Source: Prauserella shujinwangii
GTDB lineage: Bacteria > Actinomycetota > Actinomycetes > Mycobacteriales > Pseudonocardiaceae
Length of the DNA: 64,000 nucleotides
Reading direction: 5' to 3'
NCBI RefSeq assembly: GCF_003001955.1
Contig: NZ_PVNH01000005.1
Location: 372,001 to 436,000, forward strand
Part shown: one piece after another, positions 1 to 64,000 of the stretch
Numbering within the stretch: position 1 is the stretch's first letter
Layout of the letters: each line of letters begins with the position of its first letter
The notes under the pieces: generated by a model
Told to the model about the DNA's origin: nothing
The model's input: the letters and a program-made list of their open reading frames with translations, nothing else
Databases searched by the model: none
Position numbers and translations under genes: made by a program

Positions 1-2139
1 GCGCCCTACACCGAGGAGGAGCTGCGGCAGCAGATCGACCGTGTCGCGAATTCGGGCCCGCGCGGTGCGCGGGGGTTCGCCGACGCGCAGGCCTACCTCG
101 AGGGCATCAACGCCTACATCCGCGACGCGCACCGCGGCCGCTACTTCCCCGGCGAGTACGTCCTCACCGGGCACGTCGACGCGATCACCAACCGGGGCGA
201 GATCGAGCCGTTCCGGCTGACCGACCTCGTGGTCATCGCCTCGGTGATCGGCGCCCAGTTCGGCGCGGGCGGCGGTGGCGAGGTCGAGGCCGCCATCGCG
301 AAGCTGGCCATCCAGGAACGCTATGGCCTCGAGCGCGGTGAGGAGATCTGGCGCAGCATGCGGGAGGAGGACGACCCGGAAACCGTGCGCACCCTGCACG
401 ACGGGCAGAGCTTCCCGTACGGCAAGGCGCCTGCCGACCCGCAGGGGGTCGCGATGCCGGATCCCGGCTCGGTCACGCGGCAGCGGCTCGTCTTCGATCC
501 GGAGGGGTCGGCGGAGAGCGCCGACGTTCCCGCGGCCACCGTGCGACACGGCATGTCCAACGCGCTCGTCGTGTCGGGCAGGCACACCGAGAGCGGCAAC
601 CCGGTCGCCGTGTTCGGCCCGCAGACCGGGTACTTCGCCCCGCAGCTGCTCATGCTGCAGGAGCTGCAGGGGCCCGGCATCAGCGCGCGCGGCGCCTCGT
701 TCGCGGGCCTCAGCATGTACGTCCTGCTCGGCAGGGGCCAGGACTACGCGTGGAGCGCCACCACGTCGGCGCAGGACGTGATCGACACCTACGCCGTGGA
801 ACTCTGCGAGCCGAGCGGGGCGCCCGCGACGAAGGAGTCGAACGCGTACCGGTTCCGCGGCGAGTGCGTCCCGATGGAGGTCGTCGAGCGCCGCAACTCG
901 TGGCGCCCGACGGTCGCGGACGGCACGCCTGCCGGCTCGTACACGCTCCGCAGCTACCGCACCGCGTACGGGCCGGTGACCCACCGGGCGACGATCGAAG
1001 GGAAGCCGGTGGCCTATGCCGCGCTGCGCTCCAGCTTCCTGCACGAGGTGGACTCGCTGATCGGCTTCCAGCTGTTCAACGACCCCGGAGCCATCCGCTC
1101 GGCGCGGGACTTCCAGCACGCGGCCCACGAGGTCAACTTCACCTTCAACTGGTTCTACGTGGACGCCGACGACGCCGCGTACTTCAACTCGGGGGACAAC
1201 CCGGTGCGGCCGTCCACGATGGACCCGAGCCTGCCCGTACACGCGGGCCTCGACTGGCAGGGCTGGAACCCGGACGGCAACACGGCCGACTACACACCGT
1301 TCGAGCAGCACCCGAACTCGGTCAACCAGGACTACTACATCAGCTGGAACAACGCGCTGGCGGAGGACTACGCGGCGGCGGGCTACGAGAAGTCCGCGGT
1401 ACACCGCGGTGACCTGCTCGACCGCAGAGTCCGCGAGTTCGTCGCCGACGGCACTCCGGTGACCAGGGGCAACCTGACCAGGGCGATGGCCGAGGCCGGC
1501 CTGGCCGACCTGCGGGCCGAGCGCGTGCTCCCGGTGCTGCTGCGGGTGCTGGACACCGCACCCGTCACCGACCCGGCCGCCGCGGCGGCGATCGAGAAGC
1601 TGCGGGCGTGGCTGGCCGACGGCGGCCTGCGCACCCAGACCCGGGCGGGGAGCCGGACGTACCGGCACGCCGACGCGATCCGGATCATGGACGCGTGGTG
1701 GCCGCTGCTCGTGCGCGCGCAGTTCGAGCCGGGCCTCGGCGGCGCGGCGTTCACCGCGATGACCCGCGTGCTGAAGGTGGACGAGGCACCGTCCGGAGTG
1801 GACCATCGCGGGTCGGCGTACCAGGCGGGCTGGTGGGGCTACGTGCACAAGGACCTGCGTGCCGTGCTCGGAGAGCCGGTGGCGGGCCCGCTCGGCGACA
1901 CGTTCTGCGGTGGCGGCGACCTCGCGGCGTGCCGGCAGGTGCTCGTGGACACCGTGCGGCAGGCGGCCGCGCAACCGGCGAGCGAGGTCTACCCTGGCGA
2001 CGAGCACTGCTCGGCCGGGGACCAGTGGTGCGCCGACTCGATCGTGCACCAGCCGCTCGGCGGCATCACGCACCGCAAGATCGGCACCCAGAACCGGCCG
2101 ACGTATCAGCAGGTCGTGGAGTTCGCCTCGCGGCGATGA
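1..2139 (+). CDS. Penicillin acylase (amidase) family protein, 5' end cut by the window
   Basis: The frame is open from base 1, so the N-terminal signal peptide and part of the alpha chain lie outside. Family members are N-terminal-nucleophile hydrolases, exported and self-cleaved into alpha and beta chains, that hydrolyse amide bonds of acylated substrates such as beta-lactams or acyl-homoserine lactones. The visible cleavage site is HGMSNALVVSG; the Ser codon at 556-558 would become the free N-terminal nucleophile of the beta chain. Downstream signatures GPQTGYFAPQ and WSATTSAQDVID fit the family. The C-terminal part carries Cys residues (FCGGGDLAAC, CSAGDQWCADS), consistent with extracellular disulfides. 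Substrate cannot be told. The next gene starts 17 nt after its stop. Confidence 0.9.
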   Translation, partial: APYTEEELRQQIDRVANSGPRGARGFADAQAYLEGINAYIRDAHRGRYFPGEYVLTGHVDAITNRGEIEPFRLTDLVVIASVIGAQFGAGGGGEVEAAIAKLAIQERYGLERGEEIWRSMREEDDPETVRTLHDGQSFPYGKAPADPQGVAMPDPGSVTRQRLVFDPEGSAESADVPAATVRHGMSNALVVSGRHTESGNPVAVFGPQTGYFAPQLLMLQELQGPGISARGASFAGLSMYVLLGRGQDYAWSATTSAQDVIDTYAVELCEPSGAPATKESNAYRFRGECVPMEVVERRNSWRPTVADGTPAGSYTLRSYRTAYGPVTHRATIEGKPVAYAALRSSFLHEVDSLIGFQLFNDPGAIRSARDFQHAAHEVNFTFNWFYVDADDAAYFNSGDNPVRPSTMDPSLPVHAGLDWQGWNPDGNTADYTPFEQHPNSVNQDYYISWNNALAEDYAAAGYEKSAVHRGDLLDRRVREFVADGTPVTRGNLTRAMAEAGLADLRAERVLPVLLRVLDTAPVTDPAAAAAIEKLRAWLADGGLRTQTRAGSRTYRHADAIRIMDAWWPLLVRAQFEPGLGGAAFTAMTRVLKVDEAPSGVDHRGSAYQAGWWGYVHKDLRAVLGEPVAGPLGDTFCGGGDLAACRQVLVDTVRQAAAQPASEVYPGDEHCSAGDQWCADSIVHQPLGGITHRKIGTQNRPTYQQVVEFASRR

Positions 2140-2155
2140 CGGCGGAGGACGCTCG

Positions 2156-2581
2156 ATGGAGCTCAGCGAGGAAGACCACCGGGCGGTGGCCTGCTGGGCG
2201 GCCGACTGCGCCGAGCACGTCCTGCCGTACTTCGTGGAGGAGCGGCCCGCCGATGACCGGCCGCGCCGGGCGGTCGAGGCCGGCCGGGCGTGGGCACGCG
2301 GGGAGCTGGCGATCACCGAGGCGCGGGCGGCGTCGTTCGCCGCGCACGCGGCCGCGCGGGACTGCGAGGTGGCCGCCGCCCGCGCCGCCGCCAGGTCGGC
2401 GGGTCACGCGGTGGCCACGGCACACGTGCCCACACATGCACCGCATGCGGCGGTCTACGCCGTCGCCGCGGCCACGCACGCCGCGGGGCCCACCGACACC
2501 GACGCGGCGGCCGAGGCCGAACGCGAGTGGCAGTACGCCCGCCTGCCCGAGCACCTGCGCCCGGTGGCCTTCCCGGGCTAG
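2156..2581 (+). CDS. Imm-5-like putative immunity-type small protein
   Basis: A 141-residue Ala-rich, probably all-helical protein. The start ATG is set by GGAGG at 2144-2148. The pattern ELSEEDHRAVACWAADCAEH, then DDRPRRAVEAGRAWARGE and a repeated alanine-rich A/C/H segment, is what I recall for the Imm-5-like domain family (putative immunity proteins), common as free-standing genes in actinomycetes. No signal peptide or membrane segment is visible, so it is likely cytoplasmic. No toxin gene lies next to it, and the upstream partner is an exported acylase, so an immunity role is not supported by context. Function remains unknown; family assignment is from pattern memory only. Confidence 0.6.
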   Translation: MELSEEDHRAVACWAADCAEHVLPYFVEERPADDRPRRAVEAGRAWARGELAITEARAASFAAHAAARDCEVAAARAAARSAGHAVATAHVPTHAPHAAVYAVAAATHAAGPTDTDAAAEAEREWQYARLPEHLRPVAFPG

Positions 2582-2715
2582 CGGCGGACAGCTGGCTCGG
2601 CCCAGCTCGGAGGTGGTGGCGCACCGTCCACGAAGCGCGGACCAGCCCACCACGGCGGGAGCGGACGGTTTCCCAGCCTGTGGACCGTCCTCCTCGGCCG
2701 TGTTCAATCGGCCTC

Positions 2716-3147
2716 ATGAACACCGGCACGAACCCGCTGACCACCCAGGACCTCGAGTTCCTCCGCCGCCCCCCCCTGCACGGGTTCCTCTCGGTGGCCG
2801 CGGGGCCACTCCCGCCACAGCCGCGCCCGGTGTGGTTCGAGGTCACTGCCGAGGGCACGATCCAGCTGTTCACGGACCCGGACTCGCGCAAGGTGCGGCG
2901 CCTGCGCCGCGACCCCCGCGCCTCGCTGGTCGTCGCCGCGCCAGTGGGTGAACGCGAGCGCTGGCTGTCGGTCGCCGGTCACACCACGGTGGAACGTGAC
3001 GGTGCGCAGGACCTGTGCGCCCGCCTCGCCGCTCGCTACTGGGACCTGGACGACCCGGCCCGCGCCGACGAGTTCGCCGCGATGCTGGCCGCGGACCTGG
3101 TCCGGCTCGTCATCCACCCGGAGACGGTCGGTCGCTACTCGAACTGA
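2716..3147 (+). CDS. Pyridoxamine 5'-phosphate oxidase-like (FMN/F420) family protein
   Basis: A 143-residue split-barrel protein. The signature region SRKVRRLRRDPRASL (residues 57-71) followed by VAGHTTVERD (86-95) is typical of the actinobacterial F420/FMN-binding PPOX-like reductases that handle small organic substrates. Start ATG has no Shine-Dalgarno sequence; a TTCAAT box at 2703-2708 ends 7 nt before the ATG, so a leaderless transcript is likely. The stop lies 2 nt from the stop of the convergent regulator gene. Cofactor choice and substrate are not determinable from sequence. Confidence 0.8.
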   Translation: MNTGTNPLTTQDLEFLRRPPLHGFLSVAAGPLPPQPRPVWFEVTAEGTIQLFTDPDSRKVRRLRRDPRASLVVAAPVGERERWLSVAGHTTVERDGAQDLCARLAARYWDLDDPARADEFAAMLAADLVRLVIHPETVGRYSN

Positions 3148-3149
3148 CC

Positions 3150-3710
3150 TCAGCTCGACGGCGGTACCACGACGCCGACGAACTCGGCGGCCACCCGGCC
3201 GGCGTTGGCGTAGGCATGCGGCTCGTCCGCGGTCATCCGGGCCGACGCCCCCGAGGGCACGACCACTTCCTGGCCGCCGACGGTCAGCGTGAGTTCCCCG
3301 GTGTAGACGTGCAGGAGCTCGCGGGTGCCCGCGGCGTGCGGTTCGCTGTCGTGCCGCTCGCCCGGTTCGAGCCGCCAGTGCCACAGCTCGACGGGCGTGG
3401 GGGAGTCGGTGCCGTCGAGCAGCCGTCCGGTACCGCCCGAGGGGCCCTCCCACAACAGCGACGTCCGGTCCGTCACCCGGACCGCGGGCTCCTCGCCGCC
3501 TTCGAGCAGTGCGGTGAGGGACACCCCGAGTGCGTCGCTGATCCGGATGAGCGTCGCCAGATTGGGATTGCCACGGCCCTGCTCGACGGCGACCACGACG
3601 CCCTTGCTCAGCCCGGCGCGGGCGGCGAGCGCGTCCAGGGTCCACTGCCGCCGGGTCCGCTGGGCACGGATGTTGCGTGCGAGGCGGGCCAGGGTCTCCG
3701 TGTCCGACAA
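3150..3710 (-). CDS. XRE-family regulator with C-terminal cupin sensor domain
   Basis: 186 residues. Residues 8-62 form an XRE helix-turn-helix (LDALAARAGLSKGVVVAVEQ), and residues 105-183 a cupin (PHAAGTRELLHVYTGE at 124-139, DEPHAYAN at 162-169), the HTH-cupin architecture of repressors that sense small metabolites. The start is TTG, chosen because AGGAGG lies 4 nt upstream on the minus strand. It is divergent from the B3/4-domain and cystathionine-lyase operon, and a near-perfect palindrome at 3731-3748 sits on the transcription start of that operon, so it probably represses the operon and perhaps itself. This link is inference. Confidence 0.85.
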   Translation of the reverse strand: MSDTETLARLARNIRAQRTRRQWTLDALAARAGLSKGVVVAVEQGRGNPNLATLIRISDALGVSLTALLEGGEEPAVRVTDRTSLLWEGPSGGTGRLLDGTDSPTPVELWHWRLEPGERHDSEPHAAGTRELLHVYTGELTLTVGGQEVVVPSGASARMTADEPHAYANAGRVAAEFVGVVVPPSS

Positions 3711-3748
3711 CGGACCTCCTAGTCGTTACAATGAACCATATGGTGCAT
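3704..3748 (+). promoter_or_regulatory. Leaderless promoter with overlapping palindromic operator for the B3/4-lyase operon
   Basis: A -35-like CCGACA (3704-3709), 17-nt spacer and -10 TACAAT (3727-3732) place the transcription start at about 3739-3740, exactly on the A of an ATG. ATGAACCAT ATGGTGCAT (3731-3748) is an 18-bp palindrome with one mismatched pair centred on that start. It is the obvious candidate site for the divergent XRE-cupin regulator. Confidence 0.6.
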
Positions 3749-4444
3749 CCAAATGACTACGGCGCTACTCTCGACGGTATCCGGCTGGATCCGGCAGTGG
3801 CCGCCCTCAGGCCGGACTTCGCCGTTCTCGTGATCGTGGCGGACGGACTGCGTGGAGGGCCGAGCGACGCGCGGACGGAGCGGCTGCTCGCCGAAGCCGG
3901 GCGGACCGTCGAACACCAGGCGCCGGAGCCACACGTCGAGGCGTGGCGGGAGGCCTACCGCGCCTTCGGTGCCAAACCGAGCCGCACCAGGAACTCGCTG
4001 GAGGCGCTGTTGCGGCGGGGCGCCGGGCTGCCTTCGGTCAACCGGCTGGTCGACATCTACAACGCCGTGTCGGTCCGGTACCGGTTGCCCGTCGGAGGAG
4101 AGGACCTCGACTCCTACGTAGGCTCGCCGAGGCTGGTGCGTGCCGCCGGGGGCGAGCCGTTCGACACCGTCTCCGGCGGCACCCCGGTCACCGAGCACGC
4201 CGATCCGGGCGAGGTCGTGTGGCGGGACGACGCCGGAGTGACGTGCCGCCGGTGGAACCACCGGCAGTGCGTGCGGACGCGGCTGCACGAGGACAGCCGC
4301 CGAGGGCTGTTCCTGCTCGAACGGCTCGATCCGATGCCGCTCGCCGACCTGCGCGCGGCCGGTGACGAGCTGATCCGGCTGCTCGACCCGGCGACCGTGG
4401 CCACGCGGCTCATCGCCGCCGAGAAGACTGTGGAGGTGTCGTGA
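3740..4444 (+). CDS. B3/B4 tRNA-synthetase-editing-like domain protein
   Basis: 234 residues covering a B3/4 domain, the fold that in PheRS beta clears mis-charged Tyr-tRNA(Phe). Recognisable stretches are EAYRAFGAKPSRTRNSLEAL, LVDIYNAVSVRYRLPVGGED and WNHRQCVRTRLHEDS. Free-standing B3/4 proteins are widespread in actinomycetes with unclear roles. I place the start at ATG 3740 because the promoter puts the transcript start there; ATG 3731 would add three residues. Its stop overlaps the next gene by 4 nt (GTGA), so the two are translationally coupled. Coupling to a sulfur-amino-acid enzyme suggests a role in handling amino acids or aminoacyl-tRNA, which is inference. Confidence 0.8.
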   Translation: MVHPNDYGATLDGIRLDPAVAALRPDFAVLVIVADGLRGGPSDARTERLLAEAGRTVEHQAPEPHVEAWREAYRAFGAKPSRTRNSLEALLRRGAGLPSVNRLVDIYNAVSVRYRLPVGGEDLDSYVGSPRLVRAAGGEPFDTVSGGTPVTEHADPGEVVWRDDAGVTCRRWNHRQCVRTRLHEDSRRGLFLLERLDPMPLADLRAAGDELIRLLDPATVATRLIAAEKTVEVS

Positions 4445-5493
4445 ACGGCAACTGGTCCCCGCGCACGCTCGCGATCGTCGCGGGCAGGCCCACCGGCGAG
4501 GGTGAGCCGATGAACCCGCCGATCGTGCCGGCGAGCACCCTCGGACTCGACTACTCCCGGGAGGAGGGCACGCCCACCTGGGCGGCGCTGGAGACCGCCA
4601 TCGGTGAGCTGGAGGGAGGCACCGCGACGGCGTTCGCCTCGGGAATCGGCGCGGTGTCCGCGGTGCTCGACCTGGTGCCGGTCGGCGGTGTGGTCGTCGT
4701 GCCGAGCGACAGCTACGCGGGCACGCGCGCGCTGTTCGACCACGCCGAGCGGGCGGGCCGGATCGGGTTGCGGCGGCTCGCGCCGGGTGACACCGCGGCG
4801 TGGCAGGCCGCAGCCGGTGCGGCGCGGCTGCTCTGGCTGGAGTCGCCGACCAACCCGAGCCTGGAGCCGATGGATGTCGCCGCCGTGACGCGGGCCGCCG
4901 CCGCGGCGCCGGAGCGACCGCTGGTGGCCGTGGACAACACGTTCGCGACACCGCTGGGAGCCCAGCCGCTCGCCCACGGCGCCGACATCGTCGTGCACAG
5001 CGCCACCAAGATGATCGGCGGGCACAGCGACCTCCTGCTCGGGCTCACGGTGACCGCCGACGAGCGGCTCGCGGGCTCGTTGCGCGACGCGCGGGCCCGG
5101 GGTGGCGCCACGCCGGGCGCGCTGGAGGCCTGGCTCGCCCTGCGGGGCCTGCGCACGCTGCCCGTCCGTTATGCCGAAGCCTCCCGCACGGCGGCCCTGC
5201 TCGCCGAGCGGCTCGCGGCGCACCCGGCGGTGACCCGGGTGCGGTATCCGGGCGCGGGGGCGATGGTCGCGTTCGAGCTCGCCGACGCGGCGGCCGCGGA
5301 CCGGATGTGCGGGCTGCTGCGGCTGATCCGGCACGCCACGAGCCTCGGCGGGGTGGAGAGCTCGATCGAGCGGAGGGCGGCCCGGCCGGGGGACGCGCAC
5401 GTCGCCGCTGGTCTGCTTCGGTTCAGTGTCGGGCTGGAAGATCCGGACGACCTGTGGGCCGACCTGGAGCGGGCGCTCGGTTCCGTTGTCTGA
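4441..5493 (+). CDS. PLP-dependent Cys/Met-metabolism enzyme (cystathionine gamma-lyase/synthase type)
   Basis: 350 residues of the trans-sulfuration PLP family, cytoplasmic. The PLP lysine is K190 in HSATKMIGGHSD; WLESPTNPSLEP (132-143) and VAVDNTFATP (162-171, with the pyridine-binding Asp) are family signatures. The C-terminal tail SLGGVESSIE fits lyase or gamma-synthase activity on cystathionine, homocysteine or related thiols. It is shorter than the usual 380 residues, with the C-terminal subdomain compacted. GTG start overlaps the B3/4 stop. It probably shares the leaderless promoter and XRE-cupin control of the upstream gene. Lyase versus synthase is not resolved. Confidence 0.85.
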   Translation: MNGNWSPRTLAIVAGRPTGEGEPMNPPIVPASTLGLDYSREEGTPTWAALETAIGELEGGTATAFASGIGAVSAVLDLVPVGGVVVVPSDSYAGTRALFDHAERAGRIGLRRLAPGDTAAWQAAAGAARLLWLESPTNPSLEPMDVAAVTRAAAAAPERPLVAVDNTFATPLGAQPLAHGADIVVHSATKMIGGHSDLLLGLTVTADERLAGSLRDARARGGATPGALEAWLALRGLRTLPVRYAEASRTAALLAERLAAHPAVTRVRYPGAGAMVAFELADAAAADRMCGLLRLIRHATSLGGVESSIERRAARPGDAHVAAGLLRFSVGLEDPDDLWADLERALGSVV

Positions 5494-5653
5494 TGTCACC
5501 AACAATTTGTGAAACCGTTGGCTCGAAGGGTGTAACAAATACCTGATTGGGTGGCTGGTGTAAGCCAATTATCTGCCGTGTGTATGCTCCGCCCTCACTG
5601 GAAAGTGTGATCTTCACTCGAATTGGGTCCGAAGAGCTGGGGTTAGGAGACTC
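5494..5653. promoter_or_regulatory. Intergenic region before the thioester surface protein
   Basis: About 160 nt, less GC-rich than its surroundings. It holds ATTTGT (5505-5510) and ACAAAT (5535-5540) as an inverted pair, a GGCT/AGCC mini-hairpin near 5553-5566, and the AGGAG ribosome site ending 5 nt before the ATG at 5654. The 5' untranslated region may be long; I could not pick a confident -10. Confidence 0.35.
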
Positions 5654-6868
5654 ATGCGTAAGAGATCGGTTCTCACCCGCGCCGGTGCTGCCGTGGTCGG
5701 TGCCTCGCTCGCCGTGCTGGGGGCCGCCCTACCGGCGTCCGCCGACGAGCCGAACGACGCCAAGGGCACGGTCCTGAAGTCGAAGCAGGACATCAAGGGC
5801 TACGCCGCGAACGTCAACGGCATGTCGGACACGCCGACCTCGCTGATCGGCCTGAAGCTGGACCAGGGCAACACGCTGCGCATGTACTGCGTGCAGATCG
5901 AGGTCAACATCCGCCGCGGCGGCACGATGATCGAGACGCCCTGGGACCAGTACCCGGACCAGGGTTCCCCGTTCCACAAGAACCGCGACAAGATCAACTG
6001 GGTGCTGCAGCACGGATATCCGGCCGTCGACACCGCGGCGCTCGCGGAGACGCTCGGCGCCGACTCTCTCCACGACGGACTGTCCAAGAAGGAAGCCATC
6101 ACCGGCACGCAGGCCGCCATCTGGCACTTCAGTGACGGTAAGGACCTGAACCGGCCCAATGCGTCGTCCGGGAACGACGAAGCCGACAAGGACGTGCTCG
6201 CCCTCTACGACTACCTGACGGGCGAGGAGAACAAGGGTGTCGGCGAGCCCGCGCCGACGCTCGAACTGGCGCCGGAGAGCCTGACCGGTGAGGCCGGATC
6301 GCGGATCGGCCCGTTCACCGTCTCGACGACCGGCAAGGTCTCCGAGCTGAAGAAAAACCTGCCGGAGGGCACCACGCTCACCGACGCCGACGGCAACGAG
6401 CTGTCCACCGAGGACATCGCCGACGGCAGCGAGATCTACGTCGACGTTCCCGCCGAGGCGGCGAAGGGCGACGGCACCTTCGAGATCACCGCGACCGGTC
6501 ACGTCAACACGGGCCGGCTGTTCGTTGGCGAGAACTACGCCGAAAAGGAGGCGCAGTCGCTGATCGTGGCGCAGTCCGAGAAGGTCACCCTGACCGCGCA
6601 GGCCGGTGCCGAGTGGGAGGCCGCCCCGGTCACCACGGCCCCGCCGGAGGAGACCACCAGCACGACGCCGCCCACGTCGTCCACGACGTCCTCGCAGCCC
6701 GCGCCCGCGCCCTCGACCACCGAGACGCCGGTCGCGCCGCAGTCCAATGAGGACGACCTCGCCCAGACGGGTTTCTCGGCCCTGACGCCGCTGCTCATCG
6801 GCGCCGGGCTCGTGGTGGCCGGTGCCGGGGCACTGCTGCTCCAGCGCCGCCGCAAGAACACCGCCTGA
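5654..6868 (+). CDS. Cell-wall-anchored thioester-domain surface protein (Cys-Gln, LAxTG)
   Basis: 404 residues. A signal peptide (1-30, cleavage after ASA) is followed by a TQXA-type thioester domain: Cys79 in RMYCVQIE and Gln153 in GTQAAIWHFS would form the internal Cys-Gln thioester used by Gram-positive adhesins for covalent attachment to host or surface nucleophiles. Residues about 200-325 look like a beta-rich repeat domain; a Thr/Pro/Ser-rich stalk (330-365) leads to the sorting signal LAQTG (369-373), a hydrophobic helix and RRRKNTA. LAxTG is typical of class E sortase substrates in high-GC Gram-positives. It stands alone, with a good AGGAG ribosome site. Its ligand is unknown. Confidence 0.85.
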   Translation: MRKRSVLTRAGAAVVGASLAVLGAALPASADEPNDAKGTVLKSKQDIKGYAANVNGMSDTPTSLIGLKLDQGNTLRMYCVQIEVNIRRGGTMIETPWDQYPDQGSPFHKNRDKINWVLQHGYPAVDTAALAETLGADSLHDGLSKKEAITGTQAAIWHFSDGKDLNRPNASSGNDEADKDVLALYDYLTGEENKGVGEPAPTLELAPESLTGEAGSRIGPFTVSTTGKVSELKKNLPEGTTLTDADGNELSTEDIADGSEIYVDVPAEAAKGDGTFEITATGHVNTGRLFVGENYAEKEAQSLIVAQSEKVTLTAQAGAEWEAAPVTTAPPEETTSTTPPTSSTTSSQPAPAPSTTETPVAPQSNEDDLAQTGFSALTPLLIGAGLVVAGAGALLLQRRRKNTA

Positions 6869-6890
6869 TGACCGCCTGACCGCCGACGGC

Positions 6891-6955
6891 CCGGGTCGTG
6901 AGTGGCAACCGTTGTTCTCACCTCGGTTTTCACTCACGACCCGGGTACAACGGTT
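6891..6955. repeat. Two interlocked perfect inverted repeats between surface protein and amidase
   Basis: Arm A is 6891-6904 (CCGGGTCGTGAGTG) and its exact complement 6931-6944; arm B is 6907-6915 (AACCGTTGT) and its exact complement 6947-6955. The arms alternate A-B-A'-B', so the 14-bp and 9-bp stems are interlaced rather than nested. A may serve as terminator of the surface-protein gene; B' ends two bases before the amidase ATG. Confidence 0.75.
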
Positions 6956-6957
6956 CC

Positions 6958-8340
6958 ATGAGCGATCTGGCCGAACTCTCCGCCCTCGAACTGATCGACG
7001 AGTACCGGGCGGGCACGGTGTCCCCGGTCGAGGTGACCGAGGCCGTACTCGCCAGGATCGACGCCCGCGAACCGGTGTTGCGGGCGCTCTACGCTGCGGA
7101 TCCGGACGCCGCCCGCGCGGCGGCACGCGCCGCGGAGCAGCGGTGGCGCGCGGGTGAACCGCTGGGCCCCGTCGACGGCGTGCCGCTGACGTTGAAGGAG
7201 AACATCGCGACACAGGGCACGCCCGTCCCGCTCGGCACGGCCGCGACGGAACTGGTGCCCGCCGCCGAGGACGCGCCCGCCGCCGCCCGGCTGCGGGAAT
7301 CCGGCGGCGTGCTGCTCGCCAAGACGACCATGCCGGACTACGGCATGCTCACCTCGGGCCTGTCCAGCTTCCACCCGGCCACCCGCAACCCGTGGGACAC
7401 CGCGCGCACGCCGGGCGGCTCCAGCGCGGGCGCCGCCGCGGCCGCGGCCGCCGGGTACGGGCCACTGCACGTGGGCACGGACATCGGCGGCTCGGTCCGG
7501 CTGCCCGCGGCGTGGTGCGGGCTCGTCGGACTGAAGCCGAGCTTCGGCCGGGTGCCGGTCTTCCCGCCGTACCCGGGCCGCGTCGCGGGTCCGCTCACGC
7601 GGACCGTCGCCGATGCCGCGCTGCTCATGGAGGTCATCTGCCGGGCGGACCCGCGGGACCACCTCTGCCTGCCGCCCGCCGAGTTGCCGTGGCGGGACCT
7701 CGACCGCGACCCCGCTGGCCTGCGGGTCGGTCTGCACCTCGACGCGGGTGTCGGCCTGCCGGTCGAGCCGGAGATCCGGGCCGCCGTCGAGGACGCCGCC
7801 CGCCGGTTCGAGTCGGCCGGGGCCACGGTGGAACCGGTCGAACCGTTCCTCACCCGGGAGATGCTCGACGGTCTCGACCGCTTCTGGCGGACCCGGTTCG
7901 TCGTCGAGGCCGGGAAGCTGCCCGCGCAGCGGCGGGACCGGATCCTGCCGTACATCGCCCGGTGGGTCGAGGGCGGCGCGGGACTGTCCGGGGAGGACGT
8001 CTACCGGGGATACGCGCAGATCGACGCCATGACCGTGGCCGCGCTCGCCGCCACCGGCGACCTCGACGTCGTGCTCTCGCCGGTGTGCCCGGTTTCCGCG
8101 TCGCCGTTTGACTGGGCCTCCCCGCTGAACGACCCGGAACGGCCGTTCGAGCACATCGCGTTCACCGTGCCGTACAACATGTCCGGCCAGCCCTCGGTGT
8201 CGGTCAACTGCGGCTACACCAGCGAGGGCCAGCCGATCGGGCTGCAGCTCACCGGCCGCCGGTTCGACGACGTCGGCGTGCTGCGGGCGGCGGCCGCCTT
8301 CGAGCGGATGCGGCCCGCCCAGCGGCCCTGGCCCGCCTAG
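6958..8340 (+). CDS. Amidase signature family hydrolase
   Basis: 460 residues, cytoplasmic. The Ser-cisSer-Lys triad is visible: K80 in LTLKENIA, S155/S156 in TPGGSSAGAA, and nucleophile S179 in GTDIGGSVRLPA. Hydrolysis of carboxamides is expected; the substrate is not evident. It is not GatA by context, as no gatB or gatC is adjacent. TACAAC at 6946-6951 lies 6 nt before the ATG and no ribosome site is present, suggesting leaderless expression. Its TAG stop overlaps the stop of the convergent monooxygenase within CTAG (8337-8340). Confidence 0.88.
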   Translation: MSDLAELSALELIDEYRAGTVSPVEVTEAVLARIDAREPVLRALYAADPDAARAAARAAEQRWRAGEPLGPVDGVPLTLKENIATQGTPVPLGTAATELVPAAEDAPAAARLRESGGVLLAKTTMPDYGMLTSGLSSFHPATRNPWDTARTPGGSSAGAAAAAAAGYGPLHVGTDIGGSVRLPAAWCGLVGLKPSFGRVPVFPPYPGRVAGPLTRTVADAALLMEVICRADPRDHLCLPPAELPWRDLDRDPAGLRVGLHLDAGVGLPVEPEIRAAVEDAARRFESAGATVEPVEPFLTREMLDGLDRFWRTRFVVEAGKLPAQRRDRILPYIARWVEGGAGLSGEDVYRGYAQIDAMTVAALAATGDLDVVLSPVCPVSASPFDWASPLNDPERPFEHIAFTVPYNMSGQPSVSVNCGYTSEGQPIGLQLTGRRFDDVGVLRAAAAFERMRPAQRPWPA

Positions 8341-9353
8341 AGCCGCGCCCCGCGCTCGCCGAGCGCCAGCCGGGCGAGCCGCGTGTACGAGTCGAGCATC
8401 TCCGCGCGGTCGTAGGTGCTCATCGTGATCAGCAGCTCGTCGGCGCCGGTGCTCGCCACGAGCCGGTCCAGCGCGGGCGCCACCTCGTCGGGTGTGCCGT
8501 ACAGCTGGCCGCGCAGTGCCTGTTCGAGCAGCTCAGCCTCGCGGCCGGACGGTTCGGGCACCGCCGAGGGCGGGCGCAACGGCGGGAAGACGCCGCGCGT
8601 CCGGGACTCGACCATCGACCACGCCTCGGGCAGCAACAGCGCCCTGGCGCGTTCGGTGGTCTCGGCGACCGCGACGGCACTGGAGACGACTACGTACGGG
8701 CACGGCCACAACGGAGAGGGCCGGAACTCGCGCCGGTACCGCTCGACGCGTTCGGCTGTCGCCGCCGTCCCGCCGACCGGGGCCAGGACGAGCGCCAGCC
8801 CCAGCTCGGCGGCGAGCCGCGCGCCCGCACCGGTGGCCAGCACGAACGCGGGCACGCGCAGGCCCTCGGCGGGGAAGCCGTGTACGCCGGGATGGGCAGG
8901 TTGCTCCCCGGTGAAGTACCCGAGCAGCTCCCGCACCTGCTCGCCGAACCGCTCGGCGTCCGCCTTGCCGTGGCCCAGCGCCGCCCGCACGCCCCCGGTG
9001 AAACCCACCGAGCGCCCCAGCCCCATGTCGATCCGCCCGGGAAACAGCGCCTCCAGGGTGCCGAACTGCTCGGCGACCACCAGCGGTTGATGGTTGGGCA
9101 GCATCACCCCACCGGTGCCGACCCGGATCCGGTCCGTCGCCCCGGCGATCGCGGCGGCGAGCACGGTCGGCGCCGAACCCGCGACCCCGGGCACGCTGTG
9201 GTGTTCCGACACCCAGAAGCGGTGGTAACCGAGTTCCTCCGCCTGCCGCGCGAAGCGGACGGTGTCGCGGACGGCCTCGGCCGTGTCCTGCCCCCGCCGC
9301 GTGCTCGACCGGTCGAGGATCGACAGCGGCACACCGGGCCCGCCTGTGCTCAT
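8337..9353 (-). CDS. LLM-class (luciferase-like) flavin-dependent oxidoreductase, MsnO8-type
   Basis: 338 residues. Motifs of the bacterial luciferase-like TIM barrel are clear: FWVSEHHS (46-53), GGVMLPNHQPLVVAEQFGTL (81-100) and GRIDMGLGR (106-114), matching the MsnO8/YwcH-like subfamily that uses FMN or F420. I start at ATG 9353, which gives the usual N terminus (VPLSILDRSST); an in-frame upstream GTG region would add 15 unlikely residues. Substrate unknown. It ends tail-to-tail on the amidase gene. Confidence 0.85.
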   Translation of the reverse strand: MSTGGPGVPLSILDRSSTRRGQDTAEAVRDTVRFARQAEELGYHRFWVSEHHSVPGVAGSAPTVLAAAIAGATDRIRVGTGGVMLPNHQPLVVAEQFGTLEALFPGRIDMGLGRSVGFTGGVRAALGHGKADAERFGEQVRELLGYFTGEQPAHPGVHGFPAEGLRVPAFVLATGAGARLAAELGLALVLAPVGGTAATAERVERYRREFRPSPLWPCPYVVVSSAVAVAETTERARALLLPEAWSMVESRTRGVFPPLRPPSAVPEPSGREAELLEQALRGQLYGTPDEVAPALDRLVASTGADELLITMSTYDRAEMLDSYTRLARLALGERGARL

Positions 9354-9390
9354 GCCCGGTACAACGCGAGCGCGGACCCGGCATTCCGGA

Positions 9391-9582
9391 TCAGTCACCG
9401 GGATGAGCCAGCAGCCGCCTGCCGAAGGTGCGCCAGGCGAGTGCGGTCACGGCCGCCATCACCGCCCCGGCGGCCCAGAACGGGGCGGTGATGCCGAACG
9501 CGTCGGCGATCGGCCCGCTCACGAGGCTGCCGACCGCCGCACCGCCGATGCCGAACAACCCGTACGCGCTGTTCACCCGCCG
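9391..9582 (-). pseudogene. C-terminal remnant of an MFS transporter
   Basis: About 63 codons encode RRVNSAYGLFGIGGAAVGSL, then a glycine-rich loop, IADAFGITAPFWAAGAV and a final hydrophobic helix. This matches the last two transmembrane segments of a drug/sugar major facilitator permease of about 400 residues; everything upstream is missing and the segment begins directly after the stop codon of the citrate-lyase-like gene. No ribosome site is present. I read it as deletion debris rather than a functional 61-residue protein. Confidence 0.7.
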
Positions 9583-10440
9583 CTAGCCCTTCCCGACGGC
9601 CTCCGCGAGCGACAGGATGCGCCGCGCGTTGTCCACGTGCAGGTTCTCGATCATCCGACCGTCCACGGTGACCACGCCACGGCCCTCGCTCCGTGCCTGC
9701 TCGAACGCCTCGATCACCGTGCGCGCCTGCGCGATCTCCTCGTCCGACGGCGCGAAAACGCGGTTGCACGGCTCGATCTGTCCCGGGTGGATGAGCGTCT
9801 TGCCGTCGAAGCCGTACTCGCGGCCCTGCCTGCACTCGGCCTCGAAGCCCTCGAGGTCCCGCACGTCGTTGTAGACGCCGTCCAGGATCACCTTGCCGGT
9901 CGCCCTGGCGGCGAGCAGGCACAGCGAGAGACCGCCGAGCAGCGGCCCCCTGCCGGGCACGAACTCGGCGTGCAGTTCCTTCGCGAGATCGTTGGTGCCC
10001 ATGACGAGCACGGTGAGCCGGTCGCTCGCCGCGGCGATCTCCTCCGCGTGCAGCATCGCCACCGGCGTCTCGACCATCGCCCAGATCTTCGTGTGCTCCG
10101 GTGCGCCGCCGAGTTCCAGCGCGCGCTCGATGTTGTGCACCTGGCGCGCGGAGTTCACCTTCGGCACCACGACGGCGGCGGGACCGGCCTGTGCGGCGGC
10201 CCGCAGGTCAGCGTCGTGCCACTCGGTGTCGAGGCCGTTGACGCGGATCGTCACCTCACGCGACCCGTAGTCGCCCGCCGCCGCGGCGGCGCAGACCCGT
10301 TCGCGCGCGGCCGCCTTGGCGTCCGGGGCCACGGCGTCCTCGAGGTCGAGGATCAACGCGTCGGCGGGCAGCGTCTTGGCCTTCTCCAGGGCCCGCTCGC
10401 TCGAGCCGGGCAGGTACAGGACCGATCTGCGCGGCCTCAT
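9583..10440 (-). CDS. HpcH/HpaI aldolase / citrate lyase beta-like (CoA-ester lyase or thioesterase)
   Basis: 285 residues with the CitE-like TIM barrel: [19 protein letters not shown], metal/CoA site [12 protein letters not shown] (31-42), [12 protein letters not shown] and MVETPVA. Family members cleave or hydrolyse malyl-CoA, citramalyl-CoA or similar esters. The ATG overlaps the stop of the longer paralogous gene by 4 nt (ATGA), making a two-gene operon. In ethylmalonyl-CoA and methylaspartate-type pathways a malyl-CoA lyase is paired with a malyl-CoA thioesterase of this size, so this may be the thioesterase (Mcl2-like) member. That split of roles is inference. Confidence 0.8.
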
Positions 10441-11510
10441 GAGCCCAGCGCCTCCTTCGTCGCCGCGTCGTACGCCTCGGCCAGCTCGGGATCGCGCGCG
10501 GCGAGCGCGTCCGCGAGCTCGGCCACCACGCGGCACTGCTTCACCGACGCGTCGTCCTGCATCTTCCCGTCGATCATCACCGCGCCCGTGCCGTCGCCCA
10601 TCGCGTCGATCACCCTGCGCGCCCAGGCCACGTCGGCCGGGTCGGGCGAGAAGACCTTCTTCGCGATGTCGATCTGCACCGGGTGCAGGCTCCACGCCCC
10701 GACGCAGCCGAGCAGGAAGGCGTTGCGGAACTGGTCCTCGCAGCCCACGACGTCGCGGATGTCCCCAAACGGGCCGTAGTAGGGGAGGATGCCGTGCATC
10801 GCGCACGCGTCCACCATGCGCGCGACGGTGTAGTGCCAGAGGTCCTGCTGGTAGGTGGTGCGGCCCTCGGTGAGCTCCTCGCCGACCGGATCGGTCCGCA
10901 CCAGGTAGCCGGGGTGGCCGCCGCCGACGCGGGTGGTCTTCATCCGGCGGCTCGCGGCGAGGTCCGCGGGGCCGAGCGAGATGCCCTGCATGCGCGGGCT
11001 CGCTCCGGCGATCTCCTCGACGTTGGCGACCCCGCTCGCCGTCTCCAGGATCGCGTGCACCAGCAGCGGCCTGGTGAGGCCGGCCCGCGCCTCCAGCTGG
11101 GCGAGCAGCCGGTCGACGTAGTGGATGTCCCGCGCGCCCTCGACCTTCGGAATCATGATCACGTCGAGCTTGTCGCCGATCTCGGTCACCAGCGTGATCA
11201 GGTCGTCGAGGACCCACGGCGAATCCAGGCTGTTGACCCGGGTCCACAGCTGGGTCCGGCCGAAGTCGGTGGCCTTGGCGATGCGCACCAGCCCCCCACG
11301 GGCGGCTTCCTTGCGGTCCGCCCTGACGGCGTCCTCCAGGTTGCCGAGGAGCACGTCGACCTTCTTCGCGAGCTCCGGTGCCTTCGCGACCATCTTCTCG
11401 TTGCTCGGATCGAAGAAATGGATCATCCTCGACGGCAACGTGGGGATCTGCCTGACCGGCTCCGGTGCCCCCACGGCGAGGGGCGCGAAGAAGTCCTTCG
11501 GCGAGCGCAT
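10437..11510 (-). CDS. Malyl-CoA/beta-methylmalyl-CoA lyase-like HpcH/HpaI family protein
   Basis: 357 residues, longer than classic CitE. Key stretches are [14 protein letters not shown] (28-41), [17 protein letters not shown] (54-70, the metal-binding LED), [20 protein letters not shown] and [14 protein letters not shown], plus an insertion around [12 protein letters not shown] that is characteristic of malyl-CoA lyases. The enzyme would interconvert malyl-CoA with acetyl-CoA and glyoxylate, or methylmalyl-CoA with propionyl-CoA and glyoxylate. Ribosome site GGAGG lies at 11515-11519 on the minus strand. It is the first gene of the operon with the shorter paralogue. Confidence 0.8.
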
Positions 11511-11852
11511 CGGTCCTCCAACACTGGCGGTTACTCGGCCGTGACCTTAACGTGCGGGGGTACGGCACCGCTGCGGTGAACGTCACCCGGCGGATGCCCT
11601 GTTCGGCGGGGGTGCACGGACCGTTCGCCCCGACATCACCCGTCCGGCGGCACGGTCGGACCGAAGTCCGTTGACCGCCTACCGACCGGTCACCGACCGT
11701 TCGGCGCCGCCGATCGCAGCCGAGGTCACTACCCGCAGACCAGCGGTGTTCCGAGCTGGTACCCAGTTCATGTGCCGTTTTTCGCAAGCGGCGCCGCACA
11801 AGGACTGTGACTCGCATTCGATTCGCAGACACAGCAGAAGGAGGCGGACTTC
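11511..11852. other. Divergent intergenic region (342 nt)
   Basis: No gene is evident. It contains the start signals of the malyl-CoA-lyase operon (minus) and of the gene at 11853 (plus). A cluster of related motifs is visible: CGGTCGGACCG (11653-11663, 5-1-5 palindrome), ACCGACCG twice, one helical turn apart (11681-11688, 11692-11699), and GACCGGTC (11684-11691). These could be a regulator site. AAGGAGG lies 8 nt before the GTG at 11853. Confidence 0.4.
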
Positions 11853-12494
11853 GTGGCGGTAACACCTGGGCAGACCGCGGTGACGAGCGGTTCCAACGAC
11901 ACCCGGTCGCTCCCCAGTCGCGTCGTCCCGCCGATCGAGCTGCCGGCGAGCGAGGAACAGCTGGCGAGGGAGGCCGCGGCGCAGCTCGGCTGGGACGGCG
12001 TCGTGCTGCCGAGGATGACGTTGTTCGGCCGCCGGGTCTTCGTCGTCGCCCGCCTGCGTACCGAGGCGCACGCGGAGCGGATCGCGATGGGCGTGGCCCC
12101 GGTCACCGACCGGGCGACCGTGTCCACCTGGACGTGGCCCGAGCTGGCGGCCACCGCACCGGCCGCCGCCGCCGAGATCGTGGGGGTGCTGGCCGTGGCC
12201 CGCCACTGGCGCACCGGGATGGCGTCCACCGTCCCGTTCGCCCGCTACGGCGACGCGGCCATGGTCCTGCCCGCCTCCGCGACGATGAGCCACGACTACG
12301 TCGACAACTGCCTGCCGCGGGCCCGGATCTACGGGCTGGCCGTCGTGTCGGCCGACGAGGACGCCGTGGTGAACCTCGACCTGGCCGGACGGGGCGAGCG
12401 AATGACGGTCGGCGAGGACGCCGTGTCCCGCTGGGTCAACGAGATGGTCTACGAGCAGCTGCTGGCGGCGGAGGTGCCAGCCGGGGCCGAGTGA
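11853..12494 (+). CDS. Conserved actinobacterial protein of unknown function
   Basis: 213 residues, GTG start chosen by the AAGGAGG ribosome site. No signal peptide and no transmembrane helix. The N-terminal 35 residues look disordered; the rest is an alpha/beta domain with VVLPRMTLFGRRVFVVARLR, WTWPELAATAPAAAAEIVG, VAVARHWRTGM-like (VLAVARHWRTGMAST) and a terminal helix WVNEMVYEQLLAAE. I recognise no catalytic motif. It is followed 19 nt later by a separately promoted SDR gene, so the two are not clearly an operon. Confidence 0.65.
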   Translation: MAVTPGQTAVTSGSNDTRSLPSRVVPPIELPASEEQLAREAAAQLGWDGVVLPRMTLFGRRVFVVARLRTEAHAERIAMGVAPVTDRATVSTWTWPELAATAPAAAAEIVGVLAVARHWRTGMASTVPFARYGDAAMVLPASATMSHDYVDNCLPRARIYGLAVVSADEDAVVNLDLAGRGERMTVGEDAVSRWVNEMVYEQLLAAEVPAGAE

Positions 12495-12513
12495 CCTCGG
12501 TAGGGTTGGCCAC

Positions 12514-13167
12514 ATGCGTGTGGTGATTGCCGGTGGCCACGGAAAGATCGCGTCGCACCTGCAGCGGATGCTCGCCGCGAACGGCGATCAGGCGGTGGGC
12601 ATCATCCGTGACGCCGGTCAGTCGGCGGGCCTGCGCGACCTGAGCGCCGAGCCGGTGGTCCTCGACCTCGAGCTGGCGGAGACCGACGAGGTGGCCGAGG
12701 TGCTCGCCGGCGCCGATGCCGCGGTCTTCGCCGCCGGGGCTGGCCCCGGCAGTGGCGTGGCCCGCAAGGACACAGTGGACCGAGGGGCGGCCGTGCTGTT
12801 CGCCGAGGCCGCCGAGCAGGCAGGTGTCCGGCGGTTCGTGCAGATCAGCTCGATGGGGGCCGGGCACGAGATCGACGAGGCGCGGGTCGGCGAGGTGTTC
12901 GCCGCCTACCTCCGGGCGAAGGCCGCCGCCGAGCAGGACCTGCGTGAACGGGACCTCGACTGGACGATCCTGCGTCCCGGGCGGCTGACCGACGAGCCCG
13001 GCACCGGACTGGTGCACCTCGCCGACAGCGTGCCGCGAGCCGACGTGCCCCGGGAGGACGTCGCCGCCGTGCTGGTGGAGCTGCTGGCCGACGCCGTGAC
13101 GGCGGGGCGCACGCTGGAGCTGACCTCCGGCAACACGCCCATCGAGGAAGCCGTCTCCCGCCTGTAG
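12514..13167 (+). CDS. NAD(P)H-binding atypical short-chain dehydrogenase
   Basis: 217 residues. The Rossmann motif VIAGGHGKIASHL (4-16) and the internal FVQISSMGAG plus WTILRPGRL are those of the NmrA/SDR_a5-like group of NAD(P)-binding proteins that act as reductases or redox sensors. The usual catalytic YxxxK appears in the variant YLRAK. TAGGGT at 12501-12506 ends 7 nt before the ATG with no ribosome site, so the mRNA is probably leaderless. Ends 7 nt from the convergent GNAT gene. Confidence 0.82.
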   Translation: MRVVIAGGHGKIASHLQRMLAANGDQAVGIIRDAGQSAGLRDLSAEPVVLDLELAETDEVAEVLAGADAAVFAAGAGPGSGVARKDTVDRGAAVLFAEAAEQAGVRRFVQISSMGAGHEIDEARVGEVFAAYLRAKAAAEQDLRERDLDWTILRPGRLTDEPGTGLVHLADSVPRADVPREDVAAVLVELLADAVTAGRTLELTSGNTPIEEAVSRL

Positions 13168-13174
13168 TGTCCAC

Positions 13175-13645
13175 TCACGACGGTTGCGGGGTGAGGTCAC
13201 GGGCGAAACAGCGGGAGAGTGGCTCGCCCCGGTACGGGCCGAAGTTGTCGATCGCCCGGTAGCCCTCCCGCTCGTAGAACCGGATCGCGTCCGGCTGCGC
13301 GGGGCCGGTCTCCAGCTTCACCGTGCGGACACCGAGCCGCCACGCGTGCCGTTCCAGTTCGCGCAGCACCGCCACCGCCACCCCGGAGCCGCGCGCGTCC
13401 GGCACCACGTACATCCGCTTGATCTCGGCCGTCTCCGGTCCCAGCAGCCGGAGCGCGCCGCATCCGACGGCCCGGCCGGTGCCGTCCCTGGCGACGAGGA
13501 ACACGGCGATGTCCCCCGCCGACGGCCGGGCGCCGGGCTCATGGTCGTCGCTGCCGTAGCGCGCGTCGAGTTCGGCCCGTTGCGCCGCGCGCAGCCGCTC
13601 GCCGTCGGCGGAGTCCCACTCCTCGGTTCGCACGTCGATGTCCAT
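13175..13645 (-). CDS. GNAT family N-acetyltransferase
   Basis: 156 residues. The acetyl-CoA-binding motif VVPDARGSGVAVAVLRELE (Q/RxxGxG variant), the preceding ALRLLGPETAEIKRMYV strand and the C-terminal AIRFYEREGYRAI are classic GNAT signatures. The start ATG at 13645 follows AAGGAGG closely. The substrate is unknown. It is divergent from a TetR regulator and the tandem operators between them make it the likely target. Its last codons read TCG TGA inside the recurring GTCGTGAGTG element. Confidence 0.85.
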   Translation of the reverse strand: MDIDVRTEEWDSADGERLRAAQRAELDARYGSDDHEPGARPSAGDIAVFLVARDGTGRAVGCGALRLLGPETAEIKRMYVVPDARGSGVAVAVLRELERHAWRLGVRTVKLETGPAQPDAIRFYEREGYRAIDNFGPYRGEPLSRCFARDLTPQPS

Positions 13646-13656
13646 GCGCCTCCTTC

Positions 13657-13685
13657 GTAACAAATGTTACCGTAACAGATGTTAC
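13657..13685. promoter_or_regulatory. Tandem TetR operators GTAACAnnTGTTAC
   Basis: Two perfect 6-2-6 palindromes, GTAACAAATGTTAC (13657-13670) and GTAACAGATGTTAC (13672-13685), lie 15 bp apart in the 53-bp gap between the divergent GNAT and TetR genes. The spacing and symmetry fit two dimers of the adjacent TetR protein binding cooperatively to control both genes. Confidence 0.8.
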
Positions 13686-13698
13686 GAAAGGTGGTCGC

Positions 13699-14286
13699 AT
13701 GGCACGCACAGCGGACCGGGTCGCCCAGGCCGAGCGGATCTCGCAGGCGGTGTGGCGGATCATGGCCTCCTCCGGACCGCAGGGCCTCACGCTGCGCGCG
13801 GTCGCCGCGGAGGCGGGGTGCACGACCGGGCTGGTGCTGCACCGCTTCCCGGACAAGCGGGCACTGCTCGTCCATGCCCGCGACCTGCTGCACGAGCGGA
13901 CGGGCCGGACGATGGACCGGCTCGAAGCCGGGGCCGAGCCACCCGGCCGGGTGCTGCGGTCGGTGCTGGTGCTTGCCGCGTCGCTCGATCCGGACAAGCG
14001 GCAGGAGGCCCGCGTGTGGCTCGGCTACCTCGCCGCGGCCCTCGCCGACGAGGAGCTGGCGGCCAGGCACACCACGGCGAACCGGTCGTTCCTCGCGCGC
14101 GTCGCGCGGCTGGTGGCGCGAACGCGCCCGGACTGGTCCGCGGACGCGGTGTCCACCGTCGCGACGGCGCTGGTCGCGCTGGTGGAGGGCGTCAACACCC
14201 TCGCCGTCGCCGATCCCGAGACCTACTCCGCCGAGGTCCAGGAAGCCGTACTCGACCGCACGCTCGCGTCCTACGGACTGTCCTGA
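13699..14286 (+). CDS. TetR family transcriptional regulator
   Basis: 195 residues. The N-terminal HTH spans about residues 10-55, with the recognition region LRAVAAEAGCTTGLVLHRFPDKRALL. The C-terminal helical domain is ligand-binding and of the TetR_C_6/BetI-like type. The gene is preceded by GAAAGGTGG and the two palindromic operators described at 13657-13685, so it is very probably autoregulated and also controls the divergent acetyltransferase. Inducer unknown. Confidence 0.88.
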   Translation: MARTADRVAQAERISQAVWRIMASSGPQGLTLRAVAAEAGCTTGLVLHRFPDKRALLVHARDLLHERTGRTMDRLEAGAEPPGRVLRSVLVLAASLDPDKRQEARVWLGYLAAALADEELAARHTTANRSFLARVARLVARTRPDWSADAVSTVATALVALVEGVNTLAVADPETYSAEVQEAVLDRTLASYGLS

Positions 14287-14291
14287 GCCAC

Positions 14292-15605
14292 TCATGACAT
14301 CCCGGCCGCGCCGAGTACGCGGTCGAGGTAGGCGTTGCGGAAGACGCTGTTCGGGTCCACCTCGGCGCGGACCCGGAGGAAGTCGTCGAACCTCGGGTAC
14401 CGCTCGCGCAGCGCGGCGGCGTCGAGCGGGTGCAGTTTGCCCCAGTGCGGCCGCCCGCCGACCGACCCGGCGATGTCGGCGAACGCCGCGAAGTACTGCC
14501 GGTACGGCATGCCGACGTACTGGTGCACGGCGATGTAGGCCGAGTCGCGCCCGTACGCGGTCGACAGCCACACGTCATCGGCGGCGGCCACCCTGACCTC
14601 GACCGGGAACGCCACGGGGCACTCCAGCTTCGGCACCAGCGCCCGCAGCTCGGCCAGCACGCCGGGCAGTGCCTCCCTCGGCACGGCGAACTCCGACTCG
14701 ACGAACCGCACGGACCTCCGCGTCGCGAACACCCGGTGCGAGGTGTCGGAGTACCGGCGCTCGGACAGCGCGCCGGAAGCGACCCGGCCGAGGGTGGGGA
14801 CCAGTCGCGGCACGGTCCGGCCGAGGCGGCACAGCGCGCCGAACGCGACGTTCTCGGCGAGCGTGTAGTCGACGAACTCGCGCACGGCGGACAGCGGCCG
14901 CGCGGTCGTGCCCGCCGGCTGCCGGTTGTTCCGCTTGACGAGTGCGTTGCGGCCATAGGGGAACCAGTAGAACTCGAAGTGGTCGTTGGCCGCGGCCAGC
15001 TCGTCGAACCCGTCGAGCACCTCGGCCAGCGGGCGCGGGCCCTCCTCGGCCGCCAGCACGAACGCCGGTTCGCAGCGCAGCGTCACCGTGCTCAGCACGC
15101 CCAGCGCGCCCAGCCCGACCCTGGCCGCCGCGAACAGCTCCGGCCGCAGCTCCTCCGAGCAGGTGACCACGGTGCCGTCGGCGAGCACGATCTCCAGTGC
15201 GGCGACCTGCGTGGCCAGGCCGCCGAGGCGCGCGCCCGTGCCGTGCGTTCCGGTGGAGATCGCCCCCGCGATCGTCTGCGCGTCGATGTCTCCGAGGTTC
15301 GTCATGGCCAGCCCGAGCACGTCGAGTTCGGCGTTGAGGGCCCGCAGGGTGGTGCCCGACCGCACGGTGACGAGCCCGGTCACGGTGTCCGCGGCGACGA
15401 TCCCGGTCCACTGCGAGAGGTCGATCGCGTCCGACTCCGCCACGCCGATCCCGGTGAACGAGTGCCCGCTGCCGAGTGCGCGGACCGTTCGCTCCTCGAC
15501 CGCGGCGCCGGCCACCACCTGAGCGATCTCCGCGGTGCTGCGCGGCCGGTGCACGCGCAGCGGTGTCGCGGTCTCGGTACCGGACCAGTTGGTCCACGTT
15601 CCCAC
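14292..15605 (-). CDS. D-arabinono-1,4-lactone oxidase-type FAD enzyme
   Basis: 437 residues from GTG 15605. The FAD-binding VAO domain shows the covalent-flavin motif ALGSGHSFTGIG (His48), NLGDIDAQTIAGAISTGTHGTG, and the C-terminal ALO domain with RPHWGKLHPLD, the HWGK signature of aldonolactone oxidases. Oxidation of a sugar lactone to an ascorbate-like product or a related polyol is expected; exact substrate unknown. Divergent from the PLP aldolase gene with about 100 nt between. Confidence 0.85.
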   Translation of the reverse strand: MGTWTNWSGTETATPLRVHRPRSTAEIAQVVAGAAVEERTVRALGSGHSFTGIGVAESDAIDLSQWTGIVAADTVTGLVTVRSGTTLRALNAELDVLGLAMTNLGDIDAQTIAGAISTGTHGTGARLGGLATQVAALEIVLADGTVVTCSEELRPELFAAARVGLGALGVLSTVTLRCEPAFVLAAEEGPRPLAEVLDGFDELAAANDHFEFYWFPYGRNALVKRNNRQPAGTTARPLSAVREFVDYTLAENVAFGALCRLGRTVPRLVPTLGRVASGALSERRYSDTSHRVFATRRSVRFVESEFAVPREALPGVLAELRALVPKLECPVAFPVEVRVAAADDVWLSTAYGRDSAYIAVHQYVGMPYRQYFAAFADIAGSVGGRPHWGKLHPLDAAALRERYPRFDDFLRVRAEVDPNSVFRNAYLDRVLGAAGMS

Positions 15606-15701
15606 GGCTGCTCCCCCGCTCGTCCCTCGTGCGACCGAAAGTGAGCACACGATAAGTGAATGCTATTCGCGTTTCAATCGTCGTTGCCGTACCGTACTGC
15701 T

Positions 15702-16889
15702 GTGACCTCCCTGAACGCGATGACGTACGACGTGGCGACGAAGGATCTCGACCCGCCGCTCGCCATCGTCGACCTCGCTGCGTTCGACGCGAACGCCGCT
15801 GATCTCGTGCGCAGGGCGGGCGGCGTCCCGCTGCGCGTCGTGAGCAAGTCGGTGCGGTGCCGGGCCCTGCTGGAACGCGTGCTCGCGCGGCCCGGCTTCT
15901 CCGGAGTGCTCGCGTACTCGCTCGCCGAGGCGCTGTGGCTGTTCCACCACGGCACGAGCGACGACATCGTCATCGCCTACCCGACCGTCGACCATGAGGC
16001 CCTGCGCGCGCTCGCCGCCGACCCTGGCGCTCGTGCCGCGATCACGCTGATGGTGGACTCCACCGAGCACCTCGACGTGGTCGACGACGCGCTCGGTCCC
16101 GGCCACCCGGACGTCCGGGTGTGCCTGGAGCTCGACGCGAGCTGGCGGCCGCTGCCTGGCGTCCACATCGGGACCCGCAGGTCCCCGGTGTTCACCCCGC
16201 GCCAGGCCGGTGCGCTGGCCAGGACCATCGTCGCGCGACCGGGGTTCCGCCTGGTGGGAATGATGGCCTACGAGGGGCAGATCGCCGGTGTTCCCGACGC
16301 CGAGGGGGGCGTGCGGGACCGGCTCGTGCGGCTGGTGCAGCGTCGCTCCGCCGCCGAGCTGGCCCGGCGCAGGGCGGCGGCGGTCGCCGAGGTCAGGGCG
16401 GTGACCGAGCTGGAGTTCGTCAACGGGGGCGGCACCGGAAGCATCGAGTCCACCCGGGCGGACGGTGCCGTGACCGAGATCGCCGCCGGGTCCGGCCTGC
16501 TCGGACCGCGGCTGTTCGCCGGGTACTCGCGGTTCTCCCCGCGGCCTGCGGCGCTGTTCGCGTTGCCCGTGGTGCACCGGCCCGCCCGCGGCATCGTGAC
16601 CCTGTTCTCGGGCGGGTTCGTCGCGTCGGGCCAGCCGGGACCGTCCCGGTTGCCGTGCCCGCACCTGCCCTCGGGCCTGCGGCTGCTGCGGGTCGAGGGC
16701 GCGGGCGAGGTGCAGACGCCGGTCGCGGGGCGGGCCGCCCGTTCCCTGCGTCTCGGCGACCGGGTGTGGTTCCGGCACGCCAAGGCGGGCGAGCTGGCGG
16801 AGCGGTTCACCGAGTACCACCTGGTCAGCGGTGATCGCATCGAGCGCACGGTGCCGACCTACCGCGGTGAGGGCCGGTCGTTCGGCTGA
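15702..16889 (+). CDS. PLP-dependent amino acid deaminase/aldolase (DSD1/D-threonine-aldolase-like)
   Basis: 395 residues of the alanine-racemase-fold III family. The PLP lysine is K49 in RVVSKSVRCRALLERV; the C-terminal D-serine-dehydratase-like domain follows from about residue 250, with the metal-binding His/Cys expected near RVWFRHAKAGELAERF. These enzymes act on D-threonine, D-serine or similar beta-hydroxy amino acids. The start is uncertain: TACCGT at 15690-15695 puts a leaderless start at GTG 15702, while ATG 15720 is also possible and neither has a ribosome site. Confidence 0.78.
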   Translation: MTSLNAMTYDVATKDLDPPLAIVDLAAFDANAADLVRRAGGVPLRVVSKSVRCRALLERVLARPGFSGVLAYSLAEALWLFHHGTSDDIVIAYPTVDHEALRALAADPGARAAITLMVDSTEHLDVVDDALGPGHPDVRVCLELDASWRPLPGVHIGTRRSPVFTPRQAGALARTIVARPGFRLVGMMAYEGQIAGVPDAEGGVRDRLVRLVQRRSAAELARRRAAAVAEVRAVTELEFVNGGGTGSIESTRADGAVTEIAAGSGLLGPRLFAGYSRFSPRPAALFALPVVHRPARGIVTLFSGGFVASGQPGPSRLPCPHLPSGLRLLRVEGAGEVQTPVAGRAARSLRLGDRVWFRHAKAGELAERFTEYHLVSGDRIERTVPTYRGEGRSFG

Positions 16890-16904
16890 TCCGCCGGAGC
16901 GGGG

Positions 16905-17528
16905 CTACTCGCCGAGCCTGCTGGCCAGGTAGCCCTTGATGAGGAACTTCGTCTCGGCGACGACCTCGGGGTCGCCCTGCGGGTCGCGGCGGAACGCGAG
17001 GTTCAGCAGCCCGTCGGCGGCCTGGACCGCGATCGAGATCGGCAGGGCGACCTGCTCGGCCGAGAGGTCGAGCCTGCTGGTGATGAGCTGGGTGAGCGAG
17101 TCGGCGATGACCCGGTTGTTGTCCCGCCGGTCGTCGAGCAGCCGCACGTCCACGACATCGCCGAAGTGCACCTTCGAGAACCCGGGCACCTCGCGGTGCA
17201 TCCGCAGGTAGATGTCGAGCAGCGAGTCGACCACGTCCCACCAGTGCTGGTGGTCGACGCCGCCGAGCCGTTCGCCGACGGCGGCCATGAACCGTTCGAG
17301 GTTGCGCTGCGTCAGTGCCTGCACGACCGCCCGCTTGTCCGGGAAGAACTGGTACAGCGAGCCCACGGCGACGCCTGCGCGCTTGGCGATGAGGGTGGTG
17401 GTGACCGCCTCGTAGCCCATCTCCTGGATGAGCTCGGCGGTGGCGTCGAGCATCCGCTCGACCCGCTTCGCGCTGCGCTGCTGGACGGGCTGGCGCCGCA
17501 GCGGGGTCGCGGTCCGGTTCTCTGACAA
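16905..17528 (-). CDS. TetR family transcriptional regulator
   Basis: 207 residues. The HTH occupies roughly residues 20-70 (TTTLIAKRAGVAVGSLYQFFPDKRAVV), preceded by a basic QRSAKRVERMLDATAELI helix. I place the start at TTG 17528 because AAGGAG lies 7 nt upstream; longer reading frames lack a ribosome site. It is divergent from the beta-glucosidase-permease operon and is its likely repressor. Confidence 0.85.
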   Translation of the reverse strand: MSENRTATPLRRQPVQQRSAKRVERMLDATAELIQEMGYEAVTTTLIAKRAGVAVGSLYQFFPDKRAVVQALTQRNLERFMAAVGERLGGVDHQHWWDVVDSLLDIYLRMHREVPGFSKVHFGDVVDVRLLDDRRDNNRVIADSLTQLITSRLDLSAEQVALPISIAVQAADGLLNLAFRRDPQGDPEVVAETKFLIKGYLASRLGE

Positions 17529-17604
17529 CGTCGTGCTCCTTGCTGTGCAGGTCAGCGACTTTATCGTGTCGATGACCTTCTCCTCGGTCGAGTGACCGCC
17601 TAAC

Positions 17605-17623
17605 ATGTGAGAACTATTCACAT
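17605..17623. promoter_or_regulatory. Palindrome ATGTGA-N7-TCACAT upstream of the glucosidase operon
   Basis: A perfect 6-7-6 inverted repeat in the 118-bp gap between divergent TetR and GH1 genes, 24 bp before the glucosidase start. It resembles a CRP half-site pair but with a 7-nt instead of a 6-nt spacer. Either the neighbouring TetR or a global carbon regulator could bind it. Confidence 0.55.
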
Positions 17624-17646
17624 TAACTGCCCGGCGAGGGGAGAAA

Positions 17647-18972
17647 GTGCTGGTGGACAGCCTGCAGTTCCCGCCCGGCTTCCGCTGGGGAGTCGCGACA
17701 TCCGCGTTTCAGATCGAGGGCGCCACCCGAGCGGGTGGTCGCGGGCCGTCCATCTGGGACACCTTCACCGCCACCCCGGGCCGGGTCGCGGGCGGCGCGC
17801 ACGCCGATGTCGCCACCGACCACTTCCACCGCTACGCCGAGGACGTCCGGCTGATGGCCGACCTCGGCGTCGACGAGTACCGGTTCTCCTTCGCCTGGCC
17901 ACGGATCCAGCCCACCGGCAAGGGCATCCCGAACGGCGACGGCCTCGCCTTCTACGACCGGTTGCTCGACGAGCTCCATGCCGCGGGGATCGAACCCGTG
18001 GGCACGCTGTACCACTGGGACCTGCCGCAACCGCTCGAGGACGCGGGCGGCTGGCTGGCCAGGGACACCGCGGCACGCTTCGCCGAGTACGCGGCGATCC
18101 TCGCCGAGCGCTTCGCCGACCGCGTCGCCAGGTGGATCCCGCTCAACGAACCCATGGTCACCACCGTCTACGGCTACGCGATCGGCGAGTACGCGCCGGG
18201 CAAGGCGCTCCTGCTCGGTGCGTTGCCCACCGCCCACTTCCAGCACCTCGCCCACGGGCTCGCGGTACGGGCCCTGCGCGCGGCGGGCGCGCGGTGCGTC
18301 GGCACGGCCAACCACCACAGCCCCGTCTGGCCCGCGACCGAGGCCGACCGGCCCGCCGCCGACCGGCTCGACGCGCTGGTCAACCGCCTCTATGCCGATC
18401 CCGTGCTGCTCGGCAGCTACCCCGACGAGTTCACCGAGCACCTGCCCGCGGGTTTCGCCGACGACCTGCCCACCATCGCCGAGCCGCTCGACTTCTACGG
18501 CGTCAACTACTACGAGCCGCAGGTGGCCGCCAGCCCAGGAGCGGGCAACCCGCTACCGTTCGAGCTCCGGCCGGTCGAGGGCCACCCGATGACCGGGAAC
18601 GGTTCGCCGATCGTCCCGGACGGGCTGCGTGAACTGCTCGTCTCGCTCCGCGAGCGGTACGGCGCGGCGCTGCCACCCGTGTACATCACCGAGAACGGCT
18701 GCGGCTTCGCCGACGAGGTCGCGCCGGACGGCGGGGTGCACGACCACGCACGCATCGACTTCCTCGCCACCCACCTGCGCGCGCTGCGGGAGGCGCTGGA
18801 CGCCGGGGCCGACGTGCGGGGCTACTACGTGTGGTCGCTGCTGGACAACTTCGAGTGGTCGAAGGGGTACGCGCCCCGCTTCGGTCTCGTGCACGTGGAC
18901 TACGCGACGCTGCGCCGCACGCCCAAGGATTCCTACCACTGGTTCCGGGACGTGCTCCGTGCTCAGGCCTGA
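17647..18972 (+). CDS. GH1 beta-glucosidase
   Basis: 441 residues, full length for bacterial family 1, no signal peptide, so it acts in the cytoplasm on imported disaccharides or glycosides. N-terminal FRWGVATSAFQIEGA, acid/base Glu168 in LNEP, nucleophile Glu349 in YITENG and the WSLLDNFEWSKGY substrate loop are all intact. GTG start follows GGGGAGAAA. The next gene, an MFS permease, starts inside its last codons (14-nt overlap), so uptake and hydrolysis are co-produced. Likely controlled by the divergent TetR. Confidence 0.92.
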   Translation: MLVDSLQFPPGFRWGVATSAFQIEGATRAGGRGPSIWDTFTATPGRVAGGAHADVATDHFHRYAEDVRLMADLGVDEYRFSFAWPRIQPTGKGIPNGDGLAFYDRLLDELHAAGIEPVGTLYHWDLPQPLEDAGGWLARDTAARFAEYAAILAERFADRVARWIPLNEPMVTTVYGYAIGEYAPGKALLLGALPTAHFQHLAHGLAVRALRAAGARCVGTANHHSPVWPATEADRPAADRLDALVNRLYADPVLLGSYPDEFTEHLPAGFADDLPTIAEPLDFYGVNYYEPQVAASPGAGNPLPFELRPVEGHPMTGNGSPIVPDGLRELLVSLRERYGAALPPVYITENGCGFADEVAPDGGVHDHARIDFLATHLRALREALDAGADVRGYYVWSLLDNFEWSKGYAPRFGLVHVDYATLRRTPKDSYHWFRDVLRAQA

Positions 18973-20224
18973 GGTGCTCGACGTGCCGGAGCTGCCCGCC
19001 GCGCTGGCCGAACCGGTGGTTCCCGTCCGTGCGGGCTGGACCGGCCTGCTCTTCGCCGCCAACCTCGGGCTCTGGCTGGCGATCTACGCCCCGATCCAGG
19101 TGCTGCTGCCGCGTCAGGCGGCCCTGCTCGACGCGGCGGACAAGGAGGCGGTGTTCGGCATCGTGACCGGGTTCGGCGCCCTCGCCGCCCTCGTCGCCAA
19201 CCCGGTGATCGGGCTCCTCTCCGACCGCACGTGTTCCCGTTTCGGCCGCCGTCACCCGTGGACGGTCGCCGGCGCGCTCGCCGGTGCGAGCGGGCTCGCC
19301 GTGCTGGCGCGCGCGGAGAACGTCGTGGTCATGGGCGTGGGCTGGTGCCTGGTGCAGGCCGGGCTCGGCGGCATGCTGGCGGCGCTGACGGCCGCGTTGC
19401 CCGACCGCGTTCCCGTGCGACAGCGGGCGCGGGTGGGCGGGTTCGTCGGTATCAGTCAGATGCTGGGCACGGTGCTCGGGGCGGTCGTGGTGACCTTGCT
19501 GGTCACCAGCCTGCCCGGCGGTTACCTCGCCTGCGCGGTCGCCGTGCTGCTCGGGGCGGCGCTGTTCGTGGTCCGTACGCCGGACGAGCCGCTGCCGGTC
19601 GCGTTCCGCCCCTCGGCTCCGCTGCGGCGACTGGCCGCCGGCCTGTGGGTGTCACCCCGGCGGCATCCGGACTTCGCCTGGGCATGGGGCTGCCACTTCC
19701 TTGTCGGGCTGGGCAACGCCCTGGGCACGTTGTACCTGTTGTTCTTCCTCACCGACGCCGTGCGGCATCCGGATCCGGAGACCGCGCTGCTCGTGCTGAT
19801 GGCGCTCTACGGCGTCGCGCTCACGGCAGGCGCGCTCGGCGCGGGCAGGCTGTCCGACTCCTCGGGCGTGCGCAGGCCGTACGTGCTCGTCTCCTGCGGG
19901 CTGATGGCCGCCGCCGCGCTGCTGCTGGTGGGCTGGCAGACCTGGCCCGCCGCGCTCGCGGCGGCGCCACTGCTCGGGCTGGGCTTCGGCATGTACTGGG
20001 CGGTCGCGCTGGCGATCCTCACGCAGGTGCTGCCCGCCGCGTCGAGCCGGGGCAAGGACCTCGGGCTGGTGAACATCGCGAACACGCTGCCGCAGGTGGT
20101 GGCTCCGTTGGTGGCCGCCGTGCTGCTGGCGAGCCTGGGCGGTTACCCCGGGCTGTTCGCGGCGTCGGCCGTGGCGACGCTGTCTGCCGGGCTGCTGATG
20201 AGCCGCGTGCGCGGGGTGCGGTGA
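18959..20224 (+). CDS. MFS transporter, probable glycoside/sugar permease
   Basis: 421 residues with about 12 transmembrane helices. The loop 2-3 motif LLSDRTCSRFGRRHPW and the loop 8-9 motif GRLSDSSGVRRPYV fit the major facilitator fold, in the sugar-cation/SV2-like group. Start GTG 18959 overlaps the GH1 stop; further in-frame GTGs lie at 18974 and 18983. Operon position with a cytoplasmic beta-glucosidase suggests import of beta-glucosides. Substrate is inference. Confidence 0.82.
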   Translation: MLRPEVLDVPELPAALAEPVVPVRAGWTGLLFAANLGLWLAIYAPIQVLLPRQAALLDAADKEAVFGIVTGFGALAALVANPVIGLLSDRTCSRFGRRHPWTVAGALAGASGLAVLARAENVVVMGVGWCLVQAGLGGMLAALTAALPDRVPVRQRARVGGFVGISQMLGTVLGAVVVTLLVTSLPGGYLACAVAVLLGAALFVVRTPDEPLPVAFRPSAPLRRLAAGLWVSPRRHPDFAWAWGCHFLVGLGNALGTLYLLFFLTDAVRHPDPETALLVLMALYGVALTAGALGAGRLSDSSGVRRPYVLVSCGLMAAAALLLVGWQTWPAALAAAPLLGLGFGMYWAVALAILTQVLPAASSRGKDLGLVNIANTLPQVVAPLVAAVLLASLGGYPGLFAASAVATLSAGLLMSRVRGVR

Positions 20225-20344
20225 TGGGGACCGCGGACCGGTGCCGGTCGGGGGAGGGGGAGTGCAACGGCACCGGCCCGCGGGGTATCGGGGCCGCATC
20301 GTGGGCGGGGGTGTCCACGCTCGCTTCTGTAGTTGTGCGGCGCG

Positions 20345-20415
20345 CTAGCGGTGATCAACATAACGGCGGATTACTCCGCTCGCTAGGGGTTGAGTCACAT
20401 TTTTTCGATTAATCG
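20345..20415. repeat. Nested palindromes in an AT-richer intergenic patch
   Basis: CTAGCG (20345-20350) pairs with CGCTAG (20381-20386) around an inner GCGGA-ttac-TCCGC hairpin (20366-20379). A few bases on, a T-run leads into CGATTAATCG (20406-20415), a perfect 10-bp palindrome. The patch lies between the convergent MFS gene and the gene ending at 20491. Confidence 0.5.
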
Positions 20416-20436
20416 GGGTCGGGGTGGGGCCGACGA

Positions 20437-20471
20437 CCGGCTCATCACGCTCGGGGGTACGCATGAGCCGG
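20437..20471 (-). terminator. Hairpin downstream of the 20491-21301 gene pair
   Basis: CCGGCTCAT (20437-20445) and ATGAGCCGG (20463-20471) form a perfect 9-bp stem with a 17-nt loop about 20 nt after the stop of the minus-strand gene at 20491. No T-tract follows, as is usual for actinomycete terminators. Confidence 0.5.
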
Positions 20472-20490
20472 CCGCCGGCGATCGTGGCCA

Positions 20491-20919
20491 CTACCGGACG
20501 GGGGCTCCGGCAATGGCACCCCGCGCAGCAGGCGGGGGGACCAGGGCATGCTTGCCTGCCTGCTGCTGGGGGACCGGTTGGGCCGGGGCCGCCTGGGCAG
20601 GGGCCGCACGGCGACGTCCCAGCCGCCTGGTGCTCTGCTGGGGCGCCAGACCTCCGGCGACCAGGTGCTCGTGCGCGACCTGCCACACCGAGCACGGGGC
20701 CTTGCACTTGTGCCACCGGGTGGAGCAGGTGGGGCAGTCACCACGTTCGTCGGGCTCGTGGGCCTTGAGCATGGCCCGCCAGCCCTCGGTCAGGCGGGGC
20801 AGCTCGGAGCGCGCCACGGAGACCACCGATGTGTCGTCCGCACGTTCCGCGAGGTCGGAAAGCATGTCGAGGCGTTCCCACACCGCGTTGCGGAGCACCT
20901 GTCCGAGGATCTGATCCAC
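20491..20919 (-). CDS. Small zinc-knuckle-like protein of unknown function
   Basis: 142 residues. The N-terminal half is helical; a Cys cluster C62-x2-C65, H70, C72-x3-C76 (CPTCSTRWHKCKAPC) looks like a structural zinc site. The C-terminal third is Pro/Ala/Gln-rich and probably disordered. No signal peptide. It lies 13 nt after the small gene at 20933 and both face away from an XRE-TPR regulator, an arrangement I have the impression recurs in this family of actinomycetes. Function unknown. Confidence 0.6.
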   Translation of the reverse strand: MDQILGQVLRNAVWERLDMLSDLAERADDTSVVSVARSELPRLTEGWRAMLKAHEPDERGDCPTCSTRWHKCKAPCSVWQVAHEHLVAGGLAPQQSTRRLGRRRAAPAQAAPAQPVPQQQAGKHALVPPPAARGAIAGAPVR

Positions 20920-20932
20920 CTGGAACTCACCG

Positions 20933-21301
20933 TCACCTTTCCGCCATCTTGGCGGCTTCGTTCAGCGCGGCCCTGAGCTGGCCGAGCTGGCCGGCCGTCA
21001 GCCGTGCCGTTTCACCGGGTGGCCCGACGAGCACCACCTGGCCGTCGTCCACGAACACCGTCACGCAGCGCTCGCGGCTGATGAGGTCGCCGCACTGCAC
21101 GCGCCACACGAGCTGACCACCCTCGGTCCGGCGGATTCCCGCCGCGCGGGTGTCGAGCGCCGAGGACGGCAGTGCGGAGCGAACCGCTCCGGAGACGGGG
21201 GACCGGCGGACGGGCTTCGCGGCGGTCGTGACGGTGGCCGAGGCCACCGAGCTCACCGAGGGCACAGCTCGCTCCGCTGTGCTCGAGGGCACGAACTCCA
21301 C
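20933..21301 (-). CDS. Small conserved hypothetical protein
   Basis: Up to 122 residues from GTG 21301; an in-frame GTG at 21292 has better spacing to AAGGA. The first 55 residues are Ser/Ala/Val-rich and low complexity; the C-terminal 65 form a compact beta-rich piece, WRVQCGDLISRERCVTVFVD, then GETARLTAGQLGQLRAALNEA. No recognised domain. It is the first gene of a two-gene minus-strand unit divergent from the XRE-TPR regulator. Confidence 0.5.
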   Translation of the reverse strand: MEFVPSSTAERAVPSVSSVASATVTTAAKPVRRSPVSGAVRSALPSSALDTRAAGIRRTEGGQLVWRVQCGDLISRERCVTVFVDDGQVVLVGPPGETARLTAGQLGQLRAALNEAAKMAER

Positions 21302-21583
21302 GTCCTTGCTCCGCTCTACTCGCCGGTCTTCCTTCGCTCTGGTCGCTCTCCGTGATCGCGGCTCGTGTTCGCCGGGTCACGGAGATCTGGAACTACATTG
21401 CGACGAAAAGAACGGGGAAAGAACCCTCGATGGCCGTCATAGCGGCGACCGGCAAGGGTTCCACGTTAAACGGTCGCGGGAGTTCGGTTGGGCCGATCAG
21501 GCGGCACAATCAGGGTTTCGCGCGGTTCAATAGTTCTTGCCTACGCTGCTGACCGACGCCCGATGGACTGTGGAGGGGCGCAC
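21302..21583. other. Divergent control region of the XRE-TPR regulator (282 nt)
   Basis: No gene is visible. The stretch is locally AT-richer (around 21390-21540) and should carry the promoters of both units. CACAAT (21505-21510) and TACGCT (21542-21547) are possible -10 boxes for the plus gene. GGAGGGG lies 7 nt before the ATG at 21584. Confidence 0.35.
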
Positions 21584-22948
21584 ATGGACACAGGCGATGC
21601 CAAGCAGGCTCGCATCCCGGCGAAGACCTGGGAAGACCGCGAGATGCGCGACGCGCTGGCCGCTCGCAACATCAGCGAGGTCTACCGCCAGCTGCGCAAG
21701 CACGGCGTCTCCCAGCGCCAGATCGCCGCGATGACCGGCCAGTCCCAGTCCGAGGTGTCGGAGATCCTCAAGGGTCGTCAGGTCATGGCCTACGACGTGC
21801 TCTCGCGGATCTCCGATGGCCTGGGGATTCCCCGCGGGTACATGGGCCTCGCCTACGACGAGGCGACGGAGATTCAGGTCGTCGGCGCCGCCGACGAGCA
21901 GCAGGCTGAGGAGGACGAGTCCGTGAAACGGCGGAAGTTCCTCGCACACGCCGCGCAGGTCACGATGGGGGCGGCGGTCTTCGGGCCGACGTCCGAGGCC
22001 TGGGCGGCGAGCCCCGCGAGGACCCCCGCACCTGGGCGGATCGGCATGACGGATGTCCGGCAGGTGGAAGCGGCGACGAGAGCCCTCCGGGCGCTCGACT
22101 ACCAGTACGGCGGTGGCTTCTGCCGCGACGCCGTGGTCGCCCAGCTGTCCTGGGGGCAGCAGATGCTGCAGGCGAGCGGCACCGAGCCGGTCCGCACGCG
22201 GCTGTACGTGGCGCTGGCCGACCTGCACAGCCTCGCCGGCTGGACGTCCTTCGACATCGGGCTGATCGACTCGGCGCGCGGCCACTTCGCGCACGCGCTG
22301 GACCTGGCCAAACAGGGCGAGAACCACCCGCTCGTCGCCAACATCCTGTACCGCATGGGCCGTGTCTACCTGCACCAGGAGGCGCCGAACGACGCCCTCA
22401 AGCTGTTCCAGCTCGGGCAGATCGCCGCCCAGGAGTCCGGTTCGGAGCTCGCCGTCGCGGTGCTCTGCGCCAACGAGGCCTGGGCCTACGCGATGATGGG
22501 CAACGCCGAGCAGGCGGTGAAGCTGCTGGGCCGGACGCGGGACGAGTTCCAGCGCGCCGACCTGGCGAACGCCGAGTCCTGGGTGCGGTTCTTCACCGAG
22601 ACCGACGTCTACGCGATGGTCGGCACCGTGCACACGGCGCTCGCCCAGCACGACGCGACGCACACCAAGTACGCGATCCCGGCGCTGAACAAGGCCGTGG
22701 ACTCCTACGGCGACGACATGGCCCGCAGCAAGACGTTCAACCTCAGCGCGCTGGCGACGAACCACCTGCTCGAGGGCGACATCGACTACGGGGCCAAGAT
22801 CGGCGGCAAGGCGCTCGACTGCGCCGAGGGGCTGAAGTCGGGCCGGATCAAGGACCGCATGCGCCCGCTCCGCGAGGAGGCCGAGCGCCGTGCCAACAAC
22901 GCCGACGCGCGGGAGCTCGTCGAGCGGATGAATGCCTTCTTCACGTAG
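21584..22948 (+). CDS. XRE-TPR transcriptional regulator with an internal twin-arginine-like segment
   Basis: 454 residues. An XRE HTH spans residues 33-85 (VYRQLRKHGVSQRQIAAMTG, SQSEVSEILKGRQ). Residues 115-142 read KRRKFLAHAAQVTMGAAVFG, then a small polar stretch and AWAAS, like a Tat signal peptide placed in the middle of the protein. From about residue 160 to the end are TPR-like helical repeats (ADLHSLAGWTSFDIG, YRMGRVYLHQEAPNDALKLF, NEAWAYAMMGNAEQAVKLL). Such proteins are widespread actinomycete regulators of development or metabolism, the TPR half binding peptide or small ligand. The downstream kinase gene follows after 10 nt. Confidence 0.85.
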   Translation: MDTGDAKQARIPAKTWEDREMRDALAARNISEVYRQLRKHGVSQRQIAAMTGQSQSEVSEILKGRQVMAYDVLSRISDGLGIPRGYMGLAYDEATEIQVVGAADEQQAEEDESVKRRKFLAHAAQVTMGAAVFGPTSEAWAASPARTPAPGRIGMTDVRQVEAATRALRALDYQYGGGFCRDAVVAQLSWGQQMLQASGTEPVRTRLYVALADLHSLAGWTSFDIGLIDSARGHFAHALDLAKQGENHPLVANILYRMGRVYLHQEAPNDALKLFQLGQIAAQESGSELAVAVLCANEAWAYAMMGNAEQAVKLLGRTRDEFQRADLANAESWVRFFTETDVYAMVGTVHTALAQHDATHTKYAIPALNKAVDSYGDDMARSKTFNLSALATNHLLEGDIDYGAKIGGKALDCAEGLKSGRIKDRMRPLREEAERRANNADARELVERMNAFFT

Positions 22949-22958
22949 GAGCGGGCAC

Positions 22959-23864
22959 ATGGGGGGCACCATCTCGCTGGACGGCCGGTTCACCAGGGAC
23001 AAGCTCGACCGGGTGCTCCACCAGACGTGTGCCCTGCTCGGCCTGCGGGCGGAGGGGGCCGAGCTGCTGCGCTTCACCAACAACGCGGTGTACTCGCTGG
23101 CCACCGACCCGGTGGTGGTGCGCATCGTCGGCTCGCGGAAGCTGCGGCACCGGGCTCACCGGGTTGTCCGGATCGCGCGGTACTTCGCCCGTGCCGGAGT
23201 GCCCGCGATCCGCCTGCTCGACGGGGTGCACCAGCCGATCGAGATCGGCGAGCACGTCGTCACGGTGTGGCAGCGGGTGCCGAAGCCGGGACGGCGGGCC
23301 ACCCCGGCGGAGCTCGCGAGCCTGTTGCGGCAGGTCCACGCGCTGCCACCGCTGGCCGACATCGGCGAGTGGGCGCCGCTGGACGACGTCCGTGCCAGGG
23401 TGGCCGATGCCGAGGAGCTCTCCGCCGACGACCGCCGTTTCCTGCTGCGCCGCTGCGCCGAGGTCGAGGCCGCGCTCGACGAGCTCGACTTCCCGCTGGC
23501 CAGGGGCCTCGTGCACGGTGACGCCCACCCCGGCAACGTCATCGTGGGCCCGGACGGCCCGGTGCTGTGCGACTTCGACTCGTCGTGCGCGGGCCCGCCG
23601 GAGTGGGACCTGACGCCGCTCGCGGTGGGCCGGGAGCGCTTCGGCGACCCCCGGACCTGGTACGACTCGCTGGCCAGGGCCTATGGGTTCGACGTGACGA
23701 CGTGGTCCGGTTTCGCGGTGCTCAGGGCGGCGAGGGAGCTCAAGCTGACGACGAGCGTCCTGCCGATCCTGCGCAGCCACCCCTCGGTGCGGCACGAACT
23801 GCACCGCAGGCTCGCCGACCTGCGCGCGGGCCGGACCGGTTCCCGGTGGGTCCGGTACCGCTGA
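22959..23864 (+). CDS. Aminoglycoside-phosphotransferase-like kinase
   Basis: 301 residues of the APH/choline kinase fold. The catalytic loop HGDAHPGN (186-193) and the metal-binding DFD (205-207) are intact; the N-terminal lobe carries VVVRIVGSRKLRHRAHRV. Start ATG 22959 follows TAGGAGCGGG. The gene is coupled to the XRE-TPR regulator (10-nt gap), so it may phosphorylate a small metabolite connected with that regulator. It should not be read as resistance without evidence. Confidence 0.82.
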   Translation: MGGTISLDGRFTRDKLDRVLHQTCALLGLRAEGAELLRFTNNAVYSLATDPVVVRIVGSRKLRHRAHRVVRIARYFARAGVPAIRLLDGVHQPIEIGEHVVTVWQRVPKPGRRATPAELASLLRQVHALPPLADIGEWAPLDDVRARVADAEELSADDRRFLLRRCAEVEAALDELDFPLARGLVHGDAHPGNVIVGPDGPVLCDFDSSCAGPPEWDLTPLAVGRERFGDPRTWYDSLARAYGFDVTTWSGFAVLRAARELKLTTSVLPILRSHPSVRHELHRRLADLRAGRTGSRWVRYR

Positions 23865-23868
23865 AGGG

Positions 23869-23937
23869 CTGCATTTCGCCGGATCCACTGACATTTGGCG
23901 ACGAGAAGTGACCGCTCGCCGTTTGCCCGAAATGCAG
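23869..23937. terminator. Long-loop inverted repeat after the kinase gene
   Basis: CTGCATTTCG (23869-23878) and CGAAATGCAG (23928-23937) are perfect complements, with GGCGA/TCGCC nested inside. It starts 5 nt after the kinase stop and lies between convergent genes. The following 100 nt up to 24056 is AT-rich with GTAATG/CATTAC as another inverted pair and no gene. Confidence 0.45.
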
Positions 23938-24056
23938 TGGCTGCCGGTAATGAATTCGGTCCGACTAATCACCCCAGACGAACCATTACTTAGCCCAAAT
24001 GTGCAATTTGCAGCCACACAGAGTAATACGTTAGCCCGTCCGGCTGGCCCAGGACG

Positions 24057-25079
24057 TCAGTTCACCGGGGCCCGGGCGAGGACCGCGGCGAGGCCGAACG
24101 CGAGTCCCATCACGAGTAGTTCGGCGCTCACCCACGTGGCCAGCGCGGTGTGCTCGCGTCGCTCGATGCGCGGCAGCAGCCGCCACCGCACGTGCGCCCC
24201 GAGGGCGGCGATGGCACCGAGGCAGAGCACCTTGAGCAGCACCAGCCTGCCGTACGCGGTGGTGAACAGGCCGGGCAGCGGCTCGACGGCCGGGTTGAGC
24301 ACGATCTCGGCGAGCCCGTTGAACAGCCCCGTCGCCGCCGAGACGAGCAGGCAGACGGTCGCCAGCCGGGAGAAGCGGGGCAGCGCGCCGGCCAGCAGCA
24401 CGCGGTTGCCCAGCAGGAGCATGGCCATGGCGCCGAGCCCGCCGGTCCACGCGACGGCGCTGAGCACGTGCAGCTCCATCGAGATCATCGTCAGGTCGCC
24501 GAGCGCGGTGCCCGCGGCGTGCCCGGTCACCGGCAGCGGGAGCAGGGCGAGCAGGCCGAGCCCGATGGGGAACTCCGGGGGTACCCGCTCGCCGAGCCGG
24601 ATCCTCAGCAGCCCCAGCCCGGCGAGGCCCAGGGTCAGCCCCGTGACGACCAGCAGGGCCTTCCCCGCGGCGAGCGAACCGGCGTAGTCGCGGATGTCGC
24701 CGAGGCCGATCGTGGCGGCGCCCGGCCGGAACTCGGCGGTCTGCAGCACGAGCAGGACGAGTGCGGTCGTGGTCCACACGAGCGCACCGGCGACCGTGCC
24801 GATCCGTGCGCGGGCGAGCACCGGTTCGGCGGTGCGGTGCTGGTCGGCGCCGACCAGCACCGGGAGCACCGCCAGCCCGACCGTCACCACGGCGGCCAGG
24901 TCGAACAGCGCTCGGGTGAGCGGGATGCCGACCGAGACCGCCCCGCTGACGTCCGCCACCCCCGTGACCGGACCGGTGGCGCTCAGTGCGACACCGGTGA
25001 GGACGCCCGCGATCGCCGCGGCGACCGTGCAGGCGAGGGCGGTGTACCGGACGCGCGGGGCGGTCCCGGCCGGGCTCAT
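24057..25079 (-). CDS. CopD-family copper resistance membrane protein
   Basis: 340 residues, about eight or nine transmembrane helices. The CopD domain is in the C-terminal half, with ELHVLSAVAWTGGLGAM (conserved His in membrane) and the motif TAYGRLVLLKVLCLGAIAALG. CopD moves copper across or from the membrane with CopC. The ATG overlaps the CopC stop by 4 nt (ATGA), and it is the last gene of the four-gene copper operon. Confidence 0.88.
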   Translation of the reverse strand: MSPAGTAPRVRYTALACTVAAAIAGVLTGVALSATGPVTGVADVSGAVSVGIPLTRALFDLAAVVTVGLAVLPVLVGADQHRTAEPVLARARIGTVAGALVWTTTALVLLVLQTAEFRPGAATIGLGDIRDYAGSLAAGKALLVVTGLTLGLAGLGLLRIRLGERVPPEFPIGLGLLALLPLPVTGHAAGTALGDLTMISMELHVLSAVAWTGGLGAMAMLLLGNRVLLAGALPRFSRLATVCLLVSAATGLFNGLAEIVLNPAVEPLPGLFTTAYGRLVLLKVLCLGAIAALGAHVRWRLLPRIERREHTALATWVSAELLVMGLAFGLAAVLARAPVN

Positions 25080-25669
25080 GACCGCTTGCCCGGCGAGGAT
25101 CCCATCCGCAACGCGACGGTCAGTCCGATGGCGAGCAGGACGACGGCGCCGAGGATCCACACCCAGACGGGCACGCCGGTGGACGACTCCGCCGCTTCCT
25201 GGTCGGTGCCCTGGTTCGCCTGGTCGCCCTGGCCTGCCTGGTCACCTCCCTGGCCGCCCGCCGCCGGGCTGGTGCTCGCGGGAGTCCCCTGGCCCGCCTC
25301 GGTCAGCGTGAACCGGATCTCGTCGGACACCGAGTGCCCGTCGGCGGACAGAATGCGGAACCCGATGACGTACTCGCCCGCGGGTCCCAGCGGACGCAGC
25401 GGCGCGGTGACCACGTTGCGGTCCACCCGTACCGGTCCCTCGGCCCACCGGCCGCCTTCCGGCCCGGTCACGGCGACCTCGTTCGTCCCCGCGTCCTGCA
25501 CCTCCTGGTCGAAGGTGAGGGTGACCTGCCTCGGGGCGGTGGCGAGCCGGTCGCCCTCGGCCGGGTCGGACGAGATCAGCACGTTGTGCGCCGACGCGGG
25601 CGCGGCCACGCCGAGCAGGGTCAGCGCGGCCAGCCCGGCGATGAGCGCCGCCCGCCGCAGCCGGGTCAC
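25076..25669 (-). CDS. CopC-domain periplasmic/extracellular copper-binding protein, membrane-anchored
   Basis: 197 residues. Signal peptide 1-27 (cleavage ASA), mature protein starting at His28 (HNVLISSDPAEGDRL), the N-terminal histidine brace for Cu(II); a second His is in LSADGHSVSDEIRFTL. A Gly/Gln/Asp-rich linker and a C-terminal transmembrane helix (about 165-187, VWVWILGAVVLLAIGLTVAL) anchor it. GTG start overlaps the YcnI stop (GTGA). Works with CopD next door. Confidence 0.88.
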   Translation of the reverse strand: MTRLRRAALIAGLAALTLLGVAAPASAHNVLISSDPAEGDRLATAPRQVTLTFDQEVQDAGTNEVAVTGPEGGRWAEGPVRVDRNVVTAPLRPLGPAGEYVIGFRILSADGHSVSDEIRFTLTEAGQGTPASTSPAAGGQGGDQAGQGDQANQGTDQEAAESSTGVPVWVWILGAVVLLAIGLTVALRMGSSPGKRS

Positions 25670-26370
25670 GAGACTCCCTTCTTCCTGGACTTGAGCAGGG
25701 AACCGGCGCCGACGCCGAGGCCGAGCGCACCCACGACCAGTCCGGCTCCGCCGAGCCAGCGTGCGGTGTCGTCGCTCGCGCCGGCCTCCTCGGTACCACC
25801 GGCCGCGGTGTTCTCGGTGTCGGCCGTGGTCGAGTGCGCACCGTGGCCGCCGGACGCGGCGGCGAGCTCGACGACCGGGGCGGGGTGTTCCGGCTCCTCG
25901 CCGCCGTCCGTGGGTGGCTGGTCCCAGCGCACGACCTTCCCGCTGGAGTAGGTCTGCGCCGCGGGCAGCACCAGCGTGTCCACGTTCTCGGGGAGCTTGC
26001 CGAGGGTGAACGGGAACTCCTCGTACGAGGTGGAGCCCGCGGCGATCTCGTTGCCCGGCCGCGCGGTCCACGTGATCTTGGTGACCACGTCCTGTTTGGT
26101 CACCTCCGCGGTCCAGCCGGGGACCGGCTTGGTGCGGGCCGAGCTGATCTCGTACTGCGCGGGGATGGTCACCTCGAGCTTCGTGGTGCCCGCGTCCTGT
26201 TCCTCGTTCGGCACGCGCAGCACGATGGCGCCGTAGCCGCCCTGCTCCGGCGTCTCGCCGTACACGTTCGCTGTCACGTGCGCCGAGGCGGTGCCCGCGG
26301 CGAGCAGGCCGGTGAGCCCCGCGGCTCCCGTCAGGACGGCAGCGCGCAGCAAGTATCGATTTGTCGACAT
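25666..26370 (-). CDS. YcnI-family (DUF1775) copper-binding membrane protein
   Basis: 234 residues. Signal peptide 1-30, mature N-terminal His31 (HVTANVYGETPEQGGYGAI), the YcnI signature that binds Cu(II) by a His brace plus a Trp. The domain runs to about residue 160; a Glu/Gly/His-rich linker (GGHGAHSTTAD) precedes a C-terminal transmembrane helix and KSRKKG. Its ribosome site AGGAG lies in one arm of the hairpin at 26381-26426. Second gene of the copper operon. Confidence 0.88.
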   Translation of the reverse strand: MSTNRYLLRAAVLTGAAGLTGLLAAGTASAHVTANVYGETPEQGGYGAIVLRVPNEEQDAGTTKLEVTIPAQYEISSARTKPVPGWTAEVTKQDVVTKITWTARPGNEIAAGSTSYEEFPFTLGKLPENVDTLVLPAAQTYSSGKVVRWDQPPTDGGEEPEHPAPVVELAAASGGHGAHSTTADTENTAAGGTEEAGASDDTARWLGGAGLVVGALGLGVGAGSLLKSRKKGVS

Positions 26371-26380
26371 GAAAATGAGT

Positions 26381-26426
26381 CTCCTGAACTCTGGTTTCGG
26401 GGAAGGGGGTGTGCCGGGTTCAGGAG
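26381..26426 (-). promoter_or_regulatory. Hairpin sequestering the ycnI ribosome site, overlapping the upstream stop codon
   Basis: On the minus-strand mRNA CTCCTGAAC (26426-26418), containing the TGA stop of the membrane-protein gene, pairs perfectly with GTTCAGGAG (26389-26381), containing the AGGAG of the YcnI gene. The loop is 28 nt. A ribosome finishing the first gene would open the stem, so this looks like a translational-coupling switch. Confidence 0.65.
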
Positions 26427-26962
26427 AGGAGCGGCGGCCCCCTGCGGCCGTTGACCCGCCGCAGCAGGACCTCGACGAAGTACGGGCCGCCCGTCGGGCG
26501 CACCACGGCGCGGACCGGTGTGCCCGCCGGGATCGGCGCCGGTTTCCACGACACCGGCAGCAGGAGGTACAGCGACGCGACCGCGGCGGCGAGCATCGAC
26601 TCCGCGTGCACGAGCACCAGCGCGGTGAGCATCGTGGCCACCCCGTGGGTGACCGGCATCGCGAGGCCGTGGCCGACGCCACCGTCGTGTGCGGTGAGGC
26701 CCGCGAGGACCCAGTGCGTGGTGAGCTGCGCGCCGCCGAGGACGAGCAGCCTGCCCTGCACCCCGCGGGCGATGTCGGCCAGGGCGGCCGCGACCCACCC
26801 GATGACGATCGCGAGCGTCAGCGTGAGCGCCAGGTGCGGCATCGTGCCGTCGGCGAGCGCGTGGGCGGCGACCGCCAGTGTGGCCGAGCTGACAGCGAGC
26901 AGCGTGCCGCGTGCCGGGCGGGATGCCCCGCGCTGGTGCGAACGCCTGCTCACGCGCCCCAC
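26420..26962 (-). CDS. Polytopic membrane protein heading the copper operon
   Basis: 180 residues with about four or five predicted membrane helices (LLAVSSATLAVAAHALADG, LALTLTLAIVIGWVAAAL, a central ATMLTALVLVHAESMLAAAV region). Several in-membrane His residues and a Met/His pair (GTMPHLAL) are visible, suggestive of metal handling. The C-terminus ends KRR-like with RVNGRRGPPLLS. I recognise no family. Position as first gene of the YcnI-CopC-CopD unit suggests a copper role, which is inference. Confidence 0.65.
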   Translation of the reverse strand: MGRVSRRSHQRGASRPARGTLLAVSSATLAVAAHALADGTMPHLALTLTLAIVIGWVAAALADIARGVQGRLLVLGGAQLTTHWVLAGLTAHDGGVGHGLAMPVTHGVATMLTALVLVHAESMLAAAVASLYLLLPVSWKPAPIPAGTPVRAVVRPTGGPYFVEVLLRRVNGRRGPPLLS

Positions 26963-27022
26963 AGTAGGGGAAACCCGGAAGGCCGTTCGAGCGCCGGGGT
27001 GGGGACTCGGCGCGGACGTGAG

Positions 27023-27049
27023 GTTGCCGTTTGGCCGAAGATCGGCAAC
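27023..27049. promoter_or_regulatory. Inverted repeat GTTGCCG-N13-CGGCAAC upstream of the osmoprotectant operon
   Basis: A perfect 7-bp inverted repeat in the divergent gap, just before a TGTATG box (27050-27055) that may be a -10 element. It is a candidate operator for the ABC operon or the divergent copper operon. Confidence 0.45.
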
Positions 27050-27093
27050 TGTATGTGCACCTTTGACGGGTGAACGACACCGAACGGGTGATC

Positions 27094-27741
27094 ATGAGCT
27101 TGTTCGACTACGTGGTGGACCGGTGGGAGCGGCTGTCGCTCTCCGCCTGGTTGCACGTGAGCGAGGTGGTGCAGGCCACACTGCTCGCGGCGGTCGTCGG
27201 CGTCCTGATCGGAGTCGCCGTCTACCGCAGTCCCGCGGGTTCCGCGGTGGCGACCGCGCTGGCGAGCACGATCCTCACGATTCCCTCGTTCGCCCTGCTC
27301 GGCCTGCTGATCCCGGTGTTCGGGCTGGGCGCCACCCCGAGTGTCATCGCGCTCGTGTTGTACGCGCTGTTGCCGATCACCCGGAACACGATCGTCGGGC
27401 TGTCCGGGGTGGACCCGGCCGTCCGCGACGCGGCCCGCGGCATCGGGATGAGCAGGCTGTCGGTGCTGACCAGGGTGGAACTGCGGCTGGCCTGGCCCGC
27501 GATCCTCGCCGGGATGCGGGTGGCGACGCAGATGCTCATGGGCATCGCCGTCATCGCCGCGTACGCCAAGGGGCCCGGCCTCGGCGGGGAGGTCTTCTCC
27601 GGCCTGACCAGGGCGGGCAGCGCGAACGCGACCAACCAGGCGCTGGCGGGCACGCTCGGCGTCGTGATCCTGGCCCTGCTGCTGGAGGCGGGCTACTTCG
27701 TCCTCGCTCGGCTCACCGTCTCGAGGGGTATCCGTGGCTGA
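27094..27741 (+). CDS. Osmoprotectant ABC transporter permease (OpuCB/YehW-like)
   Basis: 215 residues, about five or six helices, with the permease-ATPase interaction loop GLSGVDPAVRDAARGIGMSR (EAA motif) typical of betaine/proline/choline importers. Start ATG 27094 gives the usual MSLFDYVVDRW N terminus; GTG 27070 would add eight residues and neither has a strong ribosome site. First gene of the permease-ATPase-permease-binding protein operon; overlaps the ATPase gene by 8 nt. Confidence 0.87.
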   Translation: MSLFDYVVDRWERLSLSAWLHVSEVVQATLLAAVVGVLIGVAVYRSPAGSAVATALASTILTIPSFALLGLLIPVFGLGATPSVIALVLYALLPITRNTIVGLSGVDPAVRDAARGIGMSRLSVLTRVELRLAWPAILAGMRVATQMLMGIAVIAAYAKGPGLGGEVFSGLTRAGSANATNQALAGTLGVVILALLLEAGYFVLARLTVSRGIRG

Positions 27742-28915
27742 TTCCGACAACGTCAGCGGTGTCGAGATCCAACTCGACCAGGTCACCAAGCGCTACCCGG
27801 GCAGCCGCGAACCGGCCGTGCGCGACGTCAGCATGACGATCCCCGCCGGCAAGATCGTGATCCTGGTCGGACCCTCCGGGTGCGGCAAGACCACGACGAT
27901 GCGGATGATCAACCGGCTGATCGAGCCGACGTCCGGCACGATCACGATCGGCGGTGAGGACGCGCTCCGGCTCGACCCGGACACGCTGCGCCGCAAGATC
28001 GGCTACGCGATCCAGCAGGCCGGGCTCTTCCCGCACTTCACGGTGGCGCAGAACATCGCCGTGGTCCCCGGGCTGCTCGGCTGGAACCGGAGCCGGATCC
28101 GCGAGCGGGTGGACGAGATGATGGATCTCGTCGGCCTGGAGCCCGCCGACTACCGCGACCGTTACCCGCGCCAGCTCTCCGGCGGCCAGCAGCAGCGCGT
28201 CGGCGTGGCCCGCGCGCTCGCGGCCGACCCTCCGGTGCTGCTGATGGACGAGCCGTTCGGCGCCGTGGACCCGATCACGCGCGGCAACCTGCAGGACGAG
28301 CTGCTGCGGCTGCAGACGGAGCTGCGCAAGACGATCGTGTTCGTCACCCACGACTTCGACGAGGCCGTCAAGCTCGGCGACAAGATCGCGGTGCTCGGCG
28401 ACCAGTCGGCGATCCTGCAGTACGACACCCCCGAGGCGATCCTGGCCAACCCGGCCGACGACACCGTGGCGGGCTTCGTCGGCGCGGGGGCGTCGCTGAA
28501 GCAGCTCACGTTGCTGCGCGTGCGCGACGTCGAGTACCCGGACATCGCGCTCACCGCCGTGGAGACCCGGGACTCGCCCGGCGCGCTGCGGCAGCGGATG
28601 ACCGAGCAGGGCCGCACCTACGCGCTGCTGCTCGACGAGCGGGGGCGGCCGAAGCGCTGGGTGCACGTGCGGGACCTGTCCTCCGCGACCTCCCTGACGT
28701 CCGTGGGCAGGCCGGTCGGCGACGTGGTCAGCACGCAGTCGACCCTGCAGGACGCGCTGGAGGCGATCATCGCCGAGGGCGGCAACGCCGTTGTCACCGG
28801 CTCGCGCGGCGAGTACGTCGGCATGGTCGACATCCGTACGGTGACCGACGCCGTCCAGCAACTCCGCGAGGAGCACGGTGACGCCCCCGAGCCGACGGGG
28901 AGCGCCGCATCGTGA
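27734..28915 (+). CDS. Osmoprotectant ABC transporter ATP-binding protein (OpuCA-like)
   Basis: 393 residues. Walker A GPSGCGKTT, signature LSGGQQQRVGVARALA, Walker B VLLMDEPFGAVD and switch His in FVTHDFDEA are intact. The C-terminal 130 residues contain tandem CBS motifs (from about VETRDSPGAL through EYVGMVDIRTVTD), the ionic-strength-sensing module of OpuA/OpuC ATPases. GTG start, overlapped with both neighbours, so translationally coupled. Confidence 0.92.
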   Translation: MADSDNVSGVEIQLDQVTKRYPGSREPAVRDVSMTIPAGKIVILVGPSGCGKTTTMRMINRLIEPTSGTITIGGEDALRLDPDTLRRKIGYAIQQAGLFPHFTVAQNIAVVPGLLGWNRSRIRERVDEMMDLVGLEPADYRDRYPRQLSGGQQQRVGVARALAADPPVLLMDEPFGAVDPITRGNLQDELLRLQTELRKTIVFVTHDFDEAVKLGDKIAVLGDQSAILQYDTPEAILANPADDTVAGFVGAGASLKQLTLLRVRDVEYPDIALTAVETRDSPGALRQRMTEQGRTYALLLDERGRPKRWVHVRDLSSATSLTSVGRPVGDVVSTQSTLQDALEAIIAEGGNAVVTGSRGEYVGMVDIRTVTDAVQQLREEHGDAPEPTGSAAS

Positions 28916-29691
28916 GCGCCGCGACGGACGTCCGGGCCTTCTCCACCGAGTCGGGTTCGCGCCGCGCCGAGCGCGTCCGGCTGCTGGCCCAGCCCGCCGC
29001 GGTGGTCGTGCTCGTCGGTTCGGTGCTGACCTGGGCCTTCGCCAGGGACAACGACGAGATCGAGGCGCAGTCGATCAACGCGGCGACGCTGCTGACGAAG
29101 ACGTGGGAGCACGTGGTGATCACGTTCGTCGTCGCGGCCGTCGTCGCCGGGGTCGCGGTGCCGCTGGGCATCGTGCTGACCCGGCCGTGGGCCCGACCGG
29201 CCGCACCGCTGTTCATCGCCGTCGCCAACATCGGGCAGGCGGCGCCCGCGCTCGGCGTGCTCGTGCTGTTCTTCCTGTGGACGGAGTGGGAGGGGCTGTG
29301 GGCGGCGGCGCTGCCGATCGCGTTCTACTCCCTGCTGCCCGTGCTGCGGAACACGATCACCGGCATCCGGTCGGTCGATCCGGCGCTCGTCGACGCGGGC
29401 CGCGGCATCGGGATGTCGGCGTTCGGTGTGCTGCTCCGCGTCGAGCTGCCGCTCGCGGTCCCGATGGTGCTGGCCGGGCTGCGCACGTCGCTCGTGCTCG
29501 CCGTGGGCACCGCGACGCTGGCGTTCTTCGTCAACGGCGGCGGCCTCGGCGAGCTGGTGGACACGGGCTACAAGCTCAACCGCGTGCCGGTGCTGGTGGT
29601 CGGTGCCGTGCTGGCGGTGGGGCTGGCGCTGCTCGTCGACTGGATCGGTGCGGTGCTGGAGGAGTACCTCGGACCGAGGGGGCTGTCATGA
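28912..29691 (+). CDS. Osmoprotectant ABC transporter permease (OpuCD/YehY-like)
   Basis: 259 residues. A cytoplasmic N terminus of about 20 residues is followed by six helices and the EAA loop IRSVDPALVDAGRGIGMS. Second permease of the heterodimer with the product of 27094-27741, with which it shares GNTI/RNTITGI motifs. GTG start overlaps the ATPase stop by 4 nt and its own stop overlaps the binding-protein ATG by 4 nt. Confidence 0.88.
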   Translation: MSAATDVRAFSTESGSRRAERVRLLAQPAAVVVLVGSVLTWAFARDNDEIEAQSINAATLLTKTWEHVVITFVVAAVVAGVAVPLGIVLTRPWARPAAPLFIAVANIGQAAPALGVLVLFFLWTEWEGLWAAALPIAFYSLLPVLRNTITGIRSVDPALVDAGRGIGMSAFGVLLRVELPLAVPMVLAGLRTSLVLAVGTATLAFFVNGGGLGELVDTGYKLNRVPVLVVGAVLAVGLALLVDWIGAVLEEYLGPRGLS

Positions 29692-30668
29692 GGCGCCGGA
29701 TCGGCGCGGTGCTCGGGGTAGCGCTGGTGGCGATGTCCACCGCGGCGTGCGGGCTGAACGTCAACGCCGCACTCCCGTTCGACGTCCGGCCGGGGTCGAT
29801 CCGGCACGTGCCCGAGCTGGAGGGCGTCGACGTGACGGTCGGCTCGAAGGACTTCACCGAGCAGATCATCCTCGGCTACATCGCGGAGCTGGCGCTGGAG
29901 GCGGCCGGGGCGAACGCGATCGACCTGACCAACATCAACGGGTCGAACAGTTCCCGGTACGCGCTGCTCGACGGGCAGATCGACCTGCAGTGGGAGTACA
30001 CCGGGACCGGCTGGCTGTCCTACCTCGGCTACGACGAGCCGATCGCGAGCGAGCGGGCACAGTACGAGGCCGTGCGCGAGGCCGACCTGCGGCGCAACGG
30101 CGTGGTGTGGCTGCCGTACTCCGAGCTGAACAACACCTACGCCTTCGCCACCACCGAGGAGTACGCGGACGAACACGGCCTGGAGACCACGACGGACATG
30201 ACGAACTTCCTGAAGAAGAACCCGCGGGAAGCCGTGTTCTGCGTGGAGACCGAGTTCGCGAGCCGCCCGGACGGCATGCCCGGCGTGCGCGCGACCTACG
30301 GCTTCCCGGTGACCACGACGAAGACGTTCGGCACGGGCGCGATCTACACCGCGATCGACACGGGCACCTGCAACTTCGGCGAGGTGTTCACCACCGACGG
30401 CCGGATCGCCGGGCTGGGCCTGCGGGTGCTGGAGGACGACAAGCGGTTCTTCCCGCAGTACAACGCCTGCGTCACGCTGCGCCAGGAGTTCCTGGAAGCT
30501 CACCCGGCCATCCGGGAGGTTCTGGCGCCGGTCTCCGCCGCGCTGGACAACGAGCAGATGATCGAGCTGAACAAGCAGGTCGACGTCGACGGGAGGGACC
30601 CGGCCAAGGTGGCCCGGGACTGGATGGTGGAGCGGGGGTTCATCACCGTGCCCGACGCCGCGAGCTGA
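29688..30668 (+). CDS. Osmoprotectant ABC transporter substrate-binding lipoprotein (OpuCC/YehZ-like)
   Basis: 326 residues. Lipoprotein signal with lipobox STAAC, Cys21 as lipidation site. The binding domain shows VTVGSKDFTEQIILGYIAEL, LTNINGSNSSRYALLDGQIDLQWEYTGTGW-type QAT-family sequence (quoted in parts), and VTTTKTFGTGAIYTAI. Aromatic-cage residues for quaternary amines are expected but cannot be assigned. Last gene of the operon; its 3' end overlaps the convergent MOSC gene by 26 nt. Confidence 0.88.
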   Translation: MRRRIGAVLGVALVAMSTAACGLNVNAALPFDVRPGSIRHVPELEGVDVTVGSKDFTEQIILGYIAELALEAAGANAIDLTNINGSNSSRYALLDGQIDLQWEYTGTGWLSYLGYDEPIASERAQYEAVREADLRRNGVVWLPYSELNNTYAFATTEEYADEHGLETTTDMTNFLKKNPREAVFCVETEFASRPDGMPGVRATYGFPVTTTKTFGTGAIYTAIDTGTCNFGEVFTTDGRIAGLGLRVLEDDKRFFPQYNACVTLRQEFLEAHPAIREVLAPVSAALDNEQMIELNKQVDVDGRDPAKVARDWMVERGFITVPDAAS

Positions 30669-31302
30669 CCGGCCGCAGCTGGACCTCGTCGCCGAGCCGC
30701 ACGACGCCGGGCCGGACGACCCAGCAGTTGAGCGCCAGTTCGTTGCCGAACCGGCGCCGGAGCCTGCGGAACACGTCGAGGTCCTGCTCACCGGTGTCCG
30801 GGTCGATCGTGGTGACGACGCAGCGCTGCCGGGGCGAGTCGACCCCGATCACCGCCTCGCCAATGACGAGCTCGTGCCCCGGCCACGACGCCTCCGCGTC
30901 GGCGGGCACGCCACCGATCAGCAGGTTGGGCCGCAGCCTGCGGATGTCGGACCCGAACTCGGCCACCGCGCCGTCGGTGGCGACGAGCAGGTTCAGCACG
31001 TCGAAGCGTTCCGGGCCCCGGTAGCCGACCAGCCGGGCGTCCGGGCCCGCGGCGGCGCGCACGATCTCGGTCGCTTCCGGGCTGTCCCACGGCTTGCCCG
31101 CGACCAGCGGCGTGCCGTCCGGGCCGGTGGCCGCGGGCACCGTGAGCAGGCCGTGCCTGGTGCGGCCGGTGAGCAGGCCGGTCGCACCGGCGACGTGGAC
31201 GATCCGGTCGCCCTCGATGCCGTCGCCGGTCAGCCGAGCCGTGTCGAGCGGCTCACCGGCGAGTGATTTCACGGGGTAACGCCAGAGACCGGCGATGTGC
31301 AT
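30643..31302 (-). CDS. MOSC-domain protein with MOSC_N beta barrel
   Basis: 219 residues. MOSC_N spans residues 1-75 (WRYPVKSLAGEPL), MOSC residues 90-215 with RLRPNLLIGG (122-131) and the conserved Cys161 in SPRQRCVVTTIDP, the position that accepts molybdenum cofactor sulfur or binds Moco in mARC/YcbX proteins. Probably reduces N-hydroxylated compounds or handles Moco sulfur. ATG 31302 is chosen over longer frames because it starts the domain. It overlaps the convergent transporter gene. Confidence 0.85.
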   Translation of the reverse strand: MHIAGLWRYPVKSLAGEPLDTARLTGDGIEGDRIVHVAGATGLLTGRTRHGLLTVPAATGPDGTPLVAGKPWDSPEATEIVRAAAGPDARLVGYRGPERFDVLNLLVATDGAVAEFGSDIRRLRPNLLIGGVPADAEASWPGHELVIGEAVIGVDSPRQRCVVTTIDPDTGEQDLDVFRRLRRRFGNELALNCWVVRPGVVRLGDEVQLRPVSSRRRAR

Positions 31303-31322
31303 GGGTTCGCTCCCGAGTCGGT

Positions 31323-31533
31323 TCAGGCGGTGACGGCCGGGAAGTCGATGTCGACGTCCACCGCCTTGTTGACGTAGTTGGAGCACGTTGAACGCGACGT
31401 GGATCGCCGCCGTCTTCGGGTCGCCCGCGTCGGCCCTGCGCGCGGCGGCGATGTCGGCCTCGTCGAGGTGGGCGACGTGCCGGTGGCGGGGTCGACGAGC
31501 GGCAGGTGCGCCACGACGGCTTCCTCCAGCGTT
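31323..31533 (-). pseudogene. Frameshifted remnant of a carboxymuconolactone decarboxylase family gene
   Basis: Read across frames on the minus strand the piece gives AVVAHLPLVDPATGT, then HLDEADIAAARRADAGDPKT and AAIHVAFNV, then NYVNKAVDVDIDFPAVTA and a stop: the C-terminal 70 residues of an AhpD/CMD-like protein. One frame change lies near 31475, the second near 31384, where two bases seem missing between AFNV and NYVN. No upstream remainder of the gene is present. Confidence 0.7.
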
Positions 31534-31534
31534 G

Positions 31535-31592
31535 TCTAACGGAAGTCGGGACTTGTTTCCGTTAGGACACTAGCCGTCTTCTCTAACGGAAG
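31535..31592. promoter_or_regulatory. Three CTAACGGAA boxes upstream of the CGNR regulator
   Basis: TCTAACGGAAG occurs at 31535-31545 and 31582-31592 in direct orientation, and TTCCGTTAG at 31557-31565 inverted. The region then runs into GTTAGCGTTAG (31602-31612) at the predicted promoter. TAGCGT (31604-31609) lies 6 nt before the GTG at 31616, a leaderless arrangement. The boxes are probable binding sites for the CGNR protein itself. Confidence 0.6.
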
Positions 31593-31615
31593 CAACAAAG
31601 TGTTAGCGTTAGAAG

Positions 31616-32209
31616 GTGAGCACGATGCTGGTGCTGCCCGGCGAGCCGTTGCCGGTCCGGCTGATGAACACCCGCTGGGCCGACCGGCACGGTGTGCACG
31701 ACGTGCTGGCCACCGAGGACGGCCTGCGGGACTGGCTCGTCGCCACGGGCCAGGCGGAGGGCGGCCCCACGCCCGGCGGCGAGGACCTCGACCGGTTCCG
31801 CGCGTTGCGGGACGCGCTGCGGAGCCTCGCCGCGCTGAGCACGGGAGACACCCGCCCCGCCGCCACCATGGCCGCTGCCGACATCGACGGGGCGGTCGCG
31901 GAGGTCAACGCCGCCGTGGCACGGGCGGTCACCTGGCCGCGGCTGATCCACCGCGCAGGCGCCCTCGACCGGTCGACCGGATGCAGCGGGGGTCCGGCGG
32001 AGCGGGCGCTGTCCGGCATCGCGCGGGAGGCCGTCGACCTCCTCACCGACCCGGAGCGACGGCTGCGCGCCTGCTATGCGCCCGGCTGCGTGCTGTACTT
32101 CGTCAAGGACCACCCACGCCGGGAGTGGTGCTCGACCGCGTGCGGCAACCGCGCCAGGGTCGCGCGTCACTACGAGCGGCACCGCAAGCGCTCCGCCGAC
32201 GAGCAGTGA
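31616..32209 (+). CDS. CGNR zinc-finger / ABATE-domain regulator
   Basis: 197 residues. The N-terminal ABATE domain (putative stress-induced transcription regulator module) is followed by the C-terminal CGNR zinc finger: C153-x4-C158 (CYAPGC) and C172-x3-C176 in WCSTACGNRARVARHYERHR, where the last helix is likely DNA-contacting. GTG 31616 is at the predicted transcription start; ATG 31625 is an alternative. Three repeated boxes just upstream suggest autoregulation. The pseudogene next door may be the lost target. Confidence 0.87.
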   Translation: MSTMLVLPGEPLPVRLMNTRWADRHGVHDVLATEDGLRDWLVATGQAEGGPTPGGEDLDRFRALRDALRSLAALSTGDTRPAATMAAADIDGAVAEVNAAVARAVTWPRLIHRAGALDRSTGCSGGPAERALSGIAREAVDLLTDPERRLRACYAPGCVLYFVKDHPRREWCSTACGNRARVARHYERHRKRSADEQ

Positions 32210-32250
32210 ATGGCACATCGCCTGCGCTCGACGCCGGGAACGTGCCATTC
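32208..32250 (+). terminator. Hairpin after the CGNR gene
   Basis: GAATGGCAC (32208-32216), overlapping the stop codon, and GTGCCATTC (32242-32250) form a perfect 9-bp stem with a 25-nt loop. No T-run follows. Confidence 0.5.
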
Positions 32251-32282
32251 CCTGCCGGCCCGGATGCTGCGATGATGAGTCC

Positions 32283-32378
32283 ATGCCTGCTGTCTGGGAC
32301 CGCTTCGGTGTCGTCGCCCTGCTGCTGCGTCGCGGCCGCCTCGGCTCCCCGCCGGGGCAGGGCGATTCGACGCCCTGA
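32283..32378 (+). CDS. Possible 31-residue leaderless leader peptide before tauD-like gene
   Basis: ATG 32283 is preceded by GATGAT (32271-32276) at exactly the 6-nt leaderless distance and by no ribosome site. It encodes 31 residues (MPAVWDRFGVVALLLRRGR, then LGSPPGQGDSTP) and stops 26 nt before the dioxygenase ATG. Short leaderless reading frames before sulfur or amino-acid genes act as attenuating leaders in actinobacteria. No diagnostic run of one amino acid is present except LLL-RR, so a role is only suggested. Confidence 0.4.
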   Translation: MPAVWDRFGVVALLLRRGRLGSPPGQGDSTP

Positions 32379-32404
32379 GTCCACGACAGCGAGGAAGTAT
32401 TCAC

Positions 32405-33337
32405 ATGACCGTCGAAACGTCCGAGCGGTTCACCCTGCGCGCGGCACGAGTGCCCGCCGACGGGATCCTGGAGGGCACCCGCGTGCTGCGGAGGCTCCCC
32501 GAAGGCGTCGAACCCCGGCCCTACGAGCTGTTCGACCTGCGCCCGCTCGGCCGGGTGATCGGTGCCGAGATCCGCGGCGTCGACCTCGCCGAACCGCTGC
32601 GGCCGGAACTGCGGGCCGAGCTGAACCGCGCGCTGCTGGAGTGGAAGGTCCTCTTCTTCCGCGACCAGGACATCACGTCGGAGCAGCAGCGCGCGTTCGC
32701 CCGCAACTGGGGCGAGCTGGAGACCAACCCGTTCATCCCCGCCGGGGACACGGCGGAGGTCACCAGGTTCACGCGGGACGCCACCATGCCCGCCTTCGAG
32801 AACATCTGGCACACCGACGTGACCTTCCGGCCGAACCCGGCGCTCGGGTCGGTGCTGCGGCTGGTGTGCGTGCCGCCGGTCGGCGGCGACACGATGTGGG
32901 CCGACATGGCCGCCGCGTACGACAACCTGCCGGAGGAGATCAAGCGCCGCATCGAAGGGCTCCGTGCCGTGCACGACTTCGTGCCCGGCTTCGCGCGGTT
33001 CTCCGATCACGGCGAGCTCGCGCGCAGGCAGGCCGAGTTCCCGCCGGTGGAGCATCCGGTGGTGCGCACGCATCCGGAGACGGGCAGGCGCACGCTGTTC
33101 GTCAACCAGGCGTTCACGACGCACATCGTCGGGCTGGACCGGGCGGAGAGCGACCGGCTGCTGCACCTGCTGTTCACGCAGGCGCACGTGCCGGAGTACC
33201 AGGTGCGGTTCACGTGGACGGAGAACGCCGTGGCGTTCTGGGACAACCGCGCGACCCAGCACTACGCGGTGAACGACTACGCGCCGGAGATCAGGATCGC
33301 CGAACGCGTGGCGATCGCGGGCGACCGCCCGTACTGA
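32405..33337 (+). CDS. TauD/TfdA-type 2-oxoglutarate- and Fe(II)-dependent dioxygenase
   Basis: 310 residues of the double-stranded beta-helix family. The iron triad is visible as H136-x-D138 (IWHTDVTF) and H286 (ATQHYAVND), with the 2-oxoglutarate Arg at R297 or R301 (EIRIAERV). N-terminal PLGRVIGAEIRGVDLAEPL and VLFFRDQDIT are TauD hallmarks. Taurine or another alkyl sulfonate, or a related herbicide-like acid, could be the substrate; no transporter genes are adjacent, so this stays open. Ribosome site GAGGAAG lies about 8 nt upstream. Confidence 0.87.
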   Translation: MTVETSERFTLRAARVPADGILEGTRVLRRLPEGVEPRPYELFDLRPLGRVIGAEIRGVDLAEPLRPELRAELNRALLEWKVLFFRDQDITSEQQRAFARNWGELETNPFIPAGDTAEVTRFTRDATMPAFENIWHTDVTFRPNPALGSVLRLVCVPPVGGDTMWADMAAAYDNLPEEIKRRIEGLRAVHDFVPGFARFSDHGELARRQAEFPPVEHPVVRTHPETGRRTLFVNQAFTTHIVGLDRAESDRLLHLLFTQAHVPEYQVRFTWTENAVAFWDNRATQHYAVNDYAPEIRIAERVAIAGDRPY

Positions 33338-33347
33338 TCCACACAGG

Positions 33348-33815
33348 TCAGATGCCGAGGCGGTGCAGCAGCTGACCCTCGATGTGCTCGAGTTCGGCTG
33401 CCACCGCCCGGTGTGCTGCCTTGCGCCGAGCGGCGGGCATCCGCTCCGCGGCGCGCACCGAGGCGGCCAGCTGTTCCAGGGTGCCCTGACCGCGCTCCGC
33501 GAACCGCTGGTCGTCCTCGGTGGACTTCGGCGACGACCGCAGCTCACGCAATCCGCTCGCGGCACCCGCGATCCGGGCGAGGAGCGCACCGCCCCGGCCG
33601 GTGTACTCGCTGAGCTGCTCGACCGGGACTCCCATGCGGCGCGCCTGGTAGTGGTCGTAGGCCTCCCGCGCGGCACCCGCTGCCCGCAGGGCGAGTGGGG
33701 CCAGCGCCGGGACGGCCGCGGGCACGATGACCTTCGCCACCTTGACCGCGTTGCGGGCCTTCTTCGGGGTCAGCCCCTCGCTCGGCTCGTCGGCCTGCCT
33801 TTTCCTGCGCGCCAT
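33348..33815 (-). CDS. DUF6474-like conserved actinobacterial protein
   Basis: 155 residues, very basic N terminus (MARRKRQADEPSEGLTPKKA), then KVAKVIVPAAVPALAPLALRAA as a possible amphipathic or membrane-contacting helix, YDHYQARRMGVPVEQLSEYTG, and a helical C terminus (AARRKAAHRAVAAELEHIEG). I recall this pattern as the DUF6474 family of actinomycetes. Function unknown. Divergent from the RecB-like nuclease gene. Confidence 0.65.
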   Translation of the reverse strand: MARRKRQADEPSEGLTPKKARNAVKVAKVIVPAAVPALAPLALRAAGAAREAYDHYQARRMGVPVEQLSEYTGRGGALLARIAGAASGLRELRSSPKSTEDDQRFAERGQGTLEQLAASVRAAERMPAARRKAAHRAVAAELEHIEGQLLHRLGI

Positions 33816-33942
33816 CGCCCCTCACCTCCGTGCCGTGTCGGTCGGCGTCGAACATACTTCCCGCCTTCCGGCCGGGCACGTCGGCGGTGTCACCGGGCGA
33901 GGTCGGGCCGTTTCGGTCGGTGGTCTCTCCTACAGTGAACGT

Positions 33943-35580
33943 ATGACCAACGAGGTGTTGCTGGACGCGGCGGTGGTGACCCGCTGCCGCCGAAGGGTGC
34001 ACCTCGAGCACGACCCCGCGATGCGAGACGCTCCGCTGCTCCCGCCGGACCCGGCCGCCGAGCAGCGGATCGCGGACGCCAGGGCCCACCGGGCCGAGAT
34101 CGCGCGGCGGCTCGAGGCCGCGACCGCGCGACGGTGGGTGTCGGTGCCCGCGGATCTGCCCGTGCCGGAGCGGGTGCGGCGGACACTCGAGGCCCTCGCC
34201 GAGGGTGCCGCCTACATCTGGGGTGGCCTGCTGCCCGCCGACCGCGAGGCGGGCAGGCGGGGCGGTGCCGAACTGCTGGTGCGGACCTCAGCCGGGTATC
34301 TGCCGGTCATCGTGGTCCGGCACCGGATCACCGATCCGGGGGAAGGCGCGCGGACCACGCCGATGACCGACCTCGACCCGGGCAACGCGGTCGCCGACCC
34401 CGCCCGGAAGCTGCGTTCCCAGCCGAGGGACCAGCTCCGGCTCGCGCACGTGCGGCGGCTGCTGGAACGCGCGGGGCACGCCGAGCCGCGGCACGCGCTG
34501 GGCGGGGTGATCGGGCTCGACGCGGATGTGGTGGTGTGGCACGACCTGGCCGCGGAGACCTGGCCGGGCGGCCGCACGGCGCTCGCCGAGTACGACACCC
34601 GGTTCGCCGACCGGATCGCCGTCGCCCGCGCGGCCGCGGCGGGCTATCCGGCGCTCGCCGAGCCGTCCCGGGTGCTGGAGTGCAGGCGCTGCCCGTGGTG
34701 GTCGGTGTGCGAGGAGGAACTGTCCCGCGGCCGGGACGTGAGCCTCGTCGTGCGCGGCGAGGACGCGATGGAGCTGCGCCGGGCCGGCGTTTCCACGGTG
34801 GACGAGCTGGCCGCGCTCGATCCCGCCGACGAACCGCCGATCCAGTGGACCGGCACCACCTTCCCCGACGCGGTCGCGCTGGCGCGGGCCTGGCTCGCCG
34901 ACCTCACCGTGGTGCGGCGGGTCGGCGAGGTGTCGGTGCCGCGCGCGGACGTCGAGGTGGACATCGACATGGAGAGCTTCGGCGACTCGGGCGCGTACCT
35001 GTGGGGTTGCCTGCTCAGCGGCGCGGACATCGGTGTCGAGCGCGGCTACCACGCGTTCGCCACGTGGGAGCCGCTGCCGACGGTGGACGAGGCCCGCTCG
35101 TTCGCCGAGTTCTGGACCTGGCTGTCGGACGTCCGGGCGCGCGCCGCTTCGGCCGGGCTGACCTTCCGCGCCTACTGCTACAACGCGCTGGCGGAGAACC
35201 GCTGGCTGTTCGGCTCCGCCGAGCGGTTCGCCGGCCTGCCCGGCATTCCCTCCCGGGGTGAGGTGCAGTCCTTCGTGGACTCCGCCGAGTGGATCGACCT
35301 CTTCCGCAGCGTTTCCGAGCAGTTCCTCTGCTCGCACGGCAAGGGGCTGAAGGTGGTGGCCCCGGTCGCCGGGTTCACGTGGCGCGACCCGGAGGCAGGC
35401 GGGGAGGCGTCGATGCGCTGGTACCGCGACGCCGTCGGGATGGACGGTGCGGCGCCCGACCCGGTCCAGCGGGCCCGCCTGCTGCGGTACAACGAGGACG
35501 ACGTACTCGCCACGAGGGCCCTGCGGGAGTGGATGGCGGGCCCCGCCATCCACGACGTCCCCTACATGGGCGACCTCTGA
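33943..35580 (+). CDS. TM0106-family RecB-like nuclease with RNase H-like C-terminal domain
   Basis: 545 residues. The N-terminal half is a Cas4/RecB-like nuclease module with four Cys for an Fe-S cluster: C15 in VTRCRRRVHL and the triplet in LECRRCPWWSVC. The C-terminal half, from about DVEVDIDMESFGDSGAYLWG, is a YprB-like RNase H-fold exonuclease ending YNEDDVLATRALREWM, where acidic residues would bind metal. Probable role in DNA repair or nucleic acid turnover. TACAGT (33931-33936) is 6 nt before the ATG, so a leaderless start is likely. A strong hairpin follows the stop. Confidence 0.85.
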   Translation: MTNEVLLDAAVVTRCRRRVHLEHDPAMRDAPLLPPDPAAEQRIADARAHRAEIARRLEAATARRWVSVPADLPVPERVRRTLEALAEGAAYIWGGLLPADREAGRRGGAELLVRTSAGYLPVIVVRHRITDPGEGARTTPMTDLDPGNAVADPARKLRSQPRDQLRLAHVRRLLERAGHAEPRHALGGVIGLDADVVVWHDLAAETWPGGRTALAEYDTRFADRIAVARAAAAGYPALAEPSRVLECRRCPWWSVCEEELSRGRDVSLVVRGEDAMELRRAGVSTVDELAALDPADEPPIQWTGTTFPDAVALARAWLADLTVVRRVGEVSVPRADVEVDIDMESFGDSGAYLWGCLLSGADIGVERGYHAFATWEPLPTVDEARSFAEFWTWLSDVRARAASAGLTFRAYCYNALAENRWLFGSAERFAGLPGIPSRGEVQSFVDSAEWIDLFRSVSEQFLCSHGKGLKVVAPVAGFTWRDPEAGGEASMRWYRDAVGMDGAAPDPVQRARLLRYNEDDVLATRALREWMAGPAIHDVPYMGDL

Positions 35581-35593
35581 CCTGTCACGACCG

Positions 35594-35646
35594 GCAGTGA
35601 AGGCCACCTTCACTGCGTTCAACGCACTGAAGGTGGCCTTCACTGC
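35594..35646. terminator. 25-bp bidirectional hairpin terminator
   Basis: GCAGTGAAGGCCACCTTCA begins the left arm (35594) and the right arm ends at 35646; 25 of 26 pairs match with one C-C mismatch and almost no loop. It sits between the convergent nuclease and SDR genes. The half-arms are themselves nearly palindromic (GTGAAGG/CCTTCAC). I recall near-identical repeats at gene ends in Amycolatopsis genomes. Confidence 0.8.
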
Positions 35647-35664
35647 TCGTTGGCTTGCGGGTGC

Positions 35665-36426
35665 TCAGCGCGGGCCCATGCGCAGGGAGCCGTCGAGGCG
35701 GATCACCTCACCGTTGAGGTAGTCGTGCTCCACGATGTCCAGCGCGAGCTGGGCGTACTCGCCCGGCCGCCCGAGCCGCTTCGGGAACGGCACGCCCGCG
35801 GCCAGGTTGGCGCGGAACTCCTCGCTGACGGTGGCCAGCATCGGGGTGTCCAGGATGCCCGGCGCGATCGTCATCACCCGGATGCCGTGTGAGGCGAGGT
35901 CGCGGGCGGCGGGCAGCGTCATGCCCACGACGCCGCCCTTCGACGACGAGTAGGCGACCTGCCCGATCTGCCCGTCGAAGGCGGCGACCGACGCCGTGTT
36001 GATCACCACGCCGCGCTGGCCCTCGTCGTCCACCGGCTCGGTCTTGGCCATGGCCTCGGTGGCGATCGTGAGCACGTTGAACGTGCCGATCAGGTTCACC
36101 TCGATGACCTTGCGGTACAGGTTGAGGTCGTGCGGGCCCTTCTTGGACAGGATGCGCGCCGAGGGACCGATGCCCGCGCAGTTCACGACGATGCGCAGCG
36201 GGGAGCCGGCCGCGGCCGCGTTGTCGACGGCGGCCTGGACCTGTTCGGGGTCGGTCACGTCGGTCTCGACGTAGGTCACACCGTCGACCCGAGGGGCCTT
36301 CTCGATCGAGCCGGCCAGGTCGAGGGCGAACACTCGCGCTCCCTTCGCGGCGAGCGCCTGCGCGGTGGCGCCGCCCAGCCCGGAAGCGCCTCCGGTCACG
36401 ATGGCCGCGGTGTTGCTGATCTGCAT
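35665..36426 (-). CDS. SDR family 3-hydroxyacyl-CoA dehydrogenase (HSD10-like)
   Basis: 253 residues. NAD-binding TGGASGLG (11-18), NCAGIGPSARI with the family's active-site Asn, catalytic Tyr159 and Lys163 in YSSSKGG, and MTIAPGILDTPMLATV which is typical of type II 3-hydroxyacyl-CoA dehydrogenases. Likely NAD-dependent step of short branched-chain acyl-CoA oxidation. ATG preceded by GAAAGGACG. Single gene, ending at the shared hairpin. Confidence 0.87.
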   Translation of the reverse strand: MQISNTAAIVTGGASGLGGATAQALAAKGARVFALDLAGSIEKAPRVDGVTYVETDVTDPEQVQAAVDNAAAAGSPLRIVVNCAGIGPSARILSKKGPHDLNLYRKVIEVNLIGTFNVLTIATEAMAKTEPVDDEGQRGVVINTASVAAFDGQIGQVAYSSSKGGVVGMTLPAARDLASHGIRVMTIAPGILDTPMLATVSEEFRANLAAGVPFPKRLGRPGEYAQLALDIVEHDYLNGEVIRLDGSLRMGPR

Positions 36427-36561
36427 GATCGTCCTTTCTCGGTCGGCGAAACCCCCGCACAGGTTAACGCTCGTTCGCGCGGCTGATTCGTCGACCAATG
36501 GCTGCCCGCTGGTTCCCCCGGCGTTCGCTCGCCGGTCAACTTCGGCTGCGACTTTTCGCAC

Positions 36562-37869
36562 ATGAGCGCAGCTCGGATCGTCGTAGTGGGGACCGGGTAC
36601 GTGGGGCTCACCACCGGGGCCTGCCTGGCCAGCCTCGGTCACCGGGTCACGTGTGCCGACGTCGACGAGGGAAAGGTCGCCCGGCTTTCCGCGGGGCGGG
36701 TGGACATCCTGGAACCAGGGCTCGCCGAGCTCGTCGCCAAGGGGCTGACCAGCGGAGTCCTCTCGTTCGTGGGCCAGGCACGGGACGCGGTGGCCGACGC
36801 GGAGGCCGTGTTCCTGTGCGTGCCGACGCCGATGGGCGCGGGCGGTGCCGCCGACCTGAGCGCGGTCGAGGCGGTCGTCGCGGAGATCGGGGACGCGCTG
36901 CCTCCTGGCTGCGCGGTGGTGACGAAGTCGACGGTTCCGGTCGGCACCGCGCGCCGCATCCGCGAGCTGCTCGGCCGCTCCGACGTCGCCGTGGTGTCCA
37001 ATCCGGAGTTCCTGCGCGAGGGCACGGCGGTGGCCGACTTCCTCGGCCCCGACCGCATCGTCGTCGGCTCCGACGACCGGGCCGCGGCCCGCCGGGTGGC
37101 CGGGCTGTACCGCGCGCTCGGCGCGCCGAGCGTGGTCACCGACGCCGCCAGCGCCGAGCTGGTGAAGTACGCGGCCAACTGCTTCCTCGCGATGAAGCTG
37201 TCCTACGTCAACTCCATCGCCGAGCTCTGCGAGCGGCTCGGGGCCGACATCGAGGCCGTGACCGAGGGCATGGGCCACGACCGCCGGATCGGCCGGTCGT
37301 TCCTCAAGCCGGGTCCCGGCTGGGGCGGTTCGTGCCTGCCGAAGGACACCAGCGCGCTGCTGCGGACGGCGGAGGCGGCGCGGTTCGACTTCGGTCTGCT
37401 CGCCGCGGCGATCGAGGAGAACATCGCACAGCGCGACCGGGTGCTCGCCAAGATCGCCGGCGCCGTCGGCGGCACGCTCGCCGGGGCGCGGATCGGCCTG
37501 CTCGGGCTCGCGTTCAAGGCCGGGACCGACGACCTGCGGGACTCGCCCGCGCTGTCGGTGGCTTCGATGCTCGCGGCACACGGAGCCGAGATCACCGCAT
37601 ACGACCCCGCGGTGACCCGGGAGCTTTCCGGCCTCACCGTGGTGGACAGCGCCTACCGGGCGGCGGACGGCGCCGACGCCGTGGTCGTGCTCACGGAATG
37701 GCCCGAGTTCCGGCAACTGGACTGGACGTTCCTGGCCGGGTTGATGCGGGGTGACTCGGTGGTCGACACGCGTAACCTGCTGGAACCCCGGGTGGTCCTC
37801 GACGCGGGGCTGAGCTGGCAGGGAATCGGCCGGTCGAGCGCGGGTGTGCTGGCGACTTCAGTTAGTTGA
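36562..37869 (+). CDS. ugd: UDP-glucose 6-dehydrogenase
   Basis: 435 residues. Rossmann VVVGTGYVGLTTGACLA, KSTVPVGTARRI, NPEFLREGTAVADF, the catalytic Cys258 in GWGGSCLPKDTSAL, and the C-terminal domain with LLGLAFKAGTDDLRDSP are all complete. It oxidises UDP-glucose to UDP-glucuronate, a precursor of acidic surface polysaccharides. It lies 9 kb before the surface-glycan locus and could feed it. A TGCGA/TCGCA mini-hairpin precedes the ATG. The following gene's -35 overlaps its stop. Confidence 0.92.
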   Translation: MSAARIVVVGTGYVGLTTGACLASLGHRVTCADVDEGKVARLSAGRVDILEPGLAELVAKGLTSGVLSFVGQARDAVADAEAVFLCVPTPMGAGGAADLSAVEAVVAEIGDALPPGCAVVTKSTVPVGTARRIRELLGRSDVAVVSNPEFLREGTAVADFLGPDRIVVGSDDRAAARRVAGLYRALGAPSVVTDAASAELVKYAANCFLAMKLSYVNSIAELCERLGADIEAVTEGMGHDRRIGRSFLKPGPGWGGSCLPKDTSALLRTAEAARFDFGLLAAAIEENIAQRDRVLAKIAGAVGGTLAGARIGLLGLAFKAGTDDLRDSPALSVASMLAAHGAEITAYDPAVTRELSGLTVVDSAYRAADGADAVVVLTEWPEFRQLDWTFLAGLMRGDSVVDTRNLLEPRVVLDAGLSWQGIGRSSAGVLATSVS

Positions 37870-37895
37870 GCGAACGAACCGTTCACCCGTAGGGT
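37866..37895 (+). promoter_or_regulatory. Leaderless promoter of the gamma-glutamyltransferase gene
   Basis: TTGAGC (37866-37871, overlapping the ugd stop), an 18-nt spacer and TAGGGT (37890-37895) lie 7 nt before GTG 37903. Confidence 0.6.
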
Positions 37896-37902
37896 CGGCA
37901 TC

Positions 37903-39678
37903 GTGTTCACGACCCGACCCGAGCTCGCAGGCACGCACGGCATGGTGGCGTCCACCCACTGGCTCGCCTCGGCCACCGGCATGGCCGTCCTCGAGGACGG
38001 AGGCAACGCCTTCGACGCCGCCGTCGCGGCCGGTTTCGTCCTCCAGGTGGCCGAACCACACCTGAACGGTCCCGCCGGGCAGGTGCCCGGCATCTTCGTC
38101 ACGGCGAGCGACCCGACCCCGCGCGTGCTGTGCGGGCAGGGCGTGTCTCCCGCGGCCGCGACCCCGGAACACTTCGCCGACCTCGGGTTGGACCTCATCC
38201 CCGGCAGCGGGCTGCTCGCCGCCACCGTGCCCGGTGCCTGGGACGCCTGGTTGCTGCTGCTCCGCGACCACGGCACGAAGAGCCTGCGGGACGTCCTCGG
38301 CTACGCCATCTCCTACGCGTGGAAGGGCGTCCCGGTCGTCTGCCGGATCACCGAGACGATCGACGCGGTGGCCGGGCTCTTCGCGAACCACTGGCCCACG
38401 TCCGCGCAGCTGTGGCTGCCCAACGGCGAGGCACCCACGCCCGGCTCGCTGCACCGCAACCCCACGCTCGCGCGCACCTGGCAGCGGCTGCTCGCCGAGG
38501 CCGAGACGGTGTCCGGCAGGGAGGAGCAGATCGAGGCCGCGCGCAGGGCGTGGTCGCAGGGGTTCGTCGCCGAGGCGATCGACACGTTCAGCCGCGGCGC
38601 GTTCCGCGACGACTCCGGGCGGGACCACGCCGGGCTGCTCACCGGAGACGATCTCGCCGGCTGGTCGGCGTCGTACGAGAACGCGCTGGTCACCGACTTC
38701 GGCGAGTGGGGACTGGCGAAGTGCGGGCCGTGGACCCAGGGTCCCGTGCTCGCGCAGCAGCTGCGGCTGCTGGAGGGTTTCGCCGACGAGCTGGAGTATG
38801 TCGACGGCAGGCCGACCGCCCGCACCGTCCACCTCGCCACCGAGTGCGCGAAGCTGGCCTTCGCCGACCGGGAGGCCTGGTACGGCGACACCGACGACGT
38901 GCCGGTCGAGTGGCTGCTGTCGAGGGCCTACGCCGAGCAGCGCCGAGCGCTGGTCGGCGCCGAGGCCAGCGGCGAGCTGCGACCGGGCGGCGAGGGGGCG
39001 CGGCTGCCGAAGGTGCTGGAGCGGACCCGTGGGGAGCGGGCCGGGGCCGGTGCGATCGGCGAGCCGACCGTCGGTCCCTCCGGCCAGACGCGCGGCGACA
39101 CCGTGCACATCGACGTGGTCGACGCCGACGGCAACATGATCTCGGCGACGCCGTCCGGTGGCTGGCTGCAGTCGTCCCCGACGATCCCGGAGCTGGGCTT
39201 CTGCCTCGACTCGCGCGCCCAGATGTTCTGGCTGGAGCAGGGCCTGCCCAACTCGCTGGCGCCGGGCAAGCGGCCCAGGATCACGCTGTCGCCCTCGCTC
39301 GCGCTGCGGGGCGGCAGGCCGGTGCTCGCGTTCGGCACACCGGGCGGCGACCAGCAGGACCAGTGGCAGCTGTGCTTCTGGCTCGCCCACACCCGCGGCG
39401 GGCTGAACCTGCAGGAGTCGATCGACGCCCCCGCCTGGCACACCACGGCGTTCCCCAGCTCCTTCTACCCGCGCTGGTGGATGCCCCGCGAGCTGGTGGT
39501 GGAGTCGCGGATCGGCGAGGCCGCCATCGCGGAGCTGGCCGAGCGCGGGCACGACGTGGTCGACGCGGGCCGGTGGGCGCTCGGCAGGCTGTCCGCCGTG
39601 TCCCGGGACCCCGGTACCGGCCTGCTGCACGCCGCCGCCAACCCGCGCGGCATGCAGGGCTACGCCGTGGGCCGCTGA
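37903..39678 (+). CDS. Gamma-glutamyltransferase family Ntn hydrolase
   Basis: 591 residues. The processed nucleophile is Thr400 in QTRGDTVHIDVVDADGN, with downstream SLSPSLALRGGRPVLAFGTPGG-like small-chain sequence (given in parts), and N-terminal MVASTHWLASATGMAVLEDGGNA. No signal peptide, so unlike secreted Ggt it is cytoplasmic, more like acylases or YwrD-type members. Acts on gamma-glutamyl compounds or a related amide. GTG start from a leaderless promoter. Confidence 0.87.
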   Translation: MFTTRPELAGTHGMVASTHWLASATGMAVLEDGGNAFDAAVAAGFVLQVAEPHLNGPAGQVPGIFVTASDPTPRVLCGQGVSPAAATPEHFADLGLDLIPGSGLLAATVPGAWDAWLLLLRDHGTKSLRDVLGYAISYAWKGVPVVCRITETIDAVAGLFANHWPTSAQLWLPNGEAPTPGSLHRNPTLARTWQRLLAEAETVSGREEQIEAARRAWSQGFVAEAIDTFSRGAFRDDSGRDHAGLLTGDDLAGWSASYENALVTDFGEWGLAKCGPWTQGPVLAQQLRLLEGFADELEYVDGRPTARTVHLATECAKLAFADREAWYGDTDDVPVEWLLSRAYAEQRRALVGAEASGELRPGGEGARLPKVLERTRGERAGAGAIGEPTVGPSGQTRGDTVHIDVVDADGNMISATPSGGWLQSSPTIPELGFCLDSRAQMFWLEQGLPNSLAPGKRPRITLSPSLALRGGRPVLAFGTPGGDQQDQWQLCFWLAHTRGGLNLQESIDAPAWHTTAFPSSFYPRWWMPRELVVESRIGEAAIAELAERGHDVVDAGRWALGRLSAVSRDPGTGLLHAAANPRGMQGYAVGR

Positions 39679-39772
39679 CCGGCTCCCGACTGGGAAACGG
39701 GGCGAGAACCGCCCGCCCGTCGTCCGACCACCGCCCCTGGTGGCGGCGCTCCGCGCCGCTGCGCCTGTTCAC

Positions 39773-40138
39773 TCACGACGGTGCGCCCGCGGTCGGGTCC
39801 TCGGCGATCACCCAGTACTCGGTGAACCGGTCGCCGTCGTGCCGCAGCAGGTCGTGCCCGCGGAACCGCGCCGGCTCGCCCTGGTACACGCCGTGCGCCA
39901 CCCAGCGCGCCGCCACCAGGTCCCCCTGGACGACCGGGCCCACCTCGACGTCGAAGGTGAGCTCGTCGAACATCTCCCGGCCCTGGCGGACGACGGCGGC
40001 CAGCTGGTCCGGTCCGCGCACGAGCGCGGGCCTGCCCGGCCAGTTGCCGACGAAGTCCGCCGTCACCACGCCTGCCGCGATGGCCTCCAGCTTCGCGAGA
40101 TCGCCGTTCCACAGCTCGTGCAGCCAACGGTCGTACAT
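39773..40138 (-). CDS. SnoaL-like / nuclear transport factor 2-fold protein
   Basis: 121 residues of the alpha+beta cone fold (WNGDLAKLEAIAAGVVTADF, NWPGRPALVRGPDQL, VAARWVAHGVYQGE, WVIAEDP). Probably a ligand-binding or isomerase-like enzyme. ATG 40138 is chosen for its GGAGGA at 9 nt distance. It is the last gene of an ECF sigma-VOC-SnoaL operon. Its stop codon lies in a copy of the GTCGTGAGTG element (39771-39780). Confidence 0.8.
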   Translation of the reverse strand: MYDRWLHELWNGDLAKLEAIAAGVVTADFVGNWPGRPALVRGPDQLAAVVRQGREMFDELTFDVEVGPVVQGDLVAARWVAHGVYQGEPARFRGHDLLRHDGDRFTEYWVIAEDPTAGAPS

Positions 40139-40143
40139 GTCGG

Positions 40144-41058
40144 TCACTCCTCCCACAACCAGAACTCGACACCCTGGTCGTCGACGCAGTCGGCGGTGCG
40201 GCCGTACGGCTCGTCCTTCAGCTCCCTGACCACGCCGCCGCTCGCCCGCACCCGGTCGGCGGCGGCCGCCAGGTCGTCCACGGCGTACATCAGCTTCCAG
40301 CCGGCGTAGGCCTGCCCGCCCCACAGCCCGGACTCCGGCAGCCCGCTGCCCTCGACCCGCCACGCCCTGGGCACGTTGCCCGGCGCGAACCGCCAGCCGA
40401 GCACCGAGCCGTAGAACGCCTTGGCCTTCTCGTCGTCGGGCACGGTGAACGTGAAGTAGCCGACCTCGCCGTGCCGGTACGTGGGCTCGGGGGTGGGCTC
40501 CCGCTCCGTCATGGCGACGAGCCAGCGCTGGCCGAACGGGTCGCGGATCCGGCCGGAACGGCCGTGGCCACGGTCCTCGACGGGCCCGATCCGCTCCGCC
40601 CCGAGCTCGACGGCGCGCTCCACCGCCGCGTCGGCGTCCGGCACCTCGACCCGCAGTGTCGCCCCGCCCGAGGGCGCCACCACGTGACCGATCTCGGGGA
40701 ACTCCTCGGCGAGCATCAGCACGGAGTCGCCGATCGCGACCTCGGCGTGCCCGATCGTGCCATCCGCCATGACGAACGGCTCGCCGAGCGGCGTCGCGCC
40801 GAACACCGCCACGTAGAACTCGATCGCGCGCCGGGCGTCCGGCACCGGCAGGTACGGGGTCAGCGAGCCCATCCGGGCCGCCGAACCCACTGTCCGGCTA
40901 TCGGTGGTGGTCATCTGGGTTCCTCCTGCGGCGAGTACCGCGGCGCGCAACGCGGCACGCAGCTCCGCGGCGAACTCGGGGTCGGGTTCGATCGGCTGGT
41001 GCGGGCGGCGCAGGGTGTCGAAGGCGTCCCGCGGTTCACTCGGCCCGGTCACGACCAC
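40144..41058 (-). CDS. VOC family protein with two glyoxalase-like domains
   Basis: 304 residues. An N-terminal helical extension (PDPEFAAELRAALRAAVL) precedes a PhnB-like domain (LTPYLPVPDARRAIEFYVAVFG, VEDRGHGRSGRIRDPFGQRW) and a second VOC domain (GEVGYFTFTVPDDEKAKAFY, CVDDQGVEFWLWEE). Both lack an obvious complete 2-His-Glu set. It may bind antibiotics or reactive small molecules. GTG start lies inside the end of the sigma factor gene (23-nt overlap), and 5 nt separate it from the SnoaL gene. Confidence 0.82.
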   Translation of the reverse strand: MVVTGPSEPRDAFDTLRRPHQPIEPDPEFAAELRAALRAAVLAAGGTQMTTTDSRTVGSAARMGSLTPYLPVPDARRAIEFYVAVFGATPLGEPFVMADGTIGHAEVAIGDSVLMLAEEFPEIGHVVAPSGGATLRVEVPDADAAVERAVELGAERIGPVEDRGHGRSGRIRDPFGQRWLVAMTEREPTPEPTYRHGEVGYFTFTVPDDEKAKAFYGSVLGWRFAPGNVPRAWRVEGSGLPESGLWGGQAYAGWKLMYAVDDLAAAADRVRASGGVVRELKDEPYGRTADCVDDQGVEFWLWEE

Positions 41059-41569
41059 CCTCCTCTCCCTCGTACTCCCGCCGGAACGCGGCGCGTGCCC
41101 GCACGATCAGTGCCTCGGTGGCGTGCACGGTCCGGCCGAGGTGCCCCGCCACCTCCGGCACGCCGAGCCCGTCGACGTACCGCAGGGTCAGCGCCGCACG
41201 GTGCGCGGGGCCGAGCCGTGCGAGCACCTGCCTGGCACGCAGCGCGTCGAGCCTGCCCTCCCACGGGTCCACGGTCTCCGGCTCACCGTGGTGCACGAGC
41301 CGCAGGCCACGGTCCTCCCTGGCCTGCCGCCGCCAGTGGTCGGCGAGCTTGTGCCGGGCGATGCCGATCAGCCAGCCGACGCTGACCGGCGGCGTGCCCT
41401 GCTTGCGGCACGCCCCGACCGCGCCGAGGAAGGTCTCCGAGGTCAGTTCCTCGGCCAGCGTGCGGTTGCCGCAGCGCGACAGCAGGTAGCCGTACACCTC
41501 CGGCAACGCCCGCTCGTACAGCTCGAGCAGGGCGAACGCCGGATCCGGGCGTATCCGAGGCTCCCTCAC
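41036..41569 (-). CDS. ECF-type RNA polymerase sigma factor
   Basis: 177 residues. Region 2 (ALPEVYGYLLSRCGNRTLAEELTSETFLGA, quoted in parts: LLSRCGNRTLAEELTSETF) and region 4 (LGPAHRAALTLRYVDGLGVPEVAGHLGRTV) are clear. GTG start. No anti-sigma gene is adjacent; it heads an operon with a VOC protein and a SnoaL-fold protein, the pattern of small-molecule-responsive ECF groups whose partners act as sensors or detoxifiers. Confidence 0.85.
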   Translation of the reverse strand: MREPRIRPDPAFALLELYERALPEVYGYLLSRCGNRTLAEELTSETFLGAVGACRKQGTPPVSVGWLIGIARHKLADHWRRQAREDRGLRLVHHGEPETVDPWEGRLDALRARQVLARLGPAHRAALTLRYVDGLGVPEVAGHLGRTVHATEALIVRARAAFRREYEGEEGGRDRAE

Positions 41570-41653
41570 ACCCCCATCGTCGTTCGGCGGGGCCGTTCTC
41601 CGACACCTCGCGCTGCCTTTCCGCCGACTTTTCACCCGCGTAGCTTGTGCGGC

Positions 41654-43759
41654 ATGGCCACCAGGCATCACCACAGCTGCACCCTGTGTGAGGCGACCTG
41701 CGGGATCACGGTGACCGTGGAGGGCGATCGGGTCACCGACATCAGGGGCGATCGCGACGACCCGTTCTCCCGGGGCTACATCTGCCCGAAGGCGACGGCG
41801 CTCGCCGACGTGCACCACGACCCGGACCGGCTGCGTACCCCGCTCGTGCGGCACGGTGACGAGTGGCTGGAGGTGAGCTGGCCCGCCGCCTTCGAGTTGG
41901 TGGCCGGCGGCCTCCGGCAGGTCAGGGAGCGGCACGGCAAGCACGCGCTGGCCGTTTATCAGGGGAACCCGACCGCCCACAACCCGGGGCTCATCCTCTA
42001 CGGCCAGCCGTTCTTCCGCGCCCTCGGCACCCGCAACCTGTTCTCGGCCACGTCGGTGGACCAGCTGCCGCACATGCTGGCCGCGTTGCAGCTGTTCGGC
42101 CACCAGCTGCTGATGCCGGTGCCCGACCTGGACCGCACCGACCTGTTCGTCTGCCTCGGTGGCAACCCGGCGGTGTCCAACGGCAGCATCATGACGGCGC
42201 CGAACGTGCGCGCGCGGTTGCGCCGGGTCCGCCGCGTGGTGGTCGTCGACCCGCGCCGGACGGAGACCGCCGACCTCGCGGACGAGCACCTGTTCATCCG
42301 GCCCGGCACCGACGCGCTGCTGCTGTGGTCGCTGGTCAGTGTGCTGTTCGAGGAGCACCTGGTGTGCACGGGCAGGCTCACGCCGCACCTGGTGGGCGTC
42401 GATCTGCTCGCGGAGGTGGCCAGGGGGTTCCCACCCGAGCGCACCGCGCCGGTCACCGGAGTCGCGGCCGAGCGGGTGCGCGCGCTGGCCAGGGAGCTGG
42501 CGCAGACCGAGCGGGCGGTCGTGTACGGCCGGGTCGGGGCCTGCACCCAGGAGTTCGGCGGGCTGACCGCGTGGCTCATCGTCGTGGTCAACGCGCTGAC
42601 CGGGCACCTCGACGAGCCCGGTGGGTCCATGTTCACCACGCCCGCGATCGACGCCGTCCCACTGGCCACCGTGTCCGGCAACCGGGGCAGCTTCGGCAGC
42701 TACCGCAGCCGGGTGCGCGGCCTGCCCGAGTTCGGCGGCGAGCTGCCGGTCGCGGCGCTGGCGGAGGAGATCGAGACCCCCGGCACGGGGCAGATCCGCG
42801 CCCTGATCACGTCGGCGGGCAACCCGGTGCTGTCCACCCCGAACGGCGCGCGGCTGGAACGGGCCCTCGACGGCCTCGACTTCATGGTGTCGATCGACCC
42901 GTATCTCAACGAGACCACCCGGCACGCCGACGTGATCCTGCCGCCGACGACCCATCTGGAACGCGCCCACTACGAGCTGGCGCTGGCGAACTACTCCGTG
43001 CGCAACGTCGCGAAGTACACGCCGCCGGTGTTCGAGCGCGGACCCGGTCAGCGGCACGACTGGGAGATCATCCTGGAGCTGGCCACCCGCGTCCTGGGTG
43101 GTGGTGCGGCGGCCCGGCTGCTCGGCGGGTTCGGCCCCGAGCCGTTGCTGGAGCTGGGGCTGCGGGCGGGGCCGTTCGGGCTGCGGAAGCTGCACCGGGG
43201 ACTCTCGCTCGGCAGGCTCAGGCGGGAGCCGCACGGCATCGATCTCGGGCCGCTCCGGCGGCGGCTGCCGGGCAGGCTCGCCACGCGCCGGAAGAAGATC
43301 AACCTGGCACCGCGGGTCTACCTCGACGACGTGCCCCGGCTGCGCCGCCTGCTCGACCGGCCGCCGCGCGAGGACCTCGTGCTGATCGGCAGGCGGCAGC
43401 TGCGCGGCAACAACTCGTGGATGCACAACTACGAGCGGCTGGTGAAGGGCCGGGACCGGTGTACGTTGCTGGTCAATCCCGCCGACGCACGGGAGCGCGG
43501 TCTCGCCGACGGTGACCTGGCCACGGTGTCGTCCGCCGCGGGCACGATCGAGGTCCCGGTCGAGGTGACCGACGCGATCATGCCCGGCGTGGTGAGCCTG
43601 CCGCACGGCTGGGGACACCGGCGGCCGGGCGTGCTGCTGCGGGTGGCCACCCGGCACGCGGGGGTCAGCGCGAACGACGTGACCGACGAGCACCACCTCG
43701 ACGCGCTGACCGGCACGGCCGCCCTCTCCGGGGTGCCGGTGCGGGTGGCGAGCCGCTAG
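41654..43759 (+). CDS. Molybdopterin-dependent oxidoreductase, FdhF/NarB-like
   Basis: 701 residues. The [4Fe-4S] ligands are C9, C12, C16 and C44 (HSCTLCEATCG, YICPKA). Moco-binding segments include VYQGNPTAHNPG, LFVCLGGNPAVSNGS, VVVDPRRTETADLADEHLFI and IRPGTDALLL; the C-terminal dinucleotide domain has HGWGH. At the usual metal-ligand position (YQGNPTAHN) there is no Cys, Sec or Ser I can assign. TAGCTT (41641-41646) lies 7 nt before the ATG: leaderless. The downstream membrane protein follows after 16 nt. Confidence 0.87.
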   Translation: MATRHHHSCTLCEATCGITVTVEGDRVTDIRGDRDDPFSRGYICPKATALADVHHDPDRLRTPLVRHGDEWLEVSWPAAFELVAGGLRQVRERHGKHALAVYQGNPTAHNPGLILYGQPFFRALGTRNLFSATSVDQLPHMLAALQLFGHQLLMPVPDLDRTDLFVCLGGNPAVSNGSIMTAPNVRARLRRVRRVVVVDPRRTETADLADEHLFIRPGTDALLLWSLVSVLFEEHLVCTGRLTPHLVGVDLLAEVARGFPPERTAPVTGVAAERVRALARELAQTERAVVYGRVGACTQEFGGLTAWLIVVVNALTGHLDEPGGSMFTTPAIDAVPLATVSGNRGSFGSYRSRVRGLPEFGGELPVAALAEEIETPGTGQIRALITSAGNPVLSTPNGARLERALDGLDFMVSIDPYLNETTRHADVILPPTTHLERAHYELALANYSVRNVAKYTPPVFERGPGQRHDWEIILELATRVLGGGAAARLLGGFGPEPLLELGLRAGPFGLRKLHRGLSLGRLRREPHGIDLGPLRRRLPGRLATRRKKINLAPRVYLDDVPRLRRLLDRPPREDLVLIGRRQLRGNNSWMHNYERLVKGRDRCTLLVNPADARERGLADGDLATVSSAAGTIEVPVEVTDAIMPGVVSLPHGWGHRRPGVLLRVATRHAGVSANDVTDEHHLDALTGTAALSGVPVRVASR

Positions 43760-43775
43760 CCCCGGAGGGGACGAC

Positions 43776-44645
43776 ATGACCGACCGTTACCGGAAACCGC
43801 GCCGGATCGCCGCCTACGCGGCGGTCGCGGGTACCGTGCCGTATCTCGCGCTCAAGCTCAGCTGGCTCTCGGGTGGCAGCCTCGGCCTGCGCGACCCCGA
43901 GCTCGTGGACACCACGGCGATGTACGTCGCCAACGCCGTCACCGGCGGCATGGACCTCGTGGCGCTCCTGCTCGCGTTCGCGTTCGCCCAGGACTGGGGG
44001 CGGCGGCTGCCCGGGTGGCTGGTGCTGTTCCCGATGTGGGTGGGCACCGGCTTCCTGCTGCCGATCGCGCTCGGCATCCCGGTGATCGGCGTGGAGCTGG
44101 GCGGGGGTGCGGCTGAGGCGGCGCTGGCCGGGTGGGTGCGCCCGCTCGTGTACGGCGGGTTCGCCTGGCAGGGCTGCACGTTGCTCACCGCGTTCGTGCT
44201 GTACGCGCTGGACAGGTGGGAGCCGCTTTTCGCCCGGCGGACCGCGCCGGGTCCGGTCGGCGTCTCCGGCATCGCCGGGGCGGCCATGGCGGTGGGCACC
44301 GGCGGCACGCAGCTGGTGTGGGCGGTGACCGGGACCGGGAACCTCGCCACCCGCGTGCTGCCCGGGATCGACGCCGCGCTGGCCTTCGGTGCCGTCGTGG
44401 GGGTAGTGCTGCTGGCCGGCGGCCGGTTGCGGTTCGCGACACCGCTGGTGTGGGCCGGATCGGCGGACATGTTCGCGTGGGGGTTCTGGGCCGTGTTCTC
44501 CGGCGTGCTGATGGGCGAACCGGACGGGCAGGCCGCCGTCGGAGCCCTGCGGATGCTCGGCGGGGTCCTGCTGGCGGTCGCGCTCGCCGGTAAGGCAGCG
44601 GACGTAATGCGAAAGCCGCTTTTCACCCGACGCGCGCACGCATGA
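43776..44645 (+). CDS. Polytopic membrane protein of unknown function
   Basis: 289 residues, about eight helices (IAAYAAVAGTVPYLALKL, MDLVALLLAFAFAQ, LVLFPMWVGTGFLLPIAL, AVVGVVLLAGGRL, WGFWAVFSGVLM). No recognised domain and no heme or iron-sulfur motif, though paired with a Mo enzyme. The start follows CGGAGGGG. It may be a membrane anchor for the oxidoreductase or an unrelated transporter-like protein. TAGCTT for the next gene lies just past its stop. Confidence 0.6.
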   Translation: MTDRYRKPRRIAAYAAVAGTVPYLALKLSWLSGGSLGLRDPELVDTTAMYVANAVTGGMDLVALLLAFAFAQDWGRRLPGWLVLFPMWVGTGFLLPIALGIPVIGVELGGGAAEAALAGWVRPLVYGGFAWQGCTLLTAFVLYALDRWEPLFARRTAPGPVGVSGIAGAAMAVGTGGTQLVWAVTGTGNLATRVLPGIDAALAFGAVVGVVLLAGGRLRFATPLVWAGSADMFAWGFWAVFSGVLMGEPDGQAAVGALRMLGGVLLAVALAGKAADVMRKPLFTRRAHA

Positions 44646-44665
44646 TCCAGGGGTAGCTTCGGTGG

Positions 44666-45775
44666 GTGCTCACGACCAGGCAGTGGTGGGGCGACGTGGT
44701 GCTCACCGTCGTCCTGCTGGCGTTCGTCCTGGTCATCACCACGGTGGCCGCGGGGCAGCAGCCGGAGGCGCGTCCGCTGGACGCCCTCGGCTACGGCTGG
44801 CTCGTCGTCGCCGCGCTGCCGCTGGCGCTCCGCAGGCGGTGGCCGCTGCCGGTGTTCGTGGCCACGACGGCGCTGGCGTTGTCCTACTACGCGTCCGGGT
44901 ACCCGGGCGGGCCCGCGATCGTGGTGCCCGCGGTCGCGCTGTTCACGCTCACCGTGGCGAGAGGGCTGCTGGTCGCGGGCGTGACGTCCGGGGCGGGACT
45001 GGTGGCCGCCTACTTCGCGCACGTCGCCGCGGGTTCCGGGTGGCTGCCGGGAGTGGGTGCGGCGGGGTTCGCGACCGGGGTGGTCGCCGTCCTGGGGATC
45101 GGCACGGCCGTGCGCAACCGGGGCGACGCCGTCCGGGCGGCGCGGGAACAGGAGGCGGAACACCAGTACCGGCTCGCCGAGCAGGAACGGCTGCGGATCG
45201 CCCGTGAGGTGCACGACGTGGTGGCCCACAGCCTCGCGATGATCAACGTGCAGGCGGGCGTGGCCGCGCACGTCGCCGACCGCAGGCCGGAGGAGGCCGT
45301 CCGGGCGCTGCGGGAGATCAAGGAGGCGAGCGCGACGGCGCTGGCCGACCTGCGGGCGACGCTGGCCGTGTTGCGGACCGGGCAGAGCCGGGCTCCCGCG
45401 CCGAGCCTGCGGCAGCTCGACGAACTGGTCGAGCACGCGCGGGCGGCGGGGCTCGAGGTGCGGCTGCGCGGGCGGCCCGGCGAACTGCCCGCGCCGGTCG
45501 ACGCGGCGGCCTACCGGATCCTGCAGGAGGCGCTCACCAACGTCGTCCGGCACGCGACCAGGGCGGGCCAGGTCGAGGTGCGGTTCTGGCGAAGGGACGG
45601 CCGGCTGGAGATCGTCGTGCACGACGACGGCATGGGGGCCGTCGAACCGAAGGTGGGCAACGGGTTGCGGGGCATGCGCGAACGCGCCGAGGCACTCGGC
45701 GGTGAGCTGGACGCTGGGCCCGCGGAGCGGGGTTTCCGGGTGCGGGCGGTGCTCCCGGTGGCCGAGGCGGGGTGA
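44666..45775 (+). CDS. NarL-type sensor histidine kinase
   Basis: 369 residues. Four or five N-terminal helices without a large sensory loop, a short coiled linker (EAEHQYRLAEQERLRIAR), then HisKA_3 with phospho-acceptor His183 in REVHDVVAHSLAMI, and an HATPase_c (LTNVVRHATRA, DDGMGAVEPKVGNGLRGM). Leaderless: TAGCTT (44654-44659) is 6 nt before the GTG. Stop overlaps the response regulator start by 4 nt. Signal unknown; resembles membrane-stress kinases such as LiaS/DesK-type. Confidence 0.88.
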   Translation: MLTTRQWWGDVVLTVVLLAFVLVITTVAAGQQPEARPLDALGYGWLVVAALPLALRRRWPLPVFVATTALALSYYASGYPGGPAIVVPAVALFTLTVARGLLVAGVTSGAGLVAAYFAHVAAGSGWLPGVGAAGFATGVVAVLGIGTAVRNRGDAVRAAREQEAEHQYRLAEQERLRIAREVHDVVAHSLAMINVQAGVAAHVADRRPEEAVRALREIKEASATALADLRATLAVLRTGQSRAPAPSLRQLDELVEHARAAGLEVRLRGRPGELPAPVDAAAYRILQEALTNVVRHATRAGQVEVRFWRRDGRLEIVVHDDGMGAVEPKVGNGLRGMRERAEALGGELDAGPAERGFRVRAVLPVAEAG

Positions 45776-46446
45776 GTGACATGGTGGTTCGCGTGGTGCT
45801 CGCCGACGACCAGGCGCTGGTGCGGGCAGGCTTCCGGGTGCTGCTGGAGACCGAGGACGGGTTCGATGTCGTGGCCGAGGCAGGCGACGGCGAGGAGGCG
45901 GTGGCGCTCGCGCGGCGGCACCGGCCGGACATCGTGGTGATGGACGTGCGGATGCCGGGTGTGGACGGGCTGGCGGCGACCCGGCGGATCACGGACGACC
46001 CGGAACTGACCGAGGTTCGCGTGCTCGTGCTCACCACGTTCGACCTGGACGAGTACGTCTACGAGGCGCTGCGGGCGGGCGCGAGCGGGTTCCTGCTGAA
46101 GGACACCGATCCGGTCGAGCTGCTGCGGGCGCTGCGGGTGGTGGCGGACGGCGAGGCGTTGCTGGCGCCATCGGTGACCCGCAGGCTCATCGCGGAGTTC
46201 GTGGCGCGGCCGGAGAACCGGCGCATCGACGCGAGCAGGCTCGGCGAGCTCACCGGCCGGGAACGCGAGGTGCTCGCGCTGGTGGCAGGCGGCCTGTCCA
46301 ACGACGAGATCGCGGACGAGCTGGTGATCTCGACCGCGACGGCGCGCACGCACGTCAGCCGGATCATGACCAAGCTGGCCGCCCGCGACCGGGCGCAGCT
46401 CGTGGTGCTGGCCTACGAGTCGGGGCTGGTCAGGCCGGCCGGGTGA
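45772..46446 (+). CDS. NarL/LuxR-type response regulator
   Basis: 224 residues. Receiver with DD at 12-13, phospho-acceptor Asp58 (IVVMDVRMPGVDG), Thr in VLTTFDLDEYV and Lys in FLLKDTDP; C-terminal LuxR HTH LTGREREVLALVAGGLSNDEIADEL. GTG 45772 overlaps the kinase stop; ATG 45781 is an alternative. Partner of the upstream kinase. Confidence 0.9.
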   Translation: MSDMVVRVVLADDQALVRAGFRVLLETEDGFDVVAEAGDGEEAVALARRHRPDIVVMDVRMPGVDGLAATRRITDDPELTEVRVLVLTTFDLDEYVYEALRAGASGFLLKDTDPVELLRALRVVADGEALLAPSVTRRLIAEFVARPENRRIDASRLGELTGREREVLALVAGGLSNDEIADELVISTATARTHVSRIMTKLAARDRAQLVVLAYESGLVRPAG

Positions 46447-46452
46447 CGCGGG

Positions 46453-46548
46453 TCAGCGCAGCCCGCGCCGGGCCCGCGTCAGGCTGCGGGTCACGCGCAC
46501 GACGAACACGAGCGCGACCACCGCGACGAAGGCGATCTGGAGCCACAT
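46453..46548 (-). CDS. 31-residue single-pass membrane peptide
   Basis: ATG 46548 is preceded by a near-ideal GGGAGGA ribosome site 4 nt upstream. The product is MWLQIAFVAVVALVFVVRVT followed by RSLTRARRGLR: one hydrophobic helix (residues 3-17) and a strongly basic C-terminal tail of five Arg. It ends 6 nt from the convergent response regulator gene. Such small alpha-helical peptides often modulate membrane kinases or transporters; the adjacent two-component system is an obvious candidate partner, which is inference. Confidence 0.65.
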   Translation of the reverse strand: MWLQIAFVAVVALVFVVRVTRSLTRARRGLR

Positions 46549-46610
46549 GCCGTCCTCCCTTCGGGAGCCGATGCTCCATTCGAGGGGCGCGGCAGTGGGG
46601 GACGAGGTTG

Positions 46611-46643
46611 CCCGACACGCCCGATTCACTCGTGCGTGTCGGG
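46611..46643 (-). terminator. Hairpin after the SHOCT-like membrane protein gene
   Basis: CCCGACACGC (46611-46620) and GCGTGTCGGG (46634-46643) form a perfect 10-bp stem with a 13-nt loop, 10 nt beyond the stop at 46653 of the minus-strand gene. Confidence 0.65.
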
Positions 46644-46652
46644 TGAGCGACC

Positions 46653-47852
46653 TCAGGACTCGCGGTACGTCGGTGGCGCGTGCTCGATCTGGTCACCCAG
46701 CAGCGACTCGAACGTCTGCTGCACGTCGTTCTTGTCCGGACCGTAGACCTCGACGATCACCACGCGCTTGTAGAGCACGTAGACGGCCCGGAAGACACTG
46801 TCCGACTCGTCACTGGCGGCACCGAAGACTTGCACCCCCTGCAGCGAGAGCTCCGGGGCCGCCGGAATACCACCCTCCTGCTGGACGACCGCGTACTGCT
46901 GCGCCACCTCGATGGCCGCGTTCTCGTCGGAGACCTCGAGCGAGTACAGGCCGATGGTGGAATCGCCATCCTTCGACGCCTTGAGCAGGCCCTCGTTCAG
47001 ATCACCGTCTTCGAGCGCCGCGATCACCGGTTCGGCGAGGAGCTTGTTCTCCCGCAGGGTGGCGAGGTCGAAGGCGCCACCACCGTCCCGGGTCTGGCCA
47101 GGAGGGTCGATGAGTGCCGCGTCGTTGTCGCTGGGCACCGCCTTGGTGGGAGGAGGCTCCGGCAGAGCGCTGCTGGACGGGCTGGGTGCGGCCTGTGATT
47201 GCTGGCTGGGTTGCGGTCCGGGGCCTGCCTGGTTCTCACCGTCGCCCTTGATGAACAGGAACCAGACCAGCACGCTCAACCCGGCCACGATTACCACGCC
47301 GAGGACGGAGAAGAGCACTTTCCGGCCGCTGCCTGAGGTCGACGTGGTCTCGAAGGTCTCGGGACCCTGGCTCACCCAGTCGGTGTGCGTCTGCGGGGCG
47401 ATCGGAGGAAAGTCGGTACCGCCCCAGGGGGGACTTGGGTCGTCCTGCGGTGCGTTCCACGGCTGTTGACCCGGCTGCGCGAATCCGGCAGGAGGGGAGC
47501 CTGCGTAGGACGAATGCGGCTGGGGGAAGCCGCCCGCGGGCGACGAATGCGGCGCTTGGGTCTGCCAGTTGGGCACGACCTGGGTGCGCTCACCGCCCGC
47601 GTCACCCGGAGGCACGGCCTGCGTGGCCTCGTTCTGCTGGTACTGACCTTGCTGCTGGGATGCGCCGGGCTGCCCGGATACCGGCTCGATCACCTGTGTC
47701 GACTCCGCGTTGCCGGTGCCTTGCGGTTGCTGCTCCGCTGGTGCCACGGCAGAAGACAGGACCTGGTCTCGGCGAGTCCGGTACTCGTCGGCAGACAGGC
47801 GGCCGGACGCGAGTTCCTCGTCCAGCTTGCGCAATTCTTCCTGCCAGGTCAC
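46653..47852 (-). CDS. Single-pass membrane protein with SHOCT-like N terminus, paralogue A
   Basis: 399 residues. Residues 1-32 (MTWQEELRKLDEELASGRLS, then ADEYRTRRDQVL) are a SHOCT-like helical hairpin. A 140-residue Gln/Pro/Gly-rich cytoplasmic tail carries three T-Q-hydrophobic motifs (STQVIEP, ATQAVPP, RTQVVPN), then one transmembrane helix (178-201) and a 190-residue outer domain with an NTF2/lipoprotein-like look (VFRAVYVLYKRVVIVEVYG). No signal cleavage. GTG start with GGGGGG upstream. A paralogue at 55231-56298 bounds the other end of the glycan locus. Function unknown. Confidence 0.7.
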   Translation of the reverse strand: MTWQEELRKLDEELASGRLSADEYRTRRDQVLSSAVAPAEQQPQGTGNAESTQVIEPVSGQPGASQQQGQYQQNEATQAVPPGDAGGERTQVVPNWQTQAPHSSPAGGFPQPHSSYAGSPPAGFAQPGQQPWNAPQDDPSPPWGGTDFPPIAPQTHTDWVSQGPETFETTSTSGSGRKVLFSVLGVVIVAGLSVLVWFLFIKGDGENQAGPGPQPSQQSQAAPSPSSSALPEPPPTKAVPSDNDAALIDPPGQTRDGGGAFDLATLRENKLLAEPVIAALEDGDLNEGLLKASKDGDSTIGLYSLEVSDENAAIEVAQQYAVVQQEGGIPAAPELSLQGVQVFGAASDESDSVFRAVYVLYKRVVIVEVYGPDKNDVQQTFESLLGDQIEHAPPTYRES

Positions 47853-47964
47853 CCCCGGCCCCCCTTCGGGACAGTTTCATGCATTCTCGAGCGGCCTCCC
47901 GCACCCCGGCCACTGCGAAACCCAGCACATTGTGCACCGCGTCGACCGGGGTGCCGTCGTCGAC

Positions 47965-47999
47965 CACCCGATGGGAACTTACTGGGTCTCCATCGGGTG
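47965..47999 (-). terminator. Hairpin after the AlgX-like gene
   Basis: CACCCGATGG (47965-47974) and CCATCGGGTG (47990-47999) form a perfect 10-bp stem with a 15-nt loop, 44 nt after the stop of the minus-strand AlgX-like gene. The rest of the 190-nt gap to 47852 shows no convincing gene. Confidence 0.6.
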
Positions 48000-48042
48000 C
48001 CGAGCGCTCTGTGTCCTTCGAGCGACTGTTGACACCCTGTTG

Positions 48043-49356
48043 TTACCTTGGGTTGCGCGCCAGGACGTCCGCGATCCGACCGATGACGTCGTCTCGCAGC
48101 AGTGCGCTCCCGCCGCCGGCCACGATCCGTTCCACGAACTCGACCACGACGACGTCCCGATCCACGAGCATGTCGGCGAGCCGGTCCGGCGACGCTTCGG
48201 CGACCGTGTCGACGTGCGCGATCATGAGATCGGGCACGGCCGCCGCCAGGAAGGGCGTCGCGAACTGCGTGAACGAGTCCGCGATCACCCCGACGCTGTC
48301 CTCCGTGGTTCCGGTCGTCCCCTGCAGGCTGGGCTGGCGCACGCGGAGGGGTGTGCGGAAGTCGCTCGCGATGTAGCGGGTGCGGTCGGCACTGCCGTCA
48401 GGGGCAAGTGCATAGGTGTGCAGCCGTCGCTCGCCGGACTGGCCGAGCAGGACGAGCAGGTCGGCTGGCCATGGGCGGAATCCGCTGGCCGACACTTTCC
48501 AGCTGGACGTACTGCCGGGCTCGATTCGTTCCAGGACGGCCTTGGTCATCGTCAACCCGCCCGCGAACGTCCAGTGGGAGTCGCGAGGGTCGTAGAGCGG
48601 TCGGCCCAGCCTGGCGGCGCTTTCGGCCAGCGCGGGCCGGAGGTCGATGGCACCGGCTTCCGTGGGGATCCGCTGCCAGAACGCGCGTGCCCGCCGTTGG
48701 GAGCAGTCCTTGCCGACGTAGTCGTCGGGCAGGTGCTCGGGTACGACCGTCGACTTGTCCGGGGCCACCACCAGCTCGAACCGGCGCCCCGAGGACTCGA
48801 CCGCGCGCCTCAGTTCGTTGAGGGCGGCGACGACCTGATCGACATCCATGGCCGCCAGGCACTTGCCGGTGATGTCTTCGCCCAGGTAGAGCCAGCCGTT
48901 CTTGCCGGTGATCACCTTGGGGAACAACTCGGCGGGCGGTATGTCACTCGGTTGGTCCTGGTGTGGACTCACGCCGACAGTGCCGCCGCGGCTTTGGGTT
49001 CCCGCAGCCGGCGGATCGCCGAAGACACCTGTGCTGATGCCGCTCGCCGCGCGGATGCCTGCCTCCCGCAGCGGCAGGTGGTCGGTCGCCCACTTCGAGA
49101 GCCCGGTGAAGAATGACCAGCCGGACCCCGGGTCGGGGAACTCGTGCAGGGCCCGGTTCTCGAAAGGTTCGGGCCGGGCGCCGAGAACGAACGCGATCGC
49201 GGGGGCAAGGAAGAAAGCGAGAGCGCAGGTCAACGCGGTCCGCTGGCGTGGACTGTGCCGCGGCCGGTAGAGATTGTGCTCGTTCGGCAACCACGACTCG
49301 GGAGTCGGCGGAAGCGCGTTCTCGGCCGGTGGCCGAGGGCCGACAGGGGGAGGCAC
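48043..49356 (-). CDS. AlgX/AlgJ-like SGNH polysaccharide O-acetyltransferase
   Basis: 437 residues from GTG 49356, whose TACGAT -10 (minus strand, 49368-49363) is 6 nt upstream, a leaderless start. A Pro-rich cytoplasmic segment, one membrane helix (about 40-60), then an extracytoplasmic SGNH-like domain: PGSGWSFFTG, FPKVITGKNGWLYLGED, VVAPDKSTVVPEHLP (197-210), catalytic D259-x-H261 in RDSHWTFAGG, and the probable nucleophile in VIADSFTQF. AlgX/AlgJ proteins O-acetylate exopolysaccharide with an MBOAT partner; here the membrane acyltransferase at 54123 may supply acetyl groups. Confidence 0.8.
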   Translation of the reverse strand: MPPPVGPRPPAENALPPTPESWLPNEHNLYRPRHSPRQRTALTCALAFFLAPAIAFVLGARPEPFENRALHEFPDPGSGWSFFTGLSKWATDHLPLREAGIRAASGISTGVFGDPPAAGTQSRGGTVGVSPHQDQPSDIPPAELFPKVITGKNGWLYLGEDITGKCLAAMDVDQVVAALNELRRAVESSGRRFELVVAPDKSTVVPEHLPDDYVGKDCSQRRARAFWQRIPTEAGAIDLRPALAESAARLGRPLYDPRDSHWTFAGGLTMTKAVLERIEPGSTSSWKVSASGFRPWPADLLVLLGQSGERRLHTYALAPDGSADRTRYIASDFRTPLRVRQPSLQGTTGTTEDSVGVIADSFTQFATPFLAAAVPDLMIAHVDTVAEASPDRLADMLVDRDVVVVEFVERIVAGGGSALLRDDVIGRIADVLARNPR

Positions 49357-49441
49357 GTGCGTATCGTAGCGGCCGCGATACGGGCCTATGGCCAGTTCGG
49401 GCAATCGTCCGGCCGAAGCGTGTTCCCGGGAGGCGCGAGGA

Positions 49442-50863
49442 ATGGAACTGGGGTGGCGTGTGGACTACGCGGAGCGGATCGCCGCGGAGCATGCGACGTT
49501 CGGCGACCAGGAGGACCTGCACGGGGACCTGCCCGAGTCGGCGCATTTCTGGTCCGAGCGGTTCATGTTGCCGAAGTTGAACGCGCTCGGAGTGACGAGC
49601 GTCGAGCAGCTCATCGTCGACGAGATCGGGCGTCGTGCGGTCGGGTCGCCCGGTGACGTCGTCGTGCTGTCCCTGGGAAGCGGGAACGGCGACCTCGAAC
49701 TCGGCTGGTTGCGCTCGCTGGCCGACCGTGGTGTGACCAATGTGCGGATGCGTCTTCTCGAGTTCAATCCCCGGATGCAGGAGCGCGCCGCGCAGGCCGC
49801 CGACCGGCTGGGTCTTTCGGACCGAGTGGAACTCGTGGTGGCCGACTTCAACACCTGGCGGGCGGATGCCCGGCACGATGTCGTCGTCGCGTTCGAGGCG
49901 CTGCACCACGTCGTCGACCTGGAACACCTGTACGGCCAGATCCGCGACAGCCTGACGGTCGACGGCGTTGTCGTGGTCCACGACATGATTGGACGAAACG
50001 GGCATCGGCGTTGGCCGGAGGCGCTCGAAGTCATCGAACGGATCTGGGCGACCCTGCCTCCGGAACTCCGGCGGAACTCGATCACCGGGGAGGTCGACGA
50101 CCACTACGACGATCTCGACTGCGCTGTCGACGGTTTCGAGGGGATCAGGGCGCAGGATGTCCTGCCCGTCCTGCTCGACCACCTGCACCCGAGCCTTTTC
50201 CTGGCGTGCGGCAACGTGATTGATCCGTTCGTCGAGCGGATCTACGGCCACAACTTCGACATGGAGAGCGCGGCGCACCGGGATCTGATCGAGCGGATCG
50301 GAACGCTCGACGACGCGCTGATCGACCTCGGTGTCGTGACCCCGACCCGGCTGACGGCGCTCTTCCACCGGGAGCCACATCGGTTGCGCGTACACGGCAT
50401 GAGGACGCCCGAGCGCTGCATTCGGCGCACCTCAGTGATCGACCCCGCCGGTCGCGTGTCGTTCGACCCGCACGTGGCCGACAGGTCGCGGATCGTTCAG
50501 GGCGCCGGTGTCGCAGTGGGGAGGACCAACGGCATCTTCGACGATCAGTGGGTGGGCCGCAGCGCGGAGATCGTCGTGTTCCCGACCGCGGATGTCGGCC
50601 GCCTCGAGCTGACGACCTACCTTCCGGACTGGATGCCGAGGACGGGAAACCTCACCATTGAGGTCGATGGCGAGTCCGTCGGCACGGTCGAGCCGAAGTA
50701 CGGCCTGTGCACGAACAACGTTCCGGTCGATCTGCCCGCCCGCCGTGTCCGGCGGCTCGCTCTCCTCGCCGACTGGAGCGTCAACCAGGACTCGGCCGGC
50801 CTCGGGCAGGACCGGCGGACGCTGTCCTATGTTCTGACCTGCGTCGCGTTCCGGGAAAAATGA
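49442..50863 (+). CDS. SAM-dependent methyltransferase with C-terminal beta domain
   Basis: 473 residues. The SAM-binding loop VVVLSLGSGNGDLELGW (74-90) and VAFEALHHVVDLEHLY are class I Rossmann methyltransferase motifs. Residues 320-473 form a separate domain (RIVQGAGVAVGRTNGIFDDQW, LELTTYLPDWMPRTGNLTIEV, VPVDLPARRVRRLALLADWS) of beta-sandwich character, perhaps sugar-binding. ATG 49442 follows GGCGCGAGGA. Probably methylates the surface glycan or its precursor. It ends at a 9-bp hairpin before the multidomain gene. Confidence 0.8.
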   Translation: MELGWRVDYAERIAAEHATFGDQEDLHGDLPESAHFWSERFMLPKLNALGVTSVEQLIVDEIGRRAVGSPGDVVVLSLGSGNGDLELGWLRSLADRGVTNVRMRLLEFNPRMQERAAQAADRLGLSDRVELVVADFNTWRADARHDVVVAFEALHHVVDLEHLYGQIRDSLTVDGVVVVHDMIGRNGHRRWPEALEVIERIWATLPPELRRNSITGEVDDHYDDLDCAVDGFEGIRAQDVLPVLLDHLHPSLFLACGNVIDPFVERIYGHNFDMESAAHRDLIERIGTLDDALIDLGVVTPTRLTALFHREPHRLRVHGMRTPERCIRRTSVIDPAGRVSFDPHVADRSRIVQGAGVAVGRTNGIFDDQWVGRSAEIVVFPTADVGRLELTTYLPDWMPRTGNLTIEVDGESVGTVEPKYGLCTNNVPVDLPARRVRRLALLADWSVNQDSAGLGQDRRTLSYVLTCVAFREK

Positions 50864-50886
50864 ACCGCGGCAGCCCATGCCGCGGT
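50864..50886 (+). terminator. Hairpin between methyltransferase and fusion polymerase genes
   Basis: ACCGCGGCA (50864-50872), GCCCA loop and TGCCGCGGT (50878-50886), a perfect 9-bp stem that starts on the base after the stop codon. The next gene's TACTGT -10 (50894-50899) begins 8 nt later. Confidence 0.65.
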
Positions 50887-50906
50887 GAGCCGCTACTGTG
50901 CCCGGC

Positions 50907-53900
50907 ATGAGTACGGGTGCCTCGCACGAGCGGCTGATCGAGTGGACGGGCGAGCGGTGTGTGCCGTGGGCGGACGACCTGCAAGTGATCTACGAGCACT
51001 ACCATCGGTACGCGTTCGCACTGCGCTATACCGCCGGTAAGCGGGTACTCGACCTGGCGAGTGGTGAGGGTTTCGGTGCTGCTCTCCTCGCCACCGGAGC
51101 CGCCGAGGTGGTCGGTATCGACATCGATCCGGTGACGGTGGAGCACGCCCGCCGTCGCTATCCGCTTCCGAACCTCCGGTTCGACGCCGGTTCGATCGTG
51201 GATCCGGACGCACTCGGTGCGGACGAGCCGTTCGACGTCATCACCTGTTTCGAGGCGATCGAACATGTCGAGGAACACGACAGCTTCATGCGGCTCGTGC
51301 GGAACCGGCTCGCACCCGGTGGGGTGCTGCTGTGCAGCACGCCGGACACCGACGTCTACACCCATGACCACGGCAACGAGAACCCGTACCATGTCCGCGA
51401 GTTGTCGGAGGAGGCGTTCCGGCAGCTCCTCGCCAGCGACTTCGCGCACGTCGCGATACTCCGGCAGAACGTCGCGGTCGGCTCCGTGATCCACGATGGT
51501 TCAGCCGGCACGGAGACGCATACGCTGCGACGAGCTGACGAGGACACCTGGGCGGTCGAGCCGGGGGCCCCGCACACCTACCTGCTGGGAATCGCGTCTG
51601 CGGAGCCGTTCGAGGTCCCGGCGATGTCCGCACTGCTCGACCCGCAGCTCTCCCTTGTCGCGCGGGCGGTGGAAGCCGGTCGCCGCGCCGAGGCCGCCGA
51701 CCAGTGGGAAGCCGCCGCCGAGCTGGCGGAACGCCTCCGCCGTGCTTCGGAAGGCGAGCACCGCGCGACAACAGAGCTCCGGGAGGTGCGGGACCGGGAG
51801 CGGCAAGCTGTCGAGGAGCGGGATTCGGCCGTCGATGCCGTGCGCGGGATGCGCGCGGAGCTGGACAACGCGGTCAGCGAGGTCGACCGGCTGCGAACGA
51901 GGGCCGACCACGACACCGCCCGGTTGAACTGGCTTTCGGAGAAGAACACCGCGCTGCGGCAAGCTGTACACGAGTTCGCGACCGAGAATTCACGACTGCG
52001 TGCCGAGCATTCGGCACTGGCGCAGCGCCTCGTCGGTCGTTACCGCACCACGGTGGAACGGCTGGCGCCCAGAGGCACCAGACGACGTGACCTCTATGAG
52101 ACGGCGATGGGCCGGTCCGAGGTGCAGCCGGCCCCGGAAATTCCGGGCCCGGTCGCGGTCACGACGAGCGAACACCCGCTCGTCACGGTCGTGATACCCA
52201 CCTACGGCAACTGGCCGTTCACCCGGCGGTGCCTCGAGTCGATCGAGATCCACCAGCCCGTGACGCCGTTCGAGGTAATCGTGGTCGACGACTCGTCGGC
52301 CGACGGCTCCGCCGAAATCGTCGCGCAGTGTGCTGGGGTGCGGTTGGTGCGCACCCCGAGAAACCTGGGATTCGTCGGTGCCTGCAACCACGGTGCCTCG
52401 TACGCGCGCGGCGACCTGCTCTTCTTTCTGAACAACGACACCGAGGTCCAGCCAGGCTGGCTGGACACTCTGGTCCGGGTCAGCGAGGACAGGCCCGATG
52501 TCGGCCTCGTCGGTTCGAAACTGGTCTATCCGGACGGCCGTCTGCAGGAATGCGGTGGGATCGTGTGGTCCGACGGTACCGGCTGGAACTACGGCCGTGG
52601 CCAGTCACCGGACGACCCGCGCTACAGGTCCCTGCGCGATGTGGACTACTGCTCGGGGGCGGCGTTGCTGGTCCGGCGCAGCCTCTTCGAACAGATCGGC
52701 GGATTCGACGAACGTTACGCGCCCGCGTACTACGAGGACACCGATCTCGCCTTCGCGGTACGAGCACGCGGATATCGCACGGTCGTGCAACCCGAGTCGG
52801 TGGTCGTGCATCACGAGGGTGTATCCAACGGCACCGACGTCGCGTCTGGGATCAAACGGCACCAAGAGCTCAACCGCGGTGTCTTCGCCGACAAGTGGGC
52901 TGATGCCCTGTCGGAACACCTTCCGGAAGCGAGCCCGCTCAACGTCTGGCTGACAGGCACCGGCACGGCGAACGGCCACCGCGGTGGCTTTGTGCTCGTC
53001 GCGGATCACCAGGTGCCCCGGCCAGACCACGACTCCGGTTCGGTGCGCATGACGCGGATTCTCCGCCTGCTCGCCGAAGGAAAGCAGCGGGTGGTGTTCT
53101 TCCCCATGAACGGGGCGGTACCGGAACCGTACTCGTCGGAGCTGTACCGTGCGGGGATCACGGTGGTGCCGGGGCAGGAGCAGCAAGCCGAGTTCCTCCG
53201 CGACGCCGGTGAGGAAGTCCGTCTTGCCTTGCTCTCCCGCCCCCAGGTGGCCTGGCAGTTGCTCGAGCAGATCCGCGAGTTTGCGCCACGGTGCCTCGTC
53301 GCGTACGACACCGTCGATCTGCACTTCCTGCGACTGGAACGGCAGGCCGGCGTGGCGGCGGAGCTGGGAGTGGAAGACGAACAGCAGCGGCTGCTCAAGC
53401 GTGCCCACGCCCTGCGCCAGTTGGAGCTCGGACTGGTCAGGACTGCCGACGTCACGTTGACCGTCTCGGATGTCGAGCAGCGGCTGTTGAACGAGCTGGT
53501 CCCGGCCGCGGACGTCCGGGTGCTGTCGAACATCCACGACACCGAGTTGTCCTCATCTGACGTCGGGGGGCGGTCCGGGATCCTGTTCGTCGGCGGGTTC
53601 GACCACATTCCCAATCGGGACGCGGCCGACTGGCTCGCCGGGGAGATCATGCCGCTGATCAGGGAGGTGTTTCCGGAGGAAACCGCGCACATCGTCGGCA
53701 GCAATCCGCCGCCGGAGACGCTCGCGCTGGCCGAAGAGAACGTCGTCGTGCACGGCTGGGTGGAGGATCTGACAGCTCTGTACCGCGACGTCCGCGTCGT
53801 GGTGGCGCCGTTGCGGTTCGGTGCCGGTGTCAAGGGCAAGGTCGGCGAAGCCCTCGCCCGCGGCGTTCCGGTGGTCGCCACGTCCGTCGCCGTCGAGGGC

Positions 53901-54101
53901 ATGTGCCTGACCGACGGCAAGGACGTGCTGGTGGCCGACACGAATGCCGACTTCGCCAAGCAAGTCGTCACGCTACTCCAGGATGACGACCTCTGGCGAA
54001 AGCTGTCCGAAGCCGGCAAAGCCGCGGTCAGCAGGCGGTTTGGTCCCGAAGTCGCCGGCAGGACTCTTGCCGAGCTACTGGAACGGACGCACCGGCACTA
54101 G
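50907..54101 (+). CDS. Methyltransferase-coiled coil-GT2-GT4 fusion, putative self-capping glycan polymerase
   Basis: 1064 residues, cytoplasmic. Domain 1 (about 10-250) is a SAM methyltransferase: VLDLASGEGFGAALLATGAA, FEAIEHVEEHDSFM. Residues 255-395 are a long charged coiled coil (AERLRRASEGEHRATTELRE, VDAVRGMRAELDNAVSEVDR). Domain 2 (about 423-670) is GT2: VVIPTYGNW, FFLNNDTEV (about 508) and YYEDTDLAFAVRARGYR (about 609). Domain 3 (about 700-1060) is GT4-type: GILFVGGFDHIPNRDAADWL and PLRFGAGVKGKVGEALARGV. Two transferases plus a methyltransferase joined by a coiled coil is the layout of WsaE/WbdD-like chain-length control. TACTGT 7 nt before the ATG indicates leaderless mRNA. Confidence 0.85.
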   Translation: MSTGASHERLIEWTGERCVPWADDLQVIYEHYHRYAFALRYTAGKRVLDLASGEGFGAALLATGAAEVVGIDIDPVTVEHARRRYPLPNLRFDAGSIVDPDALGADEPFDVITCFEAIEHVEEHDSFMRLVRNRLAPGGVLLCSTPDTDVYTHDHGNENPYHVRELSEEAFRQLLASDFAHVAILRQNVAVGSVIHDGSAGTETHTLRRADEDTWAVEPGAPHTYLLGIASAEPFEVPAMSALLDPQLSLVARAVEAGRRAEAADQWEAAAELAERLRRASEGEHRATTELREVRDRERQAVEERDSAVDAVRGMRAELDNAVSEVDRLRTRADHDTARLNWLSEKNTALRQAVHEFATENSRLRAEHSALAQRLVGRYRTTVERLAPRGTRRRDLYETAMGRSEVQPAPEIPGPVAVTTSEHPLVTVVIPTYGNWPFTRRCLESIEIHQPVTPFEVIVVDDSSADGSAEIVAQCAGVRLVRTPRNLGFVGACNHGASYARGDLLFFLNNDTEVQPGWLDTLVRVSEDRPDVGLVGSKLVYPDGRLQECGGIVWSDGTGWNYGRGQSPDDPRYRSLRDVDYCSGAALLVRRSLFEQIGGFDERYAPAYYEDTDLAFAVRARGYRTVVQPESVVVHHEGVSNGTDVASGIKRHQELNRGVFADKWADALSEHLPEASPLNVWLTGTGTANGHRGGFVLVADHQVPRPDHDSGSVRMTRILRLLAEGKQRVVFFPMNGAVPEPYSSELYRAGITVVPGQEQQAEFLRDAGEEVRLALLSRPQVAWQLLEQIREFAPRCLVAYDTVDLHFLRLERQAGVAAELGVEDEQQRLLKRAHALRQLELGLVRTADVTLTVSDVEQRLLNELVPAADVRVLSNIHDTELSSSDVGGRSGILFVGGFDHIPNRDAADWLAGEIMPLIREVFPEETAHIVGSNPPPETLALAEENVVVHGWVEDLTALYRDVRVVVAPLRFGAGVKGKVGEALARGVPVVATSVAVEGMCLTDGKDVLVADTNADFAKQVVTLLQDDDLWRKLSEAGKAAVSRRFGPEVAGRTLAELLERTHRH

Positions 54102-54122
54102 GCGGAACAGTCGGGGGGAAAG

Positions 54123-55289
54123 GTGGGAGGAGCCCACAGCAAGCGATCGACAACGCTCAAGAGTCATGCCGATCCGAACACCGGATTCGCATGGCTGCGG
54201 CTCGTTGGCGCCACGATCGTCGTCATCGACCACAGCGCTCCTCTGGTGCACCCGGAACGACTGACCGTGTTTCCGGAGAGCTGGCGGATGTCGCCCGGCT
54301 ATCTCGCCCTCATGGCCTTCTTCGCCATGAGCGGTTACCAGATCAGCGACAGCTGGGAGCGGGACCCCTCATGGTGGCGGTTCTCCGCCCGGAGGCTGCT
54401 GCGGATCCTTCCGCCACTGTTGGTTGTCGTTCTCTGCACGGTGTTCGTCATCGGACCGCTGTGTACCATGCTGACGGTTCCCGGGTACTTCTCCCATCCG
54501 CAGACCTGGGACTACCTCGTCGGCACGTCGTCGCTGTTCTTCCTGCAGCATGCCCTGCCCGGGGTCTTCGCGGGCAATCCCTACCCGTGGTCGGTCAACG
54601 GGTCTCTGTGGACGTTGCCGATGGAGTTCGTGGGCTATGTGGTGGTCCTGCTGGTGGGTGTGCTCGTCGCGGCCGGTTCGAGCCGGCTGATCCTGTTCGT
54701 CCTGCTGGCGGGCCTCGTGCTGCTGGACAGCCACTCGCGGGCCACGTTCGGGTATCACGGCGACGCCGGGTCCCTGTTCGAGATTCCGGTGGGATCGCTC
54801 GTCGCGTTTCTCGTTCCCTTCGTGCTGGGAATGGTGATGCACACTTTCCGCCGGAACATCCCGCTGCGGCCCTGGCTGGCCTGCACGCTGCTCGGTGTAT
54901 GGCTTGCGGCGCATTGGACGCCACTCGACCGCTATCTGCTCGCCGTGATGGCAAGCTATGGAGCGATTGTGCTGGCGCACCACTGGCCACGGCGGTGGGA
55001 AGTGGACGGTCGGCTCGTCTACGGCAGCTACGGGATGTACATCTGGGCCTTCCCGGTGCAGCAATTGATCATCCTGGCCGGTGTGGACAACCAATGGTGG
55101 CTCATGGCTATGGCGGTGCCTGCGGCATACCTTTGCGGTGTCGTCTCGTGGTGCCTCGTGGAGGAGCCCACGCAGCGGCTACGCCGCCACCTGAAGGGGC
55201 GTTCGGTCTTCGACCAGCCCACGGTCCGGTTCACGCCGGTGGCAGCGCCACGTGCAGAGCGGCGATCGTTTCGGCCGACAGCCGGTTGA
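54123..55289 (+). CDS. Membrane acyltransferase (Acyl_transf_3, OafA-like)
   Basis: 388 residues with about ten helices. The N-terminal FAWLRLVGATIVVIDHSAP holds the conserved Arg26 and His37 of acyltransferase-3 enzymes that carry acyl groups, usually acetyl, across the membrane to glycans. Motif GSLWTLPMEFVGY (the family's W-L-E loop) and GSYGMYIWAFP are also present. GTG start follows GGGGGGAAAG, 21 nt after the fusion gene, so the two form an operon. Its last 59 nt overlap the convergent membrane-protein gene. Confidence 0.88.
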   Translation: MGGAHSKRSTTLKSHADPNTGFAWLRLVGATIVVIDHSAPLVHPERLTVFPESWRMSPGYLALMAFFAMSGYQISDSWERDPSWWRFSARRLLRILPPLLVVVLCTVFVIGPLCTMLTVPGYFSHPQTWDYLVGTSSLFFLQHALPGVFAGNPYPWSVNGSLWTLPMEFVGYVVVLLVGVLVAAGSSRLILFVLLAGLVLLDSHSRATFGYHGDAGSLFEIPVGSLVAFLVPFVLGMVMHTFRRNIPLRPWLACTLLGVWLAAHWTPLDRYLLAVMASYGAIVLAHHWPRRWEVDGRLVYGSYGMYIWAFPVQQLIILAGVDNQWWLMAMAVPAAYLCGVVSWCLVEEPTQRLRRHLKGRSVFDQPTVRFTPVAAPRAERRSFRPTAG

Positions 55290-56298
55290 GCACGGCGATG
55301 TCGCCGCCGGGCGGTTGGGACACCCAGACGTTGACGACGGCGTTGTCCGCGGCGTACCAGGTGCCGCTGAGCCTGCGACCCGCCAGTTCGCCGGTCAGTG
55401 TCTGACTCTGCCTGTGCAGGGTGAAGCCCGACTGCCGGGACACCGTTCTCATGCGTTCGGCCAGCCGTTTCGCCTCGCTACCGTCTTCCATCGGGAGGAC
55501 CAGGACGAAGTAGGCGTCCTCGCCGTCGGTCGACGCCCGGTGCACGACCTCGTGGACATCGAAGTCGTGGAAGATCTTCGCGAACTCGCGCGGGTACAGC
55601 CCCAGGTCGACCCCGGTGTCGACGGACATCGTGGAGTCGTCCGGGCTCGGCGTGCCGGGGAGCGCGGGCAGGCGGTCCTCGAGGGCGGTCTCGGACGCGG
55701 CCGACGGGGTGGCCGCCGTGGTGGTGGCCGGGCCGGAAGGGGTCCCTCCGCTCTGGCCGAGCCACCAGGCGCCGCCGACGATCATGCCGAGCACCAGCAG
55801 GACGCCGAGCGCGAGGAACAGCCACGTCGGCCTGCGGCCGCGGTCGGACGACGGTGGCCGCGGTGGGGTGGGTGGCGGGGGAGGTCCGCCACCGGGCGGC
55901 GGGACCGGGCGCATCGGCATGGTGAGCTCCGCCCGCGGCGTCCGGGTCACGTCCGGGTACGGCAGGGACTCGGTGGGCCGCTCGTCCGCGGGGCTCGGGG
56001 CGGTGGTCGGCTTGCCGTTGGCGAGCAGCCTGGCGGAGATCGACTGCTGGGGCTGAACGGGTGGTTCCGGCTGCCGGGGCTGGGCGGGCGGCTGCTCGCT
56101 GGTGCCGGTCGCGGGGTTCTCGGACTGCCACGACGACCCGCGGGGCCGTTCGTCCTGCCGGGTGGCGCGGCGGCTGGGCACGGGAAAGCCGGACTCGATG
56201 GCGAGGATCTCCTCACGCTGCCGCCGGTGCTGGTCGTGAGTGATGCGCCCCGCGGCCAGTTCGGCGTCCAGGCGGCGCAACTCGTCCTGCCACGTCAT
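55231..56298 (-). CDS. Single-pass membrane protein with SHOCT-like N terminus, paralogue B
   Basis: 355 residues. N terminus MTWQDELRRLDAELAAGRIT closely matches paralogue A at 46653-47852 (MTWQEELRKLDEELASGRLS). A Pro-rich cytoplasmic segment (PPPPPTPPRPP) leads to one helix (158-180, LFLALGVLLVLGMIVGGAWW) and a 175-residue outer domain (FDVHEVVHRASTDGEDAYFVL, GTWYAADNAVVNVWVSQ). Only the first 35 residues and the layout are conserved between the pair. Overlaps the acyltransferase 3' end by 59 nt. Function unknown. Confidence 0.7.
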   Translation of the reverse strand: MTWQDELRRLDAELAAGRITHDQHRRQREEILAIESGFPVPSRRATRQDERPRGSSWQSENPATGTSEQPPAQPRQPEPPVQPQQSISARLLANGKPTTAPSPADERPTESLPYPDVTRTPRAELTMPMRPVPPPGGGPPPPPTPPRPPSSDRGRRPTWLFLALGVLLVLGMIVGGAWWLGQSGGTPSGPATTTAATPSAASETALEDRLPALPGTPSPDDSTMSVDTGVDLGLYPREFAKIFHDFDVHEVVHRASTDGEDAYFVLVLPMEDGSEAKRLAERMRTVSRQSGFTLHRQSQTLTGELAGRRLSGTWYAADNAVVNVWVSQPPGGDIAVLNRLSAETIAALHVALPPA

Positions 56299-56389
56299 GA
56301 CGACCCCCTGACCACATGGTGCCCCGGTAGGGCTCGTACACAGTATTGCGTCACCCGGCGGAGTGGTTCCGAGTCGGTAGAGTTGGAGT

Positions 56390-57052
56390 ATGTCGTTGTT
56401 CGGTCGAGACAAGACGCGCCTGGTGTCCGCCGATGAGGCCCTGCCGGGACGTGCCGAACCGCTCGTGGTCCCCGAGCGGCACGCCGTCCACCCGGACCGG
56501 CGGATCAAGCCGCCGTTCCCGGAGGGGACGCGCACGGCCGTGTTCGGGCTCGGCTGCTTCTGGGGCGCGGAGCGGCTGTTCTGGCAGACGCCCGGCGTCC
56601 ACTCGACGGCCGTCGGCTACGCGGGCGGGCACACCCCGAACCCGACGTACGAGGAGGTGTGCACCGGGCGCACCGGGCACACCGAGGCGGTGCTGGTCGT
56701 GTACGACCCCGCCCAGGTGTCCTACGAGACGCTGCTGAAGGTGTTCTGGGAGGGCCACGACCCCACGCAGGGCATGCGGCAGGGCAACGACGTCGGCACC
56801 CAGTACCGCTCCGCGGTCTACTACGCCGACGACGAGCAGCGTGCCCAGGCCGAGGCGTCGCGCGAGGCCTTCCAGCGGGCGCTGCGCGCGGCCGGGCACG
56901 GTGCGATCACCACGGAGCTCGCACCGCTCGGCGAGTTCTACTACGCCGAGGACTACCACCAGCAGTACCTGTACAAGGTGCCGAACGGCTACTGCGGCCT
57001 CGGCGGGACCGGTGTCTCCTGCCCGGTCGGGCTGAACGTGCGCGAGTCCTGA
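56390..57052 (+). CDS. msrA: Peptide-methionine (S)-S-oxide reductase MsrA
   Basis: 220 residues. Catalytic Cys56 in [14 protein letters not shown], then [22 protein letters not shown] (in part: [15 protein letters not shown]), [10 protein letters not shown] and recycling Cys residues in [11 protein letters not shown]. Reduces the S-epimer of methionine sulfoxide in proteins using thioredoxin. TAGAGT (56378-56383) is 6 nt before the ATG: leaderless, though GGAG overlaps the gap. Full length for the family with an extended N terminus. Confidence 0.93.
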
Positions 57053-57125
57053 GACTTCGAACCGTTATCCAGGATTGAGTAGCGGTACTCACGACAGTGC
57101 CGCCGCCGTGCGGAACCGTGGGGAC

Positions 57126-57419
57126 ATGACCACGAAACCCACGTCCCCCGCCACGACCTCGGCGTTCTTCGTGCAGGCCGCCATCTCGTTCGGGATCGCG
57201 CTGGTGACCGTCACCGTCGGCATCGTCTACCTGCCGGTGGACGGCTGGGTGCGCGGTTTCCTCGCCCTCGGCCTGCTGTACACGGTGACGTCGGCGTTCA
57301 CGCTCGCCAAGTGCGTCCGCGACCGGCAGGAGAACACCTACCTGCTGAGCCGTGTCGACCAGGCCAGACTCGACAAGCTGCTCGCCGAGCACGACCCGTT
57401 CCGCTCCGCGGCGACGTGA
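57126..57419 (+). CDS. YiaAB-domain two-helix membrane protein
   Basis: 97 residues with two transmembrane helices (FFVQAAISFGIALVTVTVGI, FLALGLLYTVTSAFTLAK) and the YiaA/YiaB-family ending CVRDRQEN. The N terminus is short and polar. Function of the family is unknown. Start ATG 57126 lies after GGGGAC. A copy of ACTCACGAC (57087-57095) lies in its upstream region. Confidence 0.8.
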   Translation: MTTKPTSPATTSAFFVQAAISFGIALVTVTVGIVYLPVDGWVRGFLALGLLYTVTSAFTLAKCVRDRQENTYLLSRVDQARLDKLLAEHDPFRSAAT

Positions 57420-57471
57420 GCGGCCGGTGGCCCGCCCTCGCGGGGCCACCGGCCGTCGACTCCCCGCCGGG

Positions 57472-58077
57472 TCAGCGGAAGTTCACGTCGGCGCACGAGT
57501 AGAAGGCGTTGCCGGTGTCGGCGATGTCCCACACGGCGAAGATCAGGTGCCGCCCGCTCTTGCCGGACGGGAGCCTGCCGGAGTGGCTGACGGTGAACGG
57601 TGGGCGCTGACCACCCATGTTGACGGTCAGGAACGGGGTGAGCTCCAGCTGCGACCGGGTCAGCGGCTGGTTCGGGTTCCACCCGTTCTTGGTGACGAAG
57701 TAGCGGAACGACGTGGTCGCGTGCGCGGCCGTGAGCTTCCAGGTGAACGTGAAGTTCTGCCCGCTGTTCATCGGCGTCAGCGGCCACGGCTTGGTCGGGT
57801 CATCCAGCTGCGCGAACCGGCTGTTGCCACCCGCGCACAGCGTCCCGTCCGCGGGGCCGGCCGACGGGAAGCCCTTCGGTCCCTCGACGCTCTGCGGCTC
57901 CCACTGGATCCCGCCGCAGTCGCTGACGTTGCCCTGGGCGCAGTGCGACGAGCGGCTGGGCGGGTTCTGGGTGTACCCGTGCGCGGACGCCGAACCCTGG
58001 AGTACCAGGGGTGCCGCCAGCGGCAGCAGACCCACGGCGGCGACACCGAGTGCGCGGCGGATGCGTTGACGAAGCAT
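57472..58077 (-). CDS. AA10 lytic polysaccharide monooxygenase (chitin-active type)
   Basis: 201 residues. Signal peptide 1-32 (cleavage SASA), mature N-terminal His33 (HGYTQNPPSRSSHC) and His119 form the copper brace; ETEVN-like WEPQSVEGPKGFP, ADTGNAFYSCADVNF with the axial Phe192 complete the AA10 core. No extra chitin-binding module. Secreted, it cleaves crystalline chitin or cellulose oxidatively. DasR-box-like palindromes upstream at 58126-58141 and 58177-58192 support a chitin-regulon role. Confidence 0.9.
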   Translation of the reverse strand: MLRQRIRRALGVAAVGLLPLAAPLVLQGSASAHGYTQNPPSRSSHCAQGNVSDCGGIQWEPQSVEGPKGFPSAGPADGTLCAGGNSRFAQLDDPTKPWPLTPMNSGQNFTFTWKLTAAHATTSFRYFVTKNGWNPNQPLTRSQLELTPFLTVNMGGQRPPFTVSHSGRLPSGKSGRHLIFAVWDIADTGNAFYSCADVNFR

Positions 58078-58125
58078 CGTTACTCCTCTCGCAGACAGTG
58101 TCACCGAGTGTGAGCGATCCCTCGC

Positions 58126-58141
58126 AGTGGTGTAGACCACT
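58126..58141 (-). promoter_or_regulatory. DasR-box-like palindrome upstream of the LPMO
   Basis: AGTGGTGTAGACCACT matches the DasR-responsive element consensus ACTGGTCTAGACCACT at 14 of 16 positions, within an 18-nt inverted repeat (58125-58142). It lies 49-64 nt before the LPMO start. DasR is the GntR/HutC-family N-acetylglucosamine-responsive regulator of chitin genes in Streptomyces; relatives occur in other actinomycetes. Confidence 0.65.
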
Positions 58142-58145
58142 GACC

Positions 58146-58192
58146 GGACCAATGAGAAGCACCCGATCTTCGTCGCATTGGTCCATACCAGT
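58146..58192 (-). promoter_or_regulatory. Second inverted repeat and weaker DasR-like site
   Basis: GGACCAATG (58146-58154) and CATTGGTCC (58176-58184) are a perfect 9-bp inverted repeat, and ATTGGTCCATACCAGT (58177-58192) matches the DasR consensus at 12 of 16 positions. It could be a second, weaker regulator site for the LPMO. Confidence 0.45.
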
Positions 58193-58262
58193 GGCAAATG
58201 GAGTAATACGTTGCGCCATTCGCAACAAAAACGGCGCCCCCGATGAGGGCGCCGTGCGGAAG

Positions 58263-58335
58263 AGCGGACGACGGGACTCGAACCCGCGACCCTCACCTTG
58301 GCAAGGTGATGCGCTACCAACTGCGCTACGTCCGC
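58263..58335 (-). tRNA. tRNA-Gly (anticodon GCC)
   Basis: 73-nt cloverleaf: acceptor stem GCGGACG/CGTCCGC, D-arm GCGC with AGTTGGTA loop, anticodon arm TCACC-TTGCCAA-GGTGA with anticodon GCC, and T-arm GCGGG-TTCGAGT-CCCGT. The 3' CCA is not encoded. A TATAGA box on the minus strand (58374-58369) is a likely promoter. It is isolated, between the LPMO and sigma-factor genes, a common integration point, but no integrase or repeat is seen beside it. Confidence 0.97.
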
Positions 58336-58531
58336 ATGCGCTGCCCTTCCGGGCCGCGCATGGCACAGTCTATACACACGGCTCCCGGACTCCGCGAGCC
58401 ACCCGGAAGATGGGCTTTTGGTTACGTCGGCCTCGCAAGGGGTGACGCCACCTGGCCTACCTCCGTATGGTGTTCAACGTTCAACCGAAAGGGCTGCAGC
58501 TGACCTCGGCCCGGAGGGGGTGCCTGGCTGG

Positions 58532-60244
58532 ATGGACCAAGGGGTCTCGGGATCCGACGAGCCGGCACTGCTGGAACGCCTGCGTGTCGGCGAGGACGCC
58601 GCCTTCGGCGAGCTGTTCGAACTCCACGCGGGAGCGGTGCGGCGGCTCGCTCGTGGGCTCGCGTCCGACAGTTCGGAAGCGGACGACATCACCGCGGAGA
58701 CGTTCTTCCGGGTCTTGCAGGCGCTGCGGCGGGGCAACGGTCCCCGCGACAACGTCCGCGCCTACCTGCTGACCGTCGCGCGCCGGGTGTCGTGGGAGTG
58801 GCACGGCTCGCGGCGCGACGTGCCCGTCACCGACGACGAGCTGACCACACGGGCCGGCGCGGGCGGTGACTCCCAGGCGAGCACGGCCGAGGCGACGCTG
58901 ATCACCCGCGCGTTCTCCAGCCTGCCCGAACGCTGGCGCACCGTGCTCTGGCAGACGGAGGTCGAGGGCGAGCAGCCCGCCGTCGTCGCGCCCCACTTCG
59001 GGCTCAGCGCCAACGCCACGGCCGCACTCGCCAGGCGGGCCCGGCTCGGCCTGCGCGCCGCCTACCTGCAGGCCCACCTGGCGGTGAACCGCAGCTCCGA
59101 CGGCTGCCGCACGGTGATGGAGAAGCTGGGCGGCTACACGGCGGGCAGCGTCACCGGCGCGGAGGCCCGCAAGATCCAGGCCCACCTCGGCACGTGCTCC
59201 ACCTGCCAGTCCACCCACGACGAGCTGCGCCAGGTCTGCTCCTCGCTGCGCGCCCACGCGGACGTCGTGGTGCTGTTCGTGCCCGCCGCGGCGCTCGCGA
59301 TCGGCGCCACCACCTCAGGCACCCTCGGTGGCGTCGGCGCGGGTACGGCCGGCTCGTCCACGCTGGTGACCGCGGGCACCGGCGGTGCGGGCGGGCTCGC
59401 CGTGTCGAGCGGCGCGAGCGGCGTCGCTCTGGCCGTCGGGACCAAGATCAAGGTCGGCTTCGCGATCGCCTCGACGGCTGCCGTGGGTGCGGTCGGCGTC
59501 GCCGGACCGGCCTACCAGGGCACCGACCGGACGATCGGGCTGCCCTCGGACGGCAGCGCTGAGCTGCGCATCGCCGCGCCCGCATCCGAGACCGGCACGA
59601 CCACCGTGCGGTCGCGGGTGGCGGAGATCGTGCACGGCAGCGCGGCTCCCGGCGAGCCAGGGCCGGGGAACGCGAGCGCGCCGCCCGAGCTGCCTCCGCA
59701 GGTTGACACGCAGCAGCCCGCGCACCGGTACACCACCCCGCCCGGGATCGAGATCGCGGGCGAGGCCAAGCCCGCGAGGTCGCCGGACGGCACGCAGCTC
59801 CCCGGCGTGCACCAGCCACCCGGCCAGAACCGCGACGACAGCGGCAACGGCAACGGCAATGGCAACGGGAACGGCAACGGGAACGGTGGCGGCAACGGGA
59901 ACGGTGGCGGCAACGGGAACGGCAACGGCGGTGGCAAGCCCCGCATGGACCCGACCACGACCACCGGCAACCCGATGAGCTCCAGCGGCTCGCCGGGCTC
60001 GTCCGGGTCCGCCCCGCCCTCGGACACGCCGGGCCGGGGACACGGCAAGCCCACCGGCAAACCGGGGGGCACGGGCAAGCCCACCCCCGAGTCCTCCCCG
60101 AAGGTGACGTCGTCGGGCACCGGCCCCGAGCACTCAACCCGCCGGTCCGCGGACGACACCAGCACGTCGCAGGGCGACTGCGGGCACGGCCCGCCGAGCT
60201 GGTCACCAGGATGGCGCGGGGACACCGCGGTGTGCGGTGGCTGA
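58532..60244 (+). CDS. ECF sigma factor fused to zinc anti-sigma-like domain and Asn-Gly repeat tail
   Basis: 570 residues. Sigma region 2 lies at 24-90 and region 4 at 125-175 (FSSLPERWRTVLWQTEVEGE). It continues directly into a zinc-binding anti-sigma-like module, H218-x3-C222-x2-C225 (AHLGTCSTC), a hydrophobic, glycine-rich segment (VVVLFVPAAALAIGATTSG) and an alternation of Pro/Ser/Gly disordered tails with an uninterrupted Asn-Gly repeat (438-468). ATG 58532 follows GGAGGGGG; GTG 58520 is an alternative. It may be a sigma factor held inactive or membrane-bound by its own C terminus. Confidence 0.8.
   Translation: MDQGVSGSDEPALLERLRVGEDAAFGELFELHAGAVRRLARGLASDSSEADDITAETFFRVLQALRRGNGPRDNVRAYLLTVARRVSWEWHGSRRDVPVTDDELTTRAGAGGDSQASTAEATLITRAFSSLPERWRTVLWQTEVEGEQPAVVAPHFGLSANATAALARRARLGLRAAYLQAHLAVNRSSDGCRTVMEKLGGYTAGSVTGAEARKIQAHLGTCSTCQSTHDELRQVCSSLRAHADVVVLFVPAAALAIGATTSGTLGGVGAGTAGSSTLVTAGTGGAGGLAVSSGASGVALAVGTKIKVGFAIASTAAVGAVGVAGPAYQGTDRTIGLPSDGSAELRIAAPASETGTTTVRSRVAEIVHGSAAPGEPGPGNASAPPELPPQVDTQQPAHRYTTPPGIEIAGEAKPARSPDGTQLPGVHQPPGQNRDDSGNGNGNGNGNGNGNGGGNGNGGGNGNGNGGGKPRMDPTTTTGNPMSSSGSPGSSGSAPPSDTPGRGHGKPTGKPGGTGKPTPESSPKVTSSGTGPEHSTRRSADDTSTSQGDCGHGPPSWSPGWRGDTAVCGG
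59842..59935 (+). repeat. Hexanucleotide GGCAAC repeat within the sigma-factor tail
   Basis: About 15 imperfect tandem copies of GGCAAC/GGGAAC with GGTGGC interruptions, encoding (Gly-Asn)n. In-frame, so copy number changes would alter tail length without frameshift. Not a CRISPR: no spacers. Confidence 0.85.
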
Positions 60245-60316
60245 CCCGTATCGCGGCGGAGGGCCGCACGGTACCGTGGTCGCAGGACGTGCTCGGGTGG
60301 TGTGCGGAGGGAAGCG

Positions 60317-60757
60317 ATGAACCGGCTGGTCCGGGCTTCTGACGGCCGGGAATGGGTCGTTCGCGCTCAGATGGAGTGGCGCAGGCCCGCCACGGCGGAC
60401 GACTTCGAGCACGATGTCGCCGCCAGTTACGGGCCGGGCATCGCCATGGGGATCGTGGCCGCCGTGCTGGCGATCGTCCTGATCGTCTGGATGCCGGACG
60501 ACGTCCTGATCCCCGCATGGGTACCGTTGGCGGTGCTGCTGGTCGCCCTGTTCTTCCCGCTGCGCTGGGTCCTGCGCAGGCCGTGGACCGTCGTCGCCGA
60601 GACCGAGGGCGACGTCACCGGCGAGCGCCCCTCCGAGCGCTGGGTCGGGACCGTGCGGGGTGTCTTCTCCGTCCGCGGCGAGGTCAACAAGATCGCCAAG
60701 TCGATCCAGAAGTACGACCTGCCGGACTTCGAGGGTCCGCTGCACCCGGTCGAGTAG
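60317..60757 (+). CDS. Small two-helix membrane protein
   Basis: 146 residues. N-terminal cytoplasmic 35 residues (LVRASDGREWVVRAQMEWRR), two helices (about 46-85: GPGIAMGIVAAVLAIVLIVW and WVPLAVLLVALFFPL), and a C-terminal cytoplasmic half (RPWTVVAETEGDVTGERPSE). Conserved in actinomycetes as far as I recall, function unknown. ATG preceded by GGAGGG. It ends 6 nt before the Nei-type glycosylase ATG. Confidence 0.65.
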   Translation: MNRLVRASDGREWVVRAQMEWRRPATADDFEHDVAASYGPGIAMGIVAAVLAIVLIVWMPDDVLIPAWVPLAVLLVALFFPLRWVLRRPWTVVAETEGDVTGERPSERWVGTVRGVFSVRGEVNKIAKSIQKYDLPDFEGPLHPVE

Positions 60758-60763
60758 CGCGTC

Positions 60764-61621
60764 ATGCCCGAGTTGCCGGAAGTCGAAGCCCTCGCCCACC
60801 ACCTGCGCGAGCACGCGGTCGGCCGGACGGTGACGAGGGTCGACGTGGCGTCGCTGAGCGTGCTCAAGACCGTGCGCCCGCAGTGGACCGAACTGCACGG
60901 CCGCGAGGTGACCGGTGCGGGCAGGCACGGCAAGCATCTCGACCTCGAGTGCGGCGACCTGCACCTGATCGTGCACCTGGCCAGGGCGGGCTGGCTGCGC
61001 TGGTCGGACAACCTCTCCGCCGCGCCGCCGAAGCCGGGCCGGGGGCCGCTGGCCCTGCGCGTGCACCTCGGGCAGGGCGGGCCCGGGTTCGACCTCACCG
61101 AGGCGGGCACCAAGAAGGGCCTCGCCGTGTGGATCGTGCGAGACCCCGCCGAGGTGTCCAGCATCGCGCGGCTCGGCCCCGACGCGCTGTCCCTGGATCG
61201 CACCGCGCTGGGGGAGTTGCTCGCCGGGCGCACGGCACGGCTCAAGACCGTGCTCACGGACCAGTCGGTGCTCGCCGGGATCGGCAACGCGTACTCCGAC
61301 GAGATCCTGCACACTGCCCGCCTCTCGCCCTACGCCACGCCGGCGAAGCTGCCCGACGAGGCGGTCGACCGGCTCGCCGAGGCGATGCGCGACGTGCTCA
61401 CCTCCGCCGTGGAGCGGTCGGTCGGGCAGGACGCCGCCCGGCTGAAGGGCGAGAAGCGCTCGGGTCTCCGGGTGCACGGGCGGACCGGCCTGCCCTGCCC
61501 CGTGTGCGGCGACACCGTGCGGGAGATCTCGTTCGCCGACAAGTCCTTCCAGTACTGCCCGACCTGCCAGACCGGCGGCAAGCCGCTCGCCGACCGCCGG
61601 ATGTCCCGCCTGCTCAAATGA
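60764..61621 (+). CDS. Fpg/Nei-family DNA glycosylase/AP lyase (Nei2-like)
   Basis: 285 residues. MPELPEVEALAHHLREHAVG provides Pro1 and Glu2 catalytic residues after Met removal; Lys near RHGKHL, H2TH region (LLAGRTARLKTVLTDQSVLAGIGNAYSDE, cited in part: VLTDQSVLAGIGN) and the C-terminal zinc finger CPVCGDTVREI with YCPTCQ. The 'EVE' after Pro and the variant AGIGN loop place it with Nei2 rather than MutM. Removes oxidised pyrimidines. Confidence 0.9.
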   Translation: MPELPEVEALAHHLREHAVGRTVTRVDVASLSVLKTVRPQWTELHGREVTGAGRHGKHLDLECGDLHLIVHLARAGWLRWSDNLSAAPPKPGRGPLALRVHLGQGGPGFDLTEAGTKKGLAVWIVRDPAEVSSIARLGPDALSLDRTALGELLAGRTARLKTVLTDQSVLAGIGNAYSDEILHTARLSPYATPAKLPDEAVDRLAEAMRDVLTSAVERSVGQDAARLKGEKRSGLRVHGRTGLPCPVCGDTVREISFADKSFQYCPTCQTGGKPLADRRMSRLLK

Positions 61622-61700
61622 CGCGTACCGTCGTGGACCGGGTACAGAAAGTGCGGGGCAGACCTTGCGTGGGAGCCCCCGAGCGCCGAGCATTGACGCC

Positions 61701-62978
61701 GTGTCCGGGCTCCTGACCATGCCAGTCGTCCCGTGGAGCGTCGCGGGAGCGCTGCTGGTCGTGCTGATCGCGGTGCTGCTCCGCGGGCGCAAGCCGAGCG
61801 GCGCGGTGGACGACGCCGTGCTCGAAGCGGTCTACGTGATGGCCAAGGCCCCACTCGAACTGCGGGAAGGTCTCGACCAGGCGGCCGCCGACAAGGTGGC
61901 CGCGCGGCTGCTGCAGCTGCTCAAGTGCCTCGCCATCGGCATCACCGACGGTGCGGGCACGCTGCTGTCGTGGGACGGTGAGGCCAACGAGCACTATGCC
62001 GACCTGGTCGACCCGATCGGCACGTCGATCCGCAAGCACCGGCGCGAGGTCGTCTCCCACGACAAGATGCCGTGCAACCACCGCGGCACCTGCCGCATGC
62101 GCACGGCGGTCATCGTCCCGCTGATCGTCGAGGGGCAGACCGAGGCCACGCTGATCGTGGTCGGGCGCACCCGCGGCAAGCGGATCGTGCACATGGCCGA
62201 CGCGGTCGCCCGGTTCGTCGGCACCCAGCTCGAGGCCGCCCGGCTGGAGGAGACCAAGCACCAGCTGAACCAGGCCGAGATCAAGGCGCTGCGTGCGCAG
62301 ATCTCCCCGCACTTCGTCTACAACGCGCTGAACACGATCTCCTCGCTCATCCGGACCGACCCGGAGGAGGCGCGGGAGCTGCTGCAGGACTTCGCCGACT
62401 TCACGCGCTACTGCTTCCGCACGGAGGGCACGTTCACGACGCTGTCCGACGAGATGCGCAACGTCGACCGCTACCTGACGATCGAGAGCGCGCGCTACGG
62501 CTCCCGGCTCAACGTCCGCCTGCGAATCGCGCCCGAGGTGCAGTCGGTGGTGCTGCCGTTCCTGCTCATCCAGCCGCTCGTGGAGAACGCGGTCAAGCAC
62601 GGCATCGCCAACAAGCCCGGCGGCGGCACCATCACCGTGACCGCGCAGGACTTCGGCACGGAGGCGGAGATCAGCGTCGAGGACGACGGGGTCGGCATGG
62701 ACCCGGCGCTGCTGGACGGCATGCGCGACTCCCGCAGCAGTGCGCACATCGGTCTTACCGGCATCAACCGGCGGATGAGCCAGGTCTACAAGAACCGCTA
62801 CTCGCTCATGGTGGAGACCGCGCCGGGCGCGGGCATGAAGGTCACCATGCGGGTGCCGAAGTTCGTCCGCGGTGTCCGCCCGGACATGCTGAACTTCGCC
62901 GCCGAGGTACCCGCGCAGAGCCCTCGGCGCGGGACCGCGAGGGCGGGCCTGCCGGACGTCACCCCGAACGCCAGCTGA
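61701..62978 (+). CDS. LytS/YehU-type sensor histidine kinase
   Basis: 425 residues. One N-terminal membrane helix (about 10-28), a GAF-like domain (about 35-175) with a C125-x5-C131 pair (DKMPCNHRGTCRM) that could bind metal or form a disulfide, His_kinase domain with phospho-acceptor His204 (RAQISPHFVYNALNT) and HATPase_c (LIQPLVENAVKHGI, EDDGVGMDP). Start uncertain: GTG 61701 or ATG 61719. Its partner is probably the LytTR response regulator at the window end, with an S49 peptidase gene between. Confidence 0.85.
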   Translation: MSGLLTMPVVPWSVAGALLVVLIAVLLRGRKPSGAVDDAVLEAVYVMAKAPLELREGLDQAAADKVAARLLQLLKCLAIGITDGAGTLLSWDGEANEHYADLVDPIGTSIRKHRREVVSHDKMPCNHRGTCRMRTAVIVPLIVEGQTEATLIVVGRTRGKRIVHMADAVARFVGTQLEAARLEETKHQLNQAEIKALRAQISPHFVYNALNTISSLIRTDPEEARELLQDFADFTRYCFRTEGTFTTLSDEMRNVDRYLTIESARYGSRLNVRLRIAPEVQSVVLPFLLIQPLVENAVKHGIANKPGGGTITVTAQDFGTEAEISVEDDGVGMDPALLDGMRDSRSSAHIGLTGINRRMSQVYKNRYSLMVETAPGAGMKVTMRVPKFVRGVRPDMLNFAAEVPAQSPRRGTARAGLPDVTPNAS

Positions 62979-63007
62979 GCACCGCCGCGCGTCAGTAGGC
63001 TGGTCGC

Positions 63008-63847
63008 ATGAACGTGACCGACAAGCTGACCTCCCGGATTCCGAAGATCGGCGACCGTGGCGACCGGAGCGACGTCGTCGCGGTGGTGAAGCTGCACGGC
63101 GTGATCAGCCCGCAGCCGTCGCCGCTGGCCAGGAACACCATCAACATCGCCACGATGGAGTCCGCGCTGACCAGGGCCTTCGGTCACGACCGGCTCAGGG
63201 CGGTCGCCCTGCTCGTCAACTCGCCCGGCGGCGCCCCGACCCAGTCCGGTCTGGTCGCCGAGCGCATCCGGCAGCTCGCCGACGCCAAGAACGTGCCGGT
63301 GCTCGCCTTCGCCGAGGACGTCGCCGCGTCCGGCGGTTACTGGCTCGCCTGCGCGGCCGACGAGATCTACGCGCACCGCACGTCCGTCGTCGGCTCGATC
63401 GGCGTGATCAGCGGCGGCTTCGGCTTCCCCGGTCTGCTCGAACGCTTCGGCATCGAGCGCAGGCTGCACACCGCGGGGGAGAACAAGGCACGGCTCGACC
63501 CGTTCAGCCCCGAGAAGCCCGAGGACGTCGAGTGGCTGCGCACGCTGCACTCCCAGCTGCACGAGCAGTTCTGCGAGTGGGTTCGGGAGCGCAGGGGTGA
63601 CCGGCTCGCCGACGGCGAGGAGCTGTTCAACGGTGACGTGTGGCTGGGCAGCAGGGCTGCCGAACTCGGGCTCGTCGACGGCCTCGGCAACCTGCGCGAG
63701 GTGATCGGCCGGCGCTACCCGGACGCCGAGATCGTGTTCGCGGAGCCGAAGAAGCCGTTGCTGGCCAGGCTCGGCATCGGGGCACCCGCGGCCGCGTTGC
63801 TGGACGCCGTCGAACAACGTGCGCGCTGGGCTCGTTTCGGCGTGTGA
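63008..63847 (+). CDS. S49 family peptidase (SppA/SohB-like)
   Basis: 279 residues. Catalytic Ser108 in AEDVAASGGYWLACAAD and Lys160 in TAGENKARLDPFSPEK form the Ser-Lys dyad; the crotonase-like fold begins at VVKLHGVISPQP. No signal peptide or membrane helix, unlike typical SppA, so it acts in the cytoplasm or peripherally at the membrane. TAGGCT (62996-63001) is 6 nt before the ATG: leaderless, own promoter. Confidence 0.87.
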   Translation: MNVTDKLTSRIPKIGDRGDRSDVVAVVKLHGVISPQPSPLARNTINIATMESALTRAFGHDRLRAVALLVNSPGGAPTQSGLVAERIRQLADAKNVPVLAFAEDVAASGGYWLACAADEIYAHRTSVVGSIGVISGGFGFPGLLERFGIERRLHTAGENKARLDPFSPEKPEDVEWLRTLHSQLHEQFCEWVRERRGDRLADGEELFNGDVWLGSRAAELGLVDGLGNLREVIGRRYPDAEIVFAEPKKPLLARLGIGAPAAALLDAVEQRARWARFGV

Positions 63848-63896
63848 GGGCGATTTCCCCGCGGTGGTGTGGACAGACACGCGCGTGGACGGCAAG

Positions 63897-64000
63897 ATGC
63901 AGGTCACTGTGAGTGCTCACGAAGACACCAGAAGGCTCCTCGTCCTGGCGGTTGACGATGAGTTACCCGGGCTTGACCAGCTCAAGCACTGCCTGGAGGC
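63897..64000 (+). CDS. LytTR-type response regulator, 3' end cut by the window
   Basis: Only about 34 codons are present. MQVTVSAHEDTRRLLVLAVD and the acidic DDELPGLDQLKHCLEA are the first receiver strand and helix of a response regulator; GTG 63909 is an alternative start. A TTA leucine codon (63963-63965) lies within DDELPG; TTA is rare in such GC-rich genomes and in Streptomyces marks bldA-dependent genes. It is the presumed partner of the LytS-type kinase. Confidence 0.7.
   Translation, partial: MQVTVSAHEDTRRLLVLAVDDELPGLDQLKHCLE

What the first reader, a model, noticed from the sequence alone, without database searches (positions are those of the whole stretch)
50907..54101. Methyltransferase-coiled coil-GT2-GT4 fusion: candidate self-capping glycan polymerase with a built-in ruler
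One 1064-residue protein joins a methyltransferase, a roughly 140-residue coiled coil, a GT2 with NNDTEV and a GT4. In WsaE (methylrhamnosyl transferases) and WbdD (coiled-coil ruler) these parts stop a growing polysaccharide at set length by methyl capping. Having all in one chain in a Gram-positive would be a compact, chain-length-setting polymerase. The neighbouring O-acetylation enzymes fit a decorated surface polymer.
Basis: partly seen in the sequence, partly recalled or inferred. Interest (0 to 1): 0.8.

Follow-up and report, generated by a model that had tools for sequence, protein, structure and literature searches.

The report
Self-capping glycan polymerase lacking its exporter
One actinobacterial protein joins a methyl-capping enzyme, a long helical spacer and two sugar-adding enzymes, like the known machines that build bacterial surface sugars of set length, but in this bacterial family the exporter part that normally reads the cap was not found.

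Summary
In detail: the ORF at 50907-54101 encodes methyltransferase (MT), one predicted 138-residue helix, GT2 and GT4. The plan is already known. WsaE is MT plus two rhamnosyltransferases in a Gram-positive; Klebsiella WbbB and O7 ORF6 are terminator, coiled coil and two GTs.

Homologues support the idea by context. In 18 of 80 named loci a Wzt with a cap-reading-type domain lies nearby (15 confirmed as PF14524). In 13 it ends within 30 bases of the fusion match; these include Proteobacteria, a cyanobacterium and Selenomonas.

In the window's family (Pseudonocardiaceae, inferred) the fusion matches 44 of 150 genomes, but PF14524 matches 0 of 150. Around 22 of 23 exporter-permease hits in the window's genome, the only Wzt-type ATPase is the galactan exporter, without that domain. 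Conexibacter, next to this clade on the tree, has Wzt near the gene.

One Amycolatopsis lineage lost the coiled coil (linker 61-65 residues, otherwise 131-195) with both GTs kept. Its MT stays constrained in six of seven members examined and looks decayed in one.

Verdict: probably a WsaE/WbbB-type polymerase-terminator without its cap-reading exporter. Ruler function, polymer and export route are untested.

The parts
50907..54101 (+). MT - coiled coil - GT2 - GT4 fusion gene, 1064 aa (alternative start GTG 50898)
50928..51638 (+). SAM-dependent methyltransferase module, residues 8-244, with a beta-rich C-terminal part
   Evidence: Pfam; model; D49, G53, G55, D74, H120, Y151, H162 conserved in 45 of 45 actinobacterial rows
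51651..52064 (+). single long helix / predicted coiled coil, residues 249-386
   Evidence: monomer, low pLDDT; home-made heptad heuristic; region 258-372 has mean pairwise identity 34%
52023..52106 (+). conserved basic segment at the end of the coiled coil (residues 373-400, ..YRxxVERxAPRGTxRR..)
   Evidence: 67% mean pairwise identity against 34% for the coiled coil; KYRKVIER is kept in 5 of 7 distinct coiled-coil-deleted homologues
52176..52946 (+). GT2 module, residues 424-680 (D461, D462, NND 509-511, E610, D611, D613)
52968..54098 (+). GT4 (GT-B) module, residues 688-1064; first Glu of EX7E replaced by Ala973, second is Glu981
49388..50863 (+). second methyltransferase with an added C-terminal beta-strand domain; homologues also lie near the fusion in Nitrospira, Roseiarcus, a betaproteobacterium and Ca. 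Amunia
54123..55289 (+). AT3 O-acyltransferase (PF01757)
   Evidence: near the fusion in 32 of 47 actinobacterial loci
48043..49404 (-). AlgX-type SGNH protein (PF16822) with a possible N-terminal membrane segment (by eye)
   Evidence: near the fusion in 20 of 47 actinobacterial loci
46653..47852 (-). protein with a weak SHOCT/DUF1707-like N-terminal match (below the Pfam cut-off), one probable membrane segment (by eye) and a Pro-rich linker; conserved neighbour
   Evidence: 33 of 45 loci
55231..56535 (-). second protein of the same general build (by eye; no Pfam match); called start probably too early
   Evidence: 18 of 45 loci

Best explanation
The protein is a polymerase-terminator of the WsaE/WbbB type. 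The GT2 and GT4 modules at the C-terminus add sugars in turn to a lipid-linked chain on the cytoplasmic face of the membrane. The coiled coil is proposed to hold the N-terminal methyltransferase away from them, so that only chains long enough to reach it are methylated and stop growing. The product is then moved out and O-acylated by the neighbouring AT3 and AlgX-type proteins. In Pseudonocardiaceae the Wzt whose extra domain reads the cap has been lost, so a capped or fixed-length glycan must leave by another route, for example the galactan Wzm-Wzt without that domain or an unknown flippase. Shown here: the module order, conserved active-site residues, the Wzt linkage in other phyla, no PF14524 match in the family sample, and coiled-coil loss in one lineage. 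Inferred: polymerisation, capping, length setting, sugars, the direction of the exporter change (loss) and the export route.
For: Domains and residues; one 138-residue helix between MT and GTs. A Wzt with a PF14524-type domain near the homologous gene in 18 of 80 named loci, 15 of them confirmed by Pfam's model at matching coordinates; in 13 the Wzt stop lies -30 to +12 bases from the fusion match start. The Pseudonocardiales clade branches next to Conexibacter, which has Wzt nearby. AT3 and AlgX-type neighbours in 32 and 20 of 47 actinobacterial loci. A separate MT protein with a coiled-coil-like tail beside GT2-GT4 in G044, and a plasmid homologue of Acidibrevibacterium with two GT2 stretches and no MT hit, resemble published module shuffling (PMC11231755).
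Against: No PF14524 match in 150 of 150 family genomes searched. No exporter, initiating GT or sugar-nucleotide gene was recognised among the 28 of 51 called window genes scanned with Pfam, which cover all but one called gene from 40.9 to 64 kb. The coiled coil can be lost with GTs retained and, in six of seven members, the MT still constrained. The coiled-coil region varies more in length (6.8%) than any catalytic module. I have no biochemistry for any member found here; sequence homology to WsaE or WbbB themselves was not tested. The helix is low-confidence in a monomer model.
Confidence: 0.58

Rival explanations
1. It is a decorating enzyme, not a polymerase: GT2 and GT4 each add one sugar and the MT methylates it, on a lipid-linked or cell-wall acceptor made elsewhere (for instance a galactan precursor), and the coiled coil is only a scaffold or membrane tether.
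For: No exporter, initiating GT or sugar-nucleotide gene was recognised among the 28 window genes scanned. PF14524 in 0 of 150 family genomes. On two plasmids a homologue has at most one other annotated glycan gene near it (the second of these lacks the MT). The coiled coil is dispensable in one Amycolatopsis lineage. The only Wzt-type ATPase found is the galactan exporter.
Against: Homologues in other phyla are placed right behind Wzt with PF14524, a setting known for whole polymers. Two GT modules in one chain form the polymerase in systems described in PMC11231755.
Confidence: 0.27
2. It makes a cytosolic methylated polysaccharide, in the manner of mycobacterial methylmannose polysaccharides (recalled), which need no exporter.
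For: No cap-reading exporter domain found; two MTs in the locus; the methylmannose polysaccharide mannosyltransferase 7qsg_A is among the GT4 fold matches (Z 29.2, rmsd 3.0, 333 aligned).
Against: That fold match is one of many GT4 enzymes with equal or higher Z. The AT3 and AlgX-type neighbours act, by recalled knowledge of those families, on the outer face.
Confidence: 0.08
3. It is a polymerase-terminator as in the best explanation, but the coiled coil is a dimerisation or recruitment element and does not set length in this family. (This overlaps with the best explanation and is not exclusive of it.)
For: Seven distinct coiled-coil-deleted homologues keep GT2 and GT4 under constraint in the pairs printed, and six keep a constrained MT. 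The short segment after the coiled coil is better conserved than the coiled coil (67% against 34%).
Against: The other actinobacterial rows measured keep the coiled coil, with no linker between 65 and 131 residues; coiled coils set length in WbdD and WbbB (PMC11231755).
Confidence: 0.3

Closest known systems
WsaE of Geobacillus stearothermophilus NRS 2004/3a (S-layer glycan)
   [quoted passage not shown] Gram-positive; wzm, wzt and wsaE overlap, as Wzt and the fusion gene nearly or actually do in 13 homologous loci (PMC2943079, passages seen).
   Different: WsaE works with a separate WsaF and with Wzm/Wzt; PF14524 was not found in Pseudonocardiaceae.
WbbB of Klebsiella pneumoniae O12
   Same: Terminator, coiled-coil ruler and two polymerising GTs in one chain (PMC11231755, parts of sections and passages seen).
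   Different: Its terminator is a Kdo transferase, and its GTs are GT99, GT102 and GT103.
ORF6 of Klebsiella pneumoniae O7
   Same: N-terminal MT, central coiled coil, two C-terminal GT modules (PMC11231755).
   Different: It has a kinase and a CBM-like domain between MT and coiled coil and two GT2 modules; here there is no kinase hit, and the pair is GT2 plus GT4.
WbdD of E. coli O9a / Klebsiella O3
   Same: MT joined to a coiled-coil ruler; the separate MT protein with a coiled-coil-like tail in G044 looks similar in layout.
   Different: WbdD carries no GT and has a kinase (PMC11231755).
Galactan exporter Wzm/Wzt (NF050108) with GlfT1
   Same: The only Wzt-type ATPase found around 22 of 23 ABC2_membrane hits of the window's genome.
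   Different: It has no PF14524 match and is not linked to the fusion gene (nearly 100 kb away on the same contig).

Membership tests
WsaE/WbbB-type polymerase-terminator | Terminator enzyme at the N-terminus | tested here: inconclusive
   An MT is there, at 43-170, with SAM-site residues in 45 of 45 actinobacterial rows; that it terminates chains was not testable here.
WsaE/WbbB-type polymerase-terminator | Extended coiled coil between terminator and GTs | tested here: met
   Single helix 249-386; heptad heuristic. Absent in one Amycolatopsis lineage. Oligomer not modelled.
WsaE/WbbB-type polymerase-terminator | Two GT modules that together polymerise | tested here: inconclusive
   GT2 and GT4 present with conserved residues; polymerisation not testable here.
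WsaE/WbbB-type polymerase-terminator | Export by Wzm/Wzt whose C-terminal domain reads the cap | tested here: not met
   PF14524 in 0 of 150 family genomes, own included; a Wzt with such a domain lies near homologues in 18 of 80 named loci.
WbdD | MT with kinase (O9a type), no GT in the chain | tested here: not met
   No kinase family among the Pfam hits; GT2 and GT4 in the same chain.
GT4 | GT-B fold with EX7E motif | tested here: inconclusive
   GT-B fold matches MshA 3c4q_B Z 31.3, rmsd 2.8, 330 aligned. First Glu is Ala in 44 of 45 and Thr in 1 of 45 rows; second Glu in 42 of 45, Gln in 3. WsaF also lacks the first Glu (PMC3898925).
GT2 | GT-A fold with acidic metal and catalytic residues | tested here: met
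   Pfam; D461, D462, D511, E610, D611, D613 in 45 of 45 rows; Foldseek best match of the whole model 6e7i_A (ppGalNAcT2), E 1.4e-15.

The most novel reading that the evidence does not exclude
Pseudonocardiaceae build methyl-capped glycans of set length with a WsaE/WbbB-type enzyme but export them without any cap-reading Wzt, by a route not yet described. The family also holds a natural series (full enzyme, enzyme without ruler, enzyme without ruler and with a decayed capping domain) that separates capping, length setting and export.
Probability: 0.33. Interest if true: 0.75.

Novelty: new variant of a known kind. Interest (0 to 1): 0.52.

Why it matters
In the Klebsiella systems described in PMC11231755, only terminated chains are substrates for the ABC transporter, and a carbohydrate-binding module is attached to its nucleotide-binding protein: capping, length control and export are tied together. 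A whole actinobacterial family that keeps the capping polymerase and lacks that domain would show that the coupling can be undone, and would point to an unknown export step in genera such as Amycolatopsis and Saccharopolyspora. The coiled-coil-deleted species allow the ruler idea to be tested by comparing natural strains.

Tried and rejected
Chance or mis-called ORF: rejected. WbdD membership: rejected, no kinase hit and GTs in the chain. 'First in a Gram-positive': rejected, WsaE precedes it (PMC2943079). 'GT4 dead because the first Glu is missing': rejected by the WsaF comparison (PMC3898925). Flagellin glycosylation was considered as a context for proteobacterial homologues and dropped once the Wzt linkage appeared; it was not tested. 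The VIA rows shown span only the GT4 part and the Foldseek rows shown are GT2 and GT4 enzymes, so the MT fold was not compared; no fold search was made for the second MT, whose C-terminal strands remain unassigned. No sequence of WsaE was found to compare with; the Paenibacillus plasmid homologue is a GT2-then-MT protein without a GT4 hit, in another order.

Seven of these 80 whose match does not read through in one frame (L067, L098, L118, L126, L127, L128, L129) were left out of the tree and of alignment A2; L126, L128 and L129 still count in the neighbour searches. A2 took 43 rows chosen by me. The tree used 50 rows chosen by me: window, 20 actinobacterial loci, 27 other named loci and 2 plasmid loci. 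L067, L090, L097 and L118 lie on contigs under 8 kb, so missing neighbours there mean little; L115 has its upstream flank but only 1.6 kb downstream. In the neighbour counts L118 (Frankiales) stands among the 33 others. Of 33 loci fetched for linker lengths, L171 gave no frame under my motif filter and L182 is a contig-end fragment; 31 were measured. dN/dS was printed for 7 of 21 coiled-coil-deleted pairs. The scan for Wzt-type ATPases covered 22 of the 23 ABC2_membrane hits in 20 stretches; the hit at C7:305920 was not looked at, and a Wzt far from its permease, or one with a different reader domain, would be missed. The coiled-coil scoring is a home-made heuristic and flags stretches in the MT and GT parts too. 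Neighbour counts from called genes (AT3 28, AlgX-type 14, second MT 11 of 45 loci) differ from those by phmmer on all ORFs (32, 20 and 10 of 47).

Literature: searches listed no paper in the held library that by its title or abstract start treats this fusion in Pseudonocardiaceae; subscription journals are mostly missing. Papers as seen: PMC11231755 abstract, first parts of sections 11 and 13, and passages; PMC2943079 and PMC3898925 passages; PMC5082667 start of abstract in a listing; all others search listings only.
Full report
Observation. The ORF is real and has the order claimed: MT, long helix, GT2, GT4. The GT2 acidic residues and SAM-site residues listed under parts are conserved in 45 of 45 actinobacterial rows. 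In the GT4 the first Glu of EX7E is Ala973 (Ala in 44 of 45 rows, Thr in 1) and the second is Glu981 (Glu in 42 of 45 rows, Gln in 3). WsaF, an active GT4 rhamnosyltransferase, also lacks the first Glu (PMC3898925, passages).

Which organism. Several genomes of its family code f1 carry the gene on contigs with the same lengths as named records: G131 C1, 805,952 bases, Prauserella endophytica; G177 C164, 49,312 bases, Amycolatopsis thermalba; G024 C4, 1,134,480 bases, Saccharomonospora piscinae. I infer that f1 is Pseudonocardiaceae.

Distribution. Full-length homologues are in 11 of 36 f1 genomes of the first sample, own included. In a wider sample 44 of 150 family genomes match at E 1e-120 or better, in 16 of 46 genera; ten of these best matches cover only part of the query. 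The one other genome of the window's own genus in these samples (G001) has no such match.

The exporter link. With a profile built from eight Wzt C-terminal parts, 18 of 80 named loci have such a Wzt within the held flanks; none of the 47 actinobacterial loci L058-L098, L100-L104 and L112 does (three of these lie on contigs under 8 kb). Pfam's own model was run on 27 genomes or records of other homologues: 18 match PF14524, 17 over the cut-off. In 15 of the 18 the match falls, by coordinates, on the Wzt beside the gene; in G076, G077 and G078 it lies elsewhere. L110, L126 and L132 rest on my profile alone. Six alphaproteobacterial genomes and three plasmid records have no match. In 13 of 18 loci the Wzt stop lies -30 to +12 bases from the fusion match start, in 4 it lies 690-741 bases upstream, and in Conexibacter the Wzt starts about 1.2 kb downstream of the fusion gene (Pfam confirmation of the Conexibacter Wzt). 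This resembles the overlapping wzm, wzt and wsaE genes of Geobacillus (PMC2943079, passage).

Absence in this family. PF14524 is found in 0 of 150 family genomes, of which 140 are at least 90% complete and at most 5% contaminated, and in 0 of 36 in the first sample, while 10 of 24 other genomes of the order have it, so the model works in this order. On a 50-row tree the window and 20 other rows form a clade (100*) next to Conexibacter; the Wzt label needs 4 changes against a shuffled mean of 14.3, 0 of 500 shuffles as low (quick tree, SH-aLRT only, midpoint root). A loss in the ancestor of this clade is the simplest reading, but the tree cannot prove direction. A second clade without Wzt is alphaproteobacterial. 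In the window's own genome, 20 stretches covering 22 of 23 ABC2_membrane hits held one Wzt-type ATPase (signature YSTGM). It scores 462.6 bits against NF050108, the galactan exporter (cut-off 400), has no PF14524 match, and lies beside GlfT1.

Coiled coil. In 42 actinobacterial rows (45 less the three with the deletion) the region aligned to residues 258-372 is 90-119 residues long with 34% mean pairwise identity, against 64% for MT, 72% for GT2 and 63% for GT4; the segment just after it reaches 67%. Sequence-divergent, length-kept coiled coils can be spacers (PMC5082667, start of abstract in a listing), but the length here varies more (6.8%) than any catalytic module (0.3-2.0%), so this is weak support at best. 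Linkers in 15 Wzt-linked homologues run 162-330 residues.

A natural deletion. In one search, 5 of 31 measured loci are of this kind and 26 have 131-195. In the 7 of 21 pairs printed, GT2 and GT4 stay constrained (dN/dS 0.21-0.30 and 0.11-0.27). The MT gives 0.05-0.16 in the five pairs without L151 and is the most constrained module in four of them; in the two pairs with L151 it is 0.80-0.86. In L151 the SAM loop is altered, the TGER motif is absent and a stretch around D74 is missing. So capping can outlive the ruler, and in one species the capping domain itself looks decayed while the GTs are kept. This tells against a strict need for the ruler and gives strains in which to test it.

Module shuffling. 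G044, outside the family, has GT2-GT4 without an MT motif and a separate 395-residue MT protein with a coiled-coil-like tail (by eye; it aligns to residues 7-340) 1.2 kb away on the other strand. An Acidibrevibacterium plasmid protein has two GT2 stretches and a GT4 with no MT hit; its N-terminus looks GT2-like by eye. Both recall the variable module distribution reported for Klebsiella O antigens (PMC11231755).

Neighbours. AT3 lies near the fusion in 32 of 47 actinobacterial loci and 2 of 33 others; the AlgX-type protein in 20 of 47 and 0 of 33; the second MT in 10 of 47 and 4 of 33, the latter in Nitrospira, Roseiarcus, a betaproteobacterium and Ca. Amunia. Relatives of the AlgX-type gene are in 116 of 150 family genomes, so it is not tied to carriers; the ten closest copies outside the window (57-67% identity) all lie within about 2 kb of the fusion, and other copies sit near GT2-bearing paralogues in G020, G021, G022 and G032. 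A protein with SHOCT-like N-terminus and one likely membrane segment is the commonest neighbour cluster, 33 of 45 loci. These neighbours point to a product that is acylated outside the membrane (recalled knowledge of AT3 and AlgX).

What it most likely is. A WsaE/WbbB-type polymerase-terminator, working without the cap-reading exporter. Polymerisation, capping and length control are carried over from characterised systems by layout and gene context, not shown. Decoration of an acceptor made elsewhere is the main rival, because no exporter, initiating GT or sugar-nucleotide gene was recognised among the 28 of 51 called window genes that were scanned. Novelty lies in the missing exporter domain and the natural deletion series, not in the fusion itself.

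Noticed in passing
window 57472-58377 (-): LPMO_10 (AA10) lytic polysaccharide monooxygenase, 3.4e-54; homologues lie near the fusion in 11 of 45 actinobacterial loci, the window included.
   Followed up: no
L151 (genome G139): Coiled-coil-deleted homologue whose MT module looks decayed while GT2 and GT4 remain constrained.
   Followed up: partly
L050 7883-13184 (genome G044): Split system: GT2-GT4 protein and a separate MT protein with coiled-coil-like tail near each other.
   Followed up: partly
L057 5485-9093 (Acidibrevibacterium plasmid, 16 kb): Homologue with two GT2 stretches and GT4 but no MT hit; the only glycan gene annotated on this small plasmid.
   Followed up: partly
L106, L113, L137 near the fusion: GHMP kinase, SIS isomerase or nucleotidyltransferase genes that look like heptose-nucleotide synthesis (Pfam families; the pathway name is recalled), hinting at the sugar in those species.
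   Followed up: no
window 49388-50863 (+): The second MT has a C-terminal beta-strand domain (about residues 372-472 of the model) that its Nitrospira, Roseiarcus, betaproteobacterial and Ca. Amunia relatives lack in the alignment.
   Followed up: partly
window 22932-23864 (+): APH-family phosphotransferase (PF01636) beside a TPR/HTH regulator.
   Followed up: no
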